DNA of 64,000 nucleotides from Verrucomicrobiaceae bacterium (lineage in GTDB: Bacteria; Verrucomicrobiota; Verrucomicrobiia; Verrucomicrobiales; Akkermansiaceae). Both the position numbers and the translations under genes were made by a program. The stretch is taken from contig JAIXWR010000042.1 of the NCBI GenBank assembly GCA_027491155.1, forward strand, positions 1 to 64,000. Reading direction: 5' to 3'. Of the stretch, positions 1 through 64,000 are shown one piece after another. How positions within the stretch are numbered: the stretch's first letter is position 1; every line of letters starts with the position of its first letter. Below the pieces are notes generated by a model. The model was given only the letters and a program-made list of their open reading frames with translations. It did not search any database and was not told the origin of the DNA.

Positions 1-57
1 GTCGAGCCGGCGTAGCTGGATTTCGTGGGTGAAGAAGCCGGTCTGGATCTCTGCCAT
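1..57 (-). CDS. ABC transporter permease, N-terminal fragment at window edge
   Basis: The minus strand opens with ATG at 57 and stays open to the window edge for 19 codons (MAEIQTGFFTHEIQLRRLD). It lies downstream, on the same strand, of an ABC exporter ATPase ending at 205. A permease subunit is the usual partner in that position, but nothing in these 19 residues identifies a family. The product is therefore inferred only from context. Confidence 0.35.
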   Translation of the reverse strand, partial: MAEIQTGFFTHEIQLRRLD

Positions 58-118
58 GCCTCAAACCAGCAGTTGCCGCTCCATTCCCGGCCGCGGCAGG
101 GAATAATTAGGAGTGCCT

Positions 119-160
119 TTCAGTCCGCCTGGACGGTTGGCGGATTTCGGGCGGACTGAA
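119..160. repeat. 11-bp inverted repeat between ATPase and next gene
   Basis: TTCAGTCCGCC at 119-129 pairs perfectly with GGCGGACTGAA at 150-160, with a 20-nt loop. It sits in the 147-bp gap between the ABC ATPase stop and the next minus-strand start. There is no T-run, so it is more likely an mRNA-stabilising or REP-like hairpin than a simple terminator. Confidence 0.5.
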
Positions 161-204
161 GTTCGCGGTCCAGTAGACCGCCCGGTTTCCGGACACGCCA
201 AGGT

Positions 205-1137
<933 letters not shown>

Positions 1138-1282
1138 GGAAAAGGGGTGGACGCCGGAAAACCCCGGAAAAACCGGCCTTGTGCGTTGACGCGCGCGGGG
1201 CGGCCTCATACCTAAGCGCTGCGCGCAGGGGGCCAAGCGGGAATTTCCCGAAATCACCCGCCGCCACCCGAACCTACCGCTC

Positions 1283-4063
1283 ATGAAATCGTCGGTTTCC
1301 GCCCGCTTCAATGCGGACTTGCTGGAGGAACAATACGCGCTGTGGTGCGCGGATGCCCGCTCGGTCGATCCCACCTGGTCGGCCTTTTTCGAAGGCTTCG
1401 AACTGGGCGTGGCCCAGCTCAAGCCCCGCGGAGGCGAACCGGCCGCCGTCCCGGCCGCTCCCGCCGCAGGGGTGCCATCGGGCGATGCCCAGGACTTTTA
1501 CGGCAAGGTGGTCAGCCTGGTGTACAATTTCCGGTCCCTCGGCCACACCCAGGCGAACATCAACCCGCTCTCGGAGCGGCCCGAGCGCAATCCGCGGCTC
1601 GAAATTTCCCAATACGGCTTCAGCGAGGCCGATCTCGAGCGGGAGGCTTCCAACCCTCTGTTCCGCGACGGCGCGAAGATGAAGCTGCGCGACATGATCG
1701 CCGCGCTGGAAGCGACCTACTCCGGCCACATCGGCTTCGAGTTCACCCACATCCTCAACACCACCGTCCGCAACTGGGTCCGCCACAAGATCGAGGCCCA
1801 CGCCCTGCGCGAGGAGGATCCGCCGTCGCGCAAGATCCAGGCCCTCGGCTGGCTGATCGAGGCGGACAGCTTCGAGAATTTCCTCGGCAAGAAGTTCCTC
1901 GGCGAGAAGCGCTTCTCGCTGGAAGGCGGCGAGGGCGCGATGGTGGTCCTCAACGCGATCCTTGAGAAATGCCCGTCGGCCGGCGTGCTCGAGATCGAGA
2001 TGGGCATGGCCCACCGCGGCCGCCTCAACGTGCTGGCGAACTTCGTCCGCAAGTCGTTGACCACCATTCTCTACGAGTTCACGCCGAACTACGAGCCCGA
2101 CCTCGTGGCGGGCGACGGCGACGTCAAATACCACCTCGGCTACGAAAGCGTCCGCGAGCTGCCCGACGGCAAGGTCCGCGTCAGCCTCGCCGCCAATCCC
2201 AGCCACCTCGAAGCCGTCAACGCCGTGGTCCAGGGCAAGGCCCGCGCCCGCCAGCGGCTGCTCGGCGACGACGGCGTGGCCACCGACCGCAAGCGCGTGC
2301 TCCCCATCCTGTTGCACGGCGACGCCGCCTTCGCCGGCCAGGGCTCGGTCGCCGAGTGCCTCAACCTCTCCCAGCTCCCCGGCTACCGCACCGGCGGGAC
2401 GATCCACCTGATCGTCAACAACCAGATCGGCTTCACCACGATGCCGGCCGACGCCCGCTCCTCCGCCTACGCGACCGACGTGGCGAAGATGGTCGAGGCG
2501 CCGATCCTCCACGTGAACGGCGAGGTGCCGATGGAACTCTACTGGGCCGCCCAGTTCGCCCTGGAGTTCCGCCAGCAGTTCGGCCGCGACGTGGTGATCG
2601 ACATGTACTGCTACCGCCGCCAGGGCCACAACGAGACCGACCAGGCCGCGTTCACCCAGCCGCACATCTACCGCCTGATCCAGAACCGCGAGACGATCGG
2701 CCAGATTTACAAGAAGCAGCTCGTCGCCCAGGGCGTGCTCACCCAGGAGCAGGCCGACCAGATCGAGAAGGACATCTGGGACCGCTTCGAGGCCGGCCAT
2801 GCGAAAATGATCGAGATGGAAGCCGCGGGCGACCGCAGCGTCTTCAGCGGCTCGACCGCCGTGGAGCAGGTGCCCTACAACCACGCCCCGGTGCCGACCG
2901 GCGTGTCGCGCGAGCTCATCCAGCACGTCGGCAAGGTGCTCACCACCGTTCCCGAAGGCTTCAACCTGCACCCGACGCTGGCCAAGCGCTTCATTCCCCG
3001 CCGGCAGGAAGCGCTGGAGAACGGCGGTCCGATCGACTGGGCCTTCGCCGAGTCGCTGGCCTGGGGTGCCCTGCTCACCGAAGGCCACCAGGTCCGCCTT
3101 TCCGGCCAGGACTGCCGCCGCGGCACCTTCTCCCACCGCCACGCGGTGTTCTACGATTCCGAAACCCGCGAGCGCTACATCCCGCTGGAGCACGTCAGTC
3201 CCACCCAGGCCAAGTTCTGCGTTTACAACTCCTTCCTTTCGGAGTTCGCGGTGCTCGGTTTCGACTACGGCTACTCGATCGGCGCGCCGAACATGCTGAC
3301 GCTCTGGGAAGCCCAGTTCGGGGATTTCTCGAACGGCGCCCAGGTGATCATCGACCAGTTCATTTCCTCGGCCGAGTCGAAGTGGCAGACGCCGACCGAC
3401 CTGGTGCTGCTCCTGCCGCACGGCTACGAAGGCATGGGCCCCGAGCACTCCAGCGCCCGCCTCGAGCGCTTCCTGCAGCTCTGCGCGGAAAAGAACATGG
3501 TGGTCGGCAATTTCACCACCCCCGCCCAGTATTTCCACGCCCTGCGCCGGCAGAAGCTCCGCGGCTTCCGCAAGCCGCTGGTGCTGATGACCCCGAAGAG
3601 CCTGCTGACCCGCCCCGAGGCGGTCTCCAGCGAGGCGGACTTCCTCGAAGGCTCGTGCTTCCAGGAGATCCTGCCGGATCCGCACCACTTCGAGGATCCG
3701 ATGCAGGTCAACCGGGTCGTCTTCTGCACCGGCAAGATCTACTACGACCTGGCTGCCTACCGTCAGGAAAAGGGCATCACCAACACCGCCATCCTGCGGA
3801 TCGAGCAGCTCTATCCCTTCCACAAAGAGCTGCTCGAAGCGCTGGTCAGCCAGTATCCGGCGGCCTCGAAGTTCGTCTGGTGCCAGGAAGAGCCGCTCAA
3901 CATGGGCGCCTGGTCCTACATCGCCCCGCGCCTCGAGAAGGTGCTCGACCGCCGCGTCCGCTACGCCGGCCGCGACCGCGCCTCCAGTCCGGCCGCCGGA
4001 TCGAAGGCGATGCACTACCGCGAGCAGAAGGCGCTCATCGACGCCGCATTCACCGTTTCTTGA
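1283..4063 (+). CDS. sucA: 2-oxoglutarate dehydrogenase E1 component
   Basis: The 926-aa thiamine-diphosphate-dependent E1 decarboxylates 2-oxoglutarate and reductively succinylates the lipoyl arm of E2 in the TCA cycle. It has the family's usual length. The N-terminal E2-binding helix is recognisable (LLEEQYALWCADARSVDP), followed by the conserved EIEMGMAHRGRLNVL and LLHGDAAFAGQGSVAECLN segments and the transketolase-like C-terminal half (LLLPHGYEGMGPEHSSARLE). The start at 1283 is the first ATG matching the family N-terminus. sucB follows after 90 bp on the same strand, so the two are probably co-transcribed. No E3 gene is in the window. Confidence 0.97.
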   Translation: MKSSVSARFNADLLEEQYALWCADARSVDPTWSAFFEGFELGVAQLKPRGGEPAAVPAAPAAGVPSGDAQDFYGKVVSLVYNFRSLGHTQANINPLSERPERNPRLEISQYGFSEADLEREASNPLFRDGAKMKLRDMIAALEATYSGHIGFEFTHILNTTVRNWVRHKIEAHALREEDPPSRKIQALGWLIEADSFENFLGKKFLGEKRFSLEGGEGAMVVLNAILEKCPSAGVLEIEMGMAHRGRLNVLANFVRKSLTTILYEFTPNYEPDLVAGDGDVKYHLGYESVRELPDGKVRVSLAANPSHLEAVNAVVQGKARARQRLLGDDGVATDRKRVLPILLHGDAAFAGQGSVAECLNLSQLPGYRTGGTIHLIVNNQIGFTTMPADARSSAYATDVAKMVEAPILHVNGEVPMELYWAAQFALEFRQQFGRDVVIDMYCYRRQGHNETDQAAFTQPHIYRLIQNRETIGQIYKKQLVAQGVLTQEQADQIEKDIWDRFEAGHAKMIEMEAAGDRSVFSGSTAVEQVPYNHAPVPTGVSRELIQHVGKVLTTVPEGFNLHPTLAKRFIPRRQEALENGGPIDWAFAESLAWGALLTEGHQVRLSGQDCRRGTFSHRHAVFYDSETRERYIPLEHVSPTQAKFCVYNSFLSEFAVLGFDYGYSIGAPNMLTLWEAQFGDFSNGAQVIIDQFISSAESKWQTPTDLVLLLPHGYEGMGPEHSSARLERFLQLCAEKNMVVGNFTTPAQYFHALRRQKLRGFRKPLVLMTPKSLLTRPEAVSSEADFLEGSCFQEILPDPHHFEDPMQVNRVVFCTGKIYYDLAAYRQEKGITNTAILRIEQLYPFHKELLEALVSQYPAASKFVWCQEEPLNMGAWSYIAPRLEKVLDRRVRYAGRDRASSPAAGSKAMHYREQKALIDAAFTVS

Positions 4064-4153
4064 AACACCCGATGGAAGAGGGTGGATGGCCCATGAAGCC
4101 GCCACGTTCTTCCGACTCCTCCGAGCTTCGCCACTTCTCAATCCGTCCTTCTC

Positions 4154-5605
4154 ATGTCCCTCGAAGTCAAAGTTCCCGCCGCCGGTGAATCCATCACCTC
4201 CGCCAACGTCGCCCGCTGGCACAAGGCGGAAGGCGAAAGCGTCCGCAAGGGCGAAGTCCTGGTGACCCTGGAAACCGACAAGGTTTCCTCCGAACTGGAG
4301 TCGCCCGCCGACGGGACCCTGCACATCGTGGTGCCCGAGGGCGAGGAAGTGGCCATCGGCACGGTGATCGCGAAGCTCGACGAAACCGCCGCCGCTCCCG
4401 GGAGCGCCGGTCCTCAGACCGGCAGCGCTGCTCCGGCCTCTGCCCCAGCCGCATCCGCCGCGCCCGCCCCGGCCGCCGCAGGAGCGGTCTTCGACGTGAA
4501 AGTCCCCGCCGCCGGCGAATCCATCACTTCCGCCAATGTCGCCCGCTGGCACAAGGGCGACGGCGCCGCGGTGGCCAAGGGCGAGGTGCTCGTCACCTTG
4601 GAAACCGACAAGGTCTCCAGCGAACTCGAAGCCGAGGTCGGCGGCACCCTCAAGATCCTCGTTTCCGAAGGCAACGAGGTCGGCATCGGCACCGTGATCG
4701 CCCGCATCACCGCCGGGAGCGCCGCTTCTCAGGCAGCCGCCCCCGCCCCAGCCCCCGCCACCGCCGCGGTGGTCAAGCAAGCCCCGGCGCCCGCCCCCGC
4801 TCCGGTTGCCGCCGCACCGGTCGAGGCCCCCAAGCCCCGCACCTTCGAACTGCCCGCTCCGGCCGCCCCATCGGCAATCGACAATCGGCCGTCGACCAGT
4901 TCCGACGGCCGCGTCACCCGCAAGAAGATGAGCATGCTGCGCCGCAAGATCGCGACGCATCTGGTCAACGCCCAGCAGACCGCCGCCATCCTCACCACTT
5001 TCAACGAGGCCGACATGTCGGCGGTGATGGACCTGCGCAAGGCGGTGCAGGAGGACTTCCTCAAGAAGCACGGCGTGAAGCTCGGCTTCATGTCCTTCTT
5101 CGTGAAAGCCGTGGTCCAGGCGCTCAAGGACGTGCCGCAGGTCAACGGCATGATCGACGGCCAGGACATCGTCCAGAACCACTTCTACGACATCGGCGTC
5201 GCCATCGGCACCGAGAAGGGCCTGATCGTCCCGGTCATCCGCGACGCCGACAAGAAGAGCTTCGCCCAGATTGAGCAGGACATCCTCGACTACGCCAAGA
5301 AGGCCAAGGACGGCAAGATCGCCATCGAGGACCTGCAAGGCGGCGTCTTCACCATCTCCAACGGCGGCACCTACGGCTCGCTGCTCAGTACGCCGATCCT
5401 CAACCCGCCCCAGAGCGGTATCTTGGGCATGCACACCATCCAGCAGCGCCCGGTCGCGGTGAACAATCAGGTCGTCATCCGCCCGATGATGTATCTGGCG
5501 CTGAGCTACGACCACCGCCTGGTGGACGGCAAGGAAGCCGTGACCTTCCTGATCCGCATCAAGGAGGGCATCGAGAATCCGACGCGCCTGATGTTGGAGA
5601 TGTGA
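4154..5605 (+). CDS. sucB: Dihydrolipoyl succinyltransferase E2, two lipoyl domains, no obvious E3-binding domain
   Basis: The 483-aa E2 core enzyme transfers succinyl groups from lipoamide to CoA. Two near-identical lipoyl domains occupy roughly residues 1-76 and 112-190, each with the lipoylation motif [10 protein letters not shown] (Lys43 in the first). They are joined by Ala/Pro-rich swinging linkers. The catalytic domain begins near residue 255 ([16 protein letters not shown]) and carries DHRLVDG near the C-terminus. Most bacterial SucB proteins have one lipoyl domain and a peripheral-subunit-binding domain. Here the linker runs straight into the catalytic domain and I see no such domain. 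Adjacency to sucA supports the 2-oxoglutarate assignment over pyruvate. Confidence 0.93.
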
Positions 5606-5620
5606 TCCGGTAGCCTTTGT

Positions 5621-5657
5621 CGGGGACGAGCTCCGGGAAATCCGGGCGTCGTCCCCG
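5621..5657. terminator. Hairpin between convergent sucB and protease genes
   Basis: CGGGGACGA (5621-5629) pairs with TCGTCCCCG (5649-5657) across a GC-rich loop. It lies between sucB (ends 5605) and a convergent minus-strand gene (ends 5670). There is no T-run on either side, so a terminator role is likely from position only. Confidence 0.4.
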
Positions 5658-5669
5658 CGGGAATTCGAA

Positions 5670-7268
5670 TCACGGCGCCTGCCCGCTGCGCAGCCGCGCC
5701 ATCTGCACCGGCAGGTCGACCGGGGTGCCATCGGCGAGGTGGTAGCTGCCGCGGAAGCTGATGCCGCTGGAAATCATCGGTTCCCCCGTCAAGGGGTCGA
5801 TGCCCGCGACGAAGGGCGGCCAGCTGATCCAGGATGCCGGGTTGGGCGTCGTGTAGAGGACGTTCGGGACGTGGATCCGGTAGCCGTTCTCCCCTTGCGC
5901 CACCGCCACGGCACCGGGGAAGCCGGCGGCCAGCAGGTCCTCCTGAAGGCGTCCCGCCTGTTGCGGGAGCTGGTAGGGAGCCCGGGGCAGGGGCACCGGC
6001 TTGTCGTTGATGTTCACCGAGGTGATCAAGCGGGGAAAGGGTTCCGCAGCGGTCAGGTCGGCCAGCCGGGTGCGGGACAGGACCGGAACCTTGGAACGGA
6101 CGGTGTAGCGCCAGCCGCCGGCCACTTCGACCGGCGGGCCGAGGTCGGTGAAGCGCCCGGTCTCCCAGGTCTTCAGGTTCTGGCTCCACTCGAGCTGGAA
6201 GGAGGCACCGCCGTGGCGGCTCAGGCCGTTGGCCGCGCTGCCGTTCAGCAGCTGGCGGGACACGAAGGAGACATCGAGGAACTTCTCGCCCTCCACCAAG
6301 GTGATGGACTGCTCCAGCCGGTCGGGGTCGGGAGCCGTGATCGATTCGCCCAGCGCCGCCTCGAGCTCCGTCGGGGCAAGCGCCGGATTCAGGGAAAGCC
6401 GGTAGATGGCCGCCGCCGTGGCGAGGGCGGTGGCGGGGCTGGTGCCCGTCATCGCCTGGCTGAGCCCGGTGGCCGGCAACGGCAGGGAAAGGGTGCGCAC
6501 CGTCTCGCCCGGCGCCTTGAGGTCCACCGCCGGGCCCCAATTGGACATGGCCAGGGGCTGGAGATTCCTGGCGTAGGCCCCGACGCCAATCACGCCGTCC
6601 TTGATCCCGTAGGCGGACGGAACGTACTTCGAGGCGTCGTCGCTGGCGTTGCCGGCGGACACGATGACCGGGATCCCGGCTTGCACCGCCTGGTTGATCG
6701 CGTTTTCGAGGATCGAGCTGGAAGATCCGGTCTGGGAACCGCTGGCGATGCAGATCACCGCCGGGATGGCGTCCGCTGCGTCGGCTTCGCGCTCCACCGC
6801 TTCCAACACGGCGTCCGCGAGCTGCCCGGAGGTGGTCGACGGCAGGTCGCTCGCGTAAACGTTCATGCTCACCACCCGCACCGGCGTGCCCGCGACGGCC
6901 CCCGAATCCGGGCCGGCAATGATATCAAGCATCCGCGTGCCGTGGAGCGATGAAGTTGAGACAATCGGCGAATAACCCGGCTCGAATGTCAGATTGGGGT
7001 TCCGAGCGAACCAGGTGGACCGGTGGGAAACGCCCGTATCAATGAGGTAAAGCCGCACGGAATTCTTCGTCGGCGGAAAGACCATATAGCGAGTCCCGGG
7101 CTCCGAGGTAATCTGTCCGTTCGGGATTAAGATATCACGATCATGACTCTTGCGGATGTCGCTATCCTTAGCTGCTGATCCCGGCGCGACGAGGGAAAGT
7201 GCCGCTAGAATCAAGAATCCCGGCGCGAAGTGACGTTTCGAGGTGGGTGGACGATCCGCTTGCTTCAT
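5670..7268 (-). CDS. Exported subtilisin-like serine protease (S8 family)
   Basis: This 532-aa protein has an N-terminal signal sequence (hydrophobic residues about 15-31, then APGSAAKD) and a peptidase S8 domain. The triad is visible: Asp77 in LYLIDTGVS, His109 in SSLHGTRM and Ser277 in MTGTSPATALA. The oxyanion asparagine is Asn207 in VSAGNAS. There is no clear propeptide. The C-terminal 200 residues contain a PEP-CTERM-era style beta-rich region of unknown role but no sorting motif that I can see. Start ATG 7268 is preceded by an AT-rich stretch likely to hold the promoter. It is monocistronic and convergent with sucB. Confidence 0.88.
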   Translation of the reverse strand: MKQADRPPTSKRHFAPGFLILAALSLVAPGSAAKDSDIRKSHDRDILIPNGQITSEPGTRYMVFPPTKNSVRLYLIDTGVSHRSTWFARNPNLTFEPGYSPIVSTSSLHGTRMLDIIAGPDSGAVAGTPVRVVSMNVYASDLPSTTSGQLADAVLEAVEREADAADAIPAVICIASGSQTGSSSSILENAINQAVQAGIPVIVSAGNASDDASKYVPSAYGIKDGVIGVGAYARNLQPLAMSNWGPAVDLKAPGETVRTLSLPLPATGLSQAMTGTSPATALATAAAIYRLSLNPALAPTELEAALGESITAPDPDRLEQSITLVEGEKFLDVSFVSRQLLNGSAANGLSRHGGASFQLEWSQNLKTWETGRFTDLGPPVEVAGGWRYTVRSKVPVLSRTRLADLTAAEPFPRLITSVNINDKPVPLPRAPYQLPQQAGRLQEDLLAAGFPGAVAVAQGENGYRIHVPNVLYTTPNPASWISWPPFVAGIDPLTGEPMISSGISFRGSYHLADGTPVDLPVQMARLRSGQAP

Positions 7269-7604
7269 GGGTATGGGAGAACGGCAAAAACAATGAACAA
7301 TCGGAGGATCGGGTCTAGCAAATATCGTTATCCACGAGCACTTAATTATTTAAAATATAGCAATCTTGATCGCTGAGGCTTCTAAAATTTAAAATAAGAT
7401 TCATTAAGTTTTAAAAATAACTAAACAATAGGCTGCAGGGCCAGAGCGGCCGGCAGCCCGGCACCGTTGGTGATGGCGTGTGCTTGCGAGATTCGGGCAC
7501 CAGCGGGAATGCCGGTCCGGCAGGTATCCGGGAGGCGCCGCTTGTTTTGGATTTCCTGATTCTTCGAGCTTCCCGTGAATCCCGGCCCGTGCTACGCCCA
7601 TGCC
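7269..7604. other. AT-rich divergent intergenic region
   Basis: These 336 bp separate the minus-strand protease from the plus-strand amidase. Bases about 7310-7430 are strikingly AT-rich (runs such as ttaattatttaaaatata) in an otherwise GC-rich genome. It probably holds promoters for both genes. I see no ORF or RNA gene in it. Confidence 0.5.
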
Positions 7605-8363
7605 ATGAAATTGCCCTTTGTGGCCTCCATGCTGGCCTTGTCGGCCGTGTGTTTTCATTGCGCCCAGGTCGCGCCCCTGCCCGGCCTGAGCGATCAGGCG
7701 GTGGGGTCCTTCGGCGTGCCCGCCCCGGGTTCGGCCCCGCGGACCGTTTCCACTTCGGTTTCCACCTCCGCCTCGGGACTTTTGCGGGAGATCAACCTGA
7801 AGGTCGACATGGTCCCCAAGGGCACCCACGGCCGCAAGGTGGTCCGGCCGATGAACCCGCGCTACATCACGATCCATTCCACCCAGAACTGGACCGCCGG
7901 GGCCGATCGGCACTCGCTGGCGCTGAAGCGCGGGGCGCTGCGCTCCCCGAAGAGCAAGCGCGGCAACCGGATCGGCTACCTGATCTGGCATTTCACGGTG
8001 GACGACTCGGTGGCGATCCAGCACATGCCGGTCACCGAGCAGGGCGAGCACGCCGATTTCGACGGCCCGGGCAACCGCCTCTCGATCGGGATCGAGATGT
8101 GCGAGCACCGCGGGAACAACCGCGACGCGACGATCGAGCGCACCGCCAAGCTCACCGCCAAGCTGATGCACGAGCGGGGCATCCCGCTGAGCCGCGTGGT
8201 GCCGCACTACCACTGGCCGCGCCGCGGGAAGACGCCACCGAACAAGAATTGCCCGCATTTCCTGCTCGATAACGGCCGGCCCGGTACCAAGTGGCGCTGG
8301 TTCCTCGGCCGGGTGGATTACCATTACAAGCGGGCCTACCAGCAGACCGTGGTCGCCCGCTGA
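7605..8363 (+). CDS. N-acetylmuramoyl-L-alanine amidase (Amidase_2 type)
   Basis: The 252-aa exported amidase should cleave the amide bond between muramic acid and the stem peptide of peptidoglycan. The zinc site is suggested by His in YITIHSTQNW, His residues in VVPHYHWPRRG and the following NKNCPHFL segment, as in the Amidase_2/PGRP fold. The N-terminus is a signal peptide, possibly of lipoprotein type (cysteines at 16 and 19), but the lipobox is not clean. ATG 7605 was chosen over an upstream in-frame ATG at 7575 because the signal peptide starts there. Its stop overlaps the next start by one base (TGATG), so the pair is translationally coupled. Confidence 0.85.
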   Translation: MKLPFVASMLALSAVCFHCAQVAPLPGLSDQAVGSFGVPAPGSAPRTVSTSVSTSASGLLREINLKVDMVPKGTHGRKVVRPMNPRYITIHSTQNWTAGADRHSLALKRGALRSPKSKRGNRIGYLIWHFTVDDSVAIQHMPVTEQGEHADFDGPGNRLSIGIEMCEHRGNNRDATIERTAKLTAKLMHERGIPLSRVVPHYHWPRRGKTPPNKNCPHFLLDNGRPGTKWRWFLGRVDYHYKRAYQQTVVAR

Positions 8364-8773
8364 TGAACGGTCCGAGCCGCGAGCCTTCGCACGGCAGCCC
8401 GGGCAACCGGGACGTGCTGCTGGATCCCGACGTCTTCTACGTCTGCCAGCGCTGCACCGCCTGCTGCAAGTGGCCGGGTGACGTACGGATCGAGGAAGAC
8501 GAGATCGGCCCGATCGCCGCGCACCTCGGTCTGGCAGAGGAAGAGTTCATCGCCCGCTACACCCGGCTGCGGACCAACCGGCAGGGCTTGTCCTTGATCG
8601 AGCGGGAGAACCACGAGTGCATCATGCTCGAAGCGGGCGGTTGCCGCATCCATCCGGTGAAGCCCGCCCAGTGCGCCGGCTTCCCCAACAAGTGGAACTT
8701 CGCCGGTTGGCGGGAAGTGTGCGAGGCGAAGCCGGTGCCGATGGCGGAGGCGCGGGCCCGGGGCCTCGCGTGA
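8363..8773 (+). CDS. YkgJ-family cysteine cluster protein
   Basis: This 136-aa cytoplasmic protein has the Cys cluster CQRCTACCKWPGD near residue 30 and further cysteines in HECIMLEAGGCRIHPVKPAQC, the pattern of the YkgJ/UPF0153 Zn- or Fe-S-binding family (CxxCxxCC). The reaction is unknown for the family. ATG 8363 overlaps the amidase stop by one base. Confidence 0.85.
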   Translation: MNGPSREPSHGSPGNRDVLLDPDVFYVCQRCTACCKWPGDVRIEEDEIGPIAAHLGLAEEEFIARYTRLRTNRQGLSLIERENHECIMLEAGGCRIHPVKPAQCAGFPNKWNFAGWREVCEAKPVPMAEARARGLA

Positions 8774-8843
8774 TGACGGCAAAACCCGGGCCGCTGGGCG
8801 GGCCGGGCCATCCCTGGGAGGAGGGAAAGCGGAGGCCTCCTGC

Positions 8844-9662
8844 TCAGCGGCTGCGGCGGAGCAGACCGAGGAAGCCGATCGCACCGAGAAGGGCGGTCGT
8901 GGGTTCGGGGACGGCCGTTACTGCTGTCACTTGGAAATTGTCGATGGCCAAGCCGTGGTCATTGCCAAGATCGTTATTCTCCGCCCATCGGATCCAAAGT
9001 GTGTCTCCGACATTGAGGGAGAGCGCCGAGATTGTGCCCCCTCTTCCAGAAACAAGTCCGGTCGTGTTTCCGTCCACGGCAGCACCGCTGCTAGTGTTGA
9101 CTGCTACCGGGCTCGACCAATCGAAAGTCCCGCCGGGGCTGGTCCAAGAGGTTACCGTGTTGAATGAGGCACCAATACCCCATTGGAGCACCATGGTCTG
9201 AGTCGTGGGGATCGTGGCGCCGCCATCGCGCCATTGCTCGCCATCAAAGCCTACGGTGATACTGGCAAGCGTATCGGTCGTATTGTTCGTGAAGGCGACC
9301 GCGATCCAAGCGGCGACCGAACCAGCGGCAGGACTGCCAAAAACTGCCCCTCCGGATGCAACACCGCCGAGAGCCCGGTCTGTGGCAGAGGTGGCTCCAA
9401 AGCTGTAAATCGCCCCCGCATTGGAACTCCCGGTGCCCGCATTGTATGCAGTCATTGCGGTCCCTGGAGCTGGTTGCCTGAAAAGGCTCCAGCCTGGCAA
9501 AGTGGAATTGTTGGTGAAAGAGTTGGCCGTTCCGGTATTGGCGAGGCCATCGAAACTTTGCGAGTAGGTGTAGGAAAGGTTCGTGATGCTCAGGGCGGCA
9601 CGCGCAGATCCGGTGAGTGCTGCAAGGGCGGATGCGATGGCAAGTGCATGAACTGGGCTCAT
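8844..9662 (-). CDS. PEP-CTERM sorting domain protein
   Basis: A 272-aa exported protein. The signal peptide covers residues 1-22 (cleavage likely after SARA), followed by a Ser/Thr/Gly-rich beta-type body. It ends with the PEP-CTERM signature VPEPTTALLGAIGFLGLL plus the basic tail RRSR. Such proteins are processed by exosortase and linked to the surface or exopolysaccharide. No exosortase lies nearby, which is usual because one enzyme serves many scattered substrates. Specific function unknown. Confidence 0.92.
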   Translation of the reverse strand: MSPVHALAIASALAALTGSARAALSITNLSYTYSQSFDGLANTGTANSFTNNSTLPGWSLFRQPAPGTAMTAYNAGTGSSNAGAIYSFGATSATDRALGGVASGGAVFGSPAAGSVAAWIAVAFTNNTTDTLASITVGFDGEQWRDGGATIPTTQTMVLQWGIGASFNTVTSWTSPGGTFDWSSPVAVNTSSGAAVDGNTTGLVSGRGGTISALSLNVGDTLWIRWAENNDLGNDHGLAIDNFQVTAVTAVPEPTTALLGAIGFLGLLRRSR

Positions 9663-9785
9663 AATGAAGTTTTGTTGGTCCTCGATCGTCCGGGAGTTTT
9701 TCAGCTACGGGCGAAGGAGCTAAGCAACCGAGATGCCACCCACGAAGCGAATACCGTGCTTGTGACAGAAGTGTCGCCGTTGGAA

Positions 9786-9816
9786 CGAAAACGGCCACCC
9801 GTTTGCACGGGTGGCC
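9786..9816 (-). terminator. Rho-independent terminator after ilvN
   Basis: GGCCACCCG (9793-9801) and CGGGTGGCC (9808-9816) form a perfect 9-bp stem with a 6-nt loop. On the minus strand it is followed by a T-run (aaaa at 9788-9791 on plus). It lies 32 bp past the ilvN stop. Confidence 0.8.
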
Positions 9817-9847
9817 GGTGAAGGGGTTCAGGAAAGCCGAAGGCTTC

Positions 9848-10393
9848 TCACGTCGCCTGCTCGCCGCGGGCCATGACGACCTTGCCGGTGCGGACGGTCT
9901 CGATGATCTCGAACTGGGAGAACATCGCCACGGCGGAGTCGACCTTCAGGCTGTCGCCGGTGATCATGACGATCATCGACGCGGGGGTGAGGTCGACGGT
10001 CTTGCCGCCGAAATGCTCGGTGATCTGCAGCGCCTGGGAGCGGTCCTCCGGGGAGCACTTGATCTTGATCAGGATCATTTCCTTGGTCACCGAGTCGTCC
10101 GAGGTGTGCTCGAAGCAGTGGATGACGTCGATGAGCTTGGAGACCTGCTTGATGATCTGGTCGAGGCCCTGGGGATCGCCGCTGATGCCGATGGTCATGC
10201 GCGAGAAGTTCGCGTTGCGGCCTTCGGAGACGACCAGGGAGTCGATGTTGAAGCCGCGGCGCGAGAACACCTGGCAGATCCGCATCAGCACGCCGGGCTC
10301 GTTGTTCACGAGGATGGACAGCGTGTGGGCCGCCCCGCGGCGGGGGGGCAGGGCTTTGGCGGGGGTGTCGGTGGTGACGATGGTCTTGGGCAT
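9848..10393 (-). CDS. ilvN: Acetolactate synthase small (regulatory) subunit
   Basis: The 181-aa regulatory subunit activates the catalytic subunit and confers valine feedback inhibition in branched-chain amino acid synthesis. The ACT domain is at the N-terminus (HTLSILVNNEPGVLMRICQV, then RRGFNIDSLVVSEG), and the IlvN C-terminal domain follows (GKTVDLTPASMIVMITGDS). Length is typical for this family. It lies downstream of ilvB on the same strand, separated by 111 bp containing an unusual inverted repeat. Confidence 0.95.
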   Translation of the reverse strand: MPKTIVTTDTPAKALPPRRGAAHTLSILVNNEPGVLMRICQVFSRRGFNIDSLVVSEGRNANFSRMTIGISGDPQGLDQIIKQVSKLIDVIHCFEHTSDDSVTKEMILIKIKCSPEDRSQALQITEHFGGKTVDLTPASMIVMITGDSLKVDSAVAMFSQFEIIETVRTGKVVMARGEQAT

Positions 10394-10413
10394 GGGAAGA
10401 AGGATTGGAAAGT

Positions 10414-10493
10414 AGTGATCAGTGATCAGTCAGCAGTGATCAGAGAAAGGCAGTGCGGGAAGGATTTCCACTGATCACTGCTCACTGATCACT
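10414..10493. repeat. AGTGATCAGTGA-type palindromic repeat between ilvB and ilvN
   Basis: The left arm (10414-10443) is built of tandem AGTGATC units. The right arm (10471-10493) is its reverse complement apart from a 7-nt insertion. The whole can fold into one long hairpin. It looks like a REP/MITE-like element inserted between two genes normally transcribed together. Confidence 0.75.
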
Positions 10494-10504
10494 CGGCACT
10501 TTCT

Positions 10505-12232
10505 TCACGTGGACCCGACGGGCTTGGCCATCTTCTGCTTCGGCGCCTCGGTGATCATGTCCTCGAGGGCGGCGCCGGCGGGGATCATCGGGAAGACGTT
10601 GTCGGTCTTGACGCACTCGGCGTGGATCAGGATCGGGCCGTCGTTGTAGGCCAGGGCCTTCTCGAGTTGCTTGGTGACGTCGGCCGGGCGCTTGATGTAA
10701 ACGCTCGGGATGCCGTAGGCGGCGGCGAGCTTGCAAAAGTCGGGGTTGCCGACGAGATCGACGCCGGAAGTGCGGTCCTCGTAGAACAGCTCCTGCCACT
10801 GGCGGACCATGCCGAGGTAGTGGTTGTTGAGCACCAGGATCTTGATCGGCAGCTTGTGGATCTGGGCGGTGGCGAGTTCGAAGAAGGTCATCTGGAAGCC
10901 GCCGTCGCCGGAGATCGAGATGACGGTCTTTTCCGGGTGGGCGAGCTGGGCGCCGATCGCCGCGGGGAAGCCGAAGCCCATGGTGCCGGCGCCGCCGGAG
11001 GAGAGCCAGTGGAAGGACTCGTGGTTCTTGTAGAACTGCGCGGCCCACATCTGGTGCTGGCCGACGTCGGTGGAGACGATGGCCTTGCCTTCGGTGAGTT
11101 CGTAGAGCTCGTCGATCACCTGCTGCATGCGGAGGCCGCCCTGCTTCTTGTAGGTGAGCGGGTATTTCTTCTTGTAGCCGTCGAGCTTGGCGAGCCATTC
11201 GCCGGTTTCGAGCGGGCCGACCTTCTCGTTGATCTCGGAAAGCGCGGCCTTGGCGTCGCCGACGATCATCACGTCGGGCTGGATCATCTTGCCGGCTTCG
11301 GCGGGATCGATGTCGATGTGGATGATCTTGGCGTCCTTGCAGAACTTGGCGGGCTGGCCGATGATCCGATCGTCGAAGCGTGAGCCGATGTTGATCAGCA
11401 GGTCGCACTCGATCATCGCCTTGTTGGCGTAGGCGGTGCCGTGCATGCCGAGCATGCCGAGGGAAAGCGGGTGGGTTTCCGGGAAGACGCCCTTGCCGAG
11501 CAGGGTGGTGGTCACCGGCGCGTTGAGGGTCTTCGCGAGGTGCATCAGTTCCTTGTCGGCGCGGGCGATCATCGCGCCCTGGCCGGCGAGGATCACCGGG
11601 CGCTTAGCTTTGGCGATCAGCGCGGCGGCTTCCTTCACGGCGGCCGCGTCGATGTTGAAATCACCGCTCGGGTCGTAGCCGGGCAGGTCGAAGGGCGGGT
11701 TCATGTCGCCGGTGAAGGGTCCCTGGGAGATGTCCTTCGGGATGTCGATCAGCACCGGACCGGGGCGGCCGGTGGTGGCGATGTGGTAGGCCTCGCGGGC
11801 GATCCGCGGCAGGGCGTTGGTGTCCTTGCAGAGGTAGTTGTGCTTCACCACCGGGATGGTGATGCCGAAGATGTCGGCTTCCTGGAAGGCGTCCTTGCCG
11901 AGCATCCAGGTGACGGTCTGGCCGGAAATGACGATCATCGGCACGGAGTCCATCATCGCGGTCATCAGGCCGGTCACGGTGTTCCCGGCGCCGGGGCCGG
12001 AGGTGACGAGCACGGCGGCGGGCTTGCCGGTGGCGCGGGCGTAGCCGTCGGCCATGTGGACGGCACCCTGCTCGTGACGGACCAGGATGAACTTCATCTT
12101 GGTCTTGACCGTTTCGAGGGCGTCAAAGATGGGAATGGCCGCCCCGCCGGAGTAGCCGAAAATGTATTCGATCCCGAGGTCGTCGAGGGTTTTAATGAGG
12201 GCTTGCGCTCCGTCGAGTTTGTCCTTGCTCAT
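10505..12232 (-). CDS. ilvB: Acetolactate synthase large (catalytic) subunit
   Basis: The 575-aa thiamine-diphosphate enzyme condenses two pyruvates, or pyruvate with 2-oxobutyrate, in the first common step of isoleucine and valine synthesis. The TPP-binding N-domain is clear (the catalytic Glu in [17 protein letters not shown]), as are the central domain and the C-terminal [14 protein letters not shown]...[12 protein letters not shown] segment. ATG 12232 (MSKDKLDG) is chosen; the frame is open upstream but the family N-terminus starts here. It is the first gene of the ilvBN pair. Confidence 0.96.
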
Positions 12233-12425
12233 GGCAAAAAATGGTTTCCGCGGGGTGAAGTAAGGGTGATTGCGGGTTGAGGCAATGCGAAAATTGGCGA
12301 TTTTTGGGTAAAGGCGCGAATTTGGCGTGGGGGTTGCCTGAGAAATTAGGGGTTTATTGCCGAAGTTTGGGAATCCGATCCTTCGTTTGATGGAAATCGA
12401 ATGATCGGCCCGGCGCTCAAACGGG

Positions 12426-13661
12426 TCACTGCGGAACGATTTCGGCGAGGGCTTGCCGGGACTCGTCCAGCACCTCGCAGGCGATGGCCTGGATCTCGTC
12501 GGCGGTGACCTTTTCCCACTCGATGCGGACTTCCTCCGGGGTGACGAGCTGGTCGTACTGCAGCAGGCAATCGCCGGCCCAGGAAGCATGGGCGGCGGTG
12601 CTTTCCATGGCCATTTTGGTCTGGCTGACGGCGAGGCGCTTGGCCCGGGCAAGTTCGTCGGCGCGGGGGCCGTGGCGGCGGAGGTCGTCGAGCTCGCGGC
12701 GGATGCAGTCGAGCGATTCCTCCCGCGCATCCGGGTCGAGACCGGCATGGATCTCCAGCGAGCCGGCCTCGGCGAAGAGGTTCACGTCGCAGGAGATCTG
12801 GTAGCATAGCCCGCGCTTCTCGCGGAGTTCCTGAAAGAGCCGCGAGCTGGCGCTTTCGCCGAGGATCATGGCGAGCAGGCGGAGCGCGTGGCGGCGGGGA
12901 TCGCGGCGGCCGGGGGTGCGGAAGCCGAGCGCGAGCTGGAGTTGCTCGGTGTCCCGGCGGTCTGTCAGGTGGCGGGGCGCGACCAGCGCGGCGGGGTCGA
13001 GCGGAATCCCGGCGGGGAGTTCCCGCGAGCCGGGCAGGTGGGGCGCCACGACCGCCGCGGCTTGATCGAGGGTGAAGGGGCCGGCGACGGCGATCACCGT
13101 GTCCTTGCGGAAATGCTGCACGTCGCGGAAGCCGGCCAGGGCGGCGCGGTCGATGCGGGCGATGCTTTGCTCCGTCCCGGCGATCGGGTCGCCCACCGGG
13201 TGCGGCGACCAGAGGGCGGCCGAAATCAGGTCGCCGATGTGATCGGTGGGACTTTCCCGGTACATCACGATTTCCTCGCCGATGACATCGCGCTCGAGGG
13301 CAATCTCGGATTCGGGAAAGGAGGCGTTCCAGACCAGGTCGGAAAGCACGTCGGCGAGCAGCGGCAGCGTCTCGGCATCGCCGCGGGCCTCGTAGGTCAC
13401 GTTGTCTTCCGAAGTGCAGGCGTTCAGGGAAGCCCCGGCGTCCTCGGTTTCCATGCTGATGGCCCGGGCGTCGCGGCGGGCGGTGCCTTTGAAGACCATG
13501 TGCTCGACGAAATGGGCCAGCCCGGATTGCCCCGCGGGATCGTCGCGGCTGCCCGCCCCGAGATGGATCGACAGCGCGGCGCACTCCGAATCCGGCAGGG
13601 TCGCGACCGCCAGCCGGAAGCCGCCCGGCAGGGTCGTCGTCTCGTAGCGGGCGCGGCTCAT
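12426..13661 (-). CDS. M16 family zinc metallopeptidase
   Basis: The 411-aa protein has the inverted zinc motif HxxEH (HFVEH, about residue 50) and the distal Glu in a downstream E-x6-E region ([14 protein letters not shown]). An inactive-type second M16 domain follows. This is the usual single-chain length of the pitrilysin/processing-peptidase-like family. Substrate unknown. Its ATG (13661) overlaps the ispD stop by 4 bp, so it is the last gene of a yqeY-ispD-M16 operon. Confidence 0.92.
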
Positions 13662-14320
13662 GATGCCATCAGTGCCGAAGCGAGGTGGATGTCGGCCGGC
13701 ACGGTGATCTTCGGATTGGGAAAGGCCGAGGTGATGAGCTTGGTGGCGATGCCGAGGGATTCGACCACCGAGACCTCGTCGGTGACAATCACCCGGCGTT
13801 CGAGGATGCCCGCGTAGCCGCGGCGGAGCAGCGAGGTGCGGAAGACCTGCGGGGTTTCCATCGCCCACAAGCCGGTGCGGTCCACCGGGTAGCGCGAGAA
13901 TCCTTCGGCATCGGCTTTCTTCAGCGTCTCCGTCACCGCGTGGGCCAGGCTCGCGGCACCGTATTGGCGGGCGGCCGCGATGCATTCGTTGATGCTCTCC
14001 GGCCGCACCAGCGGGCGGGCGCCGTCGTGCACCGCCACCAGCAGGTCGTCCTCGCCCAGCGCGGCGAGGCCGTTGGCGACCGAGAGATGCCGGTGCTCGC
14101 CGCCATCGACCCGGTCCAGCGGCTTGTGGAAATCCTCGCCGTCGAGCAGCCGGAAGCGCTCCGGCGGGCAGACCACGATCACCCGCGAAATGCCGTCGGC
14201 CGCCATGAAGGCGCGCACCGAGTGGACGAGGACCGGGGTGCCCTGGATTTCGGCGGCCAGTTTGTCGAAGCCCATCCGCCGGCTGCTGCCGGAGGCGACG
14301 ATGATGGCGGCGCAGCCCAT
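13658..14320 (-). CDS. ispD: 2-C-methyl-D-erythritol 4-phosphate cytidylyltransferase
   Basis: The 220-aa enzyme transfers CMP to MEP in the non-mevalonate isoprenoid pathway. The nucleotide-binding N-terminus is recognisable though slightly divergent (AAIIVASGSSRRMGFDKL, where the family usually has AAGxGxRM). The conserved VHDGARPLV, ETPQVFR and VTDEVSVVE motifs follow. It overlaps the M16 gene by 4 bp and lies 1 bp from the YqeY gene. Confidence 0.93.
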   Translation of the reverse strand: MGCAAIIVASGSSRRMGFDKLAAEIQGTPVLVHSVRAFMAADGISRVIVVCPPERFRLLDGEDFHKPLDRVDGGEHRHLSVANGLAALGEDDLLVAVHDGARPLVRPESINECIAAARQYGAASLAHAVTETLKKADAEGFSRYPVDRTGLWAMETPQVFRTSLLRRGYAGILERRVIVTDEVSVVESLGIATKLITSAFPNPKITVPADIHLASALMAS

Positions 14321-14321
14321 G

Positions 14322-14777
14322 TCAGGCGAGGCGTTTGGCGACTTCCTGGGACAGCAGTTTCCCGTCGGCCCGGCCGGCGGCGCGCTCCTGGGCGAGCTTC
14401 ATCACCTTGCCCATGTCGGCCTTGGAGGTGGCGCCGGAATCCGTGACGGCGGCTTCGACCAGGGCGGTGATCTCCTCCGGCGTGAGGGCGGCCGGCAGGT
14501 ATTTCGCGAGGATCTCCATTTCGACTTTCTCCGTCGCGGCGAGTTCGTCGCGCCCGGCCTTGGTGAACTGCTCGAAGGAATCCTGCCGCTGCTTGATCTG
14601 TTTGCGGATGATCGCGCTGACCTCTCCGTCGTCCAGGGCGGCGCCGAGGTGGCCTTTTTCGATCGAGGCGTTGGTCATCGCCGTCTTGAGGGCGCGCAGC
14701 ACGTTCAAGGTGGCGGCGTCCTTCGCCTTCATGGCGGCTTTCATGTCTTCGGGGATGCGGGCGGCGAGATCGCTCAT
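14322..14777 (-). CDS. GatB/YqeY domain protein
   Basis: The 151-aa protein is of the YqeY family, related to the tRNA-binding tail of GatB. Conserved features are the N-terminal MKAAMKAKDAATLNVLRAL helix and the PAALTPEEI and DMGKVMKL segments near the C-terminus. Its exact role is unknown; a tRNA-related function is inferred from the domain. It is the first gene of the operon with ispD and the M16 peptidase. Confidence 0.9.
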   Translation of the reverse strand: MSDLAARIPEDMKAAMKAKDAATLNVLRALKTAMTNASIEKGHLGAALDDGEVSAIIRKQIKQRQDSFEQFTKAGRDELAATEKVEMEILAKYLPAALTPEEITALVEAAVTDSGATSKADMGKVMKLAQERAAGRADGKLLSQEVAKRLA

Positions 14778-14867
14778 GGGCGGGAGAGGTAGCCCGCGGC
14801 GGGTCGGCGGGAAAGCCGAAACACATTCCTCCTTGGCGCGGCCGCGGGAGCGGGGCTATGGGGCGGC

Positions 14868-15350
14868 ATGCCGCAGCGCTCCACCGGATCCCGTGTCTAT
14901 CTCACCCTCGTCGGCTTCGCGCTGGCGCTGGTGGGGGGAATTTTCGCCGCGCTGATGTGGCGGAGCTTCCAGCGGGCGCGGGTCGTGGACAGTTGGCCGG
15001 TGGTGCCGTGCATCATCCTGCGCTCGGACGTCGAGGAGCGGCAGATCGACCCCAACGGCGCGGTCGAGCGGCGTTTTGCCGTGCTGTTCGGCTATGAATG
15101 GCAGGGCCAGCCGATGGAAAGCGCGTTGCTGAAACTCCGCGGCAGCATGTGGACCAGCAAGCCGCAGGGCGCGGACGCCCTGATCGAGCGCTACCCCGAA
15201 GGCTCCCGCCAGGAGTGCCGGGTCAACCCCGCCGATCCCTCCGTCGCCGTGCTGGAGCCGGAGTCGAAAGCGCCGGGCTACTCGCTGTGGTTCCCGCTGC
15301 TCTTCGTCGTCGGCGGACTGGGGGTGATGGGCGGGGCGTGGCGGAAGTAG
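14868..15350 (+). CDS. DUF3592-type membrane protein
   Basis: A 160-aa protein with a transmembrane helix at residues about 10-32, a central beta-rich soluble part (the WPVVPCIILRSDVEE start is typical of DUF3592) and a second transmembrane helix at about 137-156. Function unknown. It is convergent with the truncated ABC-2 permease, only 4 bp apart. Confidence 0.7.
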   Translation: MPQRSTGSRVYLTLVGFALALVGGIFAALMWRSFQRARVVDSWPVVPCIILRSDVEERQIDPNGAVERRFAVLFGYEWQGQPMESALLKLRGSMWTSKPQGADALIERYPEGSRQECRVNPADPSVAVLEPESKAPGYSLWFPLLFVVGGLGVMGGAWRK

Positions 15351-17584
15351 GGGATCACGTCGAACTCGTCTTCACCAGCAGCCCCTTTTCCCGCGCGGTC
15401 CGCAGCACCGAGGCGAAGAGGCCGCCGGCGAGAGCGAGGTAGAGGGCGTTGAGGCCGAGGGCGATGGCGAACTGCGGGACGTCGAAGCCGCCGTCGCGGA
15501 TCGCGCCGCGCATGCCTTCGAAGACGTGGGCGGGCGGCAGGGCGTTGGCGATGCCGCGCATCCAGGCCGGCAGCACTTCCATCGGGTAGAAGACGCAGGC
15601 GAAGGGCTGGATCATGAAGGGCAGCGCCCAGGCGAGCGATTCGGCGCCGTGGCCCCAGCGCAGGATCAGGGCGATCGACAGGATGCCGAGCGCCCAGCCG
15701 AAGAGCATCAGGTTCGCGTAGTAGGCGATCAGCGCCCACTGGAATTGGAACAGGTTGAACGAGTAGGCCGTCGCCGCGACTAGGACGAGCATGCCCGCGG
15801 TGATCGCCACCCGCAGCAGGCCGACGCCGAAGGTGGCGGCGATGTAGTCGGTCATGCGGACGGGCGCGGCGAAGATGTTGAGCAGGTTCCGCGTCCAGAC
15901 GTCCTCGAGGAATGAGATCGAAACGCCCTGCTGCGCCCGGAACAGCGCGTCCCACAGGATGATCCCGCCGATCAGGAAGGTGATGAATTGCGGGAACTCC
16001 CCGCCTCCGCCGGCTTTTTGCAGGTACATCGTGACGAAGCCCCAGACGAGGAGCTGCACCAGCGGCCAGAAGAACAGCTCGAAGGCCCGCATCGGACTGT
16101 TGGGGTTGAGAATTTACAAGCGACTGTCCGGGCACGTAGTGCAGCGCGAATTCGACCCGCCGGTCCTTGTGAAGGGTGATGCTCTCCACCAGGCTTTCGA
16201 CCACCTCTCGCTTCCGGTCGTTGTCGAAGTTTGGCCACTCCTTCAGAAGGGATTCCCCTTCCCGGAGGATGTCCGCCTTGGTCACGGTCTCGGCACTGAT
16301 GATCGCGATCTCCGCCTGAAGGCGCGTGATCGATTCCACGAGCTGCCGCTTCTTCTCCTCAAGCGGCGCGAACCTTTCCCGGAACTCGTCCACGCTGATC
16401 GCCTCCTTCTCATAGAGGTCGTAGAGCCGGTCTTCCTTTCGCTGTGATTGTTCGAGATCACGGCGGGTCTTCAGCAGGAGCGCCTGACGCTCCTCACCCT
16501 CGGCACTCGCGGAGTCGAGGAATTCGCCGATGTCGTCTTCGGAAAGCAGGAAGCCGCCGAGCTGCTCGACGAAGAGCTCCTCGATGTCCTCCATCGCGAT
16601 CTTGTTCGCGCACTTGAAGCAGCGGTATTTGTTCCAGCCGGTCTGGGGATAGAGCTTCTGCTTGCCCCCGCAGTGGCCGCAGTAAACGAGCCCGGAAAAG
16701 AGGTAGATCGGCTTCTTCCGCCGCACCCGCGTGTATTTCGACTTCACGTCCATCAGGATCCGATTGCAGTCGTTCCACAGATCCTCATCCACGATCGCCT
16801 CCACGGAGAGCTTTACCCACTCGTTCTCCGGCTTGTGAACCCACGACTTGTTGCGCGCCTGTGCCTTCGTGTGGTTGGCGACCCGGATCCCTTTCGCCGT
16901 GGTGTCCCTGATCAGCCGCTCGATGGTAGTGTCCGAGAACGGTCTTCCCGAGCGGGTGCGGTATCCCTGCTTGTTCAAGATATCCGCGACCCGTCGTTTG
17001 TGGCGTTCCTTCCGGTAGAGCTCGTAGATCAATTTGCGAACCGGAGCCTCATCCGGATGGGGCTCCAGCCGGCCTTCCACCCAGTGATACCCGAAGACGG
17101 TCTGGCCGCCGGTGGACTTCCCGAGCTTCGCCCGGATCGGCACCGAGGCCGCCACCCGGTCCGAGATTTCCTCGCGTTCCCACTGCGCCATCGCGGCCAC
17201 GATCGTGAAGAAAAGCCGGCCGGCCGGGGTCGAGGTGTCGATCGATTCCTGGAGCGAAATCAGGTCGGCGTCGTGCTGGCGGAACTCCTCGGAGAACTCC
17301 AGAAGCTCCCGGGTATTGCGGGCGAGCCGGGCCAGCTTGGAGAACACCAGAGCGCCGATGTGCCCCCGCTTCACGTCCGCCATCATGCGTTTCGCCTCGG
17401 GGTGATCCTTCACGGATTTGCCGCTCACCGCGTCCAATCGATAGACCTCGACGACGGTCCAGTCCTTGGCGATCGCGAACGCCCTGGCCCGCTCCTCGTG
17501 ATGGCGGGGACTCTCGCCCTCGACCTGTTCATCCGTCGAAACGCGGATCCAAATGCCGATTCGCCGTTTGAGAGGTCGATTCAT
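15278..17584 (-). CDS. Large serine recombinase (integrase), C-terminus reading into host gene
   Basis: Residues 1-150 are the resolvase catalytic domain, with Ser16 in IWIRVSTDEQ and the LARLARNTRELL helix. A recombinase domain follows (FGYHWVEGRLEPHPDEAP), then a zinc ribbon (YCGHCGG ... YRCFKC), then a coiled coil at about 370-450. This is the architecture of phage and ICE integrases. The element-derived part ends near residue 490 (VEFALHYVPGQSL, about 16,110). The frame then stays open through the permease gene in another frame to 15278, giving 768 aa. The junction-encoded tail is host sequence, so the natural C-terminus differs in the excised circle. Confidence 0.9.
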   Translation of the reverse strand: MNRPLKRRIGIWIRVSTDEQVEGESPRHHEERARAFAIAKDWTVVEVYRLDAVSGKSVKDHPEAKRMMADVKRGHIGALVFSKLARLARNTRELLEFSEEFRQHDADLISLQESIDTSTPAGRLFFTIVAAMAQWEREEISDRVAASVPIRAKLGKSTGGQTVFGYHWVEGRLEPHPDEAPVRKLIYELYRKERHKRRVADILNKQGYRTRSGRPFSDTTIERLIRDTTAKGIRVANHTKAQARNKSWVHKPENEWVKLSVEAIVDEDLWNDCNRILMDVKSKYTRVRRKKPIYLFSGLVYCGHCGGKQKLYPQTGWNKYRCFKCANKIAMEDIEELFVEQLGGFLLSEDDIGEFLDSASAEGEERQALLLKTRRDLEQSQRKEDRLYDLYEKEAISVDEFRERFAPLEEKKRQLVESITRLQAEIAIISAETVTKADILREGESLLKEWPNFDNDRKREVVESLVESITLHKDRRVEFALHYVPGQSLVNSQPQQSDAGLRAVLLAAGAAPRLGLRHDVPAKSRRRRGVPAIHHLPDRRDHPVGRAVPGAAGRFDLIPRGRLDAEPAQHLRRARPHDRLHRRHLRRRPAAGGDHRGHARPSRGDGLLVQPVPIPVGADRLLREPDALRLGARHPVDRPDPALGPRRRIARLGAALHDPALRLRLLPDGSAAGLDARHRQRPAARPRLRRHARRDPRRRLRRPAVRHRPRPQRPLPRSRRRPLRLGAADRAGKGAAGEDEFDVIPYFRHAPPITPSPPTTKSSGNHSE
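15355..16092 (-). pseudogene. ABC-2 type permease, 5' end lost at element junction
   Basis: The 245-aa frame from ATG 16092 has about six membrane segments and the ABC-2 permease pattern (first helix FFWPLVQLLVWGFVTMYL). Upstream of this ATG the homologous frame continues as ILNPNSP and then hits a stop. The family normally has 25-35 more N-terminal residues. Directly upstream lies the serine recombinase gene in another frame. I infer that the permease was interrupted by integration at about 16,110 and that its first codons are at the other end of the element. The internal ATG might still allow translation. Confidence 0.75.
16100..16120. other. Putative left attachment-site junction of the integrated element
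   Basis: On the minus strand the recombinase reading frame and the permease homology (from LNPNSPMRAFELFF) meet within about 20 bp here. Serine integrases commonly insert next to their own gene and use short core sites. The exact crossover cannot be fixed without the right junction or an empty site. Confidence 0.5.
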
Positions 17585-17661
17585 GACTCCCTGTAGCTCA
17601 GCGTCCTCGTCTTGTAAATACCCAACGCATTCATGGTCGCGTTGCTTGATTTACTGTTTCT

Positions 17662-17679
17662 GGGATTCGTAAGAATCCC
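17662..17679. promoter_or_regulatory. Perfect 7-bp inverted repeat in divergent promoter region
   Basis: GGGATTC, 4-nt loop GTAA, GAATCCC. It lies 78 bp upstream of the serine recombinase start and 174 bp upstream of the DUF932 gene. Candidate operator controlling excision or the leftward promoter. Confidence 0.4.
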
Positions 17680-17852
17680 GGGATCACAAGGGTCGCGCGC
17701 CGGCTTCCTTTGGGAGCTTTCAGCCCCGCCGCTCATGCGGAACTCCCGAAAATTTGGTAGAATAGAGGAGAACCTGCTCCTTCTGCGAATGCCCACGGCG
17801 GCGTTCGCCGCGGGACTGTTGAAGGCGGCATTGGAACCCCAATACCAAACCA

Positions 17853-18629
17853 ATGAATGCCATCATCGATGCGCCTCCGGCCGCTCCGCGCGCCTCCGTG
17901 CCCGGTCTGCTCCTCCACTGCGGTGCCGAGACCGTCACCCGCGAACAACTCGCCGAGGTTCCCACGCCCCGGCCCACCGACACCTGGTTTCCACTCGCCC
18001 ACCGCGACCTGTTCACCGAGGTGGAATGCCAGCTCCTCTCCTCGGGATTCAACATCCTCTCGGCAGTCCACTCGCTGAGCCACCAGGGGGCCCGCTACTT
18101 CGGGGTCGTCCAGGTGGGTCTTCCCGACCGCGAAGCCACCGACTACGCATGGGTCGTCGGGCTGAGGAATTCTCACGACAAAACCTACCCCGCCGGCCTC
18201 GTCGCCGGCACCCAGGTTTTCGTCTGCGACAACCTCGCCTTCACCGGCGAAGTGAGGCTGAGCCGGAAGCACACCCGCCATGCGTCGCGGGATCTCCGCC
18301 ACCTCACGGCCCGCGCCGTCGGAAAACTGGGAGACCGATTCCACAATCTCGACCGGCGGATCTCGACCTACCGCGGCAGGAACCTGTCCGACTGGGCGGC
18401 CCACGACCTTGTCATCCGCGCCATCGACTGCCGGGCGATCACCACCACCCAGATCCCCCACGTGCTCGATGAATGGAGAAAGCCCCGCCACCCGGACTTC
18501 GAATCCCGGACGGCATGGAGCCTCTTCAACGCCTTCACCGAGGTCCAGAAGGGCGGCAATCCCCACCAAGCCCTGCCCCGCGGCGAGGCATTGTATGGTC
18601 TCTTCGACGCTTTCTGCGGCGTCGTGTGA
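17853..18629 (+). CDS. DUF932 domain protein
   Basis: A 258-aa protein of the DUF932 (phage/plasmid-related, TIGR03299-like) family. Recognisable parts are the mid-protein FGVVQVGLPDREATDYAWVVG and the LVAGTQVFVCDNLAF and FTGEVRLSRKHTRH segments. Function unknown; the family is common on plasmids and conjugative elements. A -10-like TAGAAT at 17758-17763 lies about 90 bp upstream, and a strong terminator follows. Confidence 0.8.
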   Translation: MNAIIDAPPAAPRASVPGLLLHCGAETVTREQLAEVPTPRPTDTWFPLAHRDLFTEVECQLLSSGFNILSAVHSLSHQGARYFGVVQVGLPDREATDYAWVVGLRNSHDKTYPAGLVAGTQVFVCDNLAFTGEVRLSRKHTRHASRDLRHLTARAVGKLGDRFHNLDRRISTYRGRNLSDWAAHDLVIRAIDCRAITTTQIPHVLDEWRKPRHPDFESRTAWSLFNAFTEVQKGGNPHQALPRGEALYGLFDAFCGVV

Positions 18630-18643
18630 CCCGAAAACCAAGA

Positions 18644-18676
18644 AGGCCTGTCCCCGTCCGGACAGGCCTCTTTTTC
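18644..18676 (+). terminator. Rho-independent terminator after DUF932 gene
   Basis: Stem AGGCCTGTCC (18644-18653) with GGACAGGCCT (18660-18669), followed by CTTTTTCT. The same stem is used again at 19434. Confidence 0.9.
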
Positions 18677-18791
18677 TGCCGCCCGTCGGATCGCATGTGG
18701 AGCCCGAAGCCTGAGCCAGCCCGATGGCATCAGGCTACCTGAAAACGGGAGACCGCTTCCCTCGGTCGGGATTTCGTTGGCCGGCGGTCCT

Positions 18792-18820
18792 TTGCCAACG
18801 CGTTGGCGGTACGTTAGGAT
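18792..18820 (+). promoter_or_regulatory. Putative sigma70-type promoter
   Basis: TTGCCA at 18792-18797, 17-bp spacer, TAGGAT at 18815-18820, followed by GGG. It lies 42 bp upstream of the next start codon and resembles other -10-like boxes of this island. Confidence 0.45.
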
Positions 18821-18862
18821 GGGAATGGCAGTATCCCGGCAGCCGGGGCCCTCTGCCTCTTC

Positions 18863-19399
18863 ATGGAATTTCACGACATCGAACAAATCCTTCAGCGCTA
18901 CACACCGCTCGACCTCGCCGTCCGAAACACCGCGAGGTCATTCTGCATGGCCAACCCGGGCCTGAGGCTGGAGGTGACCCTCACCGGCGGTCTCGTGGAT
19001 CCCGCGTTCCTGCAAAGGATGTCCCTCACGGTCGATGGAGAGACCGCGGTCTTCGTCAGCAAGGACGGGAAGCTGGAGGCGAGGCAGGTCGAAAGAATCT
19101 ACGCGTTCGACGGGGACGGCACTCTGTTAGGCGCGCATCAATGGGGCAACGGCGATCCCGGCACGCCCGCCGACCTGATCGCCTTGGGGCGTTTTTCCCA
19201 AGCCGTGGACTTCGCGATTCTCACCCACCGGGAATGGTTTCAGGCAGGGAAGGTTCCGGTCGGCATCCCCGAAGCGGTCAGCGCCCATTCGAACACCCTT
19301 CGCTCCGAGTTGGAGATCACCATCTACGGCGGGACCGCATTGCCCTCCCCATGGTCGGGCAACCACGCTGGGAAAACCAGGAGAGAACGAGGAGCCTGA
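18863..19399 (+). CDS. Hypothetical protein
   Basis: A 178-aa soluble, acidic protein with no family I recognise. It has no signal peptide or membrane segment and no obvious catalytic motif. A putative promoter lies at 18792-18820 and a terminator directly downstream, so it is a single-gene transcript. The last 15 residues are basic and low-complexity (GNHAGKTRRERGA). Confidence 0.65.
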   Translation: MEFHDIEQILQRYTPLDLAVRNTARSFCMANPGLRLEVTLTGGLVDPAFLQRMSLTVDGETAVFVSKDGKLEARQVERIYAFDGDGTLLGAHQWGNGDPGTPADLIALGRFSQAVDFAILTHREWFQAGKVPVGIPEAVSAHSNTLRSELEITIYGGTALPSPWSGNHAGKTRRERGA

Positions 19400-19433
19400 A
19401 ACACCACCCGGCCTGATCACCCAAATACCAAAA

Positions 19434-19463
19434 AGGCCTGTCCAATTTCGGACAGGCCTTTTT
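19434..19463 (+). terminator. Rho-independent terminator, same stem as at 18644
   Basis: AGGCCTGTCC (19434-19443), loop AATTTC, GGACAGGCCT (19450-19459), then TTTTT. The arms are identical to those of the terminator 790 bp upstream. Confidence 0.9.
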
Positions 19464-19487
19464 CGATTGGGTCGAACGGGACCGCAC

Positions 19488-19751
19488 TCAGACGAGGCAC
19501 GGAATCTCCTGCCGTGCCGCCACAAGGACGGCCCGCGGAACGCGGACGATCCGCTCTCCCGGTCCGCATCCCGCATCGGCTGGCAGCCGATCCGCCAGCT
19601 CGTCCGTCATGTCGAATCCGATCACCGCAAAGTCACCGTCCTCCAGCTCGAAGAGGTCGGGGCAATTGTTGCAGGCCACGCATTCTACGGATCGGGCCGC
19701 GGGTGCGATCCCGAGCCGGCGAACGATAATGGGAGGAAGCTTCCCGTTCAT
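19488..19751 (-). CDS. Small hypothetical protein divergent from XRE regulator
   Basis: An 87-aa protein from ATG 19751 (MNGKLPPIIVRRL). It has a Cys pair in ECVACNNCPD and an acidic middle, suggesting metal binding, but I recognise no family. An in-frame ATG at 19766 is an alternative start. It is divergent from the XRE gene, sharing a 94-bp region with a palindrome. Confidence 0.55.
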   Translation of the reverse strand: MNGKLPPIIVRRLGIAPAARSVECVACNNCPDLFELEDGDFAVIGFDMTDELADRLPADAGCGPGERIVRVPRAVLVAARQEIPCLV

Positions 19752-19792
19752 GCGGCACCCATACATCGCCGGACGAAAGCCGACAAGCCGAA

Positions 19793-19810
19793 AAATAACG
19801 ATAGTTATTT
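19793..19810. promoter_or_regulatory. Palindromic operator candidate between small gene and XRE regulator
   Basis: AAATAAC-GATA-GTTATTT is a perfect 7-bp inverted repeat. It is AT-rich within a GC-rich region and lies in the divergent gap. It is a plausible binding site for the adjacent XRE repressor. Confidence 0.55.
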
Positions 19811-19845
19811 CCTGTCGGACACCCTTGCCACCCCAGCCTGCCCGA

Positions 19846-20106
19846 GTGGATCCCGTTAGCCGCGACACCAACGCCTTCGTCAAATCGCTGGCGACGGTCC
19901 TTCGTGCGGCCCGCGAGCACCTCCAATTGTCCCAGACGGAACTCGCCGCCCGGGCCGGCCTCTCGCAGCCGCACATCGGCTACATCGAGCACGGGAAGCG
20001 CGCCCCCACCGTCGAAAGCCTGAAACGGATCGCGATCGCCTTGGGGAAACCGGCGGCGGAGCTCGTGTCCGAGGCAGAGGCTTTGGCGGCAGAGAAGAGA
20101 TCCTGA
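19846..20106 (+). CDS. XRE-family helix-turn-helix regulator
   Basis: An 86-aa DNA-binding protein with a single HTH_3 domain: LRAAREHLQLSQTELAARAGLSQPHIGYIEHGKRAPTVES spans both helices of the motif (split here only as a span, residues about 20-58). GTG 19846 is taken as start because no ATG lies between the palindrome and the domain; TTG 19825 is an alternative. It probably represses itself and the divergent small gene through the palindrome at 19793-19810. Confidence 0.85.
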   Translation: MDPVSRDTNAFVKSLATVLRAAREHLQLSQTELAARAGLSQPHIGYIEHGKRAPTVESLKRIAIALGKPAAELVSEAEALAAEKRS

Positions 20107-20139
20107 ATAGCCGCCCTGGTACAGCTCACCTCCTTCTGC

Positions 20140-20145
20140 TAGAAT
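20140..20145 (+). promoter_or_regulatory. -10-like TAGAAT box just upstream of a start codon
   Basis: CTAGAATGGAAGG precedes ATG 20155 by only 9 nt, with the purine-rich GGAAGG doubling as ribosome binding site. Similar TAnAATGG boxes recur across the island. Confidence 0.35.
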
Positions 20146-20154
20146 GGAAGGATC

Positions 20155-20595
20155 ATGGGCACTTGGCTTGCTGCAAACTGGTTCACCCTCATCCAGACCG
20201 CCGGCGTGGTGGGAGGCCTTTTCTATTCGGCCACCGCCCTCCACCTCGACGCCAAGGTCCGCCGCACCGAAGTCATCCTCGCCCTCACCGAAGCGCATCG
20301 GGACATCTGGGAGCGGCTGATTGAGCAACCCGCCCTAGCCCGTGTCCTCGACGCCGAAGTGGACCTTCGGATTGCCCCACCCACGCCTGCCGAGCGCCGC
20401 TTTGTGCAGTTGGTCATCCTTCACCTCGATACCGTCCGAATAGCCGTCAAGGAGGGGGCCTACTACGACTCGCCGGGCATGCACGATGACCTGCGTGAGT
20501 TCTTGGCTCTACCGATTCCTCGACAGGTCGCGAACTCGGCTCTCCCTTACCAAGCCCCTGATTTCCAACAATACCTTCACGCTCTTATGGAATAG
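20155..20595 (+). CDS. Membrane-anchored hypothetical protein
   Basis: A 146-aa protein with one N-terminal transmembrane helix (about residues 8-28, WFTLIQTAGVVGGLFYSATAL) and a helical cytoplasmic domain. Similar small proteins with this layout are common accessory genes but have no assigned role. It follows the XRE gene by 48 bp but seems to have its own start region. Confidence 0.6.
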   Translation: MGTWLAANWFTLIQTAGVVGGLFYSATALHLDAKVRRTEVILALTEAHRDIWERLIEQPALARVLDAEVDLRIAPPTPAERRFVQLVILHLDTVRIAVKEGAYYDSPGMHDDLREFLALPIPRQVANSALPYQAPDFQQYLHALME

Positions 20596-20861
20596 AACTC
20601 CAGCCGCAAGCGCCACCAGCCTGCAGTTTCCCGCCAATTACTAGCAATGCAGTAATTAAGACACCCCACGACCTGGTGGGATTTTCTCCTTTTCCGGCTC
20701 GGGCGGCTTCTCCCGTCTGTTGCGGACGGCGTGACGAGCTCCACGCCGGTCTCAAAATTGACGCGTGGCGCTGAGTAAGCTGAACACGAGATCGCGGCGA
20801 GCTTTTGAATGCTCTATTCCGATTCTTCTGCAGCCGCTCGGACATCGTTCGACATCTACTC

Positions 20862-21650
20862 TCAAATCGCCTCTTGGATCCACACGAGTGAGAGCGTTTC
20901 CCCGAAGTCGATAGAATGTATGGCGTCCTCGGTGACACACTCCTTCCCATCGGGTGAGAAATCCCGCAACCAGCAGCCGGCGGGGACGTCATCCCCCCGG
21001 ACATGGCCCTCCTTGGATTTTTGCAGCTCCGCTGCGCAGGTATAGGCGTGAATCTCCGTTTCGTCTCTCAACCGGAACCCGAAGCGTTCTGTCGGCCAGA
21101 ACCATTTCCGGAAACCTCCCTTGGAGCAGATCAGGACGCATTCCTCCTTGGTATAGCGGAGGAATTGAATGGCGGTCGCAGTAAGGGTGGTCCTGAATTC
21201 GCCAGCGAGTGAGCGAAGAAGCCCAAAGCTAGGGTCCTTATTCTCGATCCGCGGTACAAACAGTTTTCCCGGCATCAGGATCTCGGCCGCGAAAAGATTC
21301 GCTTCGATCTCTTCGGGCTCCTGATTGAGCGACCAATTCGAAGCTTGAGCGATGCTGACCTCATCGATCTGGCGAACGTGGGGATGAAGGAGCACGTGGC
21401 CCAGTTCATGCGCGATCACGAAGCGCTTCTGGCCGGGAAATCGAATCGTGTTCCTAACAGTGATCAGCACGCTCCCGTCGAGCCGCACCATGCGGCCATC
21501 CGATCCCTCCAGCGGCTTCTCAAGTACGGGTGCCCCTTCATTGGCTGCAATCAATTCGATCTCGATCTCCGCAGGATCTTCGATCTCAAGCTTCGCGATG
21601 ATCTCTCGCGCCTTGACCACGGGAATCGCATCTCGCGCAGGAGCCTTCAT
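20862..21650 (-). CDS. ImmA/IrrE-family zinc metallopeptidase
   Basis: A 262-aa protein with the family zinc motif HELGH in RFVIAHELGHVLLHPH (about residue 83) and the downstream glutamate in EIEANLFAAEILMP, the classical ImmA/IrrE/DUF955 signature. Such proteases inactivate repressors or other regulators in mobile elements and stress responses. A C-terminal extension of about 100 residues has no known domain. It overlaps the upstream gene by 4 bp (ATGA) and is third in an operon behind a sigma-like gene. Confidence 0.88.
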   Translation of the reverse strand: MKAPARDAIPVVKAREIIAKLEIEDPAEIEIELIAANEGAPVLEKPLEGSDGRMVRLDGSVLITVRNTIRFPGQKRFVIAHELGHVLLHPHVRQIDEVSIAQASNWSLNQEPEEIEANLFAAEILMPGKLFVPRIENKDPSFGLLRSLAGEFRTTLTATAIQFLRYTKEECVLICSKGGFRKWFWPTERFGFRLRDETEIHAYTCAAELQKSKEGHVRGDDVPAGCWLRDFSPDGKECVTEDAIHSIDFGETLSLVWIQEAI

Positions 21651-22105
21651 ACTGCGTCGTCCGGCGGCGCCATTTTGTTCTCCTTGAGAAGCTGCAGGAG
21701 TTCGATCTCGTCGAGAAACGAGGCTTTATCGGCGGTTGGAACATGACTCAGGTTGCGGAAGGCTGCTTGCAATTTCCCCTGAGCTCCCGCTCCAAAGCCC
21801 CCGCTGCGGGCCTTCTCAAAAGCCGCTTCGATTTCGTCCTTTTGTTTAGTCCCCCAGGAAACAAGTCGGCTGGCCGCTGCCTGGACGGCGGCCTGTTTTT
21901 GTCTTGCTGCTTCCTGCCAGGATAGCCGGCGGACCTTCAGGAAAGCTTCAACCTTCCCTTGGATGGCGGCGGTCGTCTCTTCCGGATGCAGTCCGCGGGC
22001 ACGAAGGTCTTCCCTCAGTTCTGCCGGCGTCATGGTCACCGTATCGCGCTCCAGCGCTTGGAAGAGCCGCTCAAGCGGCTCATGTTCAAATGGATCGGAA
22101 TTCAT
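21647..22105 (-). CDS. Hypothetical helical protein in sigma/ImmA operon
   Basis: A 152-aa, charge-rich and mostly helical protein with no family I recognise. It is translationally coupled to the ImmA/IrrE gene (4-bp overlap) and begins 11 bp after the sigma-like gene. In ImmA-type circuits the partner gene often encodes the protease target or an antagonist of the regulator. That role is inference only. A strong GAGGAGG ribosome binding site precedes ATG 22105. Confidence 0.65.
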   Translation of the reverse strand: MNSDPFEHEPLERLFQALERDTVTMTPAELREDLRARGLHPEETTAAIQGKVEAFLKVRRLSWQEAARQKQAAVQAAASRLVSWGTKQKDEIEAAFEKARSGGFGAGAQGKLQAAFRNLSHVPTADKASFLDEIELLQLLKENKMAPPDDAV

Positions 22106-22115
22106 GGTATCCTCC

Positions 22116-22757
22116 TCATTTTACCATCCCTTCGGCGGCTGGGTGGTTGGTTGCGAAATCGCTCAGTCTCATCCTAAGTTTGCGTTTGAGTTCGTAAACA
22201 CGTTTAGCGGGAATGCCTGTCAGTTCTTCGATTTCGGCGGGCTTCTCGAATTCGGCCGCCAATGCGTCGTAAACGCCGCTCAGTTCGGTGTCGCCTTCGA
22301 GCGAGGCGCGGAAGTCTCCCAACAAGCGCTTCTGATGATCGTTGCGTTCTTTCCGTTCGACTTCGGAGATCTCGGTCGTTTTAGCGTCCGCGGCGGCATC
22401 GACAGGATCTTCCAGACCGTCGTCACCGTTGGGATCAAACACGCGGTCAACGAGCGGCTGACGGTCCGATTTCTTCTTCCAGTTGGAAACCATGCTTTCA
22501 ATGGTGCGGCGCAGGTTAGTTTCAAGGTCCAGATCGTCCCGGTAGCTTCGGCTCCCATTGGTGAGCGCATCGAAGGCTTCCATCACGAAATCATCTGCCG
22601 ACTTTCCCGCCGCCAACGCCTGCCGGCTGCCACCTCCTTTGAGGAAGTAGCCCCGCCATAGAAATCGTCGGACCCTATTGTCGGCGTAATCGATCAGCAA
22701 CGGGATCAACCGTTCCAGATCTGCCGTCTTCAGGGCCTGATCCAAGGTCTGCTTCAT
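22116..22757 (-). CDS. Sigma-70-like (ECF-type) regulatory protein
   Basis: A 213-aa protein that looks like a divergent sigma factor. The region-2-like part is ADDFVMEAFDALTNGSRSY...LRRTIESMVSNWKKKSD, and a region-4-like helix-turn-helix near the end is EIEELTGIPAKRVYELKRKL. Key promoter-melting residues cannot be assigned with certainty. It is the first gene of an operon with an unknown protein and an ImmA/IrrE protease, and is divergent from the ubiquitin-like operon (169-bp gap). Confidence 0.7.
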   Translation of the reverse strand: MKQTLDQALKTADLERLIPLLIDYADNRVRRFLWRGYFLKGGGSRQALAAGKSADDFVMEAFDALTNGSRSYRDDLDLETNLRRTIESMVSNWKKKSDRQPLVDRVFDPNGDDGLEDPVDAAADAKTTEISEVERKERNDHQKRLLGDFRASLEGDTELSGVYDALAAEFEKPAEIEELTGIPAKRVYELKRKLRMRLSDFATNHPAAEGMVK

Positions 22758-22873
22758 ATCCGAATCGAGTGGTAAAACTGGGGCTCATACCCCTTTCCGC
22801 TCCCGTATCCCGAAAACCTGGAATCTTTTTCCCAGAAATCGTCCGGAGTGGAGCGGACATGGGTAGAAGGGCA

Positions 22874-22892
22874 TCCCGTTCGAGTCGAGCGG
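22874..22892. promoter_or_regulatory. Imperfect palindrome in the divergent sigma / ubiquitin-like promoter region
   Basis: CCCG-TTCGA-G-TCGAG-CGGG forms a near-symmetrical site about 35 bp upstream of the ubiquitin-like gene. It is a candidate operator for a regulator of either operon. Confidence 0.35.
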
Positions 22893-22926
22893 GCGACCTC
22901 ACCCTAACATTAACGCCAGATATACT

Positions 22927-23421
22927 ATGAAGCAGCCCCATCAAGTCCACATCCAAATCGACGGCCGCGAGCCGCAAGCCATTGCCGTGCAAGGCGACGA
23001 AACCATCGCCTCCTTGCTTGCCCGCCTCCGGGGAGAACTTTCCGGCGCGGATCATGAACCCGAACTTCTCGCCGTCTTCACTGACGACGAAGAGGAGGAG
23101 GTCCACCACGACCGAAAGGTGTGCGAGTGCGGCCCCCACGGACCGAAGATCTTGCATCTCCACCGCTGCCGGAAGGTCGCGGTGACGGTCTTTTACAATG
23201 GGACGGAGACCCGGGATTTCAACCCCAACGCCACGATCCGCCGCGTTGCCGAATGGGCGAAGAAGCAATTCAAGGTGGATGAAGGCCGCAAGTGGGTGCT
23301 GCGCCTCGACAGCGCGGACGGAGAGATCCTCGACTCCGACGCCAGGCTCGGCAAGCTGGTGAATTCCCCAGCCTGCAAAGTCGCACTTTACCTCACCGAG
23401 CGATGCATGATCCAGGGCTGA
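22927..23421 (+). CDS. Two-domain ubiquitin-like protein (BilA-like)
   Basis: A 164-aa protein that reads as two beta-grasp domains. The first spans about residues 5-80 (VHIQIDGREPQAIAVQGDET start), the second about 83-164 (KVAVTVFYNGTETRDFNPNATIRRVAEWA). The chain ends ...LTERCMIQG, a bare C-terminal glycine that needs no trimming before E1 activation. A CECGPHG segment and a short acidic DDEEEE run lie in domain one. The two-domain layout matches ISG15-like bacterial UBLs such as BilA. It starts the operon UBL-E2-JAB-E1; its end overlaps the E2 start by 19 bp. Family assignment is from pattern and context, not a search. Confidence 0.75.
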   Translation: MKQPHQVHIQIDGREPQAIAVQGDETIASLLARLRGELSGADHEPELLAVFTDDEEEEVHHDRKVCECGPHGPKILHLHRCRKVAVTVFYNGTETRDFNPNATIRRVAEWAKKQFKVDEGRKWVLRLDSADGEILDSDARLGKLVNSPACKVALYLTERCMIQG

Positions 23422-23891
23422 GTCTGGACGAGGAGTGTTTCCGGGAGCATCTGGAAGGCTTCGATTTTCGTCAGGGCGAAGAGGCCGGGCGATGGAGCCT
23501 CCACGAAGATGACTCGGTGAAGTGGCCAAACGCAGTGATCTGGGTCGCCGCCCCCCCGCGGGCTAGCGGCCCCGACCGCTTCCACCTCTTTTTCAACTTG
23601 GGCGGATACCCGAACGAGGGGCCGACTGCATTTTTGTGGGATCCAGCGACGAAAGCGAAGTTGGACCCGGCGAACTGGCCTAAGGGCGTGAACGACGTGC
23701 ATATGGCGCTCCGCGCCACCTGGAACAATGCCAACGCCATCTATGCCCCTTGGGATCGGTTGGCTGCCGCCGGTCATCCCGACTGGCTTGTTAAGCACGC
23801 CGGGCTGCTTTGGAGCCCGGCTCACACGATCGTCCACTACCTGAGGCTCACCCATGAGCTTCTGCAATCCGAAGACTACCATGGCACCTGA
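23403..23891 (+). CDS. E2/UBC-like protein lacking a core cysteine
   Basis: A 162-aa protein whose middle resembles prokaryotic E2 folds: a beta-meander with HLFFNLGGYPNEGPTAFLWDP (residues 61-81), then NWPKG and AIYAPWDRLAAAGHPDW. Its only cysteine is Cys12, far from where an E2 thioester cysteine should be. Trp117 in YAPWDR sits where I recall related proteins having cysteine, but I could not verify this by alignment. ATG 23403 overlaps the UBL gene by 19 bp, and the end overlaps the JAB gene by 11 bp. E2 identity rests on operon context plus this weak pattern. Confidence 0.6.
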   Translation: MHDPGLSLDEECFREHLEGFDFRQGEEAGRWSLHEDDSVKWPNAVIWVAAPPRASGPDRFHLFFNLGGYPNEGPTAFLWDPATKAKLDPANWPKGVNDVHMALRATWNNANAIYAPWDRLAAAGHPDWLVKHAGLLWSPAHTIVHYLRLTHELLQSEDYHGT

Positions 23892-24345
23892 ACTGAAAAT
23901 TTCGCGAGCCCTATGGCTGCGCCTCGTGTGGCAACTCCGTCGCCGTGGCGGATGCGAGCGGGAAAGCGGCGCGTTTCTGCTTGGACCAACCGAGGGAGGA
24001 CGCATTTCCAGCTTCATTTGCTACGACGATCTAGACCCCCGCTGTCTGCACACCGGTATAATTCGCTTCGACGGCAGTGGCTATGTCCCTCTCTGGAAGC
24101 GCTGCGCCGAACGACGTCTAAAGGTAGTCGCCGACGTCCATACTCATCCTACCTCCTGGACCAGCCAAAGCACGGCGGACAAGGATCATCCGATGGTGGC
24201 GCAGTCGGGCCACCTGGCTCTGATCCTTCCGAATTATGCCCAGCGTTCCTGGTCGGGCCTCAAGGGTGCGGGTTTCTACCGCTACCTCGGTCAAGGAAGT
24301 TGGGAAACCCTCTCCACCGACGCGCTCAAACTCACCATTTTCTGA
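23881..24345 (+). CDS. JAB/JAMM-family metallopeptidase (deubiquitinase-like)
   Basis: A 154-aa Zn peptidase of the prokaryotic JAB class. The JAMM signature is complete: Glu28 (RESGAFLLG), His87 and His89 in DVHTHP, then Ser97 and Asp100 in STAD. In ubiquitin-like operons this enzyme trims or removes the modifier. ATG 23881 gives an 11-bp overlap with the E2 gene; an in-frame ATG at 23854 would lengthen the overlap to 38 bp. Its stop shares one base with the E1 start (TGATG). Confidence 0.88.
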   Translation: MAPELKISRALWLRLVWQLRRRGGCERESGAFLLGPTEGGRISSFICYDDLDPRCLHTGIIRFDGSGYVPLWKRCAERRLKVVADVHTHPTSWTSQSTADKDHPMVAQSGHLALILPNYAQRSWSGLKGAGFYRYLGQGSWETLSTDALKLTIF

Positions 24346-25712
24346 TGACAATCCCCAGCCCGACCGCCGCAAACCGTCTCGCCCTCGGGCTCATGGACGC
24401 CCGTGAAATCGGCTACCCGGAAGCGGTGGCCATTCTCGAAGGCCTGACGCTGTCGCTGGTCTGCGACGATTCGATTCGCCGCTCTGCCTCCCTTCAGGCC
24501 GCCCTTGTAACGGCGTTGAATTCAGGACTGCGGGCGTTCCTCGGTGGGGTGGAGGTGCAGCTTCCCAAGAACGTGACACTGCTGATCCCATGGCCCGGCC
24601 GCATGACCCTCAATGAAGTGGTGCATAAATTGGTCGGTGCACGGAACCACATCGTTTTGAGCCCCAGCCACACGGTCTATTTCGGACACAGGCCTGCCGA
24701 ATCTCGCCCCCACGCATTGGTGGTGCGCGCGACGGGATGGCGTGGAGGCATGGAGCCTGCCGCAAAAGACAGCAGGTTTGACGAAGGTGGCGGCGTGGAT
24801 TTCGCACTCGGTGGGATCTACGCCGGTGGTCTTTCGGTCCATCGCGGGTTTCTCCGCGCGACCGCCATCTCTGCCTTTGCCTGCAATAAAAGCGCCGGGC
24901 TCTCGCTATGGAACCCGGGGGCCGACTGGACTTCAGCAGGGGCGGAAGGTCCGCCTCTACGAGCGCTGCCGGCAGGATTGTGGCTGCTGGGACTTGGACA
25001 CCTAGGACAGGCATTTCTTTGGACCTTGGGCCTCCTGCCATTCTCTGCTCCCAGCGACTGCGAAGTGATGCTCCAGGATTTCGATCTGGTTGAGGAAGCG
25101 AACGTCGGGGCCGGCTTGCTCTGCGGAACGGCCGACATCGGCACACTCAAAACCCGCGTCTGCATGCGCTGGCTGGAAGAACGCCGGTTTCGTACTCGGT
25201 TGTGCGAGCGGCCATTCGACGAATCGATCCGACGGGAAGCAGCGGAACCAGCCATCGCGCTCTGCGGCTTCGACAAGGCTGCGCCACGGAGGAAGCTCGA
25301 GGACGCAGGTTTTCTGCGAGTCATTGAGTGCGGACTGGGAGGAAGCATCAACGATTTCGATCTCATCCACGTTCACAATTTTCCTGGCGCACGTAAGGCC
25401 GCCGACATCTGGAAAGGCATCGGCGACATGCCGAAACCGAAAGCGAAGGTGATGGCAGGTTTCGCCACCTCCGAAGAAGTTTGCGGCGCGCTCGCAGCCA
25501 CCACCGCGGGTAAGTCGGTTTCAACCAGCTTCATCGGTGCCATGGCGTCGGCCGTCGTCTTCGGCGAACTGCTCCGGGCATATCATCGGGGAAAGCGGCA
25601 CGATGAACTTTTTCTCAGCCCCCGCAACATGATCGATTGCGACTTCGCGTGCTCCGATCAGACATATACTGCCGCCTGCATCGCTGCTGCTGGATTCGCG
25701 AAGACCGGCTGA
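24345..25712 (+). CDS. E1-like / ThiF-family adenylyltransferase
   Basis: A 455-aa protein. The C-terminal half is a ThiF/E1 adenylation domain: nucleotide-binding GLGHLG at 216-221, acidic strand QDFDLVEEANVG at 244-255, Lys269 and the TSFIGAMASAVVFGELLR helix at 394-411. Cys380 in EEVCGALA is the best candidate for the E1 thioester cysteine. The N-terminal ~205 residues form a separate domain, as in many prokaryotic E1 proteins of UBL operons. It should adenylate the C-terminal glycine of the UBL. It is the last gene of the four-gene operon. Confidence 0.87.
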   Translation: MTIPSPTAANRLALGLMDAREIGYPEAVAILEGLTLSLVCDDSIRRSASLQAALVTALNSGLRAFLGGVEVQLPKNVTLLIPWPGRMTLNEVVHKLVGARNHIVLSPSHTVYFGHRPAESRPHALVVRATGWRGGMEPAAKDSRFDEGGGVDFALGGIYAGGLSVHRGFLRATAISAFACNKSAGLSLWNPGADWTSAGAEGPPLRALPAGLWLLGLGHLGQAFLWTLGLLPFSAPSDCEVMLQDFDLVEEANVGAGLLCGTADIGTLKTRVCMRWLEERRFRTRLCERPFDESIRREAAEPAIALCGFDKAAPRRKLEDAGFLRVIECGLGGSINDFDLIHVHNFPGARKAADIWKGIGDMPKPKAKVMAGFATSEEVCGALAATTAGKSVSTSFIGAMASAVVFGELLRAYHRGKRHDELFLSPRNMIDCDFACSDQTYTAACIAAAGFAKTG

Positions 25713-25864
25713 CGCTCCTGACGCGAGGACGCTCCCCGGGGGGGGAGCAGCAAAGAGACCAGGAGCTTTGGTGCAACCGCCATTCAATCACAATCCGTTG
25801 CCCCACACTCTCGGTCCTCAACGTCAGGGACACCCATACGAGGATTTAAACATCCCTCGGGGAA

Positions 25865-26085
25865 TCACCCGAACCGCTTGAACCTCGACGGATCGGATCC
25901 ACCCTCTTCCCTCTCTTGGTCCCCTGTGGAAAAGCTTGGGGAAAACCCTGTGGAGAAAAGCCCCTTGGAATTGGATTTACTGTTTCTGTTAGAATCGGAT
26001 AGCGGACGCTAGGCTATCGCAAAAATTCAGGGGGCAGGTTCAAACGCCGCGCGAGATCGCGCGGTACTTTGGCATGCTCGTCCAC
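25865..26085 (-). pseudogene. Truncated, frameshifted duplicate of the replication-initiation-like gene
   Basis: On the minus strand this matches the 3' half of the gene at 26499-27020 base by base, with scattered substitutions. The C-terminus DPSRFKRFG is preserved in frame. Upstream, one base is lost in the stretch corresponding to PPEFFAIAYRP, creating an early stop, and the 5' half is missing. It is a remnant from duplication or recombination 640 bp away. Confidence 0.85.
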
Positions 26086-26157
26086 GACTGCTGAATTGTT
26101 ACCCCCCCTTTCTTGAGACGGTGTCTGGAGAAACAGCGGTTGCAAAGGCATGGCATG

Positions 26158-26187
26158 AAAAAAGGGAGCGGGCATCGGCCCTCTCCC
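26158..26187 (-). terminator. Rho-independent terminator for the minus-strand gene at 26194
   Basis: GGGAG-c-GGGC (26164-26173), loop ATCG, GCCC-t-CTCCC (26178-26187). The plus-strand AAAAAA at 26158-26163 gives a T-run on the minus strand. It starts 7 bp past the stop at 26194. Confidence 0.85.
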
Positions 26188-26193
26188 CTGATG

Positions 26194-26388
26194 TTATCCG
26201 AGCGTCTTCGCCCAGAACCCGATTGCTTCCCTAAGGACTTTCAGCGGAGCGTCGTCCTGCCGGAAGCCGCCAAGGGTCAGCGTTAGGCATGCGCGCCCTC
26301 CACGGACCTCGATTCTGGCATGCCACCACTCGAGATATCCGTCATCGGCGCGGTGGGGGATATCCTCCTCTTCTTCGATGTCGTCCAT
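26194..26388 (-). CDS. Small hypothetical acidic protein
   Basis: A 64-aa protein beginning MDDIEEEEDIPHRADDGYLEWWHARIEV as residues 1-28 in outline (acidic start, then a beta-like segment). No family recognised. It is supported as a real gene by the terminator placed directly after its stop. Confidence 0.5.
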   Translation of the reverse strand: MDDIEEEEDIPHRADDGYLEWWHARIEVRGGRACLTLTLGGFRQDDAPLKVLREAIGFWAKTLG

Positions 26389-26498
26389 GATGCTCGTGGG
26401 TTGTCGCCGATGTCCGGAATGATACCGGACACCGGCGAGGACCCATGAGCCCGCCCCGATTGCCTACAGGTTAGGAAGTTCAAGCATACTCCGGTGAT

Positions 26499-27020
26499 TC
26501 ACCCGAACCGCTTGAACCTCGACGGGTCGGGTCCACTTTCTCCCTTCTCCTGGTCCCCTGTGGAAAAGCTTTGGGAAAACCCTGTGGAAAAGAGTCCCTT
26601 GGAATCAGATTTACTGTTTTTGTTAGGATCGGACAGCGGACGATAGGCTATCGCGAAGAACTCAGGGGGCAGGTTCAAACGCCGCACGAGGTCGTGCGGT
26701 GCTTTGGCGTGCTCGATTTCGATGCCCCGCCTCACCTTGGGGTTGAGGACCTGGTGCTTCACGAAGTTGACGATGCCGATCCATTCGTCCTTCCGGACGA
26801 TCTTCCGGTCGGCTTCGAACTTTTCGAACGTGGCTCGCAGATCCCGGATGGGAAGGCCCACGTCAAAGGCCGCCCTCTTGAGGGAGATCTCGTAGACACC
26901 TCCGATGGTCGTCAAGGCATTGGTGAGGAGGTAGAGGAAAGCGAGCTTCTCGTTCGGGTTCAGCTCGGCGACGTACGTGTCGTCCCAGAAACGTGTATTT
27001 ACGACTCGATACTTGGCCAT
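26499..27020 (-). CDS. Phage/plasmid replication-initiation-like protein
   Basis: A 173-aa protein whose N-terminus (MAKYRVVNTRFWDDTYVAEL, then NEKLAFLYLLTNALTTIGGVY) resembles the winged-helix domain of phage replisome organisers and RepO-like initiators. The C-terminus is Ser/Gly/Lys-rich and ends DPSRFKRFG. Such proteins bind the replication origin. The 3' half is duplicated as a pseudogene at 25865-26085. Low-copy replication of the excised element is an inference from this gene plus the primase. Confidence 0.65.
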   Translation of the reverse strand: MAKYRVVNTRFWDDTYVAELNPNEKLAFLYLLTNALTTIGGVYEISLKRAAFDVGLPIRDLRATFEKFEADRKIVRKDEWIGIVNFVKHQVLNPKVRRGIEIEHAKAPHDLVRRLNLPPEFFAIAYRPLSDPNKNSKSDSKGLFSTGFSQSFSTGDQEKGESGPDPSRFKRFG

Positions 27021-27120
27021 GTTGGTTTCTCGGTTAAGAAGAATCCCCGCCCGAGTGCCTTCCCCAGAAAGGGTCCGAAGGCCGGTTCCCAGCAGGAGGC
27101 CTGCACGGGCGGTTGAGCTG

Positions 27121-27303
27121 CTAGAACTCGATGATCCTTTCCTCTACCTCCCCGCCACTCGACGATGCGGGACGGTGATTCGAATACTTCGTGCGCCACT
27201 CGAATACGGCATCGAGGAGCCGCATGAGGAAGCCACGTTTTTTGGGCGGCTCCTGGCCGAAGAGGTTCAGCGGGATGTATTCAATTTCACGGTCCTGTCT
27301 CAT
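27121..27303 (-). CDS. Small hypothetical protein
   Basis: A 60-aa protein from ATG 27303 (MRQDREIEYIPLNLFGQEPP), ending VEERIIEF. An upstream in-frame start at 27435 is less likely because a terminator hairpin lies between them. It has a short hydrophobic/helical centre (MRLLDAVFEW) and no known family. Confidence 0.45.
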   Translation of the reverse strand: MRQDREIEYIPLNLFGQEPPKKRGFLMRLLDAVFEWRTKYSNHRPASSSGGEVEERIIEF

Positions 27304-27365
27304 GACGGAGGGAATTAGGGCTGGTAAAAAATTGCCGTCCTGCGCGTCAGGGCTAGGGGACGCGC

Positions 27366-27394
27366 AAAAGGCCGCTTCCAGAAAGGAAGCGGCC
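27366..27394 (-). terminator. Rho-independent terminator downstream of tyrosine recombinase
   Basis: GGCCGCTTCC (27370-27379), loop AGAAA, GGAAGCGGCC (27385-27394). The plus-strand AAAA at 27366-27369 supplies minus-strand Ts. It is about 190 bp past the recombinase stop. Confidence 0.8.
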
Positions 27395-27580
27395 TCTGCG
27401 AAACCTGAAGTGGAAGACCCGGCAGGATCGGACAAGTGGTATTGTGCGACGCGCTTGCCGGTAGGTTGTTGATGCAGATCGGCCTCTTTCTGGAAGCTCT
27501 CTGCATTATAGGAAGCCAGCCCGCTTCGTACAAGCGGTGTCCTGTGGATAAACCTGTGGAAAAGCCATGCGGACCTTATT

Positions 27581-28528
27581 TCAGGCCGCCAGAGCCAGTT
27601 CCCGAAACTGCTTCCGGGCGATCTCCTCGAACTCCGGCCGCGACAGTTTCGTGTAGTGCGAGATCGAATGCGGTGAACCGTGACCCACGATCTGCGCGAT
27701 CAAGGCGTCCGGCACGCCGAGCTTGGCGAGCCGGTGGATCAGCGCGTGCCGGAAGGAATGCGGCGAGATTCGTCGGGCGATTTCAGCCTCCTTCGCCACA
27801 CGCTTCACCATGCGCTGGACGCATCGCGTTGTCATCCGTTGCTCAGTCTCGGCTCCCTCATAAACGAAGAGCCAATCGGAACTGGCACCGGAGTTCACAC
27901 GCTCGACGATCCAGCGATGGAGAACATCGTCCGTCTCCGGATTCCAGAACACGCGCCGCCGCTGAACCGTCTTTTCGGTTCGAATCACGGCCGACGAGTC
28001 TTCCTCGATCTGATCGATCTCAAGCTGCACCAGTTCACCGACACGCATGCCGGTGTCGTGCAGCAGCATGAGGATCGCAAGGTCACGCAAAGCCACGTCC
28101 CCTTTCCCTTCGAGAACCCGGACCATGGCCCGGTATTCTTCCTCGGTCGCAGCGTTGTGGGAACACGCCGTCGCCTTGGGCACCTTCGCGAGGTATAATG
28201 GGAACTGCCGAAGGCGTCCCTGTTCGTGCCAGAACCGCAGATAGTTGTGAATCACGTTCAGCGCGAACTCCAAGGACTTCGGTGCAAAGCGCCCATCAAG
28301 GCTACGCGCGAAGGCGGTCCAATCGCCAAGCGCCAGCGCCTCGGGCGCTTTGTTCGTGAAGTCGTCAAACCGTCTCACCCACACCTCGTAAGCCTTCGCC
28401 GCGCGAGGCGCATAAGTCATCTTCCACTCCAGGTATTGTTCGACAAACGTGCCGGATTCCTCCGGCACGGCAGCCCGGAACGCCGGTGGCGCTCCCCATC
28501 GATTCGGCTGCCGATTCTTGGTTAACAT
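27581..28528 (-). CDS. Tyrosine recombinase / phage-type integrase
   Basis: A 315-aa site-specific recombinase. The N-terminal SAM-like core-binding domain spans about residues 25-115. The catalytic domain shows Arg in DTGMRVGELVQL, HxxR in SPHSFRHALIHRL, the second His in VGHGSP and the nucleophilic Tyr in SHYTKLSRPEF. It is a second recombinase within the element, 11 kb from the serine integrase, so it may belong to a nested or older element, or act on dimers. It is divergent from the hairpin-rich region. Confidence 0.9.
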   Translation of the reverse strand: MLTKNRQPNRWGAPPAFRAAVPEESGTFVEQYLEWKMTYAPRAAKAYEVWVRRFDDFTNKAPEALALGDWTAFARSLDGRFAPKSLEFALNVIHNYLRFWHEQGRLRQFPLYLAKVPKATACSHNAATEEEYRAMVRVLEGKGDVALRDLAILMLLHDTGMRVGELVQLEIDQIEEDSSAVIRTEKTVQRRRVFWNPETDDVLHRWIVERVNSGASSDWLFVYEGAETEQRMTTRCVQRMVKRVAKEAEIARRISPHSFRHALIHRLAKLGVPDALIAQIVGHGSPHSISHYTKLSRPEFEEIARKQFRELALAA

Positions 28529-28629
28529 AAGCCCAAAGAATTAGCTGCTAATGGACCCCCGGGGCTCATTTCCCGTCCTTGCCCTAGCCCGCAGGAATCA
28601 CCTGTCGATACTACCTGAAATATTCCAAT

Positions 28630-28707
28630 TCCGCCACTGTTAGGCGGACTTGTCAAAGAACCGGGAACGGGCCTGTTACTTGTATAACGTACCTGGATCC
28701 CGTACGT
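28630..28707. repeat. Two short hairpins
   Basis: TCCGCC/GGCGGA at 28630-28648 and ACGTAC/GTACGT at 28687-28707. Confidence 0.6.
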
Positions 28708-28720
28708 CAAAAATGCCGAT

Positions 28721-28799
28721 GGGGATAACCCCGGATTCCGGTCCCCGACAAGCACCCCGACAAAGCGGGTATGTCGGGGAATCCGGTGTCGAATTCGAC
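28721..28799. repeat. Nested hairpin followed by a 12-bp palindrome
   Basis: GGGG-ATAA-CCCC at 28721-28732. CCGGATT plus TCCCCGACA (28731-28750) pairs with TGTCGGGGA plus ATCCGG (28772-28786) apart from a short bulge. The perfect palindrome GTCGAATTCGAC follows at 28788-28799. Confidence 0.75.
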
Positions 28800-28802
28800 G
28801 AA

Positions 28803-28825
28803 TCACCCTTGCACGCAAAGGGTGA
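28803..28825. repeat. 8-bp hairpin
   Basis: TCACCCTT (28803-28810) pairs perfectly with AAGGGTGA (28818-28825). Confidence 0.65.
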
Positions 28826-28831
28826 AACGAC

Positions 28832-28963
28832 TTCCCCCGCGCCGCGCCTATCGGCCCGACTTCCCGCAGCATCCTCCGGCTGGCGGGTGAGTCCTAGATG
28901 CAACGCCGTCAAGGACATCACCATGCTGCGGGAAGTCGGCCCGCTATGCGCGCACGACGCGGG
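28832..28963. repeat. Long inverted repeat, 17-bp perfect core
   Basis: CCGACTTCCCGCAGCAT (28856-28872) is the exact reverse complement of 28923-28939, separated by 50 nt. Homology extends imperfectly outward to CCCCCGCG and CGCGGGGG, for about 40 bp in total. Confidence 0.85.
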
Positions 28964-29028
28964 GGACGGGTTCAACACGAACTCCCGGCAGGCGGGACGA
29001 AGGGCTCCAACGACGGGGCTCCCCCGCA

Positions 29029-29091
29029 CCGCACCCTTCGGGGCCAGCTCAAACTCGCGCACTCGTTCCGAGCTGGCCCCGAAGCGTGCGG
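29029..29091. repeat. 22-bp inverted repeat with one mismatch
   Basis: The 22 bases at 29029-29050 (core TTCGGGGCCAGCTC) pair with 29070-29091 (core GAGCTGGCCCCGAA) around a 19-nt loop, with a single mismatch. Confidence 0.85.
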
Positions 29092-29122
29092 CCCCCCGCG
29101 TCACGTGTTCCCTCGCGGGCCG

Positions 29123-29177
29123 CGCAGTCGTCGAGCAAGCTCGACCACTGCGAACGGGTTGGAGCACTGGCTCCAAC
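29123..29177. repeat. Cruciform-like 14-bp stem and adjacent 8-bp hairpin
   Basis: CGCAGT-c-GTCGAGC (29123-29136) pairs with GCTCGAC-c-ACTGCG (29139-29152) with only a 2-nt loop. GTTGGAGC (29158-29165), loop ACTG, GCTCCAAC (29170-29177) follows. Confidence 0.8.
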
Positions 29178-29362
29178 TACCTCTACGGCTTCCGAAATGG
29201 TAAAATGGTTACGGACGAACCTCCCCCCGAAGCCCTGCTTCGGACATCGGCGGCAGCCTCTCTCCCACGGGCTCCACAACCATGGCATGCCCGTGCGAAC
29301 GACTTCTCCCGCGAACGCAAGGCGCGGACAAAGCCGGTCACGCGAGGGCGGCCGCCTCCGGT

Positions 29363-30628
29363 ATGAAAATCTCGATCCATCTTGGCGACCGAATCGGCTA
29401 CGCCTGCTCAAAATCCCCGTACTCGTTGCCCGCCTCGCTGCTCACCCGCCATTGCTATGTGATTGGCAAGACGGGCACCGGAAAAACCACGTTGCTCCAG
29501 AACGCGGTGGCTTCGTTGATCCAACAGGGCCAGGGCATCGGCGTGATCGATCCCCACGGCGATTTCGCGAGTGCCCTTCTCGACCTGGTGCCACCGGATC
29601 GGGTGAACGACGTGGTTTACCTTGATCCAGCCGATCCGACGCATGCGCCGGCCCTCAATCTCGTGTCCTCCGCGACGCGACCGGAGGACCGGCCGCTCAT
29701 CGCCTCGGCACTGGTGGCCGCTTTCCGCCACATCTGGTCGGAAAGCTGGGGACCCAGGATGGAATACATTCTCTACAATTCCCTGCGGGTCCTGCTCGAC
29801 AGCCAGAACACGTCGCTGGTCTCGCTGCCGCGGCTTCTCTCCGATCCGGACTACCGTCGAAGCCTGGTGAAGCAATGCCAAGATCCCTTTGTCCGGCATT
29901 TCTGGGACGAGGAATTCGGCCGCTGGGACGATCGCTTCCTTCGTGAAGCCATCGCCCCGATCCAGAACAAGCTCGGCCAATTCACGACCATGCCGCCCCT
30001 CCGCCACATGCTCGGCCAGATCCCGTTGAAGATCGATTTCCGGGAGATTCTGGACTCAGGAAAAATCCTCGTGGTGAACCTTTCCAAAGGGAGCCTTGGC
30101 GATGACGCCTCGCGTTTGTTGGGTGCCCTGATCACGGCCTTCATCGCCTCGACTGCCATGGGCCGGTCCAACCAGAAGGAGACCGAGCGACGCGACTTCG
30201 TGCTGTTCATCGATGAGGCGCAGAACTTTCTCTCGGACGCGTTGGCATCGATCCTTTCCGAGTCCCGGAAATACGGGCTCGGATTGGTCCTTTCGCACCA
30301 GTTTCTCGACCAGCTCCCCCCGCGCCTTCAAAGCGCCGTGCTTGGAAACGCGGGGACGACGATTTGCTTCGCCCTTTGCGGCGAAGATTCGCAGCGCTTC
30401 GAGGTCAACTTTGGAAGGAACTTCCCCGCGCACCAATTCACCGACCTCGCTCCGTTCACGGCACTGGTCCGCGCGGCCGACGACACGCGGTTTCCCTTCC
30501 GGCTCGAATCGGCTCCACCGAGCGCGAAGAGGTATCGCTGTCGTCGGAAGATCCTCCATCAGAGCCGGCAGCGCTACTGCGGCCTCCGATCGAAGGTCGA
30601 AGCGCGGTTGGCCCGCTTCCTTCGCTGA
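29363..30628 (+). CDS. VirD4/TraG-like DNA-translocating ATPase
   Basis: A 421-aa ATPase with Walker A GKTGTGKTT at residues 35-43, GVIDPHGDF just after it, and Walker B FVLFIDEAQNF. It ends in the TraG/TraD-like C-terminal region (SRKYGLGLVLSHQFLDQL). These are features of type IV coupling-protein ATPases that bind and pump DNA. It has no N-terminal membrane anchor, so it is a soluble form. It precedes a replication-relaxation family gene by 26-35 bp, a pairing known from mobilizable elements. No relaxase of a classical family is seen in the window. Confidence 0.88.
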   Translation: MKISIHLGDRIGYACSKSPYSLPASLLTRHCYVIGKTGTGKTTLLQNAVASLIQQGQGIGVIDPHGDFASALLDLVPPDRVNDVVYLDPADPTHAPALNLVSSATRPEDRPLIASALVAAFRHIWSESWGPRMEYILYNSLRVLLDSQNTSLVSLPRLLSDPDYRRSLVKQCQDPFVRHFWDEEFGRWDDRFLREAIAPIQNKLGQFTTMPPLRHMLGQIPLKIDFREILDSGKILVVNLSKGSLGDDASRLLGALITAFIASTAMGRSNQKETERRDFVLFIDEAQNFLSDALASILSESRKYGLGLVLSHQFLDQLPPRLQSAVLGNAGTTICFALCGEDSQRFEVNFGRNFPAHQFTDLAPFTALVRAADDTRFPFRLESAPPSAKRYRCRRKILHQSRQRYCGLRSKVEARLARFLR

Positions 30629-30650
30629 CCCACCAGATCGTCCATCATGG

Positions 30651-30656
30651 TATAAT
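30651..30656 (+). promoter_or_regulatory. -10-like TATAAT immediately upstream of start
   Basis: TATAATGGGAG precedes ATG 30664 by 7 nt in the gap after the VirD4-like gene. GGGAG may also act as ribosome binding site. Confidence 0.35.
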
Positions 30657-30663
30657 GGGAGCC

Positions 30664-31638
30664 ATGAATCATCCGCGGCCGAGGAAGCCACGGTTCCGTC
30701 GGGCTGCTCTCCCCGTGCCCATTCGCCTGACCGGGCGAGACTACCAGATCCTGAATCTTGTTTCGGTTCACCGGTTCCTCCGGTCGAATCATGTCATCGC
30801 TCTGGTGAGCGGCAGCTCCCAGCATTTGATCCGGCGACTTGGCCGGCTCTACCATGCCGGGCTGCTGGATCGGCCACCGCTCCAACGCCTCCATGCGAAC
30901 GAGGATCAGCACATCAGCTACTGCCTTTCCGAACGGGGACGGAAGGAGTTGATCTCCCACGGCGAGCGAGTCTTCCCGGGCGTTCCAAGAATGAGGCCGC
31001 TTTCGTCCGGCTCTCATCTTGGCCACGACCTCCGGGTCGCCGATATCGTTGTCGCGGTGCAATCCTCAGCACGCGCCTGCGGCATCGAGTTTCGTCATCA
31101 CCACGATTGGGAAGCCTTCGAGGTAGCGGCCGGCGAGACACCGCTTCATCCGATGAAGTGGCCGGTCCGATTGAAGATTCACAGCCGGAGCAGTACCACG
31201 TGGGTCATCCCGGATGCCGCCTTCTCCATCCGCGACACGGCAGATCGGGAGTCGTTTTTCCTGCTGGAAGTGGACAGAGGCACGATGCCGGTGGCACGGA
31301 GCGACCCGTTCCAATCCAGCTTCCTCAAGAAGGTCGAAGCCTACCGTGAATCGAGGACCCGGGGGCATCTTTGGAAACGATGGCAGATTCCGGGATTCCG
31401 GGTTCTCGTCGTTACGGAAACGGAGGAGCGCAAGAAGTCGCTCCAAGCGGCGACCGCTCGTTGCTTCCGTCACGGCACCTCCACCATGTTCCTCTTCGCG
31501 GTGGCGCATGCCGTCCTCACCGCTGCCGATTCCCTTGATTCCCCATGGGAAGATTGCACGGGCCGAATGGTCGGGCTCGTCCCGCACCCGCCAACGGACG
31601 GCGAGTCCTGTCAATCCCTCCCGTTCCCGGGTCCGTGA
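30664..31638 (+). CDS. Replication-relaxation family protein
   Basis: A 324-aa protein whose N-terminus (LTGRDYQILNLVSVHRFLRS, then a winged-helix through LGRLYHAGLLDR) matches the Replic_Relax family (PF13814-like), often next to TraG/VirD4 ATPases on mobile elements. The C-terminal part is beta-rich with a possible nuclease-like core (IPDAAFSIRD...FFLLEVDRGT), consistent with the PD-(D/E)XK-like part proposed for such proteins. ATG 30655 is an alternative start. Confidence 0.75.
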   Translation: MNHPRPRKPRFRRAALPVPIRLTGRDYQILNLVSVHRFLRSNHVIALVSGSSQHLIRRLGRLYHAGLLDRPPLQRLHANEDQHISYCLSERGRKELISHGERVFPGVPRMRPLSSGSHLGHDLRVADIVVAVQSSARACGIEFRHHHDWEAFEVAAGETPLHPMKWPVRLKIHSRSSTTWVIPDAAFSIRDTADRESFFLLEVDRGTMPVARSDPFQSSFLKKVEAYRESRTRGHLWKRWQIPGFRVLVVTETEERKKSLQAATARCFRHGTSTMFLFAVAHAVLTAADSLDSPWEDCTGRMVGLVPHPPTDGESCQSLPFPGP

Positions 31639-31644
31639 TAAAAT
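31639..31644 (+). promoter_or_regulatory. -10-like TAAAAT upstream of primase gene
   Basis: GATAAAATGGAGG overlaps the stop of the preceding gene and lies 74 bp upstream of the primase start. Its presence argues against the in-frame ATG at 31643 as the primase start. Confidence 0.35.
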
Positions 31645-31717
31645 GGAGGTTCAGGAAGCCACGGCAGCATGTGCTGCTGGGCTCTTTCCTATCTCACTCA
31701 ACCAGACTGTTCCTTTT

Positions 31718-32758
31718 ATGAAAACCGACCAGGCATCACCGAATGGCTTCGTGGACTTCAAGCAGGTCAAAGCCAGCGTCACCATGCTCCAAATCCTGGA
31801 GCGCTACCAACTCGTGGAGACCCTCCGACAGAACGGCGACCGACTGTCCGGGCCGTGCCCCATTCACAAGGGGAAAAACCCCACCGCGTTTCGCGTCTCG
31901 ATCAGCAAGAACTGCTTCAATTGCTTTGGAAGCTGCGCACGCGGCGGCAACGTCATCGACTTCGTTTCACTCATGGAAGGAGTCGGCTTCCGCGAAGCAG
32001 CCCTTTTGCTTCAGCAATGGTTCCTCGACCCATCCAGTGACGGCGGACCTGCACGAAGCAAGAAGGCCGTCCGAAAGCCTAACCGCGCGAAGAAACCCGA
32101 GCCAAGCCCGTCCACTGCCCCGACCTCCGTTTCGGAGGAACCGATTGCAGAGGCCGGACCGAATCCCCCGCTCACCTTCGAGCTGAAGACGTTGAAAACC
32201 GACCATCCCTACCTGTTTCAGCGGGGCCTTGAACCGGAGACCATCGAACACTTCGGGCTCGGCCTTTGCTCGCGAGGCATGCTTCGGGGCTACATCGCCA
32301 TTCCCATCCACAACCGTGAGGGCGAACTCGTGGCCTACGCCGGCCGCTGGCCGGGCGATCCGCCGGAGGGCAACGCGAGATACAAGCTCCCCAAGGGATT
32401 CCGTAAGAGCCAGGAGATCTTCAATCTCCACCGGGCCTTGGAAGAGGAAGAAGATACTCCCCTCGTCATCGTGGAAGGCTTCTTCGATTGCTTCACCCTG
32501 TGGCAGGCAGGCATCACCAAATGTGTGGCTCTCATGGGCTGCACGATGTCGGAGGACCAGCTCTTCCTGCTTACCGAGTCGTTGCCGGTAGGAAGCAGCA
32601 TCGAGCTGCTGTTCGACAATGACGAAGCGGGCATCCACGGTGCCGAAGTGATCCGCGCTCAACTCGGGGAATTCGCGGTCCGCGTCGTGACGCTCCCGGA
32701 AGGCATCCGCCAACCGGACGAGCTTTCCTCGGATCAAATCCCTGATGCCTTCGCTTAG
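31718..32758 (+). CDS. DNA primase-like protein (CHC2 zinc finger and TOPRIM)
   Basis: A 346-aa primase. The CHC2-type zinc finger uses Cys47, His50, Cys66 and Cys69 (CPIH ... CFNCF). A linker rich in Pro and Lys is followed by the TOPRIM domain near residue 248 (VIVEGFFDCF, later FDNDEAG). It lacks the long RNA-polymerase core of DnaG, so it is a short element-type primase. It probably primes replication of the element together with the initiator-like gene at 26499. Confidence 0.85.
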   Translation: MKTDQASPNGFVDFKQVKASVTMLQILERYQLVETLRQNGDRLSGPCPIHKGKNPTAFRVSISKNCFNCFGSCARGGNVIDFVSLMEGVGFREAALLLQQWFLDPSSDGGPARSKKAVRKPNRAKKPEPSPSTAPTSVSEEPIAEAGPNPPLTFELKTLKTDHPYLFQRGLEPETIEHFGLGLCSRGMLRGYIAIPIHNREGELVAYAGRWPGDPPEGNARYKLPKGFRKSQEIFNLHRALEEEEDTPLVIVEGFFDCFTLWQAGITKCVALMGCTMSEDQLFLLTESLPVGSSIELLFDNDEAGIHGAEVIRAQLGEFAVRVVTLPEGIRQPDELSSDQIPDAFA

Positions 32759-32773
32759 CCTCACCCATTCATG

Positions 32774-32800
32774 GCTCCCTCCCCAAGGAGGGAGCTTTTT
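32774..32800 (+). terminator. Rho-independent terminator after primase
   Basis: GCTCCCTCC (32774-32782), loop CCAA, GGAGGGAGC (32787-32795), then TTTTT. Confidence 0.92.
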
Positions 32801-32933
32801 CAATTTCTGGGGCAGGTCTGCTAGAGTGTCTTTTTTTCCTGATATTTCGTATCTCCCCAAAATCGGCGTCGCCTCAAGTCCCTCGTGATCTTGAGATTGC
32901 AAGGTCTGACCAATTGCTCTACAAGCTCCGAGC

Positions 32934-35333
32934 ATGATGGAGGATCATGAGAAAGATCCGTCGATTCCGGAGTGCGTGGATCTGCTCAGGCGGTCCTCGC
33001 GCAGCGATTGGATCGCGTTCGCAGCCGGGGCACTCACGTTCCCGCTCGGCTTCTGGAGCCACCACTGGCTGTCTTCGCCCAACCCGCCCGTGCTGATCGC
33101 CAACCTCGTCCTGGCTGCCTTGGCATTTGCCGCGGCAGCAATTCCCGCATCGCGGAACCGCTCCACCGACGTTCCATCCCGGTTGGTGCCTGCATCCTCG
33201 ATCCGCTGGGGAGCGCGCACCGGCCTGATCGTGTTCCTGGTTGGCGCAGGTTTATTTCTGCTGGGTATCTCGGCAAGGCAGTTGCTAGACGGACTCGTGA
33301 CCGGAGGCCCCTCCCTGACATCCTCGCGAAACGGAGTCGGCATTGGCCTATTGCTCACCATGCTGCCGACCATCGCGGCTGGAGCCTTGGGGGCCACCAT
33401 TGGCTCGGGGAAATATACTCCCGCGCCGTCCAATCCGACACCCGCTACACCTCCGGTCTCTAACCCGTTGCCACGATCAAAAGGAGCGCTTCCCCTGGCA
33501 CTAACCGTCTTCACCGTGAGCCTGCTCTCCCCCGTCGTTCCGGCGCTCCTATCCGACCGCGGCAATTCGACGGCGAGCAACACCACGGAATCCACGCAAG
33601 TGCCCGAGTTCAATTATGAGGTCCCGGACGACCTGGAGTCCGCCCACGCCGCACAATGGCGGATTGTCGCGAGCAGAAGCGTGCCCGGCCTTCATCAAGG
33701 TTCCGTCGCTGCACAGTCCGGCAGCGGCCGCATTCTTGCATACGGCGGTCCGGCAATCGGAGGCCTAACGGTCTTCGATCGGGTGAAGGGCAGGATCGAG
33801 CGGACATTCCCCACGCCGCCGGTCGCTAGCATGGCATGGTCTCCCACTGAAGACCGGATCTTTTGCGTGAGTGCATCGGACGGCTCTTGCTGGGTCCTGA
33901 ACCGGGCGACCGGAGCGACGGTATCGCTCCCTGTCCGGGGCCTCGTGCCGCACGGGCTCCCAAGCTGGAGTTCCGAAAATGAGGTCCGGTTTGTGCAAGG
34001 TACCAACCAGACGGGAAGACTTGATCTCGACTTACTCCGATGCCGTACATTCCCGGACCGCGATCCCTCTGACACCGATCATCTCGTGCCGAATTCATTC
34101 GCCGAAACCGACAAATGCCGGACCTCGATTCGACCTCGGATCCATTCGCTCGGTTGCCCGATCGAGAACGGCTCCGGATCATGGGATTTTAACGCGAGCG
34201 CCGTCTTGTGCGTGGTCGACAAGTCCACAAACCATGTGTTCCCGCTTTTGCAACACGCGATTGAGACCGGGACCACGATCTTGTCGTCCCCCGACGGTTC
34301 GATGATCACCTTGGTGACCCCTCAAGGTGCCGAGACCCACTATGTCGGGATTTCCGAAGAGCCATTCCTCAACACCTTTGATGTAGACCTCCCCACACTC
34401 CCGGAACACCCGCCGGACTCGCGTTTGGCGAACCTGAGCGAATCGGGACGAATCGGAGCGTTCGTTTGCGGACCGTTGTTGAACCCGCTCACCGGAAAGG
34501 TCATCGGTCCCGATCCGCGACAAGTCCGCGCGCTGGCATTTTGCAGCGAATGGGAGGGAGACGGCGGGAAGCTGACGATTGCTGAGTCCTATGCCCCGGT
34601 TCAACCCGGAGACGTCGCCGGTTATCTGCACCATTGGAGAGCTGGGATTCCCTCCCTTGTGTCAGGAGCCAAGTTGGAAGAATGGTGGAGACCGACCAGT
34701 TCACCGTCGTCCGAGGCGGAGTCCTCCATCTCTCCCTCATTTCCGTGGCAGGACGCGGAACTCGTCCTGACGCAAGGTGGGATCGACTTCAAAGGGTGGA
34801 AGCAGGGCCAGAATGACTCCACCCATCCCCCGGTGATGGATGTTCACGCTTTGACGGCCGGAAAGCCAAAGTCACAGATCCCGACTACTCCGCCGACACC
34901 CCGGGAAGACCAAGCTACCCCTCCGCCGCTACCAATCTCTCCTCCCGACCCGAATAGTCTGGTGGCTGTCGTTCAGAGATTCGTTTCCCAACACCATGCG
35001 AAGGTTGGTGCCGGGGATCTTGAGGGATTCGTGGGCGACTATGCCGAGACGGTCGATTTCCACGACAAGGGATTGGTCAAATCCGATCTCATCAGGAAGG
35101 ACCAGGCGGCCTACCTCCCCAAGTATGACAACCTCTCGGAGACGGTAGTCGGACCGATCCAAGTGACGCCCATTAAGGGCGGGTGGAGAGCCAATTATAC
35201 CCTCCGCTCCTTCGCCATCAGCAAGCGCGACGGGAAGGAGCACGACACCCGGGTCATCATGACCCTCGACATTTATCATCACCATGGAGGCGACTTCGAA
35301 ATCTTCCGAGAACGCGCCGCCCCTGCGAACTGA
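32934..35333 (+). CDS. Membrane protein with propeller-like region and NTF2-like tail
   Basis: A 799-aa protein. Four hydrophobic segments lie within the first 205 residues (about 25-45, 54-72, 95-115, 133-157; a fifth at about 185-205 leads outward). The middle 230-640 is beta-rich with repeated WSPTEDRIF- and LSSPDGSMI-type motifs, like degenerate WD40/propeller blades. Residues about 670-799 resemble an NTF2/SnoaL-like fold (VQRFVSQHHAKVGAGDLEGFVGDYAETVDF). No single family recognised. It leads a same-strand group of three genes ending in a large VirD4-like ATPase. Confidence 0.7.
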   Translation: MMEDHEKDPSIPECVDLLRRSSRSDWIAFAAGALTFPLGFWSHHWLSSPNPPVLIANLVLAALAFAAAAIPASRNRSTDVPSRLVPASSIRWGARTGLIVFLVGAGLFLLGISARQLLDGLVTGGPSLTSSRNGVGIGLLLTMLPTIAAGALGATIGSGKYTPAPSNPTPATPPVSNPLPRSKGALPLALTVFTVSLLSPVVPALLSDRGNSTASNTTESTQVPEFNYEVPDDLESAHAAQWRIVASRSVPGLHQGSVAAQSGSGRILAYGGPAIGGLTVFDRVKGRIERTFPTPPVASMAWSPTEDRIFCVSASDGSCWVLNRATGATVSLPVRGLVPHGLPSWSSENEVRFVQGTNQTGRLDLDLLRCRTFPDRDPSDTDHLVPNSFAETDKCRTSIRPRIHSLGCPIENGSGSWDFNASAVLCVVDKSTNHVFPLLQHAIETGTTILSSPDGSMITLVTPQGAETHYVGISEEPFLNTFDVDLPTLPEHPPDSRLANLSESGRIGAFVCGPLLNPLTGKVIGPDPRQVRALAFCSEWEGDGGKLTIAESYAPVQPGDVAGYLHHWRAGIPSLVSGAKLEEWWRPTSSPSSEAESSISPSFPWQDAELVLTQGGIDFKGWKQGQNDSTHPPVMDVHALTAGKPKSQIPTTPPTPREDQATPPPLPISPPDPNSLVAVVQRFVSQHHAKVGAGDLEGFVGDYAETVDFHDKGLVKSDLIRKDQAAYLPKYDNLSETVVGPIQVTPIKGGWRANYTLRSFAISKRDGKEHDTRVIMTLDIYHHHGGDFEIFRERAAPAN

Positions 35334-35347
35334 AACTCCAAAACGTC

Positions 35348-36052
35348 ATGTTTGGCATCTGGAATCGAAAGCGCCTGAAGGCGGGATCACAATGGAGCGT
35401 CCTGGTCTCGGACTTCGACACCTCGACAAGCGCATTTTACGATCTAATCCGTAAAGCGATCGAGGAGAAGCGCGTGCCGGATGTCGAGATCTCGGAAATC
35501 GAGTTCCGCGAAGGAGGACTTCTCTCCGCTCGACGTCGTTACCTGAGGCTCCGCCGCGAGTATCACGTCTTCGACATCTGTTCCGCTCCCTACGGCACGT
35601 CCTGGTTCTTTTCATGCCGCTTTGGTGAATACCCGATGTCACTGCGCTATTGGGAAGTAGCCGTGATTCTAGCGGTCGCCTTTGCCCTGCTCTCGGTTCA
35701 CGCCGCGGTATTCGGCTGGCTCTGGGGAAGCTTCGTCTTCGCATTGAACGCCGCCTCCTTCCTCTTCCTTCTCAACAGCCTCGTCGCAACCGGACTCTTT
35801 CGACTCGACGCCGTCATCATGCGGATTCCCGTGCTCGGTGCGTTCTACGAGGTCTTCCTTCGCGGAGACTCCTATCACCGGGGGGATACCCGTACCATGT
35901 ATTTCTCGACCGTGGATCGGATCATCCGAAATGCCGTCGAAGCAACCTGCGGGGTTCGCCCGGAAGGTGCCGGTGAATTCCGGGAAGAACCCAACGTCGT
36001 GGGGCGTGCCTGGTGGAGCAAGGTCAGGGAAGCGCTTTCCTCGATCGGGTGA
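35348..36052 (+). CDS. Hypothetical membrane protein
   Basis: A 234-aa protein with a cytoplasmic N-terminal half and two or three transmembrane helices between about residues 100 and 160 (VAVILAVAFALLSVHAAVFG and GSFVFALNAASFLFLLNSLVA). The C-terminal part is soluble. No family recognised. It lies 14 bp after the preceding gene and 13 bp before the VirD4-like gene, so the three are probably one operon. Confidence 0.65.
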   Translation: MFGIWNRKRLKAGSQWSVLVSDFDTSTSAFYDLIRKAIEEKRVPDVEISEIEFREGGLLSARRRYLRLRREYHVFDICSAPYGTSWFFSCRFGEYPMSLRYWEVAVILAVAFALLSVHAAVFGWLWGSFVFALNAASFLFLLNSLVATGLFRLDAVIMRIPVLGAFYEVFLRGDSYHRGDTRTMYFSTVDRIIRNAVEATCGVRPEGAGEFREEPNVVGRAWWSKVREALSSIG

Positions 36053-36065
36053 CCCCCCATTAAGC

Positions 36066-39000
36066 ATGCACCGGACCCTCCAAGATCGGCTTTGGGACGA
36101 GTTCCTCCGCTGGGATGCCTTGGGTCGCGGTGAGACCACGTGGGATTGCCCGGTCTATCCGGAGCCCTATTTTATTCCTTTCGTAGGGCATGGATCATTC
36201 ACCGGACATCAGGGATTTACCGACGAAGGCCGACGAGAAGGAGGCGTGTCCGGCTTCTTCCGACAATTCCAGTCACCCATCCCGGAGTCCCCCCCGGAAG
36301 ACGATCCGTTCGCGCCATTGATCAGTGGCGAGTCACCGGACTGTCTTCGCGATGATCGTTCGCTGAACCTGATGGAGGCACTATGGACGATTCCGGATTC
36401 GGTGAAATGGAAGCTCTCGGACTTCGAACCGTTCCTCTACTCGCTTGGTGCCGCCGTCGAGCCAATCTCTTTCGAGTTCATTGCCGCAAACGGGGGGATC
36501 GATCTCCAATGGGTCGTGGACCGGGGCGATACCTCCGCGCTTTCCGATGCCATCGCTCAGCTCCCCTTCAGCTCGAATCTCGAATGGCGGGAAGAGCATC
36601 TAGCATCCCTCCTGATTGAGAAGCAGCCCCCCTTGTTGTGGAGCCGGGATCTCGCACTTGACCGACCCTTCGTGCTCCCGTTGAAGAGCCAGTTCCCCAC
36701 GGATCCCCTGGCAGAGATTCTCAGCCGACTGAGCGGAATCGGTGAGGACCTGATCGCGCTCGTCCAGGTGCGCTTCCAACCGTGCTCCCAACCATGGGCC
36801 GAAAGCATGTTCCGTTTGACCACCTTGGCCGACGGGAAACCATTCGACGGCGATGGCCGCGCTTTCGTGGACGGAGCCAAGGCGAAATGTCACAAACCTC
36901 TCTATGCGGCGACGATACGCCTTTCGATCCTCGGTAGGGATGAAGAGGCCGTCGATGAATGCCGGGAGCGGCTGTTGAGGCCCTTCATGCGATTCGAGGA
37001 AGAGAACGGATTCACCCTTGCCTCTGATTACGAACGAACATGGGAAGACACCCTCGTCGAGATCGTCGAGCGGAGAAGCCGCCGCAGCGGCATGATTCTG
37101 AATGGCGACGAGCTGCTGTGTCTGGTGCATCCCCCGTCGGCCGGTTCCGGCGTACCCGCCCTCGCGAGATTGCGAAGGAAGACATCGCCGGCACCATCAG
37201 CGAACTCGGGCCGGATGGACACCGCGTTGGGTGTTTGCCGCCACGGTGGATCCCACGTTCCTTGCGGGCTTCAGATTTCAGAGCGCCTGCGGCACCTTCA
37301 CGTGCTCGGGGGAAGCGGCACGGGCAAGAGCACCATCCTGCTCAATCTGATTCTCCAAGACCTAGAAGCAGGCCACGGAATCGCCGTGCTTGATCCTCAC
37401 GGTGACCTTGTCGATGCGGTTCTCGACCGCTTGCCCGAGAACCGCATTGGGGATGTTGCCCTCTTCGATCCGGCCGACGAGGAATGGCCCGTGGGGTTCA
37501 ATATCCTACGGGCGCACAACGACATCGAGCGCAACCTGATCGCCTCGGACTTCGTCGCGATCTTCGAGCGTCTTTCGACCTCGTGGGGCGATCAAATGAC
37601 CACGGTACTAGGGAATGCAGCCATGGCCTTTCTCGCGAGTGACGAGGGCGGGACCATTCTCGATCTCAAACGCTTCCTCATCGAGAAGGGCCTCCGCGAC
37701 CGCTTCCTCAAGTCGGTCCGCGATCCGGAGGTCTGTTACTTCTGGACCCATGAATTCCCCCTGCTCCGGGGCTCGACCCAAGCCTCCCTGATCACGCGCC
37801 TGAACGGCTTCCTGCGGCATCCCCTGGTGCGGAACATCGTGTCCCAGCGAGGCGATCGTTTCGATGTGGCCCGCATGATGGATCAGGGGAAGATCATTCT
37901 GGCCAAGCTCTCCCAAGGACTGATTGGCGAGGAGAATTCATGGCTCCTCGGGTCGCTCCTCGTCTCGAAGATTCATCAGGCCGCACTTTCCCGGCAGGCC
38001 CAGGAGCAGGCGACTCGGAGGCCCTTCTTCCTTTACCTCGACGAAGCTCACAATTTCGTGACGCCTTCCATCGCCGCGATCCTTTCGGGAGCCCGCAAGT
38101 ATGGCCTGGGCCTTGTGCTCGCCCACCAGGATCTCGACCAGTTTCCAAGCCGCGAGAACGGGATACTCGCTTCAATCCTCTCCAACTGCCACAGCCGGGT
38201 CTACTTCCGCCTCGGAGACAAGGACGCCAAGAAGCTGGAAGACGGATTCACCCATTTCGATTCGGACGACTTCAGGCGCCTTCGCACCGGCGAGGCCATC
38301 TGTCGGATTGGTGGTAGTGACGCGGATTTCAGCCTCGACCCATTGCCAGCTCCACTTCCCACCGCAGGCCACGAGCTTCGGCGGCGCAGGGCGATCGATC
38401 ATTCGCGGGAGAACTACGCTGCTGCTCGCAATGAAGTGGAAAGGAGCATGCATGGCAAAACGAGTGAACCCGCTTCCGAATCTTCTCCGGAAACCCGCCG
38501 GAAGAAGATCGTGCTGCCAAAGCTGGATTCCGGGCCACCTCCTACAGCTCCATCTACAGAGTTGGAATCCGCACCGCCCCCCGAAAGCCCGAGCCCGCCT
38601 TTACCTCAGGTTTTCCCCGAGTCAGAACCAGAGCCCGAATTGCCCCCTTCCCCGGAACCTCCATCGCCAGGCAATTCCCCAAAAATGCGTGGCTTGGGAA
38701 GCGACCGTCACAAGTTTCTTCAGAAACTGATCGAGCAGCACGGTCGAGGAATCGGACTTGGCCCCGACATCGAATTCAAACTAGCAAATGGACTCGGCAA
38801 GGTGGACGTACTGTTGTTCAGCCAATCACTTCGCATCGCTTTCGAAGTCGCCAATAAAAGCGATGCACAGTGGGAGGTCCACAATATCGAGAAGTGCGTG
38901 AAGGCAGGCATCGACGCGATCGTGGTCGTGTCCGACGACCTCGGCCACTTGAACACCATCATGACCAAAGCCGAGAACGCCGGCATCGAAGGATACGGGG

Positions 39001-39224
39001 ACCACATCGCCTTCATCCACAGCTCCCAGATCGCCGACTATTTTGCGGAACTCGGGAGCCAATTGGCCTCTCACGAGACCCAGTCACGGGGCTACAAGGT
39101 TTCCGTCAAATACTCCAAGGTTTCCAATGAGGAGCAGCAGTCCAAGATGCGCGCCATTCATCGGAACGTCGCGGAATTGATCCGAAAGGTCCGAAAGCAA
39201 AAGCCCGATCTGCCTTCCGAGTGA
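36066..39224 (+). CDS. Large VirD4/TraG-like ATPase with nuclease-like C-terminus
   Basis: A 1052-aa protein. The first ~400 residues are a large N-terminal domain of unknown fold. The translocase core follows: Walker A GGSGTGKST near residue 414, AVLDPHGDL after it, Walker B FFLYLDEAHNF near 653 and LGLVLAHQDLDQF. A Pro-rich linker covers about 815-875. The C-terminal ~170 residues contain GKVDVLLFSQSLRIAFEVAN and NIEKCVKAGIDAIVVVSDD, resembling the restriction-endonuclease-like tail of some element-borne TraG proteins. It is a paralogue of the 421-aa ATPase at 29363, with the same GLGLVL-H-Q-D/F-L signature. Confidence 0.85.
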   Translation: MHRTLQDRLWDEFLRWDALGRGETTWDCPVYPEPYFIPFVGHGSFTGHQGFTDEGRREGGVSGFFRQFQSPIPESPPEDDPFAPLISGESPDCLRDDRSLNLMEALWTIPDSVKWKLSDFEPFLYSLGAAVEPISFEFIAANGGIDLQWVVDRGDTSALSDAIAQLPFSSNLEWREEHLASLLIEKQPPLLWSRDLALDRPFVLPLKSQFPTDPLAEILSRLSGIGEDLIALVQVRFQPCSQPWAESMFRLTTLADGKPFDGDGRAFVDGAKAKCHKPLYAATIRLSILGRDEEAVDECRERLLRPFMRFEEENGFTLASDYERTWEDTLVEIVERRSRRSGMILNGDELLCLVHPPSAGSGVPALARLRRKTSPAPSANSGRMDTALGVCRHGGSHVPCGLQISERLRHLHVLGGSGTGKSTILLNLILQDLEAGHGIAVLDPHGDLVDAVLDRLPENRIGDVALFDPADEEWPVGFNILRAHNDIERNLIASDFVAIFERLSTSWGDQMTTVLGNAAMAFLASDEGGTILDLKRFLIEKGLRDRFLKSVRDPEVCYFWTHEFPLLRGSTQASLITRLNGFLRHPLVRNIVSQRGDRFDVARMMDQGKIILAKLSQGLIGEENSWLLGSLLVSKIHQAALSRQAQEQATRRPFFLYLDEAHNFVTPSIAAILSGARKYGLGLVLAHQDLDQFPSRENGILASILSNCHSRVYFRLGDKDAKKLEDGFTHFDSDDFRRLRTGEAICRIGGSDADFSLDPLPAPLPTAGHELRRRRAIDHSRENYAAARNEVERSMHGKTSEPASESSPETRRKKIVLPKLDSGPPPTAPSTELESAPPPESPSPPLPQVFPESEPEPELPPSPEPPSPGNSPKMRGLGSDRHKFLQKLIEQHGRGIGLGPDIEFKLANGLGKVDVLLFSQSLRIAFEVANKSDAQWEVHNIEKCVKAGIDAIVVVSDDLGHLNTIMTKAENAGIEGYGDHIAFIHSSQIADYFAELGSQLASHETQSRGYKVSVKYSKVSNEEQQSKMRAIHRNVAELIRKVRKQKPDLPSE

Positions 39225-39538
39225 CGGCACGATGGCAACGGCAGACGGTCGGCTGTTCTCCGGATGGAGACCTCACAGGGAAGGCTGTGAGTCGACTGTC
39301 GCCAGTGGAAATCCAAAGTAGCCTTCGCGGCGTTCCTCACACACTCCCGGCCTGGACTGCTTGAACAACGACTTCAGGTGACCTGACTAAGCTGCCCCCT
39401 CCCCTGCAAGAGTAATCCTCCTTCAAAGGATGGTCGGAAACTACATTCGAAATCGACAAGGGTTTCACCGTTCCCCGGTGTTTTACGGCACAGAGCGCTG
39501 CGAACGCTCCGAACCAAAAAGCAACCGAAATCAAGACC
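39225..39538. other. Spacer between transfer-like genes and metal cassette
   Basis: This 314-bp region holds the ECF-type motif at 39458-39488 and no ORF I can support. It is the boundary between the element's mobility genes and the metal-resistance cargo. Confidence 0.5.
39458..39488 (+). promoter_or_regulatory. Putative ECF-sigma promoter, copy A
   Basis: AAGGGTTT (39458-39465), N9, CCGG (39475-39478), TTTTACGG (39481-39488). It lies 50 bp upstream of the Cys-rich exported protein and the anti-sigma/sensor/sigma genes, so it could drive the sigma factor's own operon. Confidence 0.7.
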
Positions 39539-39850
39539 ATGAAAACCAAGATCCTCAGTCTCGCCGTGACTCTCTTCGCCGCGGCTTCATTCAGCCAGAT
39601 CACCCTCGCCGGCCCGAGCTCCCCAATTCACCGGGCGACCTCCAGGTCGAGCGCGAGAACCGCCGGCTTCGTCATGAAGAGTGACGTTTGCAAGGATGTG
39701 AGCTGCTGCACGACGAAGCTGGTGGCCAACGCTGCCTTGGGTGGCCGGGGTTCCCACAGCTCATTCAAGAAAGTCCGCGCCTGCGAAAATAGCTGTTCCG
39801 TGTCCGCGAAGGACAAGCAGCTTGTCTGCCGCAAGGGTTCCCGGGCGTGA
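39539..39850 (+). CDS. Small exported Cys-rich protein
   Basis: A 103-aa protein with a signal peptide (residues 1-24, ...SQITLAG) and six cysteines in the mature part, including VCKDVSCC and CENSC. It is probably a periplasmic metal-binding protein. It is first in the operon with the anti-sigma, CnrX-like and ECF sigma genes and has the ECF motif upstream. Confidence 0.7.
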   Translation: MKTKILSLAVTLFAAASFSQITLAGPSSPIHRATSRSSARTAGFVMKSDVCKDVSCCTTKLVANAALGGRGSHSSFKKVRACENSCSVSAKDKQLVCRKGSRA

Positions 39851-39893
39851 CACCCGCCGGGAGGCAGGTAAGGTAATTCACGTTACTTCCATC

Positions 39894-40196
39894 ATGAACG
39901 ATTCCGAATTCGATGACCTGTTGAGAACGGCAAAGGGGAATGTTCCTTTGCCGGGCTCTTTCCGGCAGGGAGTGTGGCACCGCATCGAAAGCACCGCGGT
40001 GGAGGCTCCCCGCGGGCTTGCCTGGTTGCAGCCCCTTGTTTCCGCATTTGTCCGGCCATGGGGAGCCGCTGCCGGCGTGTTTGCGACTGTTGCCGCGGGC
40101 ATCTGGCTGGGTGCCGCCAGCATTCCCGAGATGAAGGACGCCAAGGTTGCTTACGCGGAGTCCATCAGCCCCTTCGCCCACACGCACCGGAAATGA
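39894..40196 (+). CDS. Anti-sigma factor-like membrane protein (CnrY-like position)
   Basis: A 100-aa protein with a short cytoplasmic N-terminus (MNDSEFDDLLRTAKGNVPLP) and one transmembrane helix at about 54-75 (WGAAAGVFATVAAGIWLGAA). It sits directly before the sensor-like and ECF sigma genes, the order cnrY-cnrX-cnrH. Sigma sequestration is inferred from position and size; sequence identity to CnrY cannot be judged here. Its stop overlaps the next start by 3 bp. Confidence 0.65.
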   Translation: MNDSEFDDLLRTAKGNVPLPGSFRQGVWHRIESTAVEAPRGLAWLQPLVSAFVRPWGAAAGVFATVAAGIWLGAASIPEMKDAKVAYAESISPFAHTHRK

Positions 40197-40663
40197 AACG
40201 CGCCCTCATACTACTGGCTGTCGCTTTGATCGCGGGAGTCGCGGCATTCTGCTTCACTCGTTCCCACAAGATGGCGGAACAGCATGGGCCTTTGCTGGAT
40301 GCCATGCCCGAATTGGCTTGGATCCGCACCGATCTGAAACTTTCCGACGCGCAGTTCGCCAAGGTCTCGGAACTCCACGTGGCCTACCGTCCGCAGTGCA
40401 TGGAAATGTGCGACCGAATCTCCCAAGCTCATGAGAAGGTCAAAGCCGCTGCCCGCAGCAGCGGGTCGATGACATCTGAGCTTGAAGCGGCGATCCAAGA
40501 GCATGCCGAAACGCACGCCCAATGCCAGCAGGCCATGCTGAAGCACATGTACGAGACGGCGGCGGTGCTCGATAAAGAACAGGCGGCCCGCTACCTTGAG
40601 ACCATGCTCCCGTTCGCCTTGGATTTCGCGCCGGCCGAATCGGGGCACACTCCTTCCCGCTAG
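40193..40663 (+). CDS. CnrX/Spy-like periplasmic metal sensor
   Basis: A 156-aa protein with an N-terminal membrane anchor (ALILLAVALIAGVAAFCF) and an all-helical periplasmic part rich in His, Met and Cys: HVAYRPQCMEMC, HAETHAQCQQAMLKHMYE. This is the heavy-metal-resistance (CnrX/CpxP-like) pattern. It should sense metal outside the inner membrane and release sigma from the anti-sigma factor. It lies between the anti-sigma and sigma genes. Confidence 0.8.
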   Translation: MKRALILLAVALIAGVAAFCFTRSHKMAEQHGPLLDAMPELAWIRTDLKLSDAQFAKVSELHVAYRPQCMEMCDRISQAHEKVKAAARSSGSMTSELEAAIQEHAETHAQCQQAMLKHMYETAAVLDKEQAARYLETMLPFALDFAPAESGHTPSR

Positions 40664-40675
40664 GAAGCAACCGCC

Positions 40676-41245
40676 ATGGATGCTTCCGAACCCGAGCTGA
40701 TGAGTCGTCTTGCCGGTGGCGACGATCTTGCCTTGAACGCTTTGATGGACCGCTGGGGAGACCGTGTCGCCTCGTTCCTTCATAAGATGACGGGCAACCG
40801 AGACGCTGCCGTCGATCTCGCACAGGAGACCTTCGTCAAACTCTACCAAGCACGCGACCGCTATCGGCCCCAAGGGAATTTCAGTACCTACCTCTTCGCG
40901 ATCGCTTCCAACCTCGCGCGCAACCACGCAAGATGGAAGGGCCGTCATCCGACGCTTTCCCTGGATGCCACGCCGGAAGACGGCGGTGCTACCGTCCCGG
41001 AATTGACCGACCCCAACCAGACTCCTGAAGAGGCGGCTCAAACGGCAGAAAAGATCCGTGCGGTTCACGAGGCATTCCTCCGCCTGCCGTCCGACCTCCG
41101 GGAGGCGATGACCCTTTTCGTGTATGAAGGCATGGGCTATGCCGAGATCGGTTCCGTCTGCCAGTGCAGTCCCAAGGCGGTGGAGACACGGATCTACCGG
41201 GCGCGCCAGCTCTTGAAGGATCAGCTCAAGGAGCTTTCCTCATGA
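40676..41245 (+). CDS. ECF sigma factor (CnrH-like)
   Basis: A 189-aa extracytoplasmic-function sigma factor. Region 2 is DLAQETFVKLYQARDRYRPQ and FSTYLFAIASNLARNHARWK; region 4 is LPSDLREAMTLFVYEGMGYAEIGSVCQCSPKAVETRIYRAR (residues about 141-181). It is the third regulatory gene after anti-sigma and sensor. Probable targets are the four promoters with AAGGGTTT-N9-CCGG. The following hydrolase gene starts 7 bp after its stop and is probably co-transcribed. Confidence 0.93.
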   Translation: MDASEPELMSRLAGGDDLALNALMDRWGDRVASFLHKMTGNRDAAVDLAQETFVKLYQARDRYRPQGNFSTYLFAIASNLARNHARWKGRHPTLSLDATPEDGGATVPELTDPNQTPEEAAQTAEKIRAVHEAFLRLPSDLREAMTLFVYEGMGYAEIGSVCQCSPKAVETRIYRARQLLKDQLKELSS

Positions 41246-41252
41246 TTTCACC

Positions 41253-42545
41253 ATGCCTGTGACCTCTTCATGGATCGAGTGGATGGCTTGTGCCATCGTG
41301 GCGGCTTCGATCATTCCACGGGGAAAGAGACGCAGGTTGGCGGGGGGGATCGCGATAGCTGCCGTGGTCGCGGTCGGTATCGTTGGCACCGCGAGAAGCC
41401 TGCTCGTTCCCACCGGCATCGGTGCATTGGCTCTTCTGGTGTTCGGTTCTTCAGGGCGTCCCTGGCCGTGGTTGAGCCGCTGTGCCGCAGTCGCGGGTGC
41501 CGCTATCACCGCGCTCCTTTGCTGGCTCTTTCCCATGCCCGAGCCACCTCTCTTGGGTGGATCGCATCGAGTGGGAACACTCACCTTTGAGATTCCTGCC
41601 GAGGCGGCGGCCCCGCGGCTCTTGGTCCAAGTCTGGTATCCCTCCGATTCAGCGGGGAGCGGGTCGCCTTGGCTGCCGGATCCAAGTCTGTCACCGGGCT
41701 TTCCCTTTCATCGCCTCAAGCAAGCCAAGGCTCACGCGAGCCAGGGAGTTCCGGTCGTGGATGAAAGCGCCCGGTTTCCAGTCATCTTTTACGAGCACGC
41801 GTGGATGGGGCACCGGGCTGAAAACATCGCGCAGGTGGAGGACCTTGCGAGCCGCGGATTTGTCGTTGTTGCGGCGGATCACCCCGGGCAGGCGATGAGA
41901 GTGCTCTACGCGGACGGAACCTTGATCGAGGGAAACCTTCCTCGGGTGCCGGATTTCTCTTCAAACCAAGCGATCACAGGATTTCTAACAACTGCGGAGA
42001 AGTGCTTCAACGCGCGTGAGAGGAATCTGGATCGTGTCCTCGTCTCGTTGTCTGGTCCTGATGCGGGAGTTCTTCAGAACCGGCTACTCCTCGACCGGGT
42101 CGGCGTGTTCGGATTTTCCTTCGGTGGTTCCCATGCTGTGCGCTTGTGCGCCAGCCATCATGCATTCCATGCGGGTGCCAACGAGGACGGGCTATTTCTG
42201 GGGGATGACAGACCGCGGGGACCGTTCCTCTTTTTTGACTCCGAATTACCGCAATGGCTCGGCTCTCCGCCGGCATCGGGCGAAACGCCAGAACAAGGGA
42301 TGATCCGACAAGCGGAAACCCGAATCCAGAAGGCACTGGAGGGACAAGACCGCCGGCGTGTCATCCTGGCCGGAGTTGGCCATTCAGGGTTTACCGATGC
42401 GATCTTTCGATCACCGCTGCCACGTCTCGCGGGCACGGGATCTCGTACGGCCACCGAAGTTCAGGAACAAATTTCCAAGAACCTCGCGAGCTTCTTTTCC
42501 GACGCGCTGAAGCGGCCAGGCACACAGCCTGTGCCCGGCCAGTAG
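41253..42545 (+). CDS. Membrane-anchored alpha/beta hydrolase
   Basis: A 430-aa protein with four hydrophobic segments in the first 95 residues and an alpha/beta-hydrolase domain after them. The nucleophile elbow GFSFGGSHA (Ser) and the oxyanion region FYEHAWMGH are visible; the PAF-acetylhydrolase-like LVQVWYPSD motif starts the domain. Substrate unknown. It is last in the ECF sigma operon and convergent with the P-type ATPase gene. Confidence 0.75.
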   Translation: MPVTSSWIEWMACAIVAASIIPRGKRRRLAGGIAIAAVVAVGIVGTARSLLVPTGIGALALLVFGSSGRPWPWLSRCAAVAGAAITALLCWLFPMPEPPLLGGSHRVGTLTFEIPAEAAAPRLLVQVWYPSDSAGSGSPWLPDPSLSPGFPFHRLKQAKAHASQGVPVVDESARFPVIFYEHAWMGHRAENIAQVEDLASRGFVVVAADHPGQAMRVLYADGTLIEGNLPRVPDFSSNQAITGFLTTAEKCFNARERNLDRVLVSLSGPDAGVLQNRLLLDRVGVFGFSFGGSHAVRLCASHHAFHAGANEDGLFLGDDRPRGPFLFFDSELPQWLGSPPASGETPEQGMIRQAETRIQKALEGQDRRRVILAGVGHSGFTDAIFRSPLPRLAGTGSRTATEVQEQISKNLASFFSDALKRPGTQPVPGQ

Positions 42546-42557
42546 TCACCGGCGCTT

Positions 42558-44942
42558 TCAGATGGCTGTGCCCCTCAATCTCAGTGCGTTCCCGATCACC
42601 GAAACGCTGCTGAGCGCCATGGCGGCTCCTGCGATCATCGGATTGAGTAGCCAGCCGGTCAGCGGGTAGAGCAAGCCGGCGGCGAGTGGAATCCCCAGCG
42701 CGTTATAGACGAACGCGAAGAAGAGGTTCTGCCGGATGTTGTGCATCACCGCGCGGCTCAGGCCCAAGGCGCGGCCGATACCCCGGAGATCCCCTTTGAC
42801 CAAAGTCAGTCCCGCGCTGCGGATGGCGACATCGGTTCCGGTCCCCATGGCAATCCCCACGTCCGCCTCGGCCAGCGCCGGTGCGTCGTTGATCCCGTCG
42901 CCCGCCATTGCCACCACGGCTCCACTGGCGCGCAACTCGCGGGCGATGCGCTGCTTGTCCGCCGGCGTGAGTTCCGCGCGGATGTCGTCGATTCCCAGCT
43001 CGCGGCCGACAGCTTCCGCGGTCTGGCGGTTGTCGCCGGTCAGCATGACCAGTCGAAGGCCCATCCCATGCAGTGCCGCCACGGCCTCGGGCGTCGAGGC
43101 CTTGATCGGGTCCGCCACGGCGATGAAACCGGCGGCCACCCCGTCTTCCGCTATCCAGATGACGGTGTGGGCCTTCTCCTGAAGCGTCTGTGCGGAAGAC
43201 GCCAGATCTTGCGGGATGCTGATGCCTTCATTCTCTAACCAGGCCCGTTTTCCGACCCGGACGACGATCCCTTCGATCCGGCCCATGACGCCCGCGCCGG
43301 TGACCGACTCGAATGCTTCGACGCGTGCGAGGGACAATCCCTTTTCCTTGGCACGGTTGACGACTGCTTGGGCGAGCGGGTGCTCGCTGAGCTGTTCCAA
43401 GGAGGCGGCAAGCGTGAGGACATGATCCGCCTTGTCCGCATTTACGGTGACGATCTCCTTCGCCACGGGTCGCCCTTCCGTGAGCGTTCCCGTCTTGTCG
43501 GTGATGAGATGGGTTACCATTTCGGCGCGCTCCAGTGCGGCGGCGTCGCGCACCAGGACTCCCATCTGTGCCCCTTTGCCCACTCCGACCATGATGGACA
43601 TCGGCGTTGCCAGCCCAAGAGCGCATGGACAGGCAATGATCAACACCGCCACGCTGTTGGCGATGGCATAGGCAAGCCGTGGCTCCGGCCCCCAGAACAT
43701 CCAGCCGGCGAAGGTGAGGATCGCCACCAGCACCACGGCGGGAACGAACCAGCCGGCGACCTGATCGGCGAGCCGTTGAATGGGCGCGCGGCTGCGCTGG
43801 GCGTCGGCCACCATCTGGACGATCTGAGCCAGCAGGGTTTCCGACCCTACTTTCTCGGCACGCATCAGGAATGCTCCCGTCTGATTGATCGTCGCACCCA
43901 CCACACGGTCTTCAGTCTTCTTGAAAACAGGCAGCGGCTCGCCGGTGATCATCGATTCGTCCACCATGCTCTCGCCCTCGGTGACGACGCCATCGACCGG
44001 AATCTTTTCACCCGGGCGCACCCGGAGCACGTCAGCGATCCGGACGTCGTCCAGCGGGACATCTTGCTCATTCCCGTCAGTCACCCGACGGGCGGTCTTG
44101 GCGGCAAGGCCCAGCAGTGCCTGCACCGCTTGTCCCGTCTTGCTCCGAGCCTTTGCTTCCAGCCATTGACCGAGGATCACCAGCGCGGTGATCACGGCCG
44201 CAGCCTCGAAGTAGAGTGGCACCCGTCCGCCGTGGCGCAACGAATGAGGAAACAGCCCCGGCATCAACACCGCTACGGTGCTGTAAAGCCATGCGGCTCC
44301 GACCCCGAGCGCGATCAGCGTAAACATGTTGAGGCTCCGGTGCTGGAGCGACCGCCACGCCTTGCCGAAAAGAAAGCCACCTGGACCGAAGACAACGATT
44401 GTAGCCAACACGAGTTGGACCCAACCGAAAGCCTGTTCCGGCATCCATTGGCTGATCCGCAGCGCCGGCAGCATTTCACCCATCGCCAGGAGGAACACCG
44501 GCAAGGCGAGCACCGCACTCAGCCAGAGCTTCCGCTGCAAGGTGATTGTTTCGTGATTCTCGTCCTCGTCGTCGGAAGAGGGCGCGGTTTTCGGTTCGAG
44601 AGCCATGCCACACTTCGGGCAATCGCCGGGGTGGTCTTGCTCGATCTCCGGGTGCATCGGGCAGGTGTAAATCGTCTTCGCCGCGGGTGCCTTCCATGCG
44701 GGATTCCGCTCCAACGCCATACCGCATTTCGGACAGTCGCCAGGGGTGTCCGACTCCACGCCGGGGCACATCGGGCAAAAATATTTCGCACCCGATGATG
44801 GCGTCACGTCGCCGTGATGATGGTGATCGTGATCACCGGAATGACAGCAGGCAGATGCCGGCTTCTCCGCAACGGGTGGTTCGGCACAGCAACCCTTCTT
44901 CTTCTCGGGATCCGGCTTGGGATCATGGCAGCAATCATTCAT
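42558..44942 (-). CDS. copA: P1B-type heavy-metal ATPase (copper exporter type)
   Basis: A 794-aa P-type ATPase. It has a Cys/His-rich N-terminus ([10 protein letters not shown], later DHDHHHHGD), two heavy-metal-binding modules (CPMCPG...CPKCGM at about 56-75 and CPMHPE...CPKCGM at about 94-113), eight membrane helices and the metal-translocating motif CPC in [11 protein letters not shown]. The phosphorylation site is DKTGTLTEG. Copper is the likely substrate; silver is possible. ATG 44942 was chosen (an in-frame ATG at 44963 lies inside the MerR gene). It overlaps the regulator gene by 8 bp. Confidence 0.93.
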
Positions 44943-45381
44943 GGCAGTGTTCTTTGGTTTCAACAGTTTCTCCTCCGAGGAATTCCACGATAGGGCATCC
45001 TTGCAGCGCGCCCTTCCCGTCGCACTGCGTCACCAGCCCGCCGAGCGCGCGTTCCATCGCCCGGAGGTCACGGATTTTCTGACGGATCAGGGCGAGCCGG
45101 GTCTCGGCGAAGCTCCGAACCTTTTGGCGCGGCGTCCTGATGCTTCCGGTGAGTTGTAGGAGTTCCTTGATGTCGTTCAGGCTGAATCCCAGCTCCTGGG
45201 CGCGCCGGATGAACAACAACCTCACAAGGTCGTTTTCTCCGTAAACGCGGTAGCCCGAGCCGTTGCGAGGTGGTGACGGTAGCAGGCCCTTCTGCTCGTA
45301 AAAGCGTAGCGTTTCAGCGCCGACGGCCGCCTTCTTGGCAAGGCCGGCGCGGGTCCAAGTGGATGGGATTTCCCGATTCAT
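44935..45381 (-). CDS. MerR-family metal-responsive regulator (CueR-like)
   Basis: A 148-aa regulator. The N-terminal HTH ([25 protein letters not shown] spans the typical wing) is followed by the dimerisation helix and a C-terminal metal-binding segment [17 protein letters not shown], with two cysteines spaced as in CueR/heavy-metal MerR proteins. The copA gene follows with an 8-bp overlap. ATG 45381 is used; the operator at 45397-45416 lies just upstream. Confidence 0.88.
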
Positions 45382-45396
45382 CGACAGCACCCTACA

Positions 45397-45420
45397 CCCT
45401 GTAGTGGAATACAGGGTCAA
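45397..45420 (-). promoter_or_regulatory. MerR-type operator/promoter of regulator-copA operon
   Basis: CCCTGTA-N6-TACAGGG is a perfect inverted repeat at 45397-45416. On the minus strand TTGACC (45415-45420) forms the -35, with a TAGGGT -10 about 19-20 bp on, the stretched spacer expected for MerR-family activation. Confidence 0.8.
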
Positions 45421-45465
45421 AAGGTTTCTTCGGAAAAATGAGCGGCGAAGAATTCCAGTTTCTCC

Positions 45466-45495
45466 AAGGGTTTACTCACCCGCCGGACATCTACC
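45466..45495 (+). promoter_or_regulatory. Putative ECF-sigma promoter, copy C
   Basis: AAGGGTTT (45466-45473), N9, CCGG (45483-45486), TCTACC (45490-45495). It lies 72 bp upstream of a small exported Cys-rich gene. Confidence 0.7.
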
Positions 45496-45567
45496 CGCAG
45501 CGGACCGGTCGAACGGCTCGCCAAATTGGTATTTTGAATCCGCTCAACCTCAGCTAGTGGTAATCCC

Positions 45568-45933
45568 ATGACCCTCCGGTCTATCGTTGGCCTTCTGCTC
45601 GGGCTGGTGCTCCAGATTTCTCTGGTGATGCCTGCCGGTGCATTCTTCACGACGGAGCGATGTGACATGGCCGGCACCTGCCCGTGTTGTGAAGGCGGGG
45701 CGAGTTGCCCTTGCATGACCGACTCCAAGGGCGACGAGGAACCTGCCGGTCCGGTGGTTCCACCTGCTCCCCCGCTGAAAGTGGACGCCGTGGTTCCGCC
45801 GGGGGAGATCAGCCTGCGGTCGGTCAATATCCCTGATGAGGGATCCCGGGCACTTCCCGGCCTCACTCCCCGTTCGGTGGTGGGATACCCCGGGGTGGGG
45901 ATCTCCATCTCATTCTGCCGCTTGGTCATCTGA
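45568..45933 (+). CDS. Small exported Cys-rich protein
   Basis: A 121-aa protein with a signal peptide (residues 1-24) and a Cys cluster CDMAGTCPCCEGGASCPC. The C-terminal half is Pro-rich. It is probably a periplasmic metal-binding protein, with ECF motif C upstream. The following TolC-like gene starts 102 bp later and may share the transcript. Confidence 0.65.
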   Translation: MTLRSIVGLLLGLVLQISLVMPAGAFFTTERCDMAGTCPCCEGGASCPCMTDSKGDEEPAGPVVPPAPPLKVDAVVPPGEISLRSVNIPDEGSRALPGLTPRSVVGYPGVGISISFCRLVI

Positions 45934-46035
45934 GTCGCGGCCTTCCCAGGCGTACTGCGCCCATTTCCCTCGGTCGCTTGCTCGGCCGCGATGGATCGGC
46001 GCTCCTGAAGGCGATGTTCCCGACTCTTATGTTCC

Positions 46036-47280
46036 ATGAAATCAACTCTCTGTTTTTTGGCGGGCCTGCTCGTGCCCGTCGGCTTGCTCGTTGCTGACGA
46101 GCCTGCACCTTTGACCGATCAAATGCTCTCCCGGCTTCGGGCGGAGGCTGTGCGGAATCACCCCGCGGTAGATTCCGCCAAGTTCAAGGCCACGGCCGCG
46201 AGCCAGGACATCCGGTCCGTCCGGCTGTGGGACGATCCGATGGCCGGTCTCATGATCATGGGTGCCGAAAAGATGATGAGGGAGGATGACGGCGACATCC
46301 GCCTGAGCATCGAACAACCGCTACCACGACCCGGCCTTTATGCTGCCAACCGCGAGAAGGCCGAGGCGATGAGCCGGGCGGAAGCCCAGAACGTGCGGGT
46401 CTCCGCGCTGTCCCGCGGCAATTCCACGGCCAAAAATGCCATCGAACTCGCGCTCGCCGACGAGGCGATCCGGATCCAGACCACCCAGATCGGCTGGCTC
46501 CGCAAGATGGTCGAGAACGCTCGCCAGCGCTCCGTGAACCCCGGCGAAACCGGGATCGATGCCCTGCGGCTTGAAAGCGAACTCGCCCGGGAGGAGCAGA
46601 CCCTCCAGGCGGCGAAGCGAACGCGGGAGAGCATCGCCCAGCGTCTCAATCTGAGCCTCGGGCGATCTTTAGAAACATCATGGCCTCAGATGCGCCTGCC
46701 GGAGCAGCCGGTACCCGTGCCAGTGGCAAACGCCGAAATCGCCCGCATCCCGCGCGCGAATCCGCAGATCCTCGCCATGAAGGAAATGGCTTCCGCCGCG
46801 TCCGCCGACACCCGGATCGCCGACCGCGAACGCCAGCCCGGATTCTCCGTGGGAGTCGAAACCGACCTCTATTCCGGCGGCGATTTCCGCAGTGCCACGT
46901 TGGGGCTGAAGATGACGTTGCCGTGGTTCAATGAACCATCCTACCAGGCAAAGGTCGACGCCTCGCGATCCCGTGAGCGTGCGGCAAACAAGGATACGGA
47001 ATCCGCAGTCCGGGAAGTGGCGGACGGGGTCCTGATGACGGTCAACGAGGCCGCCAATTCTGCCGCCCAGGCACGCGCCTATTCGGGCGAAATCTTCGAC
47101 CGGGCCTCCACGGCCACCACCACGTTGGAAGACTCTTGGATTACATCGAAAGCCCCTCTCACCGATCTCCTCGAATCGAACCGCCTTCTCTTTTCCATCC
47201 GCCTCGAACAGCGCCGCTTCATCGCGATGCAGCTCGCTGCGCTGGAAGACCTTTACCTCCTCGTTCCCCTTCGTCCCTGA
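46036..47280 (+). CDS. TolC-family outer-membrane efflux protein (CusC/CzcC-like)
   Basis: A 414-aa outer-membrane channel with a signal peptide (FLAGLLVPVGLLVADE) and the long coiled-coil helices of the OEP family (RLESELAREEQTLQAAKRTRE, ANKDTESAVREVADGV). It forms the exit duct of the RND pump encoded by the next two genes. It is 6 bp from the adaptor gene. Confidence 0.88.
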   Translation: MKSTLCFLAGLLVPVGLLVADEPAPLTDQMLSRLRAEAVRNHPAVDSAKFKATAASQDIRSVRLWDDPMAGLMIMGAEKMMREDDGDIRLSIEQPLPRPGLYAANREKAEAMSRAEAQNVRVSALSRGNSTAKNAIELALADEAIRIQTTQIGWLRKMVENARQRSVNPGETGIDALRLESELAREEQTLQAAKRTRESIAQRLNLSLGRSLETSWPQMRLPEQPVPVPVANAEIARIPRANPQILAMKEMASAASADTRIADRERQPGFSVGVETDLYSGGDFRSATLGLKMTLPWFNEPSYQAKVDASRSRERAANKDTESAVREVADGVLMTVNEAANSAAQARAYSGEIFDRASTATTTLEDSWITSKAPLTDLLESNRLLFSIRLEQRRFIAMQLAALEDLYLLVPLRP

Positions 47281-47286
47281 GACGCC

Positions 47287-48969
47287 ATGAAAACCATTCT
47301 TACCATCATTCTATCCGTGGCCGTCGGGGCCACAGCCGTGTGGTTCCTCAAGCCGCAGCCGGGGCAAGACAGCGCCCCGGGAGCGGCATCAAGCGAGCGC
47401 AAGGTACTCTACTACCAGAGTGCGATGCATCCGTGGATCAAGAGCGACAAGCCGGGCCGCTGCACCATCTGCGGGATGGAGCTGACCCCGGTCTACGAGG
47501 GCGAGCAGGGATTCGATGCCACGGGCGGCGAGAACACCGTTGCGCTCACCCAGAGCCAGATCCAGGTCCTGCACGTCGAGACCGTGGAGGCCAAGATCCA
47601 ACCGCTGGTTAAGTCCCTTCAGGTCGCGGGCATGATTGATGATGATGCCACCCGTCACCGCTACATTTCCGCCTACATCGATGGCCGGGTGGACAAGCTC
47701 CACGTCAATTACATCGGAGCCGAGGTAACCGAGGGGCAGCCCCTTGCCGACTTCTACAGCCCGACCTTGCTGCAAACCGAGCGGGAGTACCGCCAACTCG
47801 GCGGCGAACTCAAACAGAACGCCGCGCTCCGCTTGCGTCAGATGGGCCTGACGGCGGAGCAGATCGCATCATTGGAGTCCAAGCCGCTGGAAGTCCTCAA
47901 TACTCCCATTCTCGCTCCAATGACCGGCACAGTGGTGGCCCAAAGCGTCTATGAAGGACAGTACGTCGCCACCGGCGAGAAGCTGTTCGAGATCGCAGAC
48001 TTTTCGACCATGTGGTTCATGTTCCGGGCCTACGAATTGGACATGCCGTGGATCGAGGTCGGGCAAAGCGTCACTGTTACGCTGCCTGCCATTCCAGGCA
48101 AAACCTTCGAGGGCGAGATCACCTTCATTGATCCTAACTTCGACGAAGCGACCCGATCCACCAAGGTCCGGGTCGAGCTTCGGAACCCGCTCGTGGACGG
48201 GCGGCGCGCGCTTCTCCATCGCTTGTATGCCGACGGCATGGTGAAAGTGAACCTCCCGGCGGTTCTCACGGTCCCGCGCTCCGCCGTCATCGAGACCGGA
48301 GCCGAAGCTGTCGCCTACGTGGACCGCGAAGGAGGAGCCTATGAACGGGTGATGGTGAAGCTCGGCCGGCGTGGCGATAGCCTGGTCGAAATCCAGTCCG
48401 GTCTCGCCGCGGGAGACCGTGTCGTCACGAACGGAAACCTTCTCCTTGATGGCCAGGCCGAAATGAACCGGTCCTTCATGACTGCTTCTGAACCCGAGCC
48501 GGCATCCGCTACGGTCGCCGAACTAACGGAGGCCCAACAAGCGGCCCTGAAGGATTTCCTCAAAGTGGCCGACGCGATGGCCTCCGCGCTGGCTAGCGAC
48601 GACCTCGCCGCCTTCAACAAGGCAAGCGAACCGGCGATGGAAACGACCACCGCTTTGACGAAGGCCTTGGCCGGAACCTCCGACAAATTGAAAGATCTCG
48701 ACGACGCAAAGCATTTCCACGGCTTTGATGATCTAGCGACCGCCCGCAAGGCTTTCCACCGCTTCCTCACCGCGGCGACCGCGGTGGTTGTACCCTACCG
48801 GAAGCTCAAGTCGCCGCCGGAGTTCCACCTGTGGGAATGCCCGATGGTGGATCAGGCGATTCCAGGCGCGCCGAAAAAGGGTCGCTGGATCCAGCTCGGT
48901 GACCGGCCCGGCCACAACCCGTACTTCGGTGCGGAGATGCTCGAATGCGGCAAGGAGATCCAACCCTGA
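47287..48969 (+). CDS. RND efflux periplasmic adaptor with metal-binding domains (CusB-like)
   Basis: A 560-aa membrane-fusion protein. An N-terminal anchor is followed by a heavy-metal-binding module at about 39-66 (AMHPWIKSDKPGRCTICGMEL), then barrel-sandwich and beta-barrel adaptor domains. The C-terminal ~150 residues are a DUF3347-type domain ending in PYFGAEMLECGKEIQP with CPM. That tail is shared with the exported protein at 55421. It links CusA-like pump and TolC-like duct and may hand metal over. Confidence 0.9.
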   Translation: MKTILTIILSVAVGATAVWFLKPQPGQDSAPGAASSERKVLYYQSAMHPWIKSDKPGRCTICGMELTPVYEGEQGFDATGGENTVALTQSQIQVLHVETVEAKIQPLVKSLQVAGMIDDDATRHRYISAYIDGRVDKLHVNYIGAEVTEGQPLADFYSPTLLQTEREYRQLGGELKQNAALRLRQMGLTAEQIASLESKPLEVLNTPILAPMTGTVVAQSVYEGQYVATGEKLFEIADFSTMWFMFRAYELDMPWIEVGQSVTVTLPAIPGKTFEGEITFIDPNFDEATRSTKVRVELRNPLVDGRRALLHRLYADGMVKVNLPAVLTVPRSAVIETGAEAVAYVDREGGAYERVMVKLGRRGDSLVEIQSGLAAGDRVVTNGNLLLDGQAEMNRSFMTASEPEPASATVAELTEAQQAALKDFLKVADAMASALASDDLAAFNKASEPAMETTTALTKALAGTSDKLKDLDDAKHFHGFDDLATARKAFHRFLTAATAVVVPYRKLKSPPEFHLWECPMVDQAIPGAPKKGRWIQLGDRPGHNPYFGAEMLECGKEIQP

Positions 48970-48974
48970 CTTCC

Positions 48975-51900
48975 ATGATTGAAAAAATCGTCGAGTGGAG
49001 CCTGAAGAACCGCTTCATCGTTCTCTGCGCCACGCTGCTGATCATCGCTCTCGGCATCCGTGCCGTGAAGCTCACGCCGGTTGATGCCATCCCCGATCTC
49101 ACCGAGAATCAGGTGCTGGTCTATGCCGACTTCATGGGCCGCAGCCCACAGGAGGTGGAGGACCAGGTAACCTTCCCTCTCACCAGCGGACTTCAGGGAC
49201 AGGCCGGGGTGAAAGAGGTGCGCGCGACCTCGATGTTCGGCTTCTCGCTGGTCACCGTCATTTTCGAGGACGGGGTCGATACCTACTTCGCGAGGGCGCG
49301 GGTATTGGAGAGGCTGAATTTCCTGCAAAGTGCCATGCCCGCCGGGGTGACGCCGCAGCTCGGGCCGGACGCCTCGGGCCTCGGCTGGGTCTATCAGTAC
49401 TACCTTGATGTCGACCCCGCGAAAGCGAAGAACGGCGGCTATGATCTCGCGGAACTCCGCGCGCTCCAGGATTGGAACCTCCGCTACCAGCTCGCGAGTG
49501 TCCAAGGCGTCGCGGAAGTCGCGAGCATCGGCGGTTTCGTGAAGCAGTACCAGATCGAGCTGTCATCGACCAAGATGCGCGCGTCGAACGTGACGCTGAT
49601 GGAGGTGATGACCGCCGTCCAGAACGCGAACCTCAACGTCGGTGGCAAAGTCGTGGAAGAGAATGGCGCGGAGTTTGTTCTGCGTGGCATCGGGCTCGTG
49701 ACTTCAAAGGAAGATCTTGAGCTGGTGACAGTGAAGGCAATGGAGGGCACTCCGATTTACCTGAAGGACATTGCCACCATCCAGATCGGCGGTGACTTCA
49801 GGCGCGGGGCGCTCGACATCAACGGCAAGGAAGCGGTCGGCGGCACTGTGGTGATGCGTACCGGTGAGAACGCCAAGGCGGTCATCGAAAGGGTGAAGGA
49901 GAAGCTCGAACGCATCGCTCCGAGCTTGCCCGAGGGCATCACCATCAAGCCGTTCTACGACCGCAGCGAGCTGATCGACAATACCATCGGCACGCTCAAG
50001 CACGCGCTGATCGAAGAGATCATCCTCGTCACCCTGGCCCACGTCATTTTCCTGTGGCACTTCCGCAGCATCCTCATCGTCACCCTCCCGTTGCCGATCT
50101 CGATCCTCGTGTCGTTCCTGCTGATGAAGCAGTTCGGGATCACCAGCAACATCATGTCGCTGACCGGCATCGCCATCGCCATCGGCGTGCTGGTCGATGC
50201 CGCGATCGTGGTCACGGAGAACGTCATCCGACATTGCGAGGAGGCCGAGGAAAAGAAAGGTAGCAAGCTCGACTCCCGGGAAACGCTGGCCGTCACGCTG
50301 GTCGCCTGCAAGCAGGTCGGCCGGCCGATCTTCTTCGCGATGGCGATCATCATCCTCGCCTTCGTCCCGGTCTTCGCGCTCACCGGACAGGAAGGCAAAC
50401 TCTTCCATCCGCTGGCCTTCACCAAGACCTTCGCGATGATCGGCTCGACGGTGCTGGCGGTCACGCTGGTGCCGGTGCTCTGCTCGCTGCTGGTCCGCGG
50501 TCCCTTCCACTCGGAAGACCGCAACGTGGTGATGAAGTTCCTGCTGAAGATCTACGAACCGGTCCTCAACTGGGCGCTCAATCACCGCAAGACCGTAGTG
50601 GCGCTGGCCATGATGATTCTCGCCATTGCCCTGTTGGAAGCCTTCGGGTTGCCGCGGGACATGGTGAAAAAAATCCGTGATGCCGGATACCCGCGCTCCG
50701 CCGAGCTGGTGACCGGATTCGGAAAGGAGTTCATGCCACCGCTCAATGAGGGCAGCCTGCTTTACATGCCGGTGATGATGCCGAAGACCGGCTTGACCGA
50801 GATCCAGCGCGTCATGTCGTGGCAGGACGAGGTGATGAGCAAGGTGCCGGAAGTCGCTTCCGTCGCCGGCAAGCTCGGCCGCTTCGAGACCGCCACCGAC
50901 CCGGCACCCACCGAGATGTTAGAGACGACGATCATGCTCAAGCCGGAGTATATCCCCGACGGGCGCTTCCGGGTGAAGCGAAACCCGGCGTGGCGCGAGG
51001 GCATGACGGTGGAGAAGCTCAAGGCGGAGTTGACCGAGACGATGAAGCAAGTGCCCGGCTATGTGCCGGCCTTCCTCCAGCCGATCGAAAACCGCATCCT
51101 GATGCTTTACACCGGCATCCGCGCTCAGGTCGGCGTGAAGATCTACGGGGACAGCCTCGACAAGATCCAGCGCAAGGCCTTCGAGGTCGAAAAGGTAATC
51201 CGCGGCATCGAAGGCTCGGTCGGGGTCTCGCCATCGCGGGTCCAAGGCAAGCCCTACCTCAATATCCAGGTCGATCGCCAGGCCATGGCCCGCTACGGGC
51301 TCAGCGCGAAGGATGTCCTGGACGCGGTGGAGGTCGCCATCGGAGGTAAGAACGTCAGCACCACCATCGAAGGCCGCCAGCGCTTCCCGATCCAGATCCG
51401 GGTCCAGCGGAGCGAGCGTGACGACATCGAAAAGCTCAGCCGTATTCTCGTCGCCGTCCGGCCCGGCATGGCCCCCGCGGCGGCTCCGTCCGGCGGCGGT
51501 GGTGGCATGGGCGGAGGAATGGCAGGCGGGGGTGCGGCACCAGCCGGCCCTGCGATGGCTGGAGCCGGTGCGGAGACGCCCATACCCTACATACCTCTCG
51601 GCATGGTGGCGAAGATCACCCGCGACGTGGGCGCGAACGAGATCGCGTCCGAAAACGGCCTGCTCCGTTCCTACGTCCAAGCCAACGTGCAGGATCGCGA
51701 CCTCGGAGGCTTCGTCCAGGAGGTCGAGCAGAAGCTGAAGACCATCGACTGGGAGGGCATGACCTACAAGATGACCGGCGATTTTGAAAACCAGCGGCGC
51801 TTCGTGAAGACGATGCAGCTCGTGTTCCCGATCGTCCTGCTGATCATCTTCATCCTGCTCTACTTCGTCTATCACAGCGCGCTTGAAGCGGCCCACGTCA

Positions 51901-52391
51901 TGCTTGCTGTGCCCTTCGCGTTGAGCGGCGGGGTGCTGCTTCAGAAACTCCTCGGCTACAATTTCAACGGCGCGGTCTGGGTCGGCTACATCGCGCTGTT
52001 CGGCACCGCCGTGCAGACCGGGGTCGTGATGGTGGTGTATCTGGAGGAAACGGTGAAAGCCCGGCTCGCGGAGAAGGGAGCCGCTTTCACCTACGAAGAC
52101 CTCGTTCAAGCGGTGAAGGACGGCGCGCGTCTTCGCTTGCGGCCGAAGGTCATGACCGTAGCCACCATCGTCGCCAGCCTGCTGCCGATCATGTGGAGCC
52201 ACCGTCAGGGCGCGGAGGTGATGAAGCCCCTGGCCACACCCGTGATCGGCGGGATGATTTCCAGCCTGATCCATATCCTGATCGTCACGCCTGTGATCTT
52301 CCTGTGGCTGCGCGGCCGGGAGTTCAAGAAGGGAACCCTTCACCATTCACTCGGCGAAACGCAAGGACCTCAAGGAGCTACAGAGCGATGA
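48975..52391 (+). CDS. CusA/CzcA-family RND heavy-metal efflux pump
   Basis: A 1138-aa proton-driven RND transporter. The N-terminus MIEKIVEWSLKNRFIVLCAT, DAIPDLTENQVLV and ASIGGFVKQYQI segments identify the CusA/CzcA (HME) class. TM4 carries IGVLVDAAIVVTENVIRH, with the acidic residues of proton relay. A Gly/Ala/Met-rich insertion at about residues 831-868 is not usual for the family. Periplasmic methionines suit Cu/Ag. It is the last gene of the tripartite efflux operon. Confidence 0.93.
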   Translation: MIEKIVEWSLKNRFIVLCATLLIIALGIRAVKLTPVDAIPDLTENQVLVYADFMGRSPQEVEDQVTFPLTSGLQGQAGVKEVRATSMFGFSLVTVIFEDGVDTYFARARVLERLNFLQSAMPAGVTPQLGPDASGLGWVYQYYLDVDPAKAKNGGYDLAELRALQDWNLRYQLASVQGVAEVASIGGFVKQYQIELSSTKMRASNVTLMEVMTAVQNANLNVGGKVVEENGAEFVLRGIGLVTSKEDLELVTVKAMEGTPIYLKDIATIQIGGDFRRGALDINGKEAVGGTVVMRTGENAKAVIERVKEKLERIAPSLPEGITIKPFYDRSELIDNTIGTLKHALIEEIILVTLAHVIFLWHFRSILIVTLPLPISILVSFLLMKQFGITSNIMSLTGIAIAIGVLVDAAIVVTENVIRHCEEAEEKKGSKLDSRETLAVTLVACKQVGRPIFFAMAIIILAFVPVFALTGQEGKLFHPLAFTKTFAMIGSTVLAVTLVPVLCSLLVRGPFHSEDRNVVMKFLLKIYEPVLNWALNHRKTVVALAMMILAIALLEAFGLPRDMVKKIRDAGYPRSAELVTGFGKEFMPPLNEGSLLYMPVMMPKTGLTEIQRVMSWQDEVMSKVPEVASVAGKLGRFETATDPAPTEMLETTIMLKPEYIPDGRFRVKRNPAWREGMTVEKLKAELTETMKQVPGYVPAFLQPIENRILMLYTGIRAQVGVKIYGDSLDKIQRKAFEVEKVIRGIEGSVGVSPSRVQGKPYLNIQVDRQAMARYGLSAKDVLDAVEVAIGGKNVSTTIEGRQRFPIQIRVQRSERDDIEKLSRILVAVRPGMAPAAAPSGGGGGMGGGMAGGGAAPAGPAMAGAGAETPIPYIPLGMVAKITRDVGANEIASENGLLRSYVQANVQDRDLGGFVQEVEQKLKTIDWEGMTYKMTGDFENQRRFVKTMQLVFPIVLLIIFILLYFVYHSALEAAHVMLAVPFALSGGVLLQKLLGYNFNGAVWVGYIALFGTAVQTGVVMVVYLEETVKARLAEKGAAFTYEDLVQAVKDGARLRLRPKVMTVATIVASLLPIMWSHRQGAEVMKPLATPVIGGMISSLIHILIVTPVIFLWLRGREFKKGTLHHSLGETQGPQGATER

Positions 52392-52448
52392 ATCGGTTCA
52401 AACGGATTTCACAAGGAGCGGCAAAGCTCAACTTCGGCGAATCAAACG

Positions 52449-53345
52449 ATGAAAATGACCCCCGAAAACCTGAGGCGGATGGAGGACGTCTTATCCGAGT
52501 CGGAAGTCTATCGAGACTACGAGCGCGCTTTTACCGAGGGCACGGGGCTGCCACTCCGTCTTCAAGCGCCTTTGCTGCACAACCTCGTTCGCTACGACAA
52601 GAAGCAGAATCCATTCTGCGCCATGATGGCGAAATCCAATGAAAGTTGCGCGCAGTGCTACACCCTCCAGTGCAAGGTGGAGGAAGAGGCGCAGTTGAGC
52701 CCGAAAACGCTCAAGTGCTTTGCGGGTTTGTGCGAGACTGCCGTTCCCGTTCGTGTCGGGGAAAACCTGATCGCCTTCCTCCATACAGGGCAGGTGCTTT
52801 TGCACCGGCCCGACAAGGTGCAGTTTAAAAAGATTGCGGCAACGCTTCTCAAATGGGGGGCGGAAGTCGATTTGAAGGCACTTGAAGAACATTATTTCAA
52901 CACCCGCGTCCTGGCACCAAAGCAGTATGAGGCACTCATCCGCCTGCTCGAGATCTTTGCCCGGCAACTCGCCGAGTGCGGAAACGCGATCGCGCTGCAC
53001 GCCGGCAGCGGTGAATCCCCGACGATTGAACGGGCGCGAGGCTACATCCGCGATCATTCCGACGATGAGCTATCGCTGGTCGCCGTGGCGAAGATCGTGA
53101 ACATGAGCGCCGGCTATTTCAGCACGAAGTTCAAGGAGATGACCGGGATCAATTTCGTCGATTACGTGGCACGGACGAGGATCGAGAAAGCACGCGACTT
53201 GTTGCTCGATCCGAACCGGCGCGTGAGCGAGATCGCCTTTGAAGTGGGCTTCCAGTCCCTCTCTCAGTTCAACCGGGCCTTCCGCCGGATCGCGGGTGAA
53301 TCGCCCCGCGAGTATCGCGCAAAGCACCGTGTGGCAAATGCGTGA
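52449..53345 (+). CDS. PocR-AraC regulator
   Basis: A 298-aa regulator. Residues about 15-170 form a PocR-type sensor domain with many cysteines (FCAMMAKSNESCAQCYTLQC, LKCFAGLCETA). The last 100 are an AraC DNA-binding domain with two HTH motifs (SLVAVAKIVNMSAGYFSTKF, VSEIAFEVGFQSLSQFNRAF). It follows the RND pump and precedes ECF motif D. A metal- or redox-responsive cysteine sensor is plausible but not shown. Confidence 0.85.
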   Translation: MKMTPENLRRMEDVLSESEVYRDYERAFTEGTGLPLRLQAPLLHNLVRYDKKQNPFCAMMAKSNESCAQCYTLQCKVEEEAQLSPKTLKCFAGLCETAVPVRVGENLIAFLHTGQVLLHRPDKVQFKKIAATLLKWGAEVDLKALEEHYFNTRVLAPKQYEALIRLLEIFARQLAECGNAIALHAGSGESPTIERARGYIRDHSDDELSLVAVAKIVNMSAGYFSTKFKEMTGINFVDYVARTRIEKARDLLLDPNRRVSEIAFEVGFQSLSQFNRAFRRIAGESPREYRAKHRVANA

Positions 53346-53363
53346 GGCTAAGACTATTTTTTC

Positions 53364-53393
53364 AAGGGTTCCGCGCGGAGCCGGACATCTACC
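53364..53393 (+). promoter_or_regulatory. Putative ECF-sigma promoter, copy D
   Basis: AAGGGTTC (53364-53371), N9, CCGG (53381-53384), TCTACC (53388-53393). It lies about 52 bp upstream of an exported YHS-like gene. Confidence 0.7.
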
Positions 53394-53445
53394 CCACCGG
53401 CGGCGAAGGCCCCTGCATCGCCGCGAACCGAACATCACTCGTATC

Positions 53446-53730
53446 ATGAAACCGATCCACATCATTGCCATCGCTCTCGCCACGACCTTCATCAGCTTTT
53501 CAGCTCCGACCGCCCTTGCCGGCAGCACTAACCCGCAAGCGAAGGAGAAGGAAGCCACGAAGCCCTACAAGCTGGAAACATGCATCGTCTCCGACGACAA
53601 GCTCGGGGACATGGGCAAGCCGTTCGTCTTCGTCCACGAAGGCCAGGAGATCAAACTTTGCTGCAAGAGCTGCCGGAAGGATTTCGAGAAGGATCCCGCG
53701 AAGTACCTCAAGAAGTTGGAAAAGAAGTAA
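53446..53730 (+). CDS. Exported YHS-like metal-binding protein
   Basis: A 94-aa protein with a signal peptide (to ...TALAG) and a mature part with CIVSDDKLGDMGKP and KLCCKSCRKDFEKDP, the Cys pattern of YHS/TRASH-like domains. Probably binds copper in the periplasm. It is paralogous to the lipoprotein at 58592. Confidence 0.72.
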   Translation: MKPIHIIAIALATTFISFSAPTALAGSTNPQAKEKEATKPYKLETCIVSDDKLGDMGKPFVFVHEGQEIKLCCKSCRKDFEKDPAKYLKKLEKK

Positions 53731-53747
53731 CCCGCGGCGATCGACCC

Positions 53748-53770
53748 TGCCCGGCCCCCAAGGCCGGGCA
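53748..53770. terminator. Hairpin downstream of YHS-like gene
   Basis: TGCCCGGCC (53748-53756) pairs with GGCCGGGCA (53762-53770). No T-run follows, so termination is uncertain. Confidence 0.5.
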
Positions 53771-53828
53771 CTTCACCTTCCTCCCCGGAGGCGGCCGACT
53801 TCCGGCACTTTCAAAAGCCCATTGAAGA

Positions 53829-54722
53829 ATGATTCCTCACTTCTTGTACCGCGGCCTGGGCTTCGGCCCGGTTAGACGGCTTATCCTATGCGCCGGCAGG
53901 AGCCGGTTGGCAGCCCCGATCTTCCGGCATCTCTCGGGAGCAGCACGCGTCTTTGCGTCCGCGGACGAAGCTCGCGGAGCGATCGGTCGACATCGGTCGG
54001 ACACCTTCGGCCACGTGGATTCCAAGCTGATCGGCTCGAACTTCACCCTGTCCTCATCCATCAGGATAAGCGACTACCCCGTTTTGTTCTGGCTGGGAGA
54101 AGCTGCCCGGCATGAAAGGCTCGCCGTCTTCGACTTCGGCGGCGGAGTTGGACAGACCTTCCTGAACTATGAGAAGAGGTTGCCGGATGCCTCGTTGGAG
54201 AGGTGGATCGTCAATGATCTTCCCGAGGTCGTCCGGGAGGCACCCTCGCGCTTTTTCTCGCGCGGGCTGCCCCCGCGTCTTGAATTCACCGGCGAGATGA
54301 ACACGGGAGCGGATTGCAACGTCGTCATCGCGGCCGGATCCTTTCACTATTGGGAATGTTCCGTCCGCCGGTTCTTCGACCATCTCGGCTCACACCCGAA
54401 GCACTTCATCATCAATCGCAGTCCCATGCGGGAAAATGGCGAAGGATTCTACACGGTCCAGCAGGGGCGCGACTGGGCGGTCGCATGCAAGGTGCGGAGC
54501 GTGGACGCCTTGGTTATCGAGATGGAACAGGAAGGCTATTCCCTAGTGGATAGCTGGACCGATCCGGACAAGACGCTGATCCTCCCGTTCTTCCCCGACT
54601 ATTCCTGCCGTTACCGGGGCTTCTATTTTCAGCGGAACAGGGTCGCCGATGAAGGTGACAGGACGAGACGACCGGAAGAATCGGTCGCCCGATCCTGGGA
54701 AACGTCAACTCATGGATCATGA
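53829..54722 (+). CDS. Putative methyltransferase, TIGR04325 family
   Basis: A 297-aa protein that matches the TIGR04325 methyltransferase pattern: AVFDFGGGVGQTFLNYEKRL as the SAM loop, DLPEVVREA and the late YSLVDSWTDPDKTLILPF segment. No signal peptide. Substrate unknown. It seems out of place between metal-binding genes. It overlaps the next gene by 4 bp. Confidence 0.75.
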   Translation: MIPHFLYRGLGFGPVRRLILCAGRSRLAAPIFRHLSGAARVFASADEARGAIGRHRSDTFGHVDSKLIGSNFTLSSSIRISDYPVLFWLGEAARHERLAVFDFGGGVGQTFLNYEKRLPDASLERWIVNDLPEVVREAPSRFFSRGLPPRLEFTGEMNTGADCNVVIAAGSFHYWECSVRRFFDHLGSHPKHFIINRSPMRENGEGFYTVQQGRDWAVACKVRSVDALVIEMEQEGYSLVDSWTDPDKTLILPFFPDYSCRYRGFYFQRNRVADEGDRTRRPEESVARSWETSTHGS

Positions 54723-55222
54723 AGCCCGAATACCTCCCCGCGGTCTCGAATCACGTCCTGGTCGCGGGTTTGGGAACGGGGCTTGTCACCTTGATCCTTG
54801 CCTTGTTGATACGAAGCCGGCCGGCCCAGATCGTTGGACTTGCCGTGGTCCTGCTTTCAGCAGGCGCGGCGTATCCCGTTCTTCTCCTCGGACAGGAGGG
54901 CTACCGGAGTGCCCGCGAGGTCTCGGACGACTCCGGCAAAGAGCGGCTTGATACCCAGATGGAGCAGGCCGAGAAGCTGGCGGTCCTCTACTGCTGCCTG
55001 AGCATCGTTGCCCTCGCTGCACTGATCCTTCCCAAATACAAGCCGGGAGCCGCGCTTCCGCTGGCGATTGCCACCGTCGTGATGGGCTCCGCAAGCACTG
55101 GAGCAGGAGTGTGGATCGCTATGACAGGCGGACAATTCGGCCACCCGGAATTCCGGGGTTCGCCGGAGCTTGAGGATGAAGTGCCCGATCTGACGGACGA
55201 CCCTCCGCACCATGAGCATTGA
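54719..55222 (+). CDS. Integral membrane protein with His-rich tail
   Basis: A 167-aa protein with four transmembrane helices and an acidic C-terminal tail ending DDPPHHEH, possibly metal-binding. No family recognised. Coupled to the methyltransferase by a 4-bp ATGA overlap. Confidence 0.65.
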   Translation: MKPEYLPAVSNHVLVAGLGTGLVTLILALLIRSRPAQIVGLAVVLLSAGAAYPVLLLGQEGYRSAREVSDDSGKERLDTQMEQAEKLAVLYCCLSIVALAALILPKYKPGAALPLAIATVVMGSASTGAGVWIAMTGGQFGHPEFRGSPELEDEVPDLTDDPPHHEH

Positions 55223-55338
55223 ACCAAGGGGCGTGCTTGCCCACCGCCGGTTTGCTGTGGAGCGAGGGCTGGGGTCGTCACGCGAACAAGGGCATCAGGG
55301 CCCGGTGGGGATGAGGGAAAATCTCAGGAAGAAACTTT

Positions 55339-55368
55339 CAGGGTTTGCCGCCGGCCCGGTGTTTTACG
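55339..55368 (+). promoter_or_regulatory. Putative ECF-sigma promoter, copy B
   Basis: CAGGGTTT (55339-55346), N9, CCGG (55356-55359), TTTTACG (55362-55368). It lies 52 bp upstream of the exported DUF3347-like gene. Confidence 0.7.
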
Positions 55369-55420
55369 TTCCGCCACCTTCGATTCACGGGAGTGGCTCC
55401 GACCATCGATCCCCAAGAAC

Positions 55421-55882
55421 ATGAAACCGAATCTGAAACTCGCCTCTGCCTTGATCGGCTTCGCCTTTGTAACCCCAGTGCTCAGGGCTGACGAACACCA
55501 CCACGACAAGGCCGCCAAGGAAACCCACGCCGATCACATGCTGGAAGGCTACTCTGCTGTCGCGACCGCCCTCTTCAAGGACGATTTCGAAGCGGCTAAG
55601 AAAGCCGCCTCCGGCATGGTCAAGCACGACAAGGACAGCGCCATGGCCAAGCATTGCCAAGCCATTGCTGACAGCAAGTCGCTCGCGGAGGCACGAACCC
55701 ACTTCAAGATGCTGAGTGAAGCCGCCATTCCTATCGCGAAATCCGAAAAGACCATGCATGTGATGCACTGCCCGATGGCCTTCGACAACAAGGGCGCCGA
55801 TTGGCTGCAGAAATCCGCGGACACCGTCCAGAACCCTTACTTCGGCCCCAAGATGCCGAATTGCGGCAAGGAAGTGAAGTAG
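55421..55882 (+). CDS. Exported DUF3347-like metal-handling protein
   Basis: A 153-aa protein with a signal peptide (to ...PVLRAD), His-rich start of the mature chain (DEHHHDKAAKETHADH) and a helical domain. It ends in CPMAFDNKGADWLQ...QNPYFGPKMPNCGKEVK, the same tail as the RND adaptor. Probably binds copper in the periplasm. Confidence 0.75.
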   Translation: MKPNLKLASALIGFAFVTPVLRADEHHHDKAAKETHADHMLEGYSAVATALFKDDFEAAKKAASGMVKHDKDSAMAKHCQAIADSKSLAEARTHFKMLSEAAIPIAKSEKTMHVMHCPMAFDNKGADWLQKSADTVQNPYFGPKMPNCGKEVK

Positions 55883-55943
55883 TCGCCGCGGACGACCGTC
55901 CGGTGCCTCTTGCACCCCTTTCTAACATTCGACCTACCGAGGA

Positions 55944-56522
55944 ATGCCAAACGCACTCGCCACCGGATTCTCGCTCCTGTTGATGACTCTCTGCTTCGTC
56001 CCGTCACCGGGACGGGCCGAGGGTATTGAACCCGTGTCGGGTGATGCATCCGGAGAAGTCGCGCAGATTGAGGAGGAGGTGCCGGCCGTACCCGGCGATT
56101 CATTGGTCTACCGGTCTATCAAATACGCCGGAAAATACCACCTGCTCGCCCTTCATTTCCCGATCGCGCTCCTGCTCATGGCCACGGCTGTCCAGTGGTA
56201 CGCCATGGCCAGCGGTCGTGGAGGGAATCTGGTGCCGCCCTTGCTCTGGTTTGGCACGGCCGGGGCGGTGGCCGCTGCCGCCTTGGGCTGGATGTATGCT
56301 TACGATTCCGTCTATTTCGGCGACGATGAAAAATTGCTCTTTTTGCATCGCTGGTTGGGGACCAGCACCGCGGTTGTCGCGGTGCTGGTTCTTCTCCTGC
56401 AAAAGCGTCTCGGGCCAAAGTCGTTCTCCCTGGCTCTCTCCCTCTGCGGAGCCTTGGTCGCTATTTCCGCTCATTTCGGGGCAAGCCTGGTCAACGGGGC
56501 TGACTTCCTGAAGAAGTTCTAG
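55944..56522 (+). CDS. DUF2231-like membrane protein
   Basis: A 192-aa protein with a signal-like N-terminus and four membrane helices. The HFPIALLLMATAVQWYAM segment is typical of the DUF2231 group. It lies 31 bp upstream of a multicopper oxidase, a pairing also seen for cytochrome- or copper-related membrane proteins. Role unknown. Confidence 0.7.
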   Translation: MPNALATGFSLLLMTLCFVPSPGRAEGIEPVSGDASGEVAQIEEEVPAVPGDSLVYRSIKYAGKYHLLALHFPIALLLMATAVQWYAMASGRGGNLVPPLLWFGTAGAVAAAALGWMYAYDSVYFGDDEKLLFLHRWLGTSTAVVAVLVLLLQKRLGPKSFSLALSLCGALVAISAHFGASLVNGADFLKKF

Positions 56523-56553
56523 AACGCCAACCCTTCCCGTCTGCCCTTTCCGC

Positions 56554-58560
56554 ATGAGACTGCTCGTATTCCTGACGCTCTTCCAGGTCGCTACCGCTGC
56601 CGCCCGCGTGGTGGAGTATGATCTGACGATTTCAGAGACCACCCTTTCGCCAGCCGGGCAGCCGGTTCGCGTGCTGGCGGTGAACGGAAGCGTCCCGGGT
56701 CCGACCCTCCGCTTCATGGAGGGCGACACGGCGGTGATCCGGGTCCACAACGCACTTGCCCGGGAAACCACGTCCACCCACTGGCACGGCCTCTTGCTGC
56801 CCAACGCGATGGATGGCGTTCCGTTTGTCACGACCGCGCCGATCAAGGCCGGCACGACCTACACGTTTCGGTTCGATCTCAAGCAGTCCGGCACTTACTG
56901 GTATCACAGCCACACCGGCTTGCAGGAACAACGCGGGGTGTACGGATCCATCGTCATCGAACCGAAGGGTGGAGAACCTTCTACCTCCGAAAGGGACCAT
57001 GTACTGGTCGTTTCGGATTGGACCGACCGGAATCCAAAAACCATCATGCGCTCGCTAATGGCGGGTTATGACTACGATGCAGTCAAGAAGGGCAACAAGC
57101 AGTCGATTTCCGGGGCTTATCGGGCGGGAGCTTTGGCCGACTACTTCGAGCGCGAGTGGACCCGGATTCCTCCGATGGACCTTTCGGATGTCTATTACGA
57201 CGCTTTCCTGATCAACGGGCAACGGAGTTCGATGCTAGAAGGAAAGCCCGGCGAGCGCATCCGCCTCCGCTTGATCAACGCGTCGGCGGCGACCTACTTC
57301 TACATCAATACCTCCGGCGGACCGATGACAGTTGTCGCGGCCGACGGCCCGGCGGTCCAACCGGTCCGCGTCGATGAGCTGCTGATGGGGATCGCCGAGA
57401 CTTATGACATCATCGTGACCGTTCCTCCCAGCGGTTCCTACGAGATCCGCGCCACCGCCCAGGACGGCTCCGGGTTCGCGTCGGCCTGGATCGGCAGCGG
57501 CAGTCCGCATCCCGCTCCGGACATACCCAAGGCCAACCTCTACAAGATGGACTACATGCTCGCCGGAGCGTTCGAGGCTCTTGGGGACGATCCCACCGAC
57601 GGACGGCCGTTGCCGCCTTACCGCAAGCTGCGTTCGCTAAAACCGACGACGCTTCCACCGGATGCACCGCGGAGGGAAATATCGCTCCGCTTGACCGGAG
57701 ACATGGAGCGCTACATCTGGTCGTTCAACGGCAAGACCCTGGCCGAAGACTCCACCATTCGTGTCACGAAAGACGAGGTTCTCCGCATCGAGCTGGTCAA
57801 TGACACGATGATGCACCACCCGATCCATCTCCACGGCCACTTTTTCCGGCTGATCAACGGGCAGGGAGACCGCTCGCCGCTCAAGCACACGGTCGATGTT
57901 CCCCCCATGGGCAGGAGGGTCATCGAGTTCGAGGCCAATGACGCCGGCGACTGGTTCTTTCACTGCCACCTTCTCTACCACATGGAGGCCGGGATGGCGC
58001 GGGTGATCACCTACAACAACGATGACTCTTACAAGCCCCGGCTTGATCCGGCGCTGCTGGATCCCTACTACTGGATGGCATCAGGGTCCGTTCAGAACAA
58101 CATGACGATGGGCATGGCCAAGTTCATGAACGCCCGCAACGACTTTGGCGTCGAGTGGGATGTCGGACTGGGCCATGAGGATGGCATGGACGACCACCCC
58201 TACGAGGTCGATGCCACGTGGAGCCGTTACTTCGATCCCAATTTCTCTTCTCTGCTCGGGTATCGCTTCACCAATGAAGAGGATTCGAGGGACCGTGCCT
58301 TCGCCGGCATCCGTTACCGCCTTCCAGGCTTCTTCCGCACCACCCTGACAGTCGACAGCGAGGGAGACGCACGAGGGGAGGTCGCCAAGCTCTTCCAGCT
58401 AACGGACCGGCTGAACCTGTTCGGGAGCCTCGAATACGATACCAATAGTCGCTGGCAGTCGCAGGTCGGATTGGAATACGTCATCACCCGCAATCTGGGG
58501 ATCGTCACCAGCTACGACTCCACCCACGGCTTCGGCGGTGGCATCTCCTTCCGATTCTAG
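56554..58560 (+). CDS. Multicopper oxidase fused to a CopB-like outer-membrane barrel
   Basis: A 668-aa protein with a signal peptide. It has the four copper motifs HWHG (76-79), YHSH (117-120), HPIHLHG and HCHLLYHMEAGM, so it is a CopA/CueO-type Cu(I) oxidase. After about residue 500 the chain turns into a beta-strand-rich tail (GVEWDVGLGHE ... RYRLPGFFRTTL ... GGGISFRF) with the terminal Phe of outer-membrane proteins, resembling CopB/PcoB. Normally CopA and CopB are separate genes. Confidence 0.88.
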   Translation: MRLLVFLTLFQVATAAARVVEYDLTISETTLSPAGQPVRVLAVNGSVPGPTLRFMEGDTAVIRVHNALARETTSTHWHGLLLPNAMDGVPFVTTAPIKAGTTYTFRFDLKQSGTYWYHSHTGLQEQRGVYGSIVIEPKGGEPSTSERDHVLVVSDWTDRNPKTIMRSLMAGYDYDAVKKGNKQSISGAYRAGALADYFEREWTRIPPMDLSDVYYDAFLINGQRSSMLEGKPGERIRLRLINASAATYFYINTSGGPMTVVAADGPAVQPVRVDELLMGIAETYDIIVTVPPSGSYEIRATAQDGSGFASAWIGSGSPHPAPDIPKANLYKMDYMLAGAFEALGDDPTDGRPLPPYRKLRSLKPTTLPPDAPRREISLRLTGDMERYIWSFNGKTLAEDSTIRVTKDEVLRIELVNDTMMHHPIHLHGHFFRLINGQGDRSPLKHTVDVPPMGRRVIEFEANDAGDWFFHCHLLYHMEAGMARVITYNNDDSYKPRLDPALLDPYYWMASGSVQNNMTMGMAKFMNARNDFGVEWDVGLGHEDGMDDHPYEVDATWSRYFDPNFSSLLGYRFTNEEDSRDRAFAGIRYRLPGFFRTTLTVDSEGDARGEVAKLFQLTDRLNLFGSLEYDTNSRWQSQVGLEYVITRNLGIVTSYDSTHGFGGGISFRF

Positions 58561-58591
58561 TCCAAGCAACATGAACCAAAGAAAACAACCG

Positions 58592-58852
58592 ATGAAACAA
58601 ACCCTGATTCTACTCAGCTCCACCGCCGCCCTCCTTCTCGCGTCCTGCGCCAACGGGGGAGGAAGCATCGCTTCCGGTGGCAAGGTGAAGCCTTACACGT
58701 CCAACAAGTGCCTGGTTACCGACAACAGGCTCGGTTCCATGGGATCGCCGGTCACCAAGGTTTACGGCGACCAGGAGGTGAAATTCTGCTGCAAGCCCTG
58801 CGTGGCGAAATTCGAGAAGGATCCCCAGAAGTTCCTGGCCAAGCTCCCATGA
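58592..58852 (+). CDS. YHS-like metal-binding lipoprotein
   Basis: An 86-aa lipoprotein from ATG 58592 with lipobox LLLASC. The mature part has KCLVTDNRLGSMGSP and KFCCKPCVAKFEKDP, a YHS-like Cys pattern. ATG 58571 is an alternative start. It is a paralogue of the protein at 53446. It lies between the two oxidase fusions. Confidence 0.72.
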   Translation: MKQTLILLSSTAALLLASCANGGGSIASGGKVKPYTSNKCLVTDNRLGSMGSPVTKVYGDQEVKFCCKPCVAKFEKDPQKFLAKLP

Positions 58853-58897
58853 GTCATGGCGGTAAAGTCTCCCGTGAACCCCAGCAAACACACATTG

Positions 58898-59038
58898 ATG
58901 AAAACCATTGCAATACTCGCCCTAGCCACCACGGCCCTGCTATTGAATAGCTGTGCTTCCGGACCCTCGAATCCCACTCCCCCGGACGATACGATGCCGG
59001 GCATGAGCCAGGAAGATCACAGCAAGATGAAGATGTAG
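58898..59038 (+). CDS. Small Met/His-containing lipoprotein
   Basis: A 46-aa lipoprotein (lipobox LLLNSC) with a short mature chain PDDTMPGMSQEDHSKMKM, rich in Met. It is too short for most gene finders but has a clear signal and sits before a strong terminator. It resembles the lipoprotein at 63063. Confidence 0.6.
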   Translation: MKTIAILALATTALLLNSCASGPSNPTPPDDTMPGMSQEDHSKMKM

Positions 59039-59070
59039 GCCTTTCCGGGTTTCCCGTTGACCCTCGAATG

Positions 59071-59115
59071 GCCGTGCGGCGATCCTCCCGGATCGCCGCA
59101 CGGCGTCGGCTTTTT
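59071..59115 (+). terminator. Rho-independent terminator between lipoprotein and second oxidase
   Basis: GCCGTGCGGCGATCC (59071-59085) pairs perfectly with GGATCGCCGCACGGC (59090-59104), followed by a T5 run at 59111-59115. Confidence 0.9.
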
Positions 59116-59133
59116 CACAGTCCTGCTTCCATC

Positions 59134-61404
59134 ATGAGATTTCTCCTCGCCTCCATACTATTCCTCGCCGGACTCCCGGCCTTCGCGAAGACGGTCCGAT
59201 ACGATCTGAACCTCTCGAAGATCGAGGTCGACCTGGGGAAGAAGAGCCGGCCCGCGATGGCGATCAACGGAAGCATTCCCGGCCCTATCCTGCGTTTCGT
59301 TGAAGGCGACTTCGCCGTTGTCAATGTCCGCAACGACCTCCATGAGGAAACTTCCATTCACTGGCATGGCCTTCTCGTGCCCAATGACCAGGATGGCGTG
59401 CCTCACGTGAACATGGCTCCCATTCAGCCCGGCGAGACGCGCGAATACCGGTTCCCGCTCCGACAGTCGGGCACCTATTGGTACCACTCGCACAGCGTCC
59501 TCCAGGAGCAGCTCGGCATCTACGGCGCGATCGTGATCTCGCCGAAGGCCGGGGAGCGGGTCCCATCCGACCGCGATGTCGTCGCCGTCTTGTCGGATTG
59601 GACCGATGAGAAACCTTTTTCCGCCCTGACCCAGCTCCGTGCCGGGCGTGAGTGGCAACAGATCAAAAAAGGAACCGCGCAGAGCGTCACCGGTGCCATC
59701 AAGGACGGCTCCTTCGCCGATTATTTCAAGCGCTCCATGATGCGCATGCCCCCCATGGACCTGTCCGACATCGCCTACGACAGCTTCCTCGTCAATGGCA
59801 GGCCCACCACCACCATTGAAGCTCGCGCCGGAGAGACCGTCCGACTGCGGTTGATCAACGCATCTGCGATGACCTACTACTTCATCGAGTTCGCCGGCGG
59901 CCCGGTGAAAATCATCGCCGCGGACGGTATGGATGTTCGCCCGGTGAGCCAGGGGCGATTCTTGATGGCCATCGCGGAAACCTACGATCTTCAGGTCAAG
60001 GTTCCGTCAGGTGGAGCTTACGAACTCAGGGCTACCGCACAGGATGGCACCGGCTTCACGAGCATTTTCATCGGCAACGGACAGCAGGTGAAAGCCCCGG
60101 ACGTGCCCCGCGCGAATCCCTACAAGGGGCATGCCATGATGGGCGACATGGCCGGCATGGATCACGGTAGCATGAAGATGCCGATGAGCGGGAAAATCGA
60201 GACCATTGCGATGGAAGAGATGGATCACTCCAAACATGGAGGCAGTGCGCCTGCACAGATGGAGGAAATGGATCACTCCAAGCACGGCAGCGCCCCGGCA
60301 CCTATGGAAGAGATGGATCACTCCAAGCACGGCGGCAGCACCTCGGCTCCGACGGAAGGAATGGATCATTCCCAAAAAATGAGGTCCATGCCAGCCGCCA
60401 CTCACGCGGCGATGGGTCATTCGGGGGACTCCAAGGATCGCCCTGGAAGTCCCTACGAAAGCTTGCGAGCCATCAGCTCCACCGCGCTTTCAGGTGATCG
60501 GCCGCTCCGCACCTACGATTTCAAGCTTCAGGGCGACATGATCCGCTATGTCTGGACACTCAACGGCAAGACCTTCACCGAAGCGGACCTCGTCAACATC
60601 CGGAAGAGCGAGCGCGTTCGGTTCGTTTTCACCAACGAAACCATGATGCATCACCCGATGCACCTTCACGGCCACTTCTTCCGGGTCCTCACTTCCGCGG
60701 GAAGTTTCTCGCCACTTAAACACACCGTGGACGTTCCCCCAATGTCGAGCCGCACCATCGAGTTCGCAGCCGACGAGCCGGGCGACTGGCTCATGCATTG
60801 CCACGTGCTCTATCACGCCGAAGTGGGCATGGGACGGATCATCCACTACGAAGACGCCCCCCCCAATCCAAACCTGATGGTCGGACACGGGGCGTGGGAC
60901 ATCACAAAAATGCACGACCCGCTCTTCTTCTTCGGTGAGGTCTCCGCCCTCTCCAACATGACGGAAGGCTTTGTGGCTCTGCAGAACAACCGGAACGGCC
61001 TAAGCGCTGCATGGGAGGTGGGCTGGGGCAAGGTGGACGAAACGGGATACAATGTCGATCTCGCCTACGACCGCTATCTCAATAGCTTTACCAGCGTCTT
61101 CGCCGGGGCCAACTTGACCGATGGCGAGTCCGGGGACCGCGGCGTGTTCGGCGTCCGCTATCTGCTTCCTTTCCTGATCCGCTCGCAGGCCTGGGTCGAC
61201 ACCGATGGGGAGTTTCGCGCGAGCCTCTCACAAAGCATCCCCCTTACCTCCAGGCTTTCGGTCTATGGTGGCGTCGAATACGACACGTTCACGGACTGGG
61301 AGACTGTTACCGGACTTGAGTACGTGTTGGACAAGCGGTTCTCGCTGATCGGCCAATGGCACAGCGAGTACGGCTGGGGTGGCGGCATTGGTTTCCGGTT
61401 TTAG
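59134..61404 (+). CDS. Second multicopper oxidase-barrel fusion with Met/His repeats
   Basis: A 756-aa paralogue of the protein at 56554. It has a signal peptide, the four copper motifs (HWHG, YHSH, HPMHLHG, HCHVLYHAEVGM) and a CopB-like C-terminal barrel region ending GGGIGFRF. Between the second and third cupredoxin parts, residues about 331-429 hold repeated MDHSKHG units and many Met and His, typical of CopA copper-loading regions. Probable outer-membrane-associated Cu(I) oxidase. Confidence 0.88.
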   Translation: MRFLLASILFLAGLPAFAKTVRYDLNLSKIEVDLGKKSRPAMAINGSIPGPILRFVEGDFAVVNVRNDLHEETSIHWHGLLVPNDQDGVPHVNMAPIQPGETREYRFPLRQSGTYWYHSHSVLQEQLGIYGAIVISPKAGERVPSDRDVVAVLSDWTDEKPFSALTQLRAGREWQQIKKGTAQSVTGAIKDGSFADYFKRSMMRMPPMDLSDIAYDSFLVNGRPTTTIEARAGETVRLRLINASAMTYYFIEFAGGPVKIIAADGMDVRPVSQGRFLMAIAETYDLQVKVPSGGAYELRATAQDGTGFTSIFIGNGQQVKAPDVPRANPYKGHAMMGDMAGMDHGSMKMPMSGKIETIAMEEMDHSKHGGSAPAQMEEMDHSKHGSAPAPMEEMDHSKHGGSTSAPTEGMDHSQKMRSMPAATHAAMGHSGDSKDRPGSPYESLRAISSTALSGDRPLRTYDFKLQGDMIRYVWTLNGKTFTEADLVNIRKSERVRFVFTNETMMHHPMHLHGHFFRVLTSAGSFSPLKHTVDVPPMSSRTIEFAADEPGDWLMHCHVLYHAEVGMGRIIHYEDAPPNPNLMVGHGAWDITKMHDPLFFFGEVSALSNMTEGFVALQNNRNGLSAAWEVGWGKVDETGYNVDLAYDRYLNSFTSVFAGANLTDGESGDRGVFGVRYLLPFLIRSQAWVDTDGEFRASLSQSIPLTSRLSVYGGVEYDTFTDWETVTGLEYVLDKRFSLIGQWHSEYGWGGGIGFRF
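60208..60372 (+). repeat. Direct repeats encoding EEMDHSKHG units
   Basis: Four related blocks begin at 60220, 60268, 60313 and 60361 (ATGGATCACTCCAA type), about 45-48 bp apart, within the oxidase gene. Confidence 0.85.
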
Positions 61405-61728
61405 ATGCCGCCCCACCGCTGACGGTGACAGGAGATTCGCTGCGTTCCATCCAGCAAAACGTGGCACCGAGCCAATAGGAGCCATCCGGCACCGCTTCGG
61501 TGGCGTATCTGCCAGTAGGGTCTGTCCGTTATTCCCGCAGGAGGCGGAGTTCGGGCCGGACAAGCGCGATCCGGATGTCTTCAACCGGCATCCCTTCCGC
61601 GGTTCGCGTGATCTGACCGGAGACCGTGGCCCCCATAGATGCAGAGGCAGGAAGGAGACGAACAGTGAGGAAGAAAGAGGCGGCGTTTCCATCGGGTATC
61701 GAAGATGGTGCAGTCCCGCAATTGCGAA
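61405..61728. other. Gap between convergent oxidase and BNR genes
   Basis: This 324-bp gap holds the possible frameshifted remnant described at 61529-61692; otherwise nothing I can support. Confidence 0.5.
61529..61692 (-). pseudogene. Possible frameshifted remnant with signal peptide and GATVSGQI motif
   Basis: On the minus strand ATG 61692 opens with a signal-peptide-like METPPLSSSLFVSFLPLHL. A change of frame then gives ATVSGQITRTAEGMPVEDIR, which resembles the start of a carboxypeptidase-regulatory-like domain as found in TonB receptors, and stops at 61529. It may be the decayed 5' end of a receptor gene. Weak evidence. Confidence 0.35.
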
Positions 61729-62796
61729 TCAGCGGATGCTGTCCAAAAGGATCGTTTTGAGGCCGTTCACGTTGGCCTCCCAAGCCGCAAAAGCCACCGT
61801 CGCCCCCCCGGCAATGCTGGCCGCCTTGGCATCCCTGGCAATGCAGGCGGGCTCTCCGCTTCCGCGCTGGAGCATGAGCGCACCGTTGGACTCCCACAGC
61901 AGAAGCGGTGTCTTGCCCAAATGGGCGACGATCGGTTGAGCGGCAGCGGTCGCGAGGGTGCTGTCCGGGTTGTCAAGTGAGCTTGAGAAAATGGTCCTTT
62001 CCCGTCTCCACACGGCGAGCCACTCCCCGCCCGGTGAAAAGGCAAGGCCGCCACCGTCCATCGGACAGCCGTCCAGCTTCCAAGTGCCGGTGCCCAGCTT
62101 CTGCGGAGGGGAAAACAAGAGCCCGTCACGACTCGTGGCCACGTAGATGTCGCGCGAACCGCCGACCCAATTTCGCCAAGAGGCTGCGATCTCGCCGGTG
62201 GACGAGATGGCGACGTTGGGCGCGCAGCATTCACAGACATGGCCGTCCGGTGAAGCATAGATCCTCGCGTCCGGAGCCCAGGTTGCGCCTGAGTCGCGTG
62301 ACAGGCGGAACCACGGATCCATGCCACCGGTTCGCAGATCGAGCCACGCGGCAACGACGAGACCACGGCCGTCACCCGCGAGAGCCTGCAATCCCTCGCG
62401 AGCGGAATTCGGAGTGGTGTTGAGCGCAGGAGATTCCTTCCACGTCTTTCCTGCGTCGGGTGAGGACCACGCGTGGAGATTTCCGTCGGCATGGGAGATG
62501 GCGGTGACCAGGACTCTTTCATTGGTCGCGGTGACCCGCGGGCCTCGGCGCATTCCCAGCGCTAGCTTTTGGATTTCCCCGACTTTGACAGGTGCCGGAA
62601 ATGTCCGGCCGTCTCGCGAGGTGGTGTGATATAGGCTGTTGCTTTTCCCGAAAACGACGTGAATCAGGCCCGAGGGCGTCACGGCTACCTGAGGCTGCAC
62701 CGCCCCGCGCAGGTCCGGCGGGACTATTTCGACCGGCGCGGCGAAGAGGTTTGTTGCAATGGCGAGGCACCAGATCAGATACAGGTTCGTTCGCAT
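61729..62796 (-). CDS. Exported BNR/sialidase-like beta-propeller protein
   Basis: A 355-aa protein with a signal peptide (to ...TNLFAA) and repeated Asp-box-like motifs (SPDAGKTW, SRDSGATW, TSRDGLLF), which mark BNR/sialidase-like propellers. A HVCECCAP segment adds cysteines. True sialidase activity is unlikely to be implied; in this setting it may bind metal. ATG 62796 was chosen (MRTNLYL) over 62832. Confidence 0.78.
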   Translation of the reverse strand: MRTNLYLIWCLAIATNLFAAPVEIVPPDLRGAVQPQVAVTPSGLIHVVFGKSNSLYHTTSRDGRTFPAPVKVGEIQKLALGMRRGPRVTATNERVLVTAISHADGNLHAWSSPDAGKTWKESPALNTTPNSAREGLQALAGDGRGLVVAAWLDLRTGGMDPWFRLSRDSGATWAPDARIYASPDGHVCECCAPNVAISSTGEIAASWRNWVGGSRDIYVATSRDGLLFSPPQKLGTGTWKLDGCPMDGGGLAFSPGGEWLAVWRRERTIFSSSLDNPDSTLATAAAQPIVAHLGKTPLLLWESNGALMLQRGSGEPACIARDAKAASIAGGATVAFAAWEANVNGLKTILLDSIR

Positions 62797-63062
62797 TGCC
62801 GCCATTGACCACAAAGGCGGGGGCATGTGCAAACCCAGAAGTCACGCCGCGCTACGTGGGCTAGTCGGTTACGCATCTCGATCGCGGGCTACACCGCATT
62901 TTCACGGAGCAGGTTCTTGTGAAGCTATCGGAAGAACTGCGTAGGATTGTCGAAATCATGCGCAGCACTCCAAGAATCTTTCAGATAGTTTGCCGATGTT
63001 GGAAGGACCCTTGAAATGGCGCACGATCCATCGCGGGCCTTCTTTAAAAGAAAGACAAGAAC

Positions 63063-63227
63063 ATGAAACGCTACATCATCAAAGTACTAAAAATTTCGGG
63101 CTTCGCCATCTTCGGGCTGCTCGCGAGCTGCGCCGACACTTCGTCCGGCGGCGGCACTCACCAAATGGGCCCTCCGAACAAGGAACACTCGGTTCCCAAT
63201 AAAGCTCACCCGAGTATGGCAAACTGA
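63063..63227 (+). CDS. Small lipoprotein
   Basis: A 54-aa lipoprotein with lipobox LLASC and a short mature part containing HQMGPPNKEH. It is followed directly by a strong terminator. Similar in layout to the lipoprotein at 58898. Confidence 0.6.
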   Translation: MKRYIIKVLKISGFAIFGLLASCADTSSGGGTHQMGPPNKEHSVPNKAHPSMAN

Positions 63228-63241
63228 ACCTACTCCAAAAT

Positions 63242-63271
63242 AGGGCCGTGGTCAGCACTACGGCCCTTTTT
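63242..63271 (+). terminator. Rho-independent terminator after small lipoprotein
   Basis: AGGGCCGT-g-GT (63242-63252) pairs with AC-t-ACGGCCCT (63257-63267), followed by TTTT. The preceding AAAA suggests it may act in both directions. Confidence 0.9.
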
Positions 63272-63363
63272 CGTGCCCATCAGGCCCGTTCCAGCGAGCA
63301 TAGGGTTGGTTTAGTATCCCAGAGGCCGCCATCCTCCGATCGATCATCGTCAAACGAAGAACC

Positions 63364-63393
63364 CGCAGGTGAAATTGCTTCACCTGCGGGCCT
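63364..63393 (-). terminator. Hairpin downstream of minus-strand exported protein
   Basis: CCCGCAGGTGAA pairs perfectly with TTCACCTGCGGG. It lies 27 bp past the stop of the minus-strand gene. The T-run on the minus strand is weak. Confidence 0.6.
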
Positions 63394-63419
63394 TGGGACT
63401 CAAGCCAACCAGGGGCGAG

Positions 63420-63809
63420 TCATTTCTTGATCGGCACAACAAACATGCACGGTTTTCCATCGGCATTCACATAGGTGACCTTTCTCGAAGTGGTTCCTTT
63501 TCCTGGAGTGCCCGAATGTTTGATGGTGAATTTCTTCTTGCAGGAATCGCAGTGAACGGTGCCCCCGTCGTGACAAAGAGCTTCCCCTTCCTTGTCGTCT
63601 GCGACCTCCTTCACGGTGACGGATTCACACTCCATGCAGACCAAGGCGTAGTGGTCGCCTTTCTTGAGCTTCTGGATTTCTTCTTGGGTGCCGGCTTTGT
63701 GGGAACCGAGATAGATTGTGGTTCCTTTACCCGGAGGCTCGGCTGACACGGTGCCGGCGAGGCCGACCGCAAACGCGGCAACGACGAGGACTTTGAACAT
63801 GGATTTCAT
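63420..63809 (-). CDS. Exported Cys-rich hypothetical protein
   Basis: A 129-aa protein from ATG 63809 with a signal peptide (to ...TVSAEPP). Two Cys pairs (LVCMECES, HCDSCKKKF) and one HDGGTVHC segment suggest a zinc-ribbon-like or copper-binding fold. No family recognised. It is the last complete gene in the window; 63810-64000 holds nothing I can support. Confidence 0.65.
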   Translation of the reverse strand: MKSMFKVLVVAAFAVGLAGTVSAEPPGKGTTIYLGSHKAGTQEEIQKLKKGDHYALVCMECESVTVKEVADDKEGEALCHDGGTVHCDSCKKKFTIKHSGTPGKGTTSRKVTYVNADGKPCMFVVPIKK

Positions 63810-64000
63810 GGCGATGGGGATTGGGGTTGGAATTATGCTTTCGGAGCTTGTCGAATCATGAGCCGGGCAGGACCCGCTCATGGTGACAACCTAGCGGCGT
63901 GAAATGAGATCCGCTCTGCGTCCCTGAGGAAAAACTCCGCATTTCTTCGGATCGCCCGGTGCTGCCTACCCTTCAGATGGCGGCCAGTCCGGCGCGGTAT

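What the first reader, a model, noticed from the sequence alone, without database searches (positions are those of the whole stretch)
22927..25712. Mobile ubiquitin-conjugation-like operon: UBL, E2-like, JAB, E1 with unusual order
Four overlapping genes encode a two-domain ubiquitin-like protein ending in a bare glycine, an E2-like protein, a JAMM peptidase and an E1/ThiF enzyme. The described antiphage Bil systems have the same four parts but, as I recall, the order UBL-E2-E1-DUB. Here JAB precedes E1, and the operon sits inside an integrated element beside a sigma/ImmA operon. All junctions overlap by 1-19 bp, so the parts are made together. This is the best candidate for a poorly described defence or regulatory conjugation system.
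Basis: partly seen in the sequence, partly recalled or inferred. Interest (0 to 1): 0.92.

Follow-up and report, generated by a model that had tools for sequence, protein, structure and literature searches.

The report
Ubiquitin-like phage-defence operon with cysteine-less E2
The four genes are a known type of bacterial ubiquitin-like anti-phage operon (Bil) in its normal gene order, but its conjugating enzyme lacks the cysteine thought to carry the modifier, a change that recurs in related operons and suggests a different way of attaching it.

Summary
The four genes are real homologues of BilA-BilB-BilC-BilD (PADLOC, 116 to 419 bits). The odd part is the E2. BilB has the E2 fold, but Trp117 stands in the catalytic-cysteine column, which is Cys in 68 of 92 loci and mostly Tyr, Trp or Phe in the other 24. 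The E1 cysteine is kept in 94 of 94 and the JAMM residues in 93 of 93. Cys-less BilBs look under purifying selection and do not form one clade; 15 of the 24 loci, the window among them, also lack an E1 serine kept in 68 of 68 Cys-type loci. The operon lies in an element of about 82.5 kb, divergent from a sigma-like/CapP-like cassette. Best reading: a Bil variant whose E2 is a non-catalytic scaffold; direct E1-to-target transfer is inferred. The primary Bil papers were not held.

The parts
22927..23421 (+). bilA: two-domain ubiquitin-like protein, 164 aa, ends in Gly
   Evidence: PADLOC BilA 115.9 bits, residues 5-164 on profile 4-162/162; AF2 pLDDT 90, Foldseek to di-ubiquitin and ISG15; alignment profile matches polyubiquitin
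23403..23891 (+). bilB: E2/UBC-fold protein, 162 aa, DUF7665; no catalytic Cys
   Evidence: PADLOC BilB 165.6 bits; PF24702 2e-38; AF2 pLDDT 95.6; VIA Z 11.3 to 8tz0_C, the E2 of a bacterial E1-E2-Ubl complex
23751..23753 (+). TGG codon of BilB Trp117, at the column that is Cys in 68 of 92 loci
23881..24345 (+). bilC: JAMM/JAB protease (alternative start 23854)
   Evidence: PADLOC BilC 192.5 bits; 8tyx_B 'DUB(BilC)' E 3e-4; EHxHSD intact
24345..25712 (+). bilD: E1-like enzyme, 455 aa
   Evidence: PADLOC BilD 418.6 bits; alignment profile matches ThiF and 8tyz_A 'E1(BilD)'
25482..25484 (+). BilD Cys380 codon, candidate E1 catalytic Cys, C in 94 of 94
25107..25109 (+). BilD Gly255 codon; the column is Ser in 68 of 68 loci with a Cys-type E2
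22758..22926 (.). 169-bp divergent intergenic region between the sigma-like gene and bilA, presumed promoter region
   Evidence: sequence; promoter function inferred, no promoter scan run
22116..22757 (-). sigma-70-like protein, 213 aa
   Evidence: no Pfam hit itself; homologue in L131 (38% identity) matches Sigma70_r2 6e-6
21647..22105 (-). 152-aa partner; weak CapH match; possible protease substrate (inferred)
   Evidence: PADLOC capH E 0.0067 only; an ORF of similar size in the same place in L131 (likeness judged by eye)
20862..21650 (-). M78/ImmA-IrrE metallopeptidase, CapP-like
   Evidence: PF06114 6.7e-15; PADLOC capP 189.4 bits, residues 14-258
16093..17584 (-). large serine recombinase at the left end of the element; its ORF runs on into the flank to 15278
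   Evidence: Resolvase 2.5e-32 and Recombinase 4.8e-18; ORF
15355..16092 (-). 3' part of the host ABC-2 permease gene cut by the element
16100..16101 (.). left junction; the TT shared with the right junction (contig C9 about 98661-98662) is the candidate crossover
   Evidence: read by eye

Best explanation
This is a Bil-family operon (BilA Ubl, BilB E2-fold, BilC JAMM protease, BilD E1) carried by a serine-recombinase element and probably controlled by a divergent sigma-like / 152-aa partner / CapP-like peptidase cassette. Shown by sequence: the homologies, the order, intact E1 and JAMM catalytic residues, a BilA that already ends in Gly, and Trp117 at the E2 cysteine position. Inferred: BilD adenylates BilA and carries it as a thioester on Cys380; BilB cannot take a thioester and acts as a pseudo-E2 (UEV-like) that binds E1~BilA and/or the target, so that BilA passes from E1 to the target; BilC removes conjugates rather than maturing BilA; the peptidase, if activated by ssDNA as CapP is, cleaves the partner and releases the sigma-like factor to switch on bilABCD during infection or DNA damage. 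My estimates: Bil-family operon 0.97; Cys-less pseudo-E2 0.85; direct E1-to-target transfer about 0.4; peptidase-controlled expression about 0.6.
For: PADLOC BilA-D models match all four proteins; order A-B-C-D in 91 of 91 complete loci. BilB has the UBC fold, best match the E2 of the bacterial E1-E2-Ubl complex. Trp117 replaces Cys while neighbours persist: Tyr114 68/68 Cys-type and 23/23 other, Asp118 68/68 and 22/23, His125 68/68 and 23/23 (L109 left out). No Cys position is common to the 23 Cys-less BilBs listed, and 9 of the 23 have no Cys in the aligned part. E1 Cys 94/94, JAMM residues 93/93. BilA ends in bare Gly in 22 of 23 non-Cys loci against 38 of 66 Cys loci (L055 and L096 left out), so a kept JAMM fits deconjugation. 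BilB omega is 0.07-0.33 in the 7 of 9 Cys-less pairs where it could be computed, and 0.05-0.14 in 4 of 5 Cys pairs. Non-Cys rows do not form one clade: p-AU 8e-34, at least 5 changes. E1 Ser255 is 68/68 in Cys-type and lost in 15/24 others, four changes on the tree. No other E2 in the genome by the four families tried: Prok-E2_B, BilB (only itself), Prok-E2_A, UQ_con (one match, E 0.7, under the cut-off). An M78 peptidase lies near bilA in 76 of 82 loci with at least 2.5 kb upstream (the profile was built from 16 of these loci).
Against: Nothing was measured; conjugation and defence are untested. The window's W117 has no close relative to show that it is old: the highest identity in BilC+BilD is 46% and its own clade is mostly Cys-type (8 Cys, 2 non-Cys in a tree of 42 chosen rows; 10 and 2); TGG is one base from a Cys codon. 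L053, L059, L069 and L109 lack Cys but keep Ser255 and may be decay or error. Nine of 24 non-Cys loci keep Ser255, and the tree test of the Ser255 link has only a few independent pairs (sign test p 0.5-1). In the Cys-less pairs dS is about 1 or more, twice infinite, so omega is rough. Some Cys-less BilBs share a Cys elsewhere in small sets (for example L043, L069 and L125 in FxxEC). The small-peptidase/Cys-less link is not phylogenetically independent, and L156 and L157 are non-Cys with an upstream helicase. The sigma-like protein has no Pfam match of its own.
Confidence: 0.55

Rival explanations
1. The operon is a canonical Bil system recently inactivated in this strain by a Cys-to-Trp change in BilB.
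For: TGG is one base from TGC/TGT. The closest relatives are mostly Cys-type: in the window's clade 8 Cys and 2 non-Cys rows. L069 differs from near-identical Cys rows in this way.
Against: All four frames are intact. The E1 also lacks the Ser255 that is invariant in Cys-type loci. The Trp sits in the same YAPWDR as in L068, L094 and L105, members of an all-non-Cys clade. Cys-less BilBs elsewhere look under purifying selection.
Confidence: 0.25
2. BilB works as a UEV: it pairs with a separate catalytic E2, as Mms2 does with Ubc13 (recalled), and that E2 carries the thioester.
For: Mms2 and UEV-1 are among the structural matches, though so are many active E2s; the E2 fold is kept without the Cys.
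Against: No second E2 in the 99.67% complete genome by BilB, Prok-E2_A, Prok-E2_B or UQ_con (the single UQ_con match is E 0.7). Prok-E2_C, D and E were not tried.
Confidence: 0.1
3. The E2 works with another nucleophile (for example the Tyr of the Tyr clade, or a Cys elsewhere).
For: Tyr is 9 of 10 in one clade; a few Cys-less BilBs share a Cys at other positions.
Against: Trp and Phe side chains cannot form such an ester; no Cys position is common to the 23 Cys-less BilBs listed and 9 have none in the aligned part. The window's only BilB Cys is residue 12.
Confidence: 0.08
4. The system no longer conjugates; Ubl, E1 and pseudo-E2 form a non-covalent signalling or sulfur-transfer module.
For: The E1 profile matches ThiF best among solved proteins.
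Against: JAMM residues are complete in 93 of 93 and the E1 Cys present in 94 of 94. No Pfam sulfur-transfer domain was found in the four proteins.
Confidence: 0.15

Closest known systems
Bil (bacterial ISG15-like) antiphage system; reviews PMC11354881 and PMC12948488 (passages seen); PDB 8tyx, 8tyz, 8tz0
   Same: Four homologous proteins, same gene order, double-Ubl BilA, UBC-fold BilB, JAMM BilC, E1 BilD.
   Different: The review gives BilB a catalytic Cys138 and a CEHH motif (Cys138, Glu144, His146, His151); here the Cys column is Trp, although a His eight residues on (H146 there, H125 here) is kept. The solved BilD is a distant relative (alignment profile E 1.3e-5) and the BilB alignment profile finds no PDB sequence at E up to 1.
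[quoted passage not shown] 2006, PMC1779556, passages seen)
   Same: Multi-Ubl protein, E2-like domain without the Cys, JAB and E1 parts in one operon.
   Different: There JAB and E1 are joined in one protein and the E2-like group as described lacks the Cys; here four separate proteins, BilB family, and the Cys is absent in some members only.
Eukaryotic UEV proteins (Mms2, UEV-1)
   Same: UBC fold without the catalytic Cys (the lack of Cys in UEVs is recalled); among the structural matches.
   Different: UEVs pair with a catalytic E2 (recalled); none found here by the four families tried.
CapH+CapP ssDNA-activated regulators (described in PMC13373217, passages seen)
   Same: M78 peptidase matching capP at 189 bits next to an immune operon; in L045, the Bil locus of another genome, a peptidase matching capP (65 bits) beside an HTH gene matching capH (E 1.6e-8).
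   Different: In the window the partner matches capH only weakly (E 0.0067) and a sigma-like gene is present; no HTH family was found in the trio.

Membership tests
Bil | Homologues of BilA, BilB, BilC and BilD together | tested here: met
   PADLOC models, 115.9/165.6/192.5/418.6 bits
Bil | Order Ubl-E2-DUB-E1 on one strand | tested here: met
   (91 of 91 complete loci)
Bil | BilA with two ubiquitin-like domains and a C-terminal Gly | tested here: met
Bil | BilB with UBC fold | tested here: met
   (Z 11.3, rmsd 3.3, 129 aligned, to 8tz0_C)
Bil (mechanism of characterised members) | BilB catalytic Cys accepting the Ubl thioester | tested here: not met
   Trp117 at the Cys column. So I call it a Bil-family operon by homology and synteny and a variant in mechanism, not a Bil system that works through an E2 thioester
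Bil | E1 catalytic Cys and JAMM residues | tested here: met
   C380 and EHxHSD; that C380 is the catalytic Cys is inferred from its invariance
Bil | Protection against phage by conjugating BilA to phage proteins | not testable with these tools
   -
Type II CBASS | E1 and E2 domains joined in one protein (Cap2), with a CD-NTase | tested here: not met
   E1 and E2 are separate proteins. A CD-NTase was not sought in every ORF of the window
6e polyUbl operons | JAB joined to E1 | tested here: not met
   separate BilC and BilD
Bub | Bub-specific proteins (from recall) | not tested
   no Bub profiles used; primary papers not held
UEV | UBC fold without catalytic Cys | tested here: met
UEV | Partner catalytic E2 | tested here: inconclusive
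   none in the genome by four families; other Prok-E2 families not tried
CapH+CapP | M78 peptidase of the CapP family | tested here: met
   189.4 bits, profile 9-241 of 242
CapH+CapP | HTH repressor CapH as partner | tested here: inconclusive
   152-aa partner matches capH only at E 0.0067; no HTH Pfam hit

The most novel reading that the evidence does not exclude
A recurrent class of Bil systems has dispensed with E2 catalysis: the E2 is kept as a non-catalytic scaffold with an aromatic residue in place of the Cys, the E1 adenylation site co-evolved (loss of Ser255), and the Ubl goes from E1 straight to its target, giving a two-step ubiquitin-like ligation inside a family otherwise built like the eukaryotic E1-E2 cascade.
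Probability: 0.35. Interest if true: 0.8.

Novelty: new variant of a known kind. Interest (0 to 1): 0.55.

Why it matters
Bil is a close bacterial parallel to eukaryotic E1-E2 ubiquitination, and the E2 cysteine is taken as central to it. Systems that keep E1, Ubl and deconjugase while losing that cysteine would show that the E2 fold can serve without transthiolation and give a simple, natural test of E1-to-substrate transfer. The frequent linkage of Bil to M78 (ImmA/CapP-type) peptidases, in one branch in a helicase-sized protein that in the one example scanned also has UvrD helicase and PD-(D/E)XK nuclease domains, suggests that Bil is switched on by ssDNA or DNA damage.

Tried and rejected
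Rejected: 'unusual gene order'. Cofactor sulfuration: the best-fitting profiles are Bil and Pfam finds no sulfur-transfer domain in the four proteins. A single origin of the Cys-less state: rejected by AU test, though the group was named after the first tree was seen. A second E2 in trans: none found with the four families tried.

Led nowhere or weak: single-sequence PDB searches of BilA, BilB and BilD gave no useful match; the BilB alignment profile found no PDB sequence; no BilD match in phage records or in the first viral and genome scans with a single sequence; no NCBIfam match. A single-protein search of 192 relatives matched, besides the window's genome, one other genome with a short fragment. 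BilD profile in the phylum: full-length matches only in G000 and G358 of 387 genomes; the other 61 genomes with a match cover part of the profile, mostly the ThiF domain, at about 32 bits or less. I first thought that the Cys-less state and the small peptidase were linked; the tally is clear but not independent on the tree. In one search the cut at 800 aa files L109 (683-aa piece of a helicase fusion) under 'small' among the non-Cys loci, and L116 (peptidase and helicase in separate frames) and L098 (E 0.005) under 'small' among the Cys loci; I have not recounted. The M78 profile and the Bil profiles were built from loci of the same set. Sampling: the 80 genome loci are the best of 228, ranked by likeness to the window, so 24 of 92 is no population frequency.

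Rows left out: L109 (broken BilB) from the motif counts; L055 and L096 from the BilA-end counts; L065, L102, L109, L117, L069 and L071 from the trees; further rows without a classed peptidase; the tree used 42 chosen rows.

Papers: PMC11354881, PMC12948488, PMC1779556, PMC13373217 and PMC10097602 were seen as passages only; other papers as search listings. Chambers 2024, Hor 2024, Gong 2025 and Ye 2026 were not held, so I saw nothing of them beyond citations. Statements on UEVs and Bub are recalled. That I found no report of a Cys-less BilB rests only on the listings in open-licence papers; the lists were capped, and drowned in unrelated words.
Full report
What is there. Four genes on the + strand, 22927-25712, overlap by 19, 11 and 1 bp when bilC is started at 23881 (overlaps read). 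PADLOC profiles identify them as BilA, BilB, BilC and BilD over full or nearly full length. Pfam gives DUF7665 for the second (2e-38) and only sub-threshold matches for the others. NCBIfam gives none.

Order. PADLOC's BilC is the JAMM protein and its BilD the E1; PDB entries carry the same names (8tyx BilC = DUB; 8tyz BilD = E1), and the review PMC11354881 (passages) lists BilA Ubl, BilB E2, BilC DUB, BilD E1. In 91 all four genes were found and all 91 have the order A-B-C-D on one strand; three (L065, L102, L117) were incomplete. The claimed unusual order is therefore ordinary.

Folds. An AlphaFold model of BilB from 68 aligned sequences has mean pLDDT 95.6. Foldseek's best PDB match is the E2 chain of the bacterial E1-E2-Ubl complex, 8tyz_C, followed by eukaryotic E2s; its E-values are modest (2e-3, none under 1e-3). 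VIA-align gives Z 11.3, rmsd 3.3 over 129 residues, to 8tz0_C, and the 50 rows shown are, by their titles, E2-fold proteins or complexes that hold one. BilA models as two beta-grasp domains (pLDDT 90) and matches linear di-ubiquitin and ISG15 (TM-scores about 0.4 over the whole chain); its alignment profile also matches polyubiquitin by sequence. The BilD alignment profile matches ThiF (1.2e-6), the solved BilD (1.3e-5) and Uba1 (7.9e-5).

The odd part. In the BilB alignments one Cys column, in the motif YxPCDR...GH, is Cys in 68 loci and something else in 24: Tyr 9, Trp 7, Leu 3, Phe 2, Ala, Val and Ser 1 each (two further loci lacked a readable BilB). The window has Trp117. That this Cys is the catalytic one is inferred: it is the one Cys present in all 68 of the Cys-type group, and it stands eight residues before an invariant His, the spacing of Cys138 and His146 in the characterised BilB. 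In Cys-less proteins the surroundings stay: Tyr114 in 23 of 23, Asp118 in 22 of 23, His125 in 23 of 23 (L109 left out). No Cys position is common to the 23 Cys-less BilBs listed, 9 of them have no Cys in the aligned part, and small sets share one elsewhere. Among 8 further loci from plasmids and viral contigs with a readable BilB, 6 have Cys, L156 has Leu and L157 (read by eye) has Trp; in a ninth, L158, no BilB was found.

The rest of the machine is intact. The E1 Cys is present in 94 of 94 and the JAMM residues in 93 of 93. BilA ends in bare Gly in 22 of 23 non-Cys and 38 of 66 Cys loci (L055 and L096 left out of this count). So in Cys-less systems the protease would rarely be needed for maturation; its conservation fits removal of conjugates (inference).

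Evolution. On a BilC+BilD tree of 94 rows the Cys state needs at least 7 changes, 6 without L109, and 5 on a reduced set of 88 rows. Holding the 22 non-Cys rows of that set together is rejected (p-AU 8e-34; the group was named after the first tree was seen). Two groups are wholly non-Cys: one of 10 readable rows, 9 Tyr and 1 Leu, from acidobacteria, bradyrhizobia, two plasmids and a planctomycete; and one of 7 rows, 4 Trp, 2 Phe and 1 Ala, from actinobacteria (six) and Chloroflexota (one) (L044 and L096 are long branches). The window falls in a well-supported set with L045, L046 and Bacteroidota, 8 Cys and 2 non-Cys, sister to the Tyr group (42 chosen rows). Whether the window lost the Cys by itself or kept an older Trp cannot be told. 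BilB dN/dS is 0.07-0.33 in the 7 of 9 Cys-less pairs where it could be computed and 0.05-0.14 in 4 of 5 Cys pairs; in the Cys-less pairs dS is about 1 or more.

E1 co-change. BilD column 255, after the DxD motif, is Ser in 68 of 68 Cys-type loci and not Ser in 15 of 24 others (Glu 9, Ala 4, Gly 1, His 1); the window has Gly. This needs four changes, none among Cys-type rows, but independent pairs are too few for a test (p 0.5-1). A Fisher test on the raw table (2e-11) ignores kinship. The column was found by scanning for group differences, one of 13 columns listed, so it is a hypothesis, not a confirmed link. It is some argument that the window's Trp is not a lone recent hit.

Control region. 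Divergent from bilA lie a sigma-like ORF, a 152-aa ORF and an M78 peptidase that matches CapP at 189 bits. A similar trio (sigma-like, an ORF of 146 aa, CapP-like) occurs in L131. Of 82 loci with at least 2.5 kb upstream of bilA, 76 have an ORF with an M78-profile match and HExxH within 4.5 kb. In 50 of 61 Cys-type loci it sits in a helicase-sized ORF (over 800 aa); in L033, the one scanned with Pfam, the protein is M78 + UvrD helicase + PD-(D/E)XK nuclease, and in such loci the ORF two places upstream often reads as sigma-like (by eye; RefSeq labels). Of 21 non-Cys loci, 18 have a shorter ORF with the match, 15 of these on the strand opposite to bil, and 3 have none, but this split follows the tree. 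CapP is described as ssDNA-activated (PMC13373217, passages); that the window's peptidase is so is inferred.

The element. The host ABC-2 permease gene is split: its 3' part lies at 15355-16092 and a 21-residue match to its 5' end at contig C9 98660-98722, same strand (E 0.002). The two junctions share a TT at 16100-16101 and about 98661-98662, and the flanks read in frame across the empty site by eye. So the element spans about 82.5 kb, of which the window holds the left part, with a serine recombinase at its left end.

Verdict. Known system, normal order, with a mechanistically important and recurrent departure in the E2. A new variant of a known kind. The mechanism (pseudo-E2, E1-to-target transfer) is my best guess and is directly testable. 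A precedent for an inactive E2-like domain in a related prokaryotic operon type exists (type 6e of Iyer et al. 2006, passages), which lowers the surprise. I could not read the primary Bil papers.

Noticed in passing
15278-17584 (-): The serine recombinase ORF has no stop inside the element; it runs through the left junction into the permease remnant, so its C-terminus would differ in the excised form.
   Followed up: partly
contig C9 97505-98374 (+), locus L148: The element seems to carry, close to its right end, a full-length copy of the permease gene that it disrupts (89% identical to the remnant at 15358-16092), on the opposite strand.
   Followed up: partly
L033 914-4348 and similar loci: Many Bil operons with a Cys-type E2 follow a module of sigma-like protein, a conserved ORF of about 220 aa and a large protein; in L033 the latter joins an M78 peptidase, a UvrD helicase and a PD-(D/E)XK nuclease domain.
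   Followed up: partly
27581-28528 (-): Tyrosine integrase (Phage_integrase 8.8e-31) inside the element.
   Followed up: no
29282-30628 (+): FtsK/HerA-like ATPase matching PADLOC mad8 (1.5e-20).
   Followed up: no
31214-32758 (+): Perhaps a DnaG-like primase protein; matches PADLOC RT_UG29 (1.1e-27) and RTasDnaG-like (3.9e-23) models over parts.
   Followed up: no
L158 2853-4513: In a Burkholderia cepacia plasmid the bilD gene is preceded by two ORFs without any PADLOC or Pfam match; possibly a diverged A/B/C set.
   Followed up: partly
L131 7456-9239: The sigma-like / 146-aa / CapP-like trio beside a large ORF of another kind; no Bil search was run on this stretch, but none of the listed ORFs was recognised as Bil by eye, so the regulatory cassette may be modular.
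   Followed up: partly
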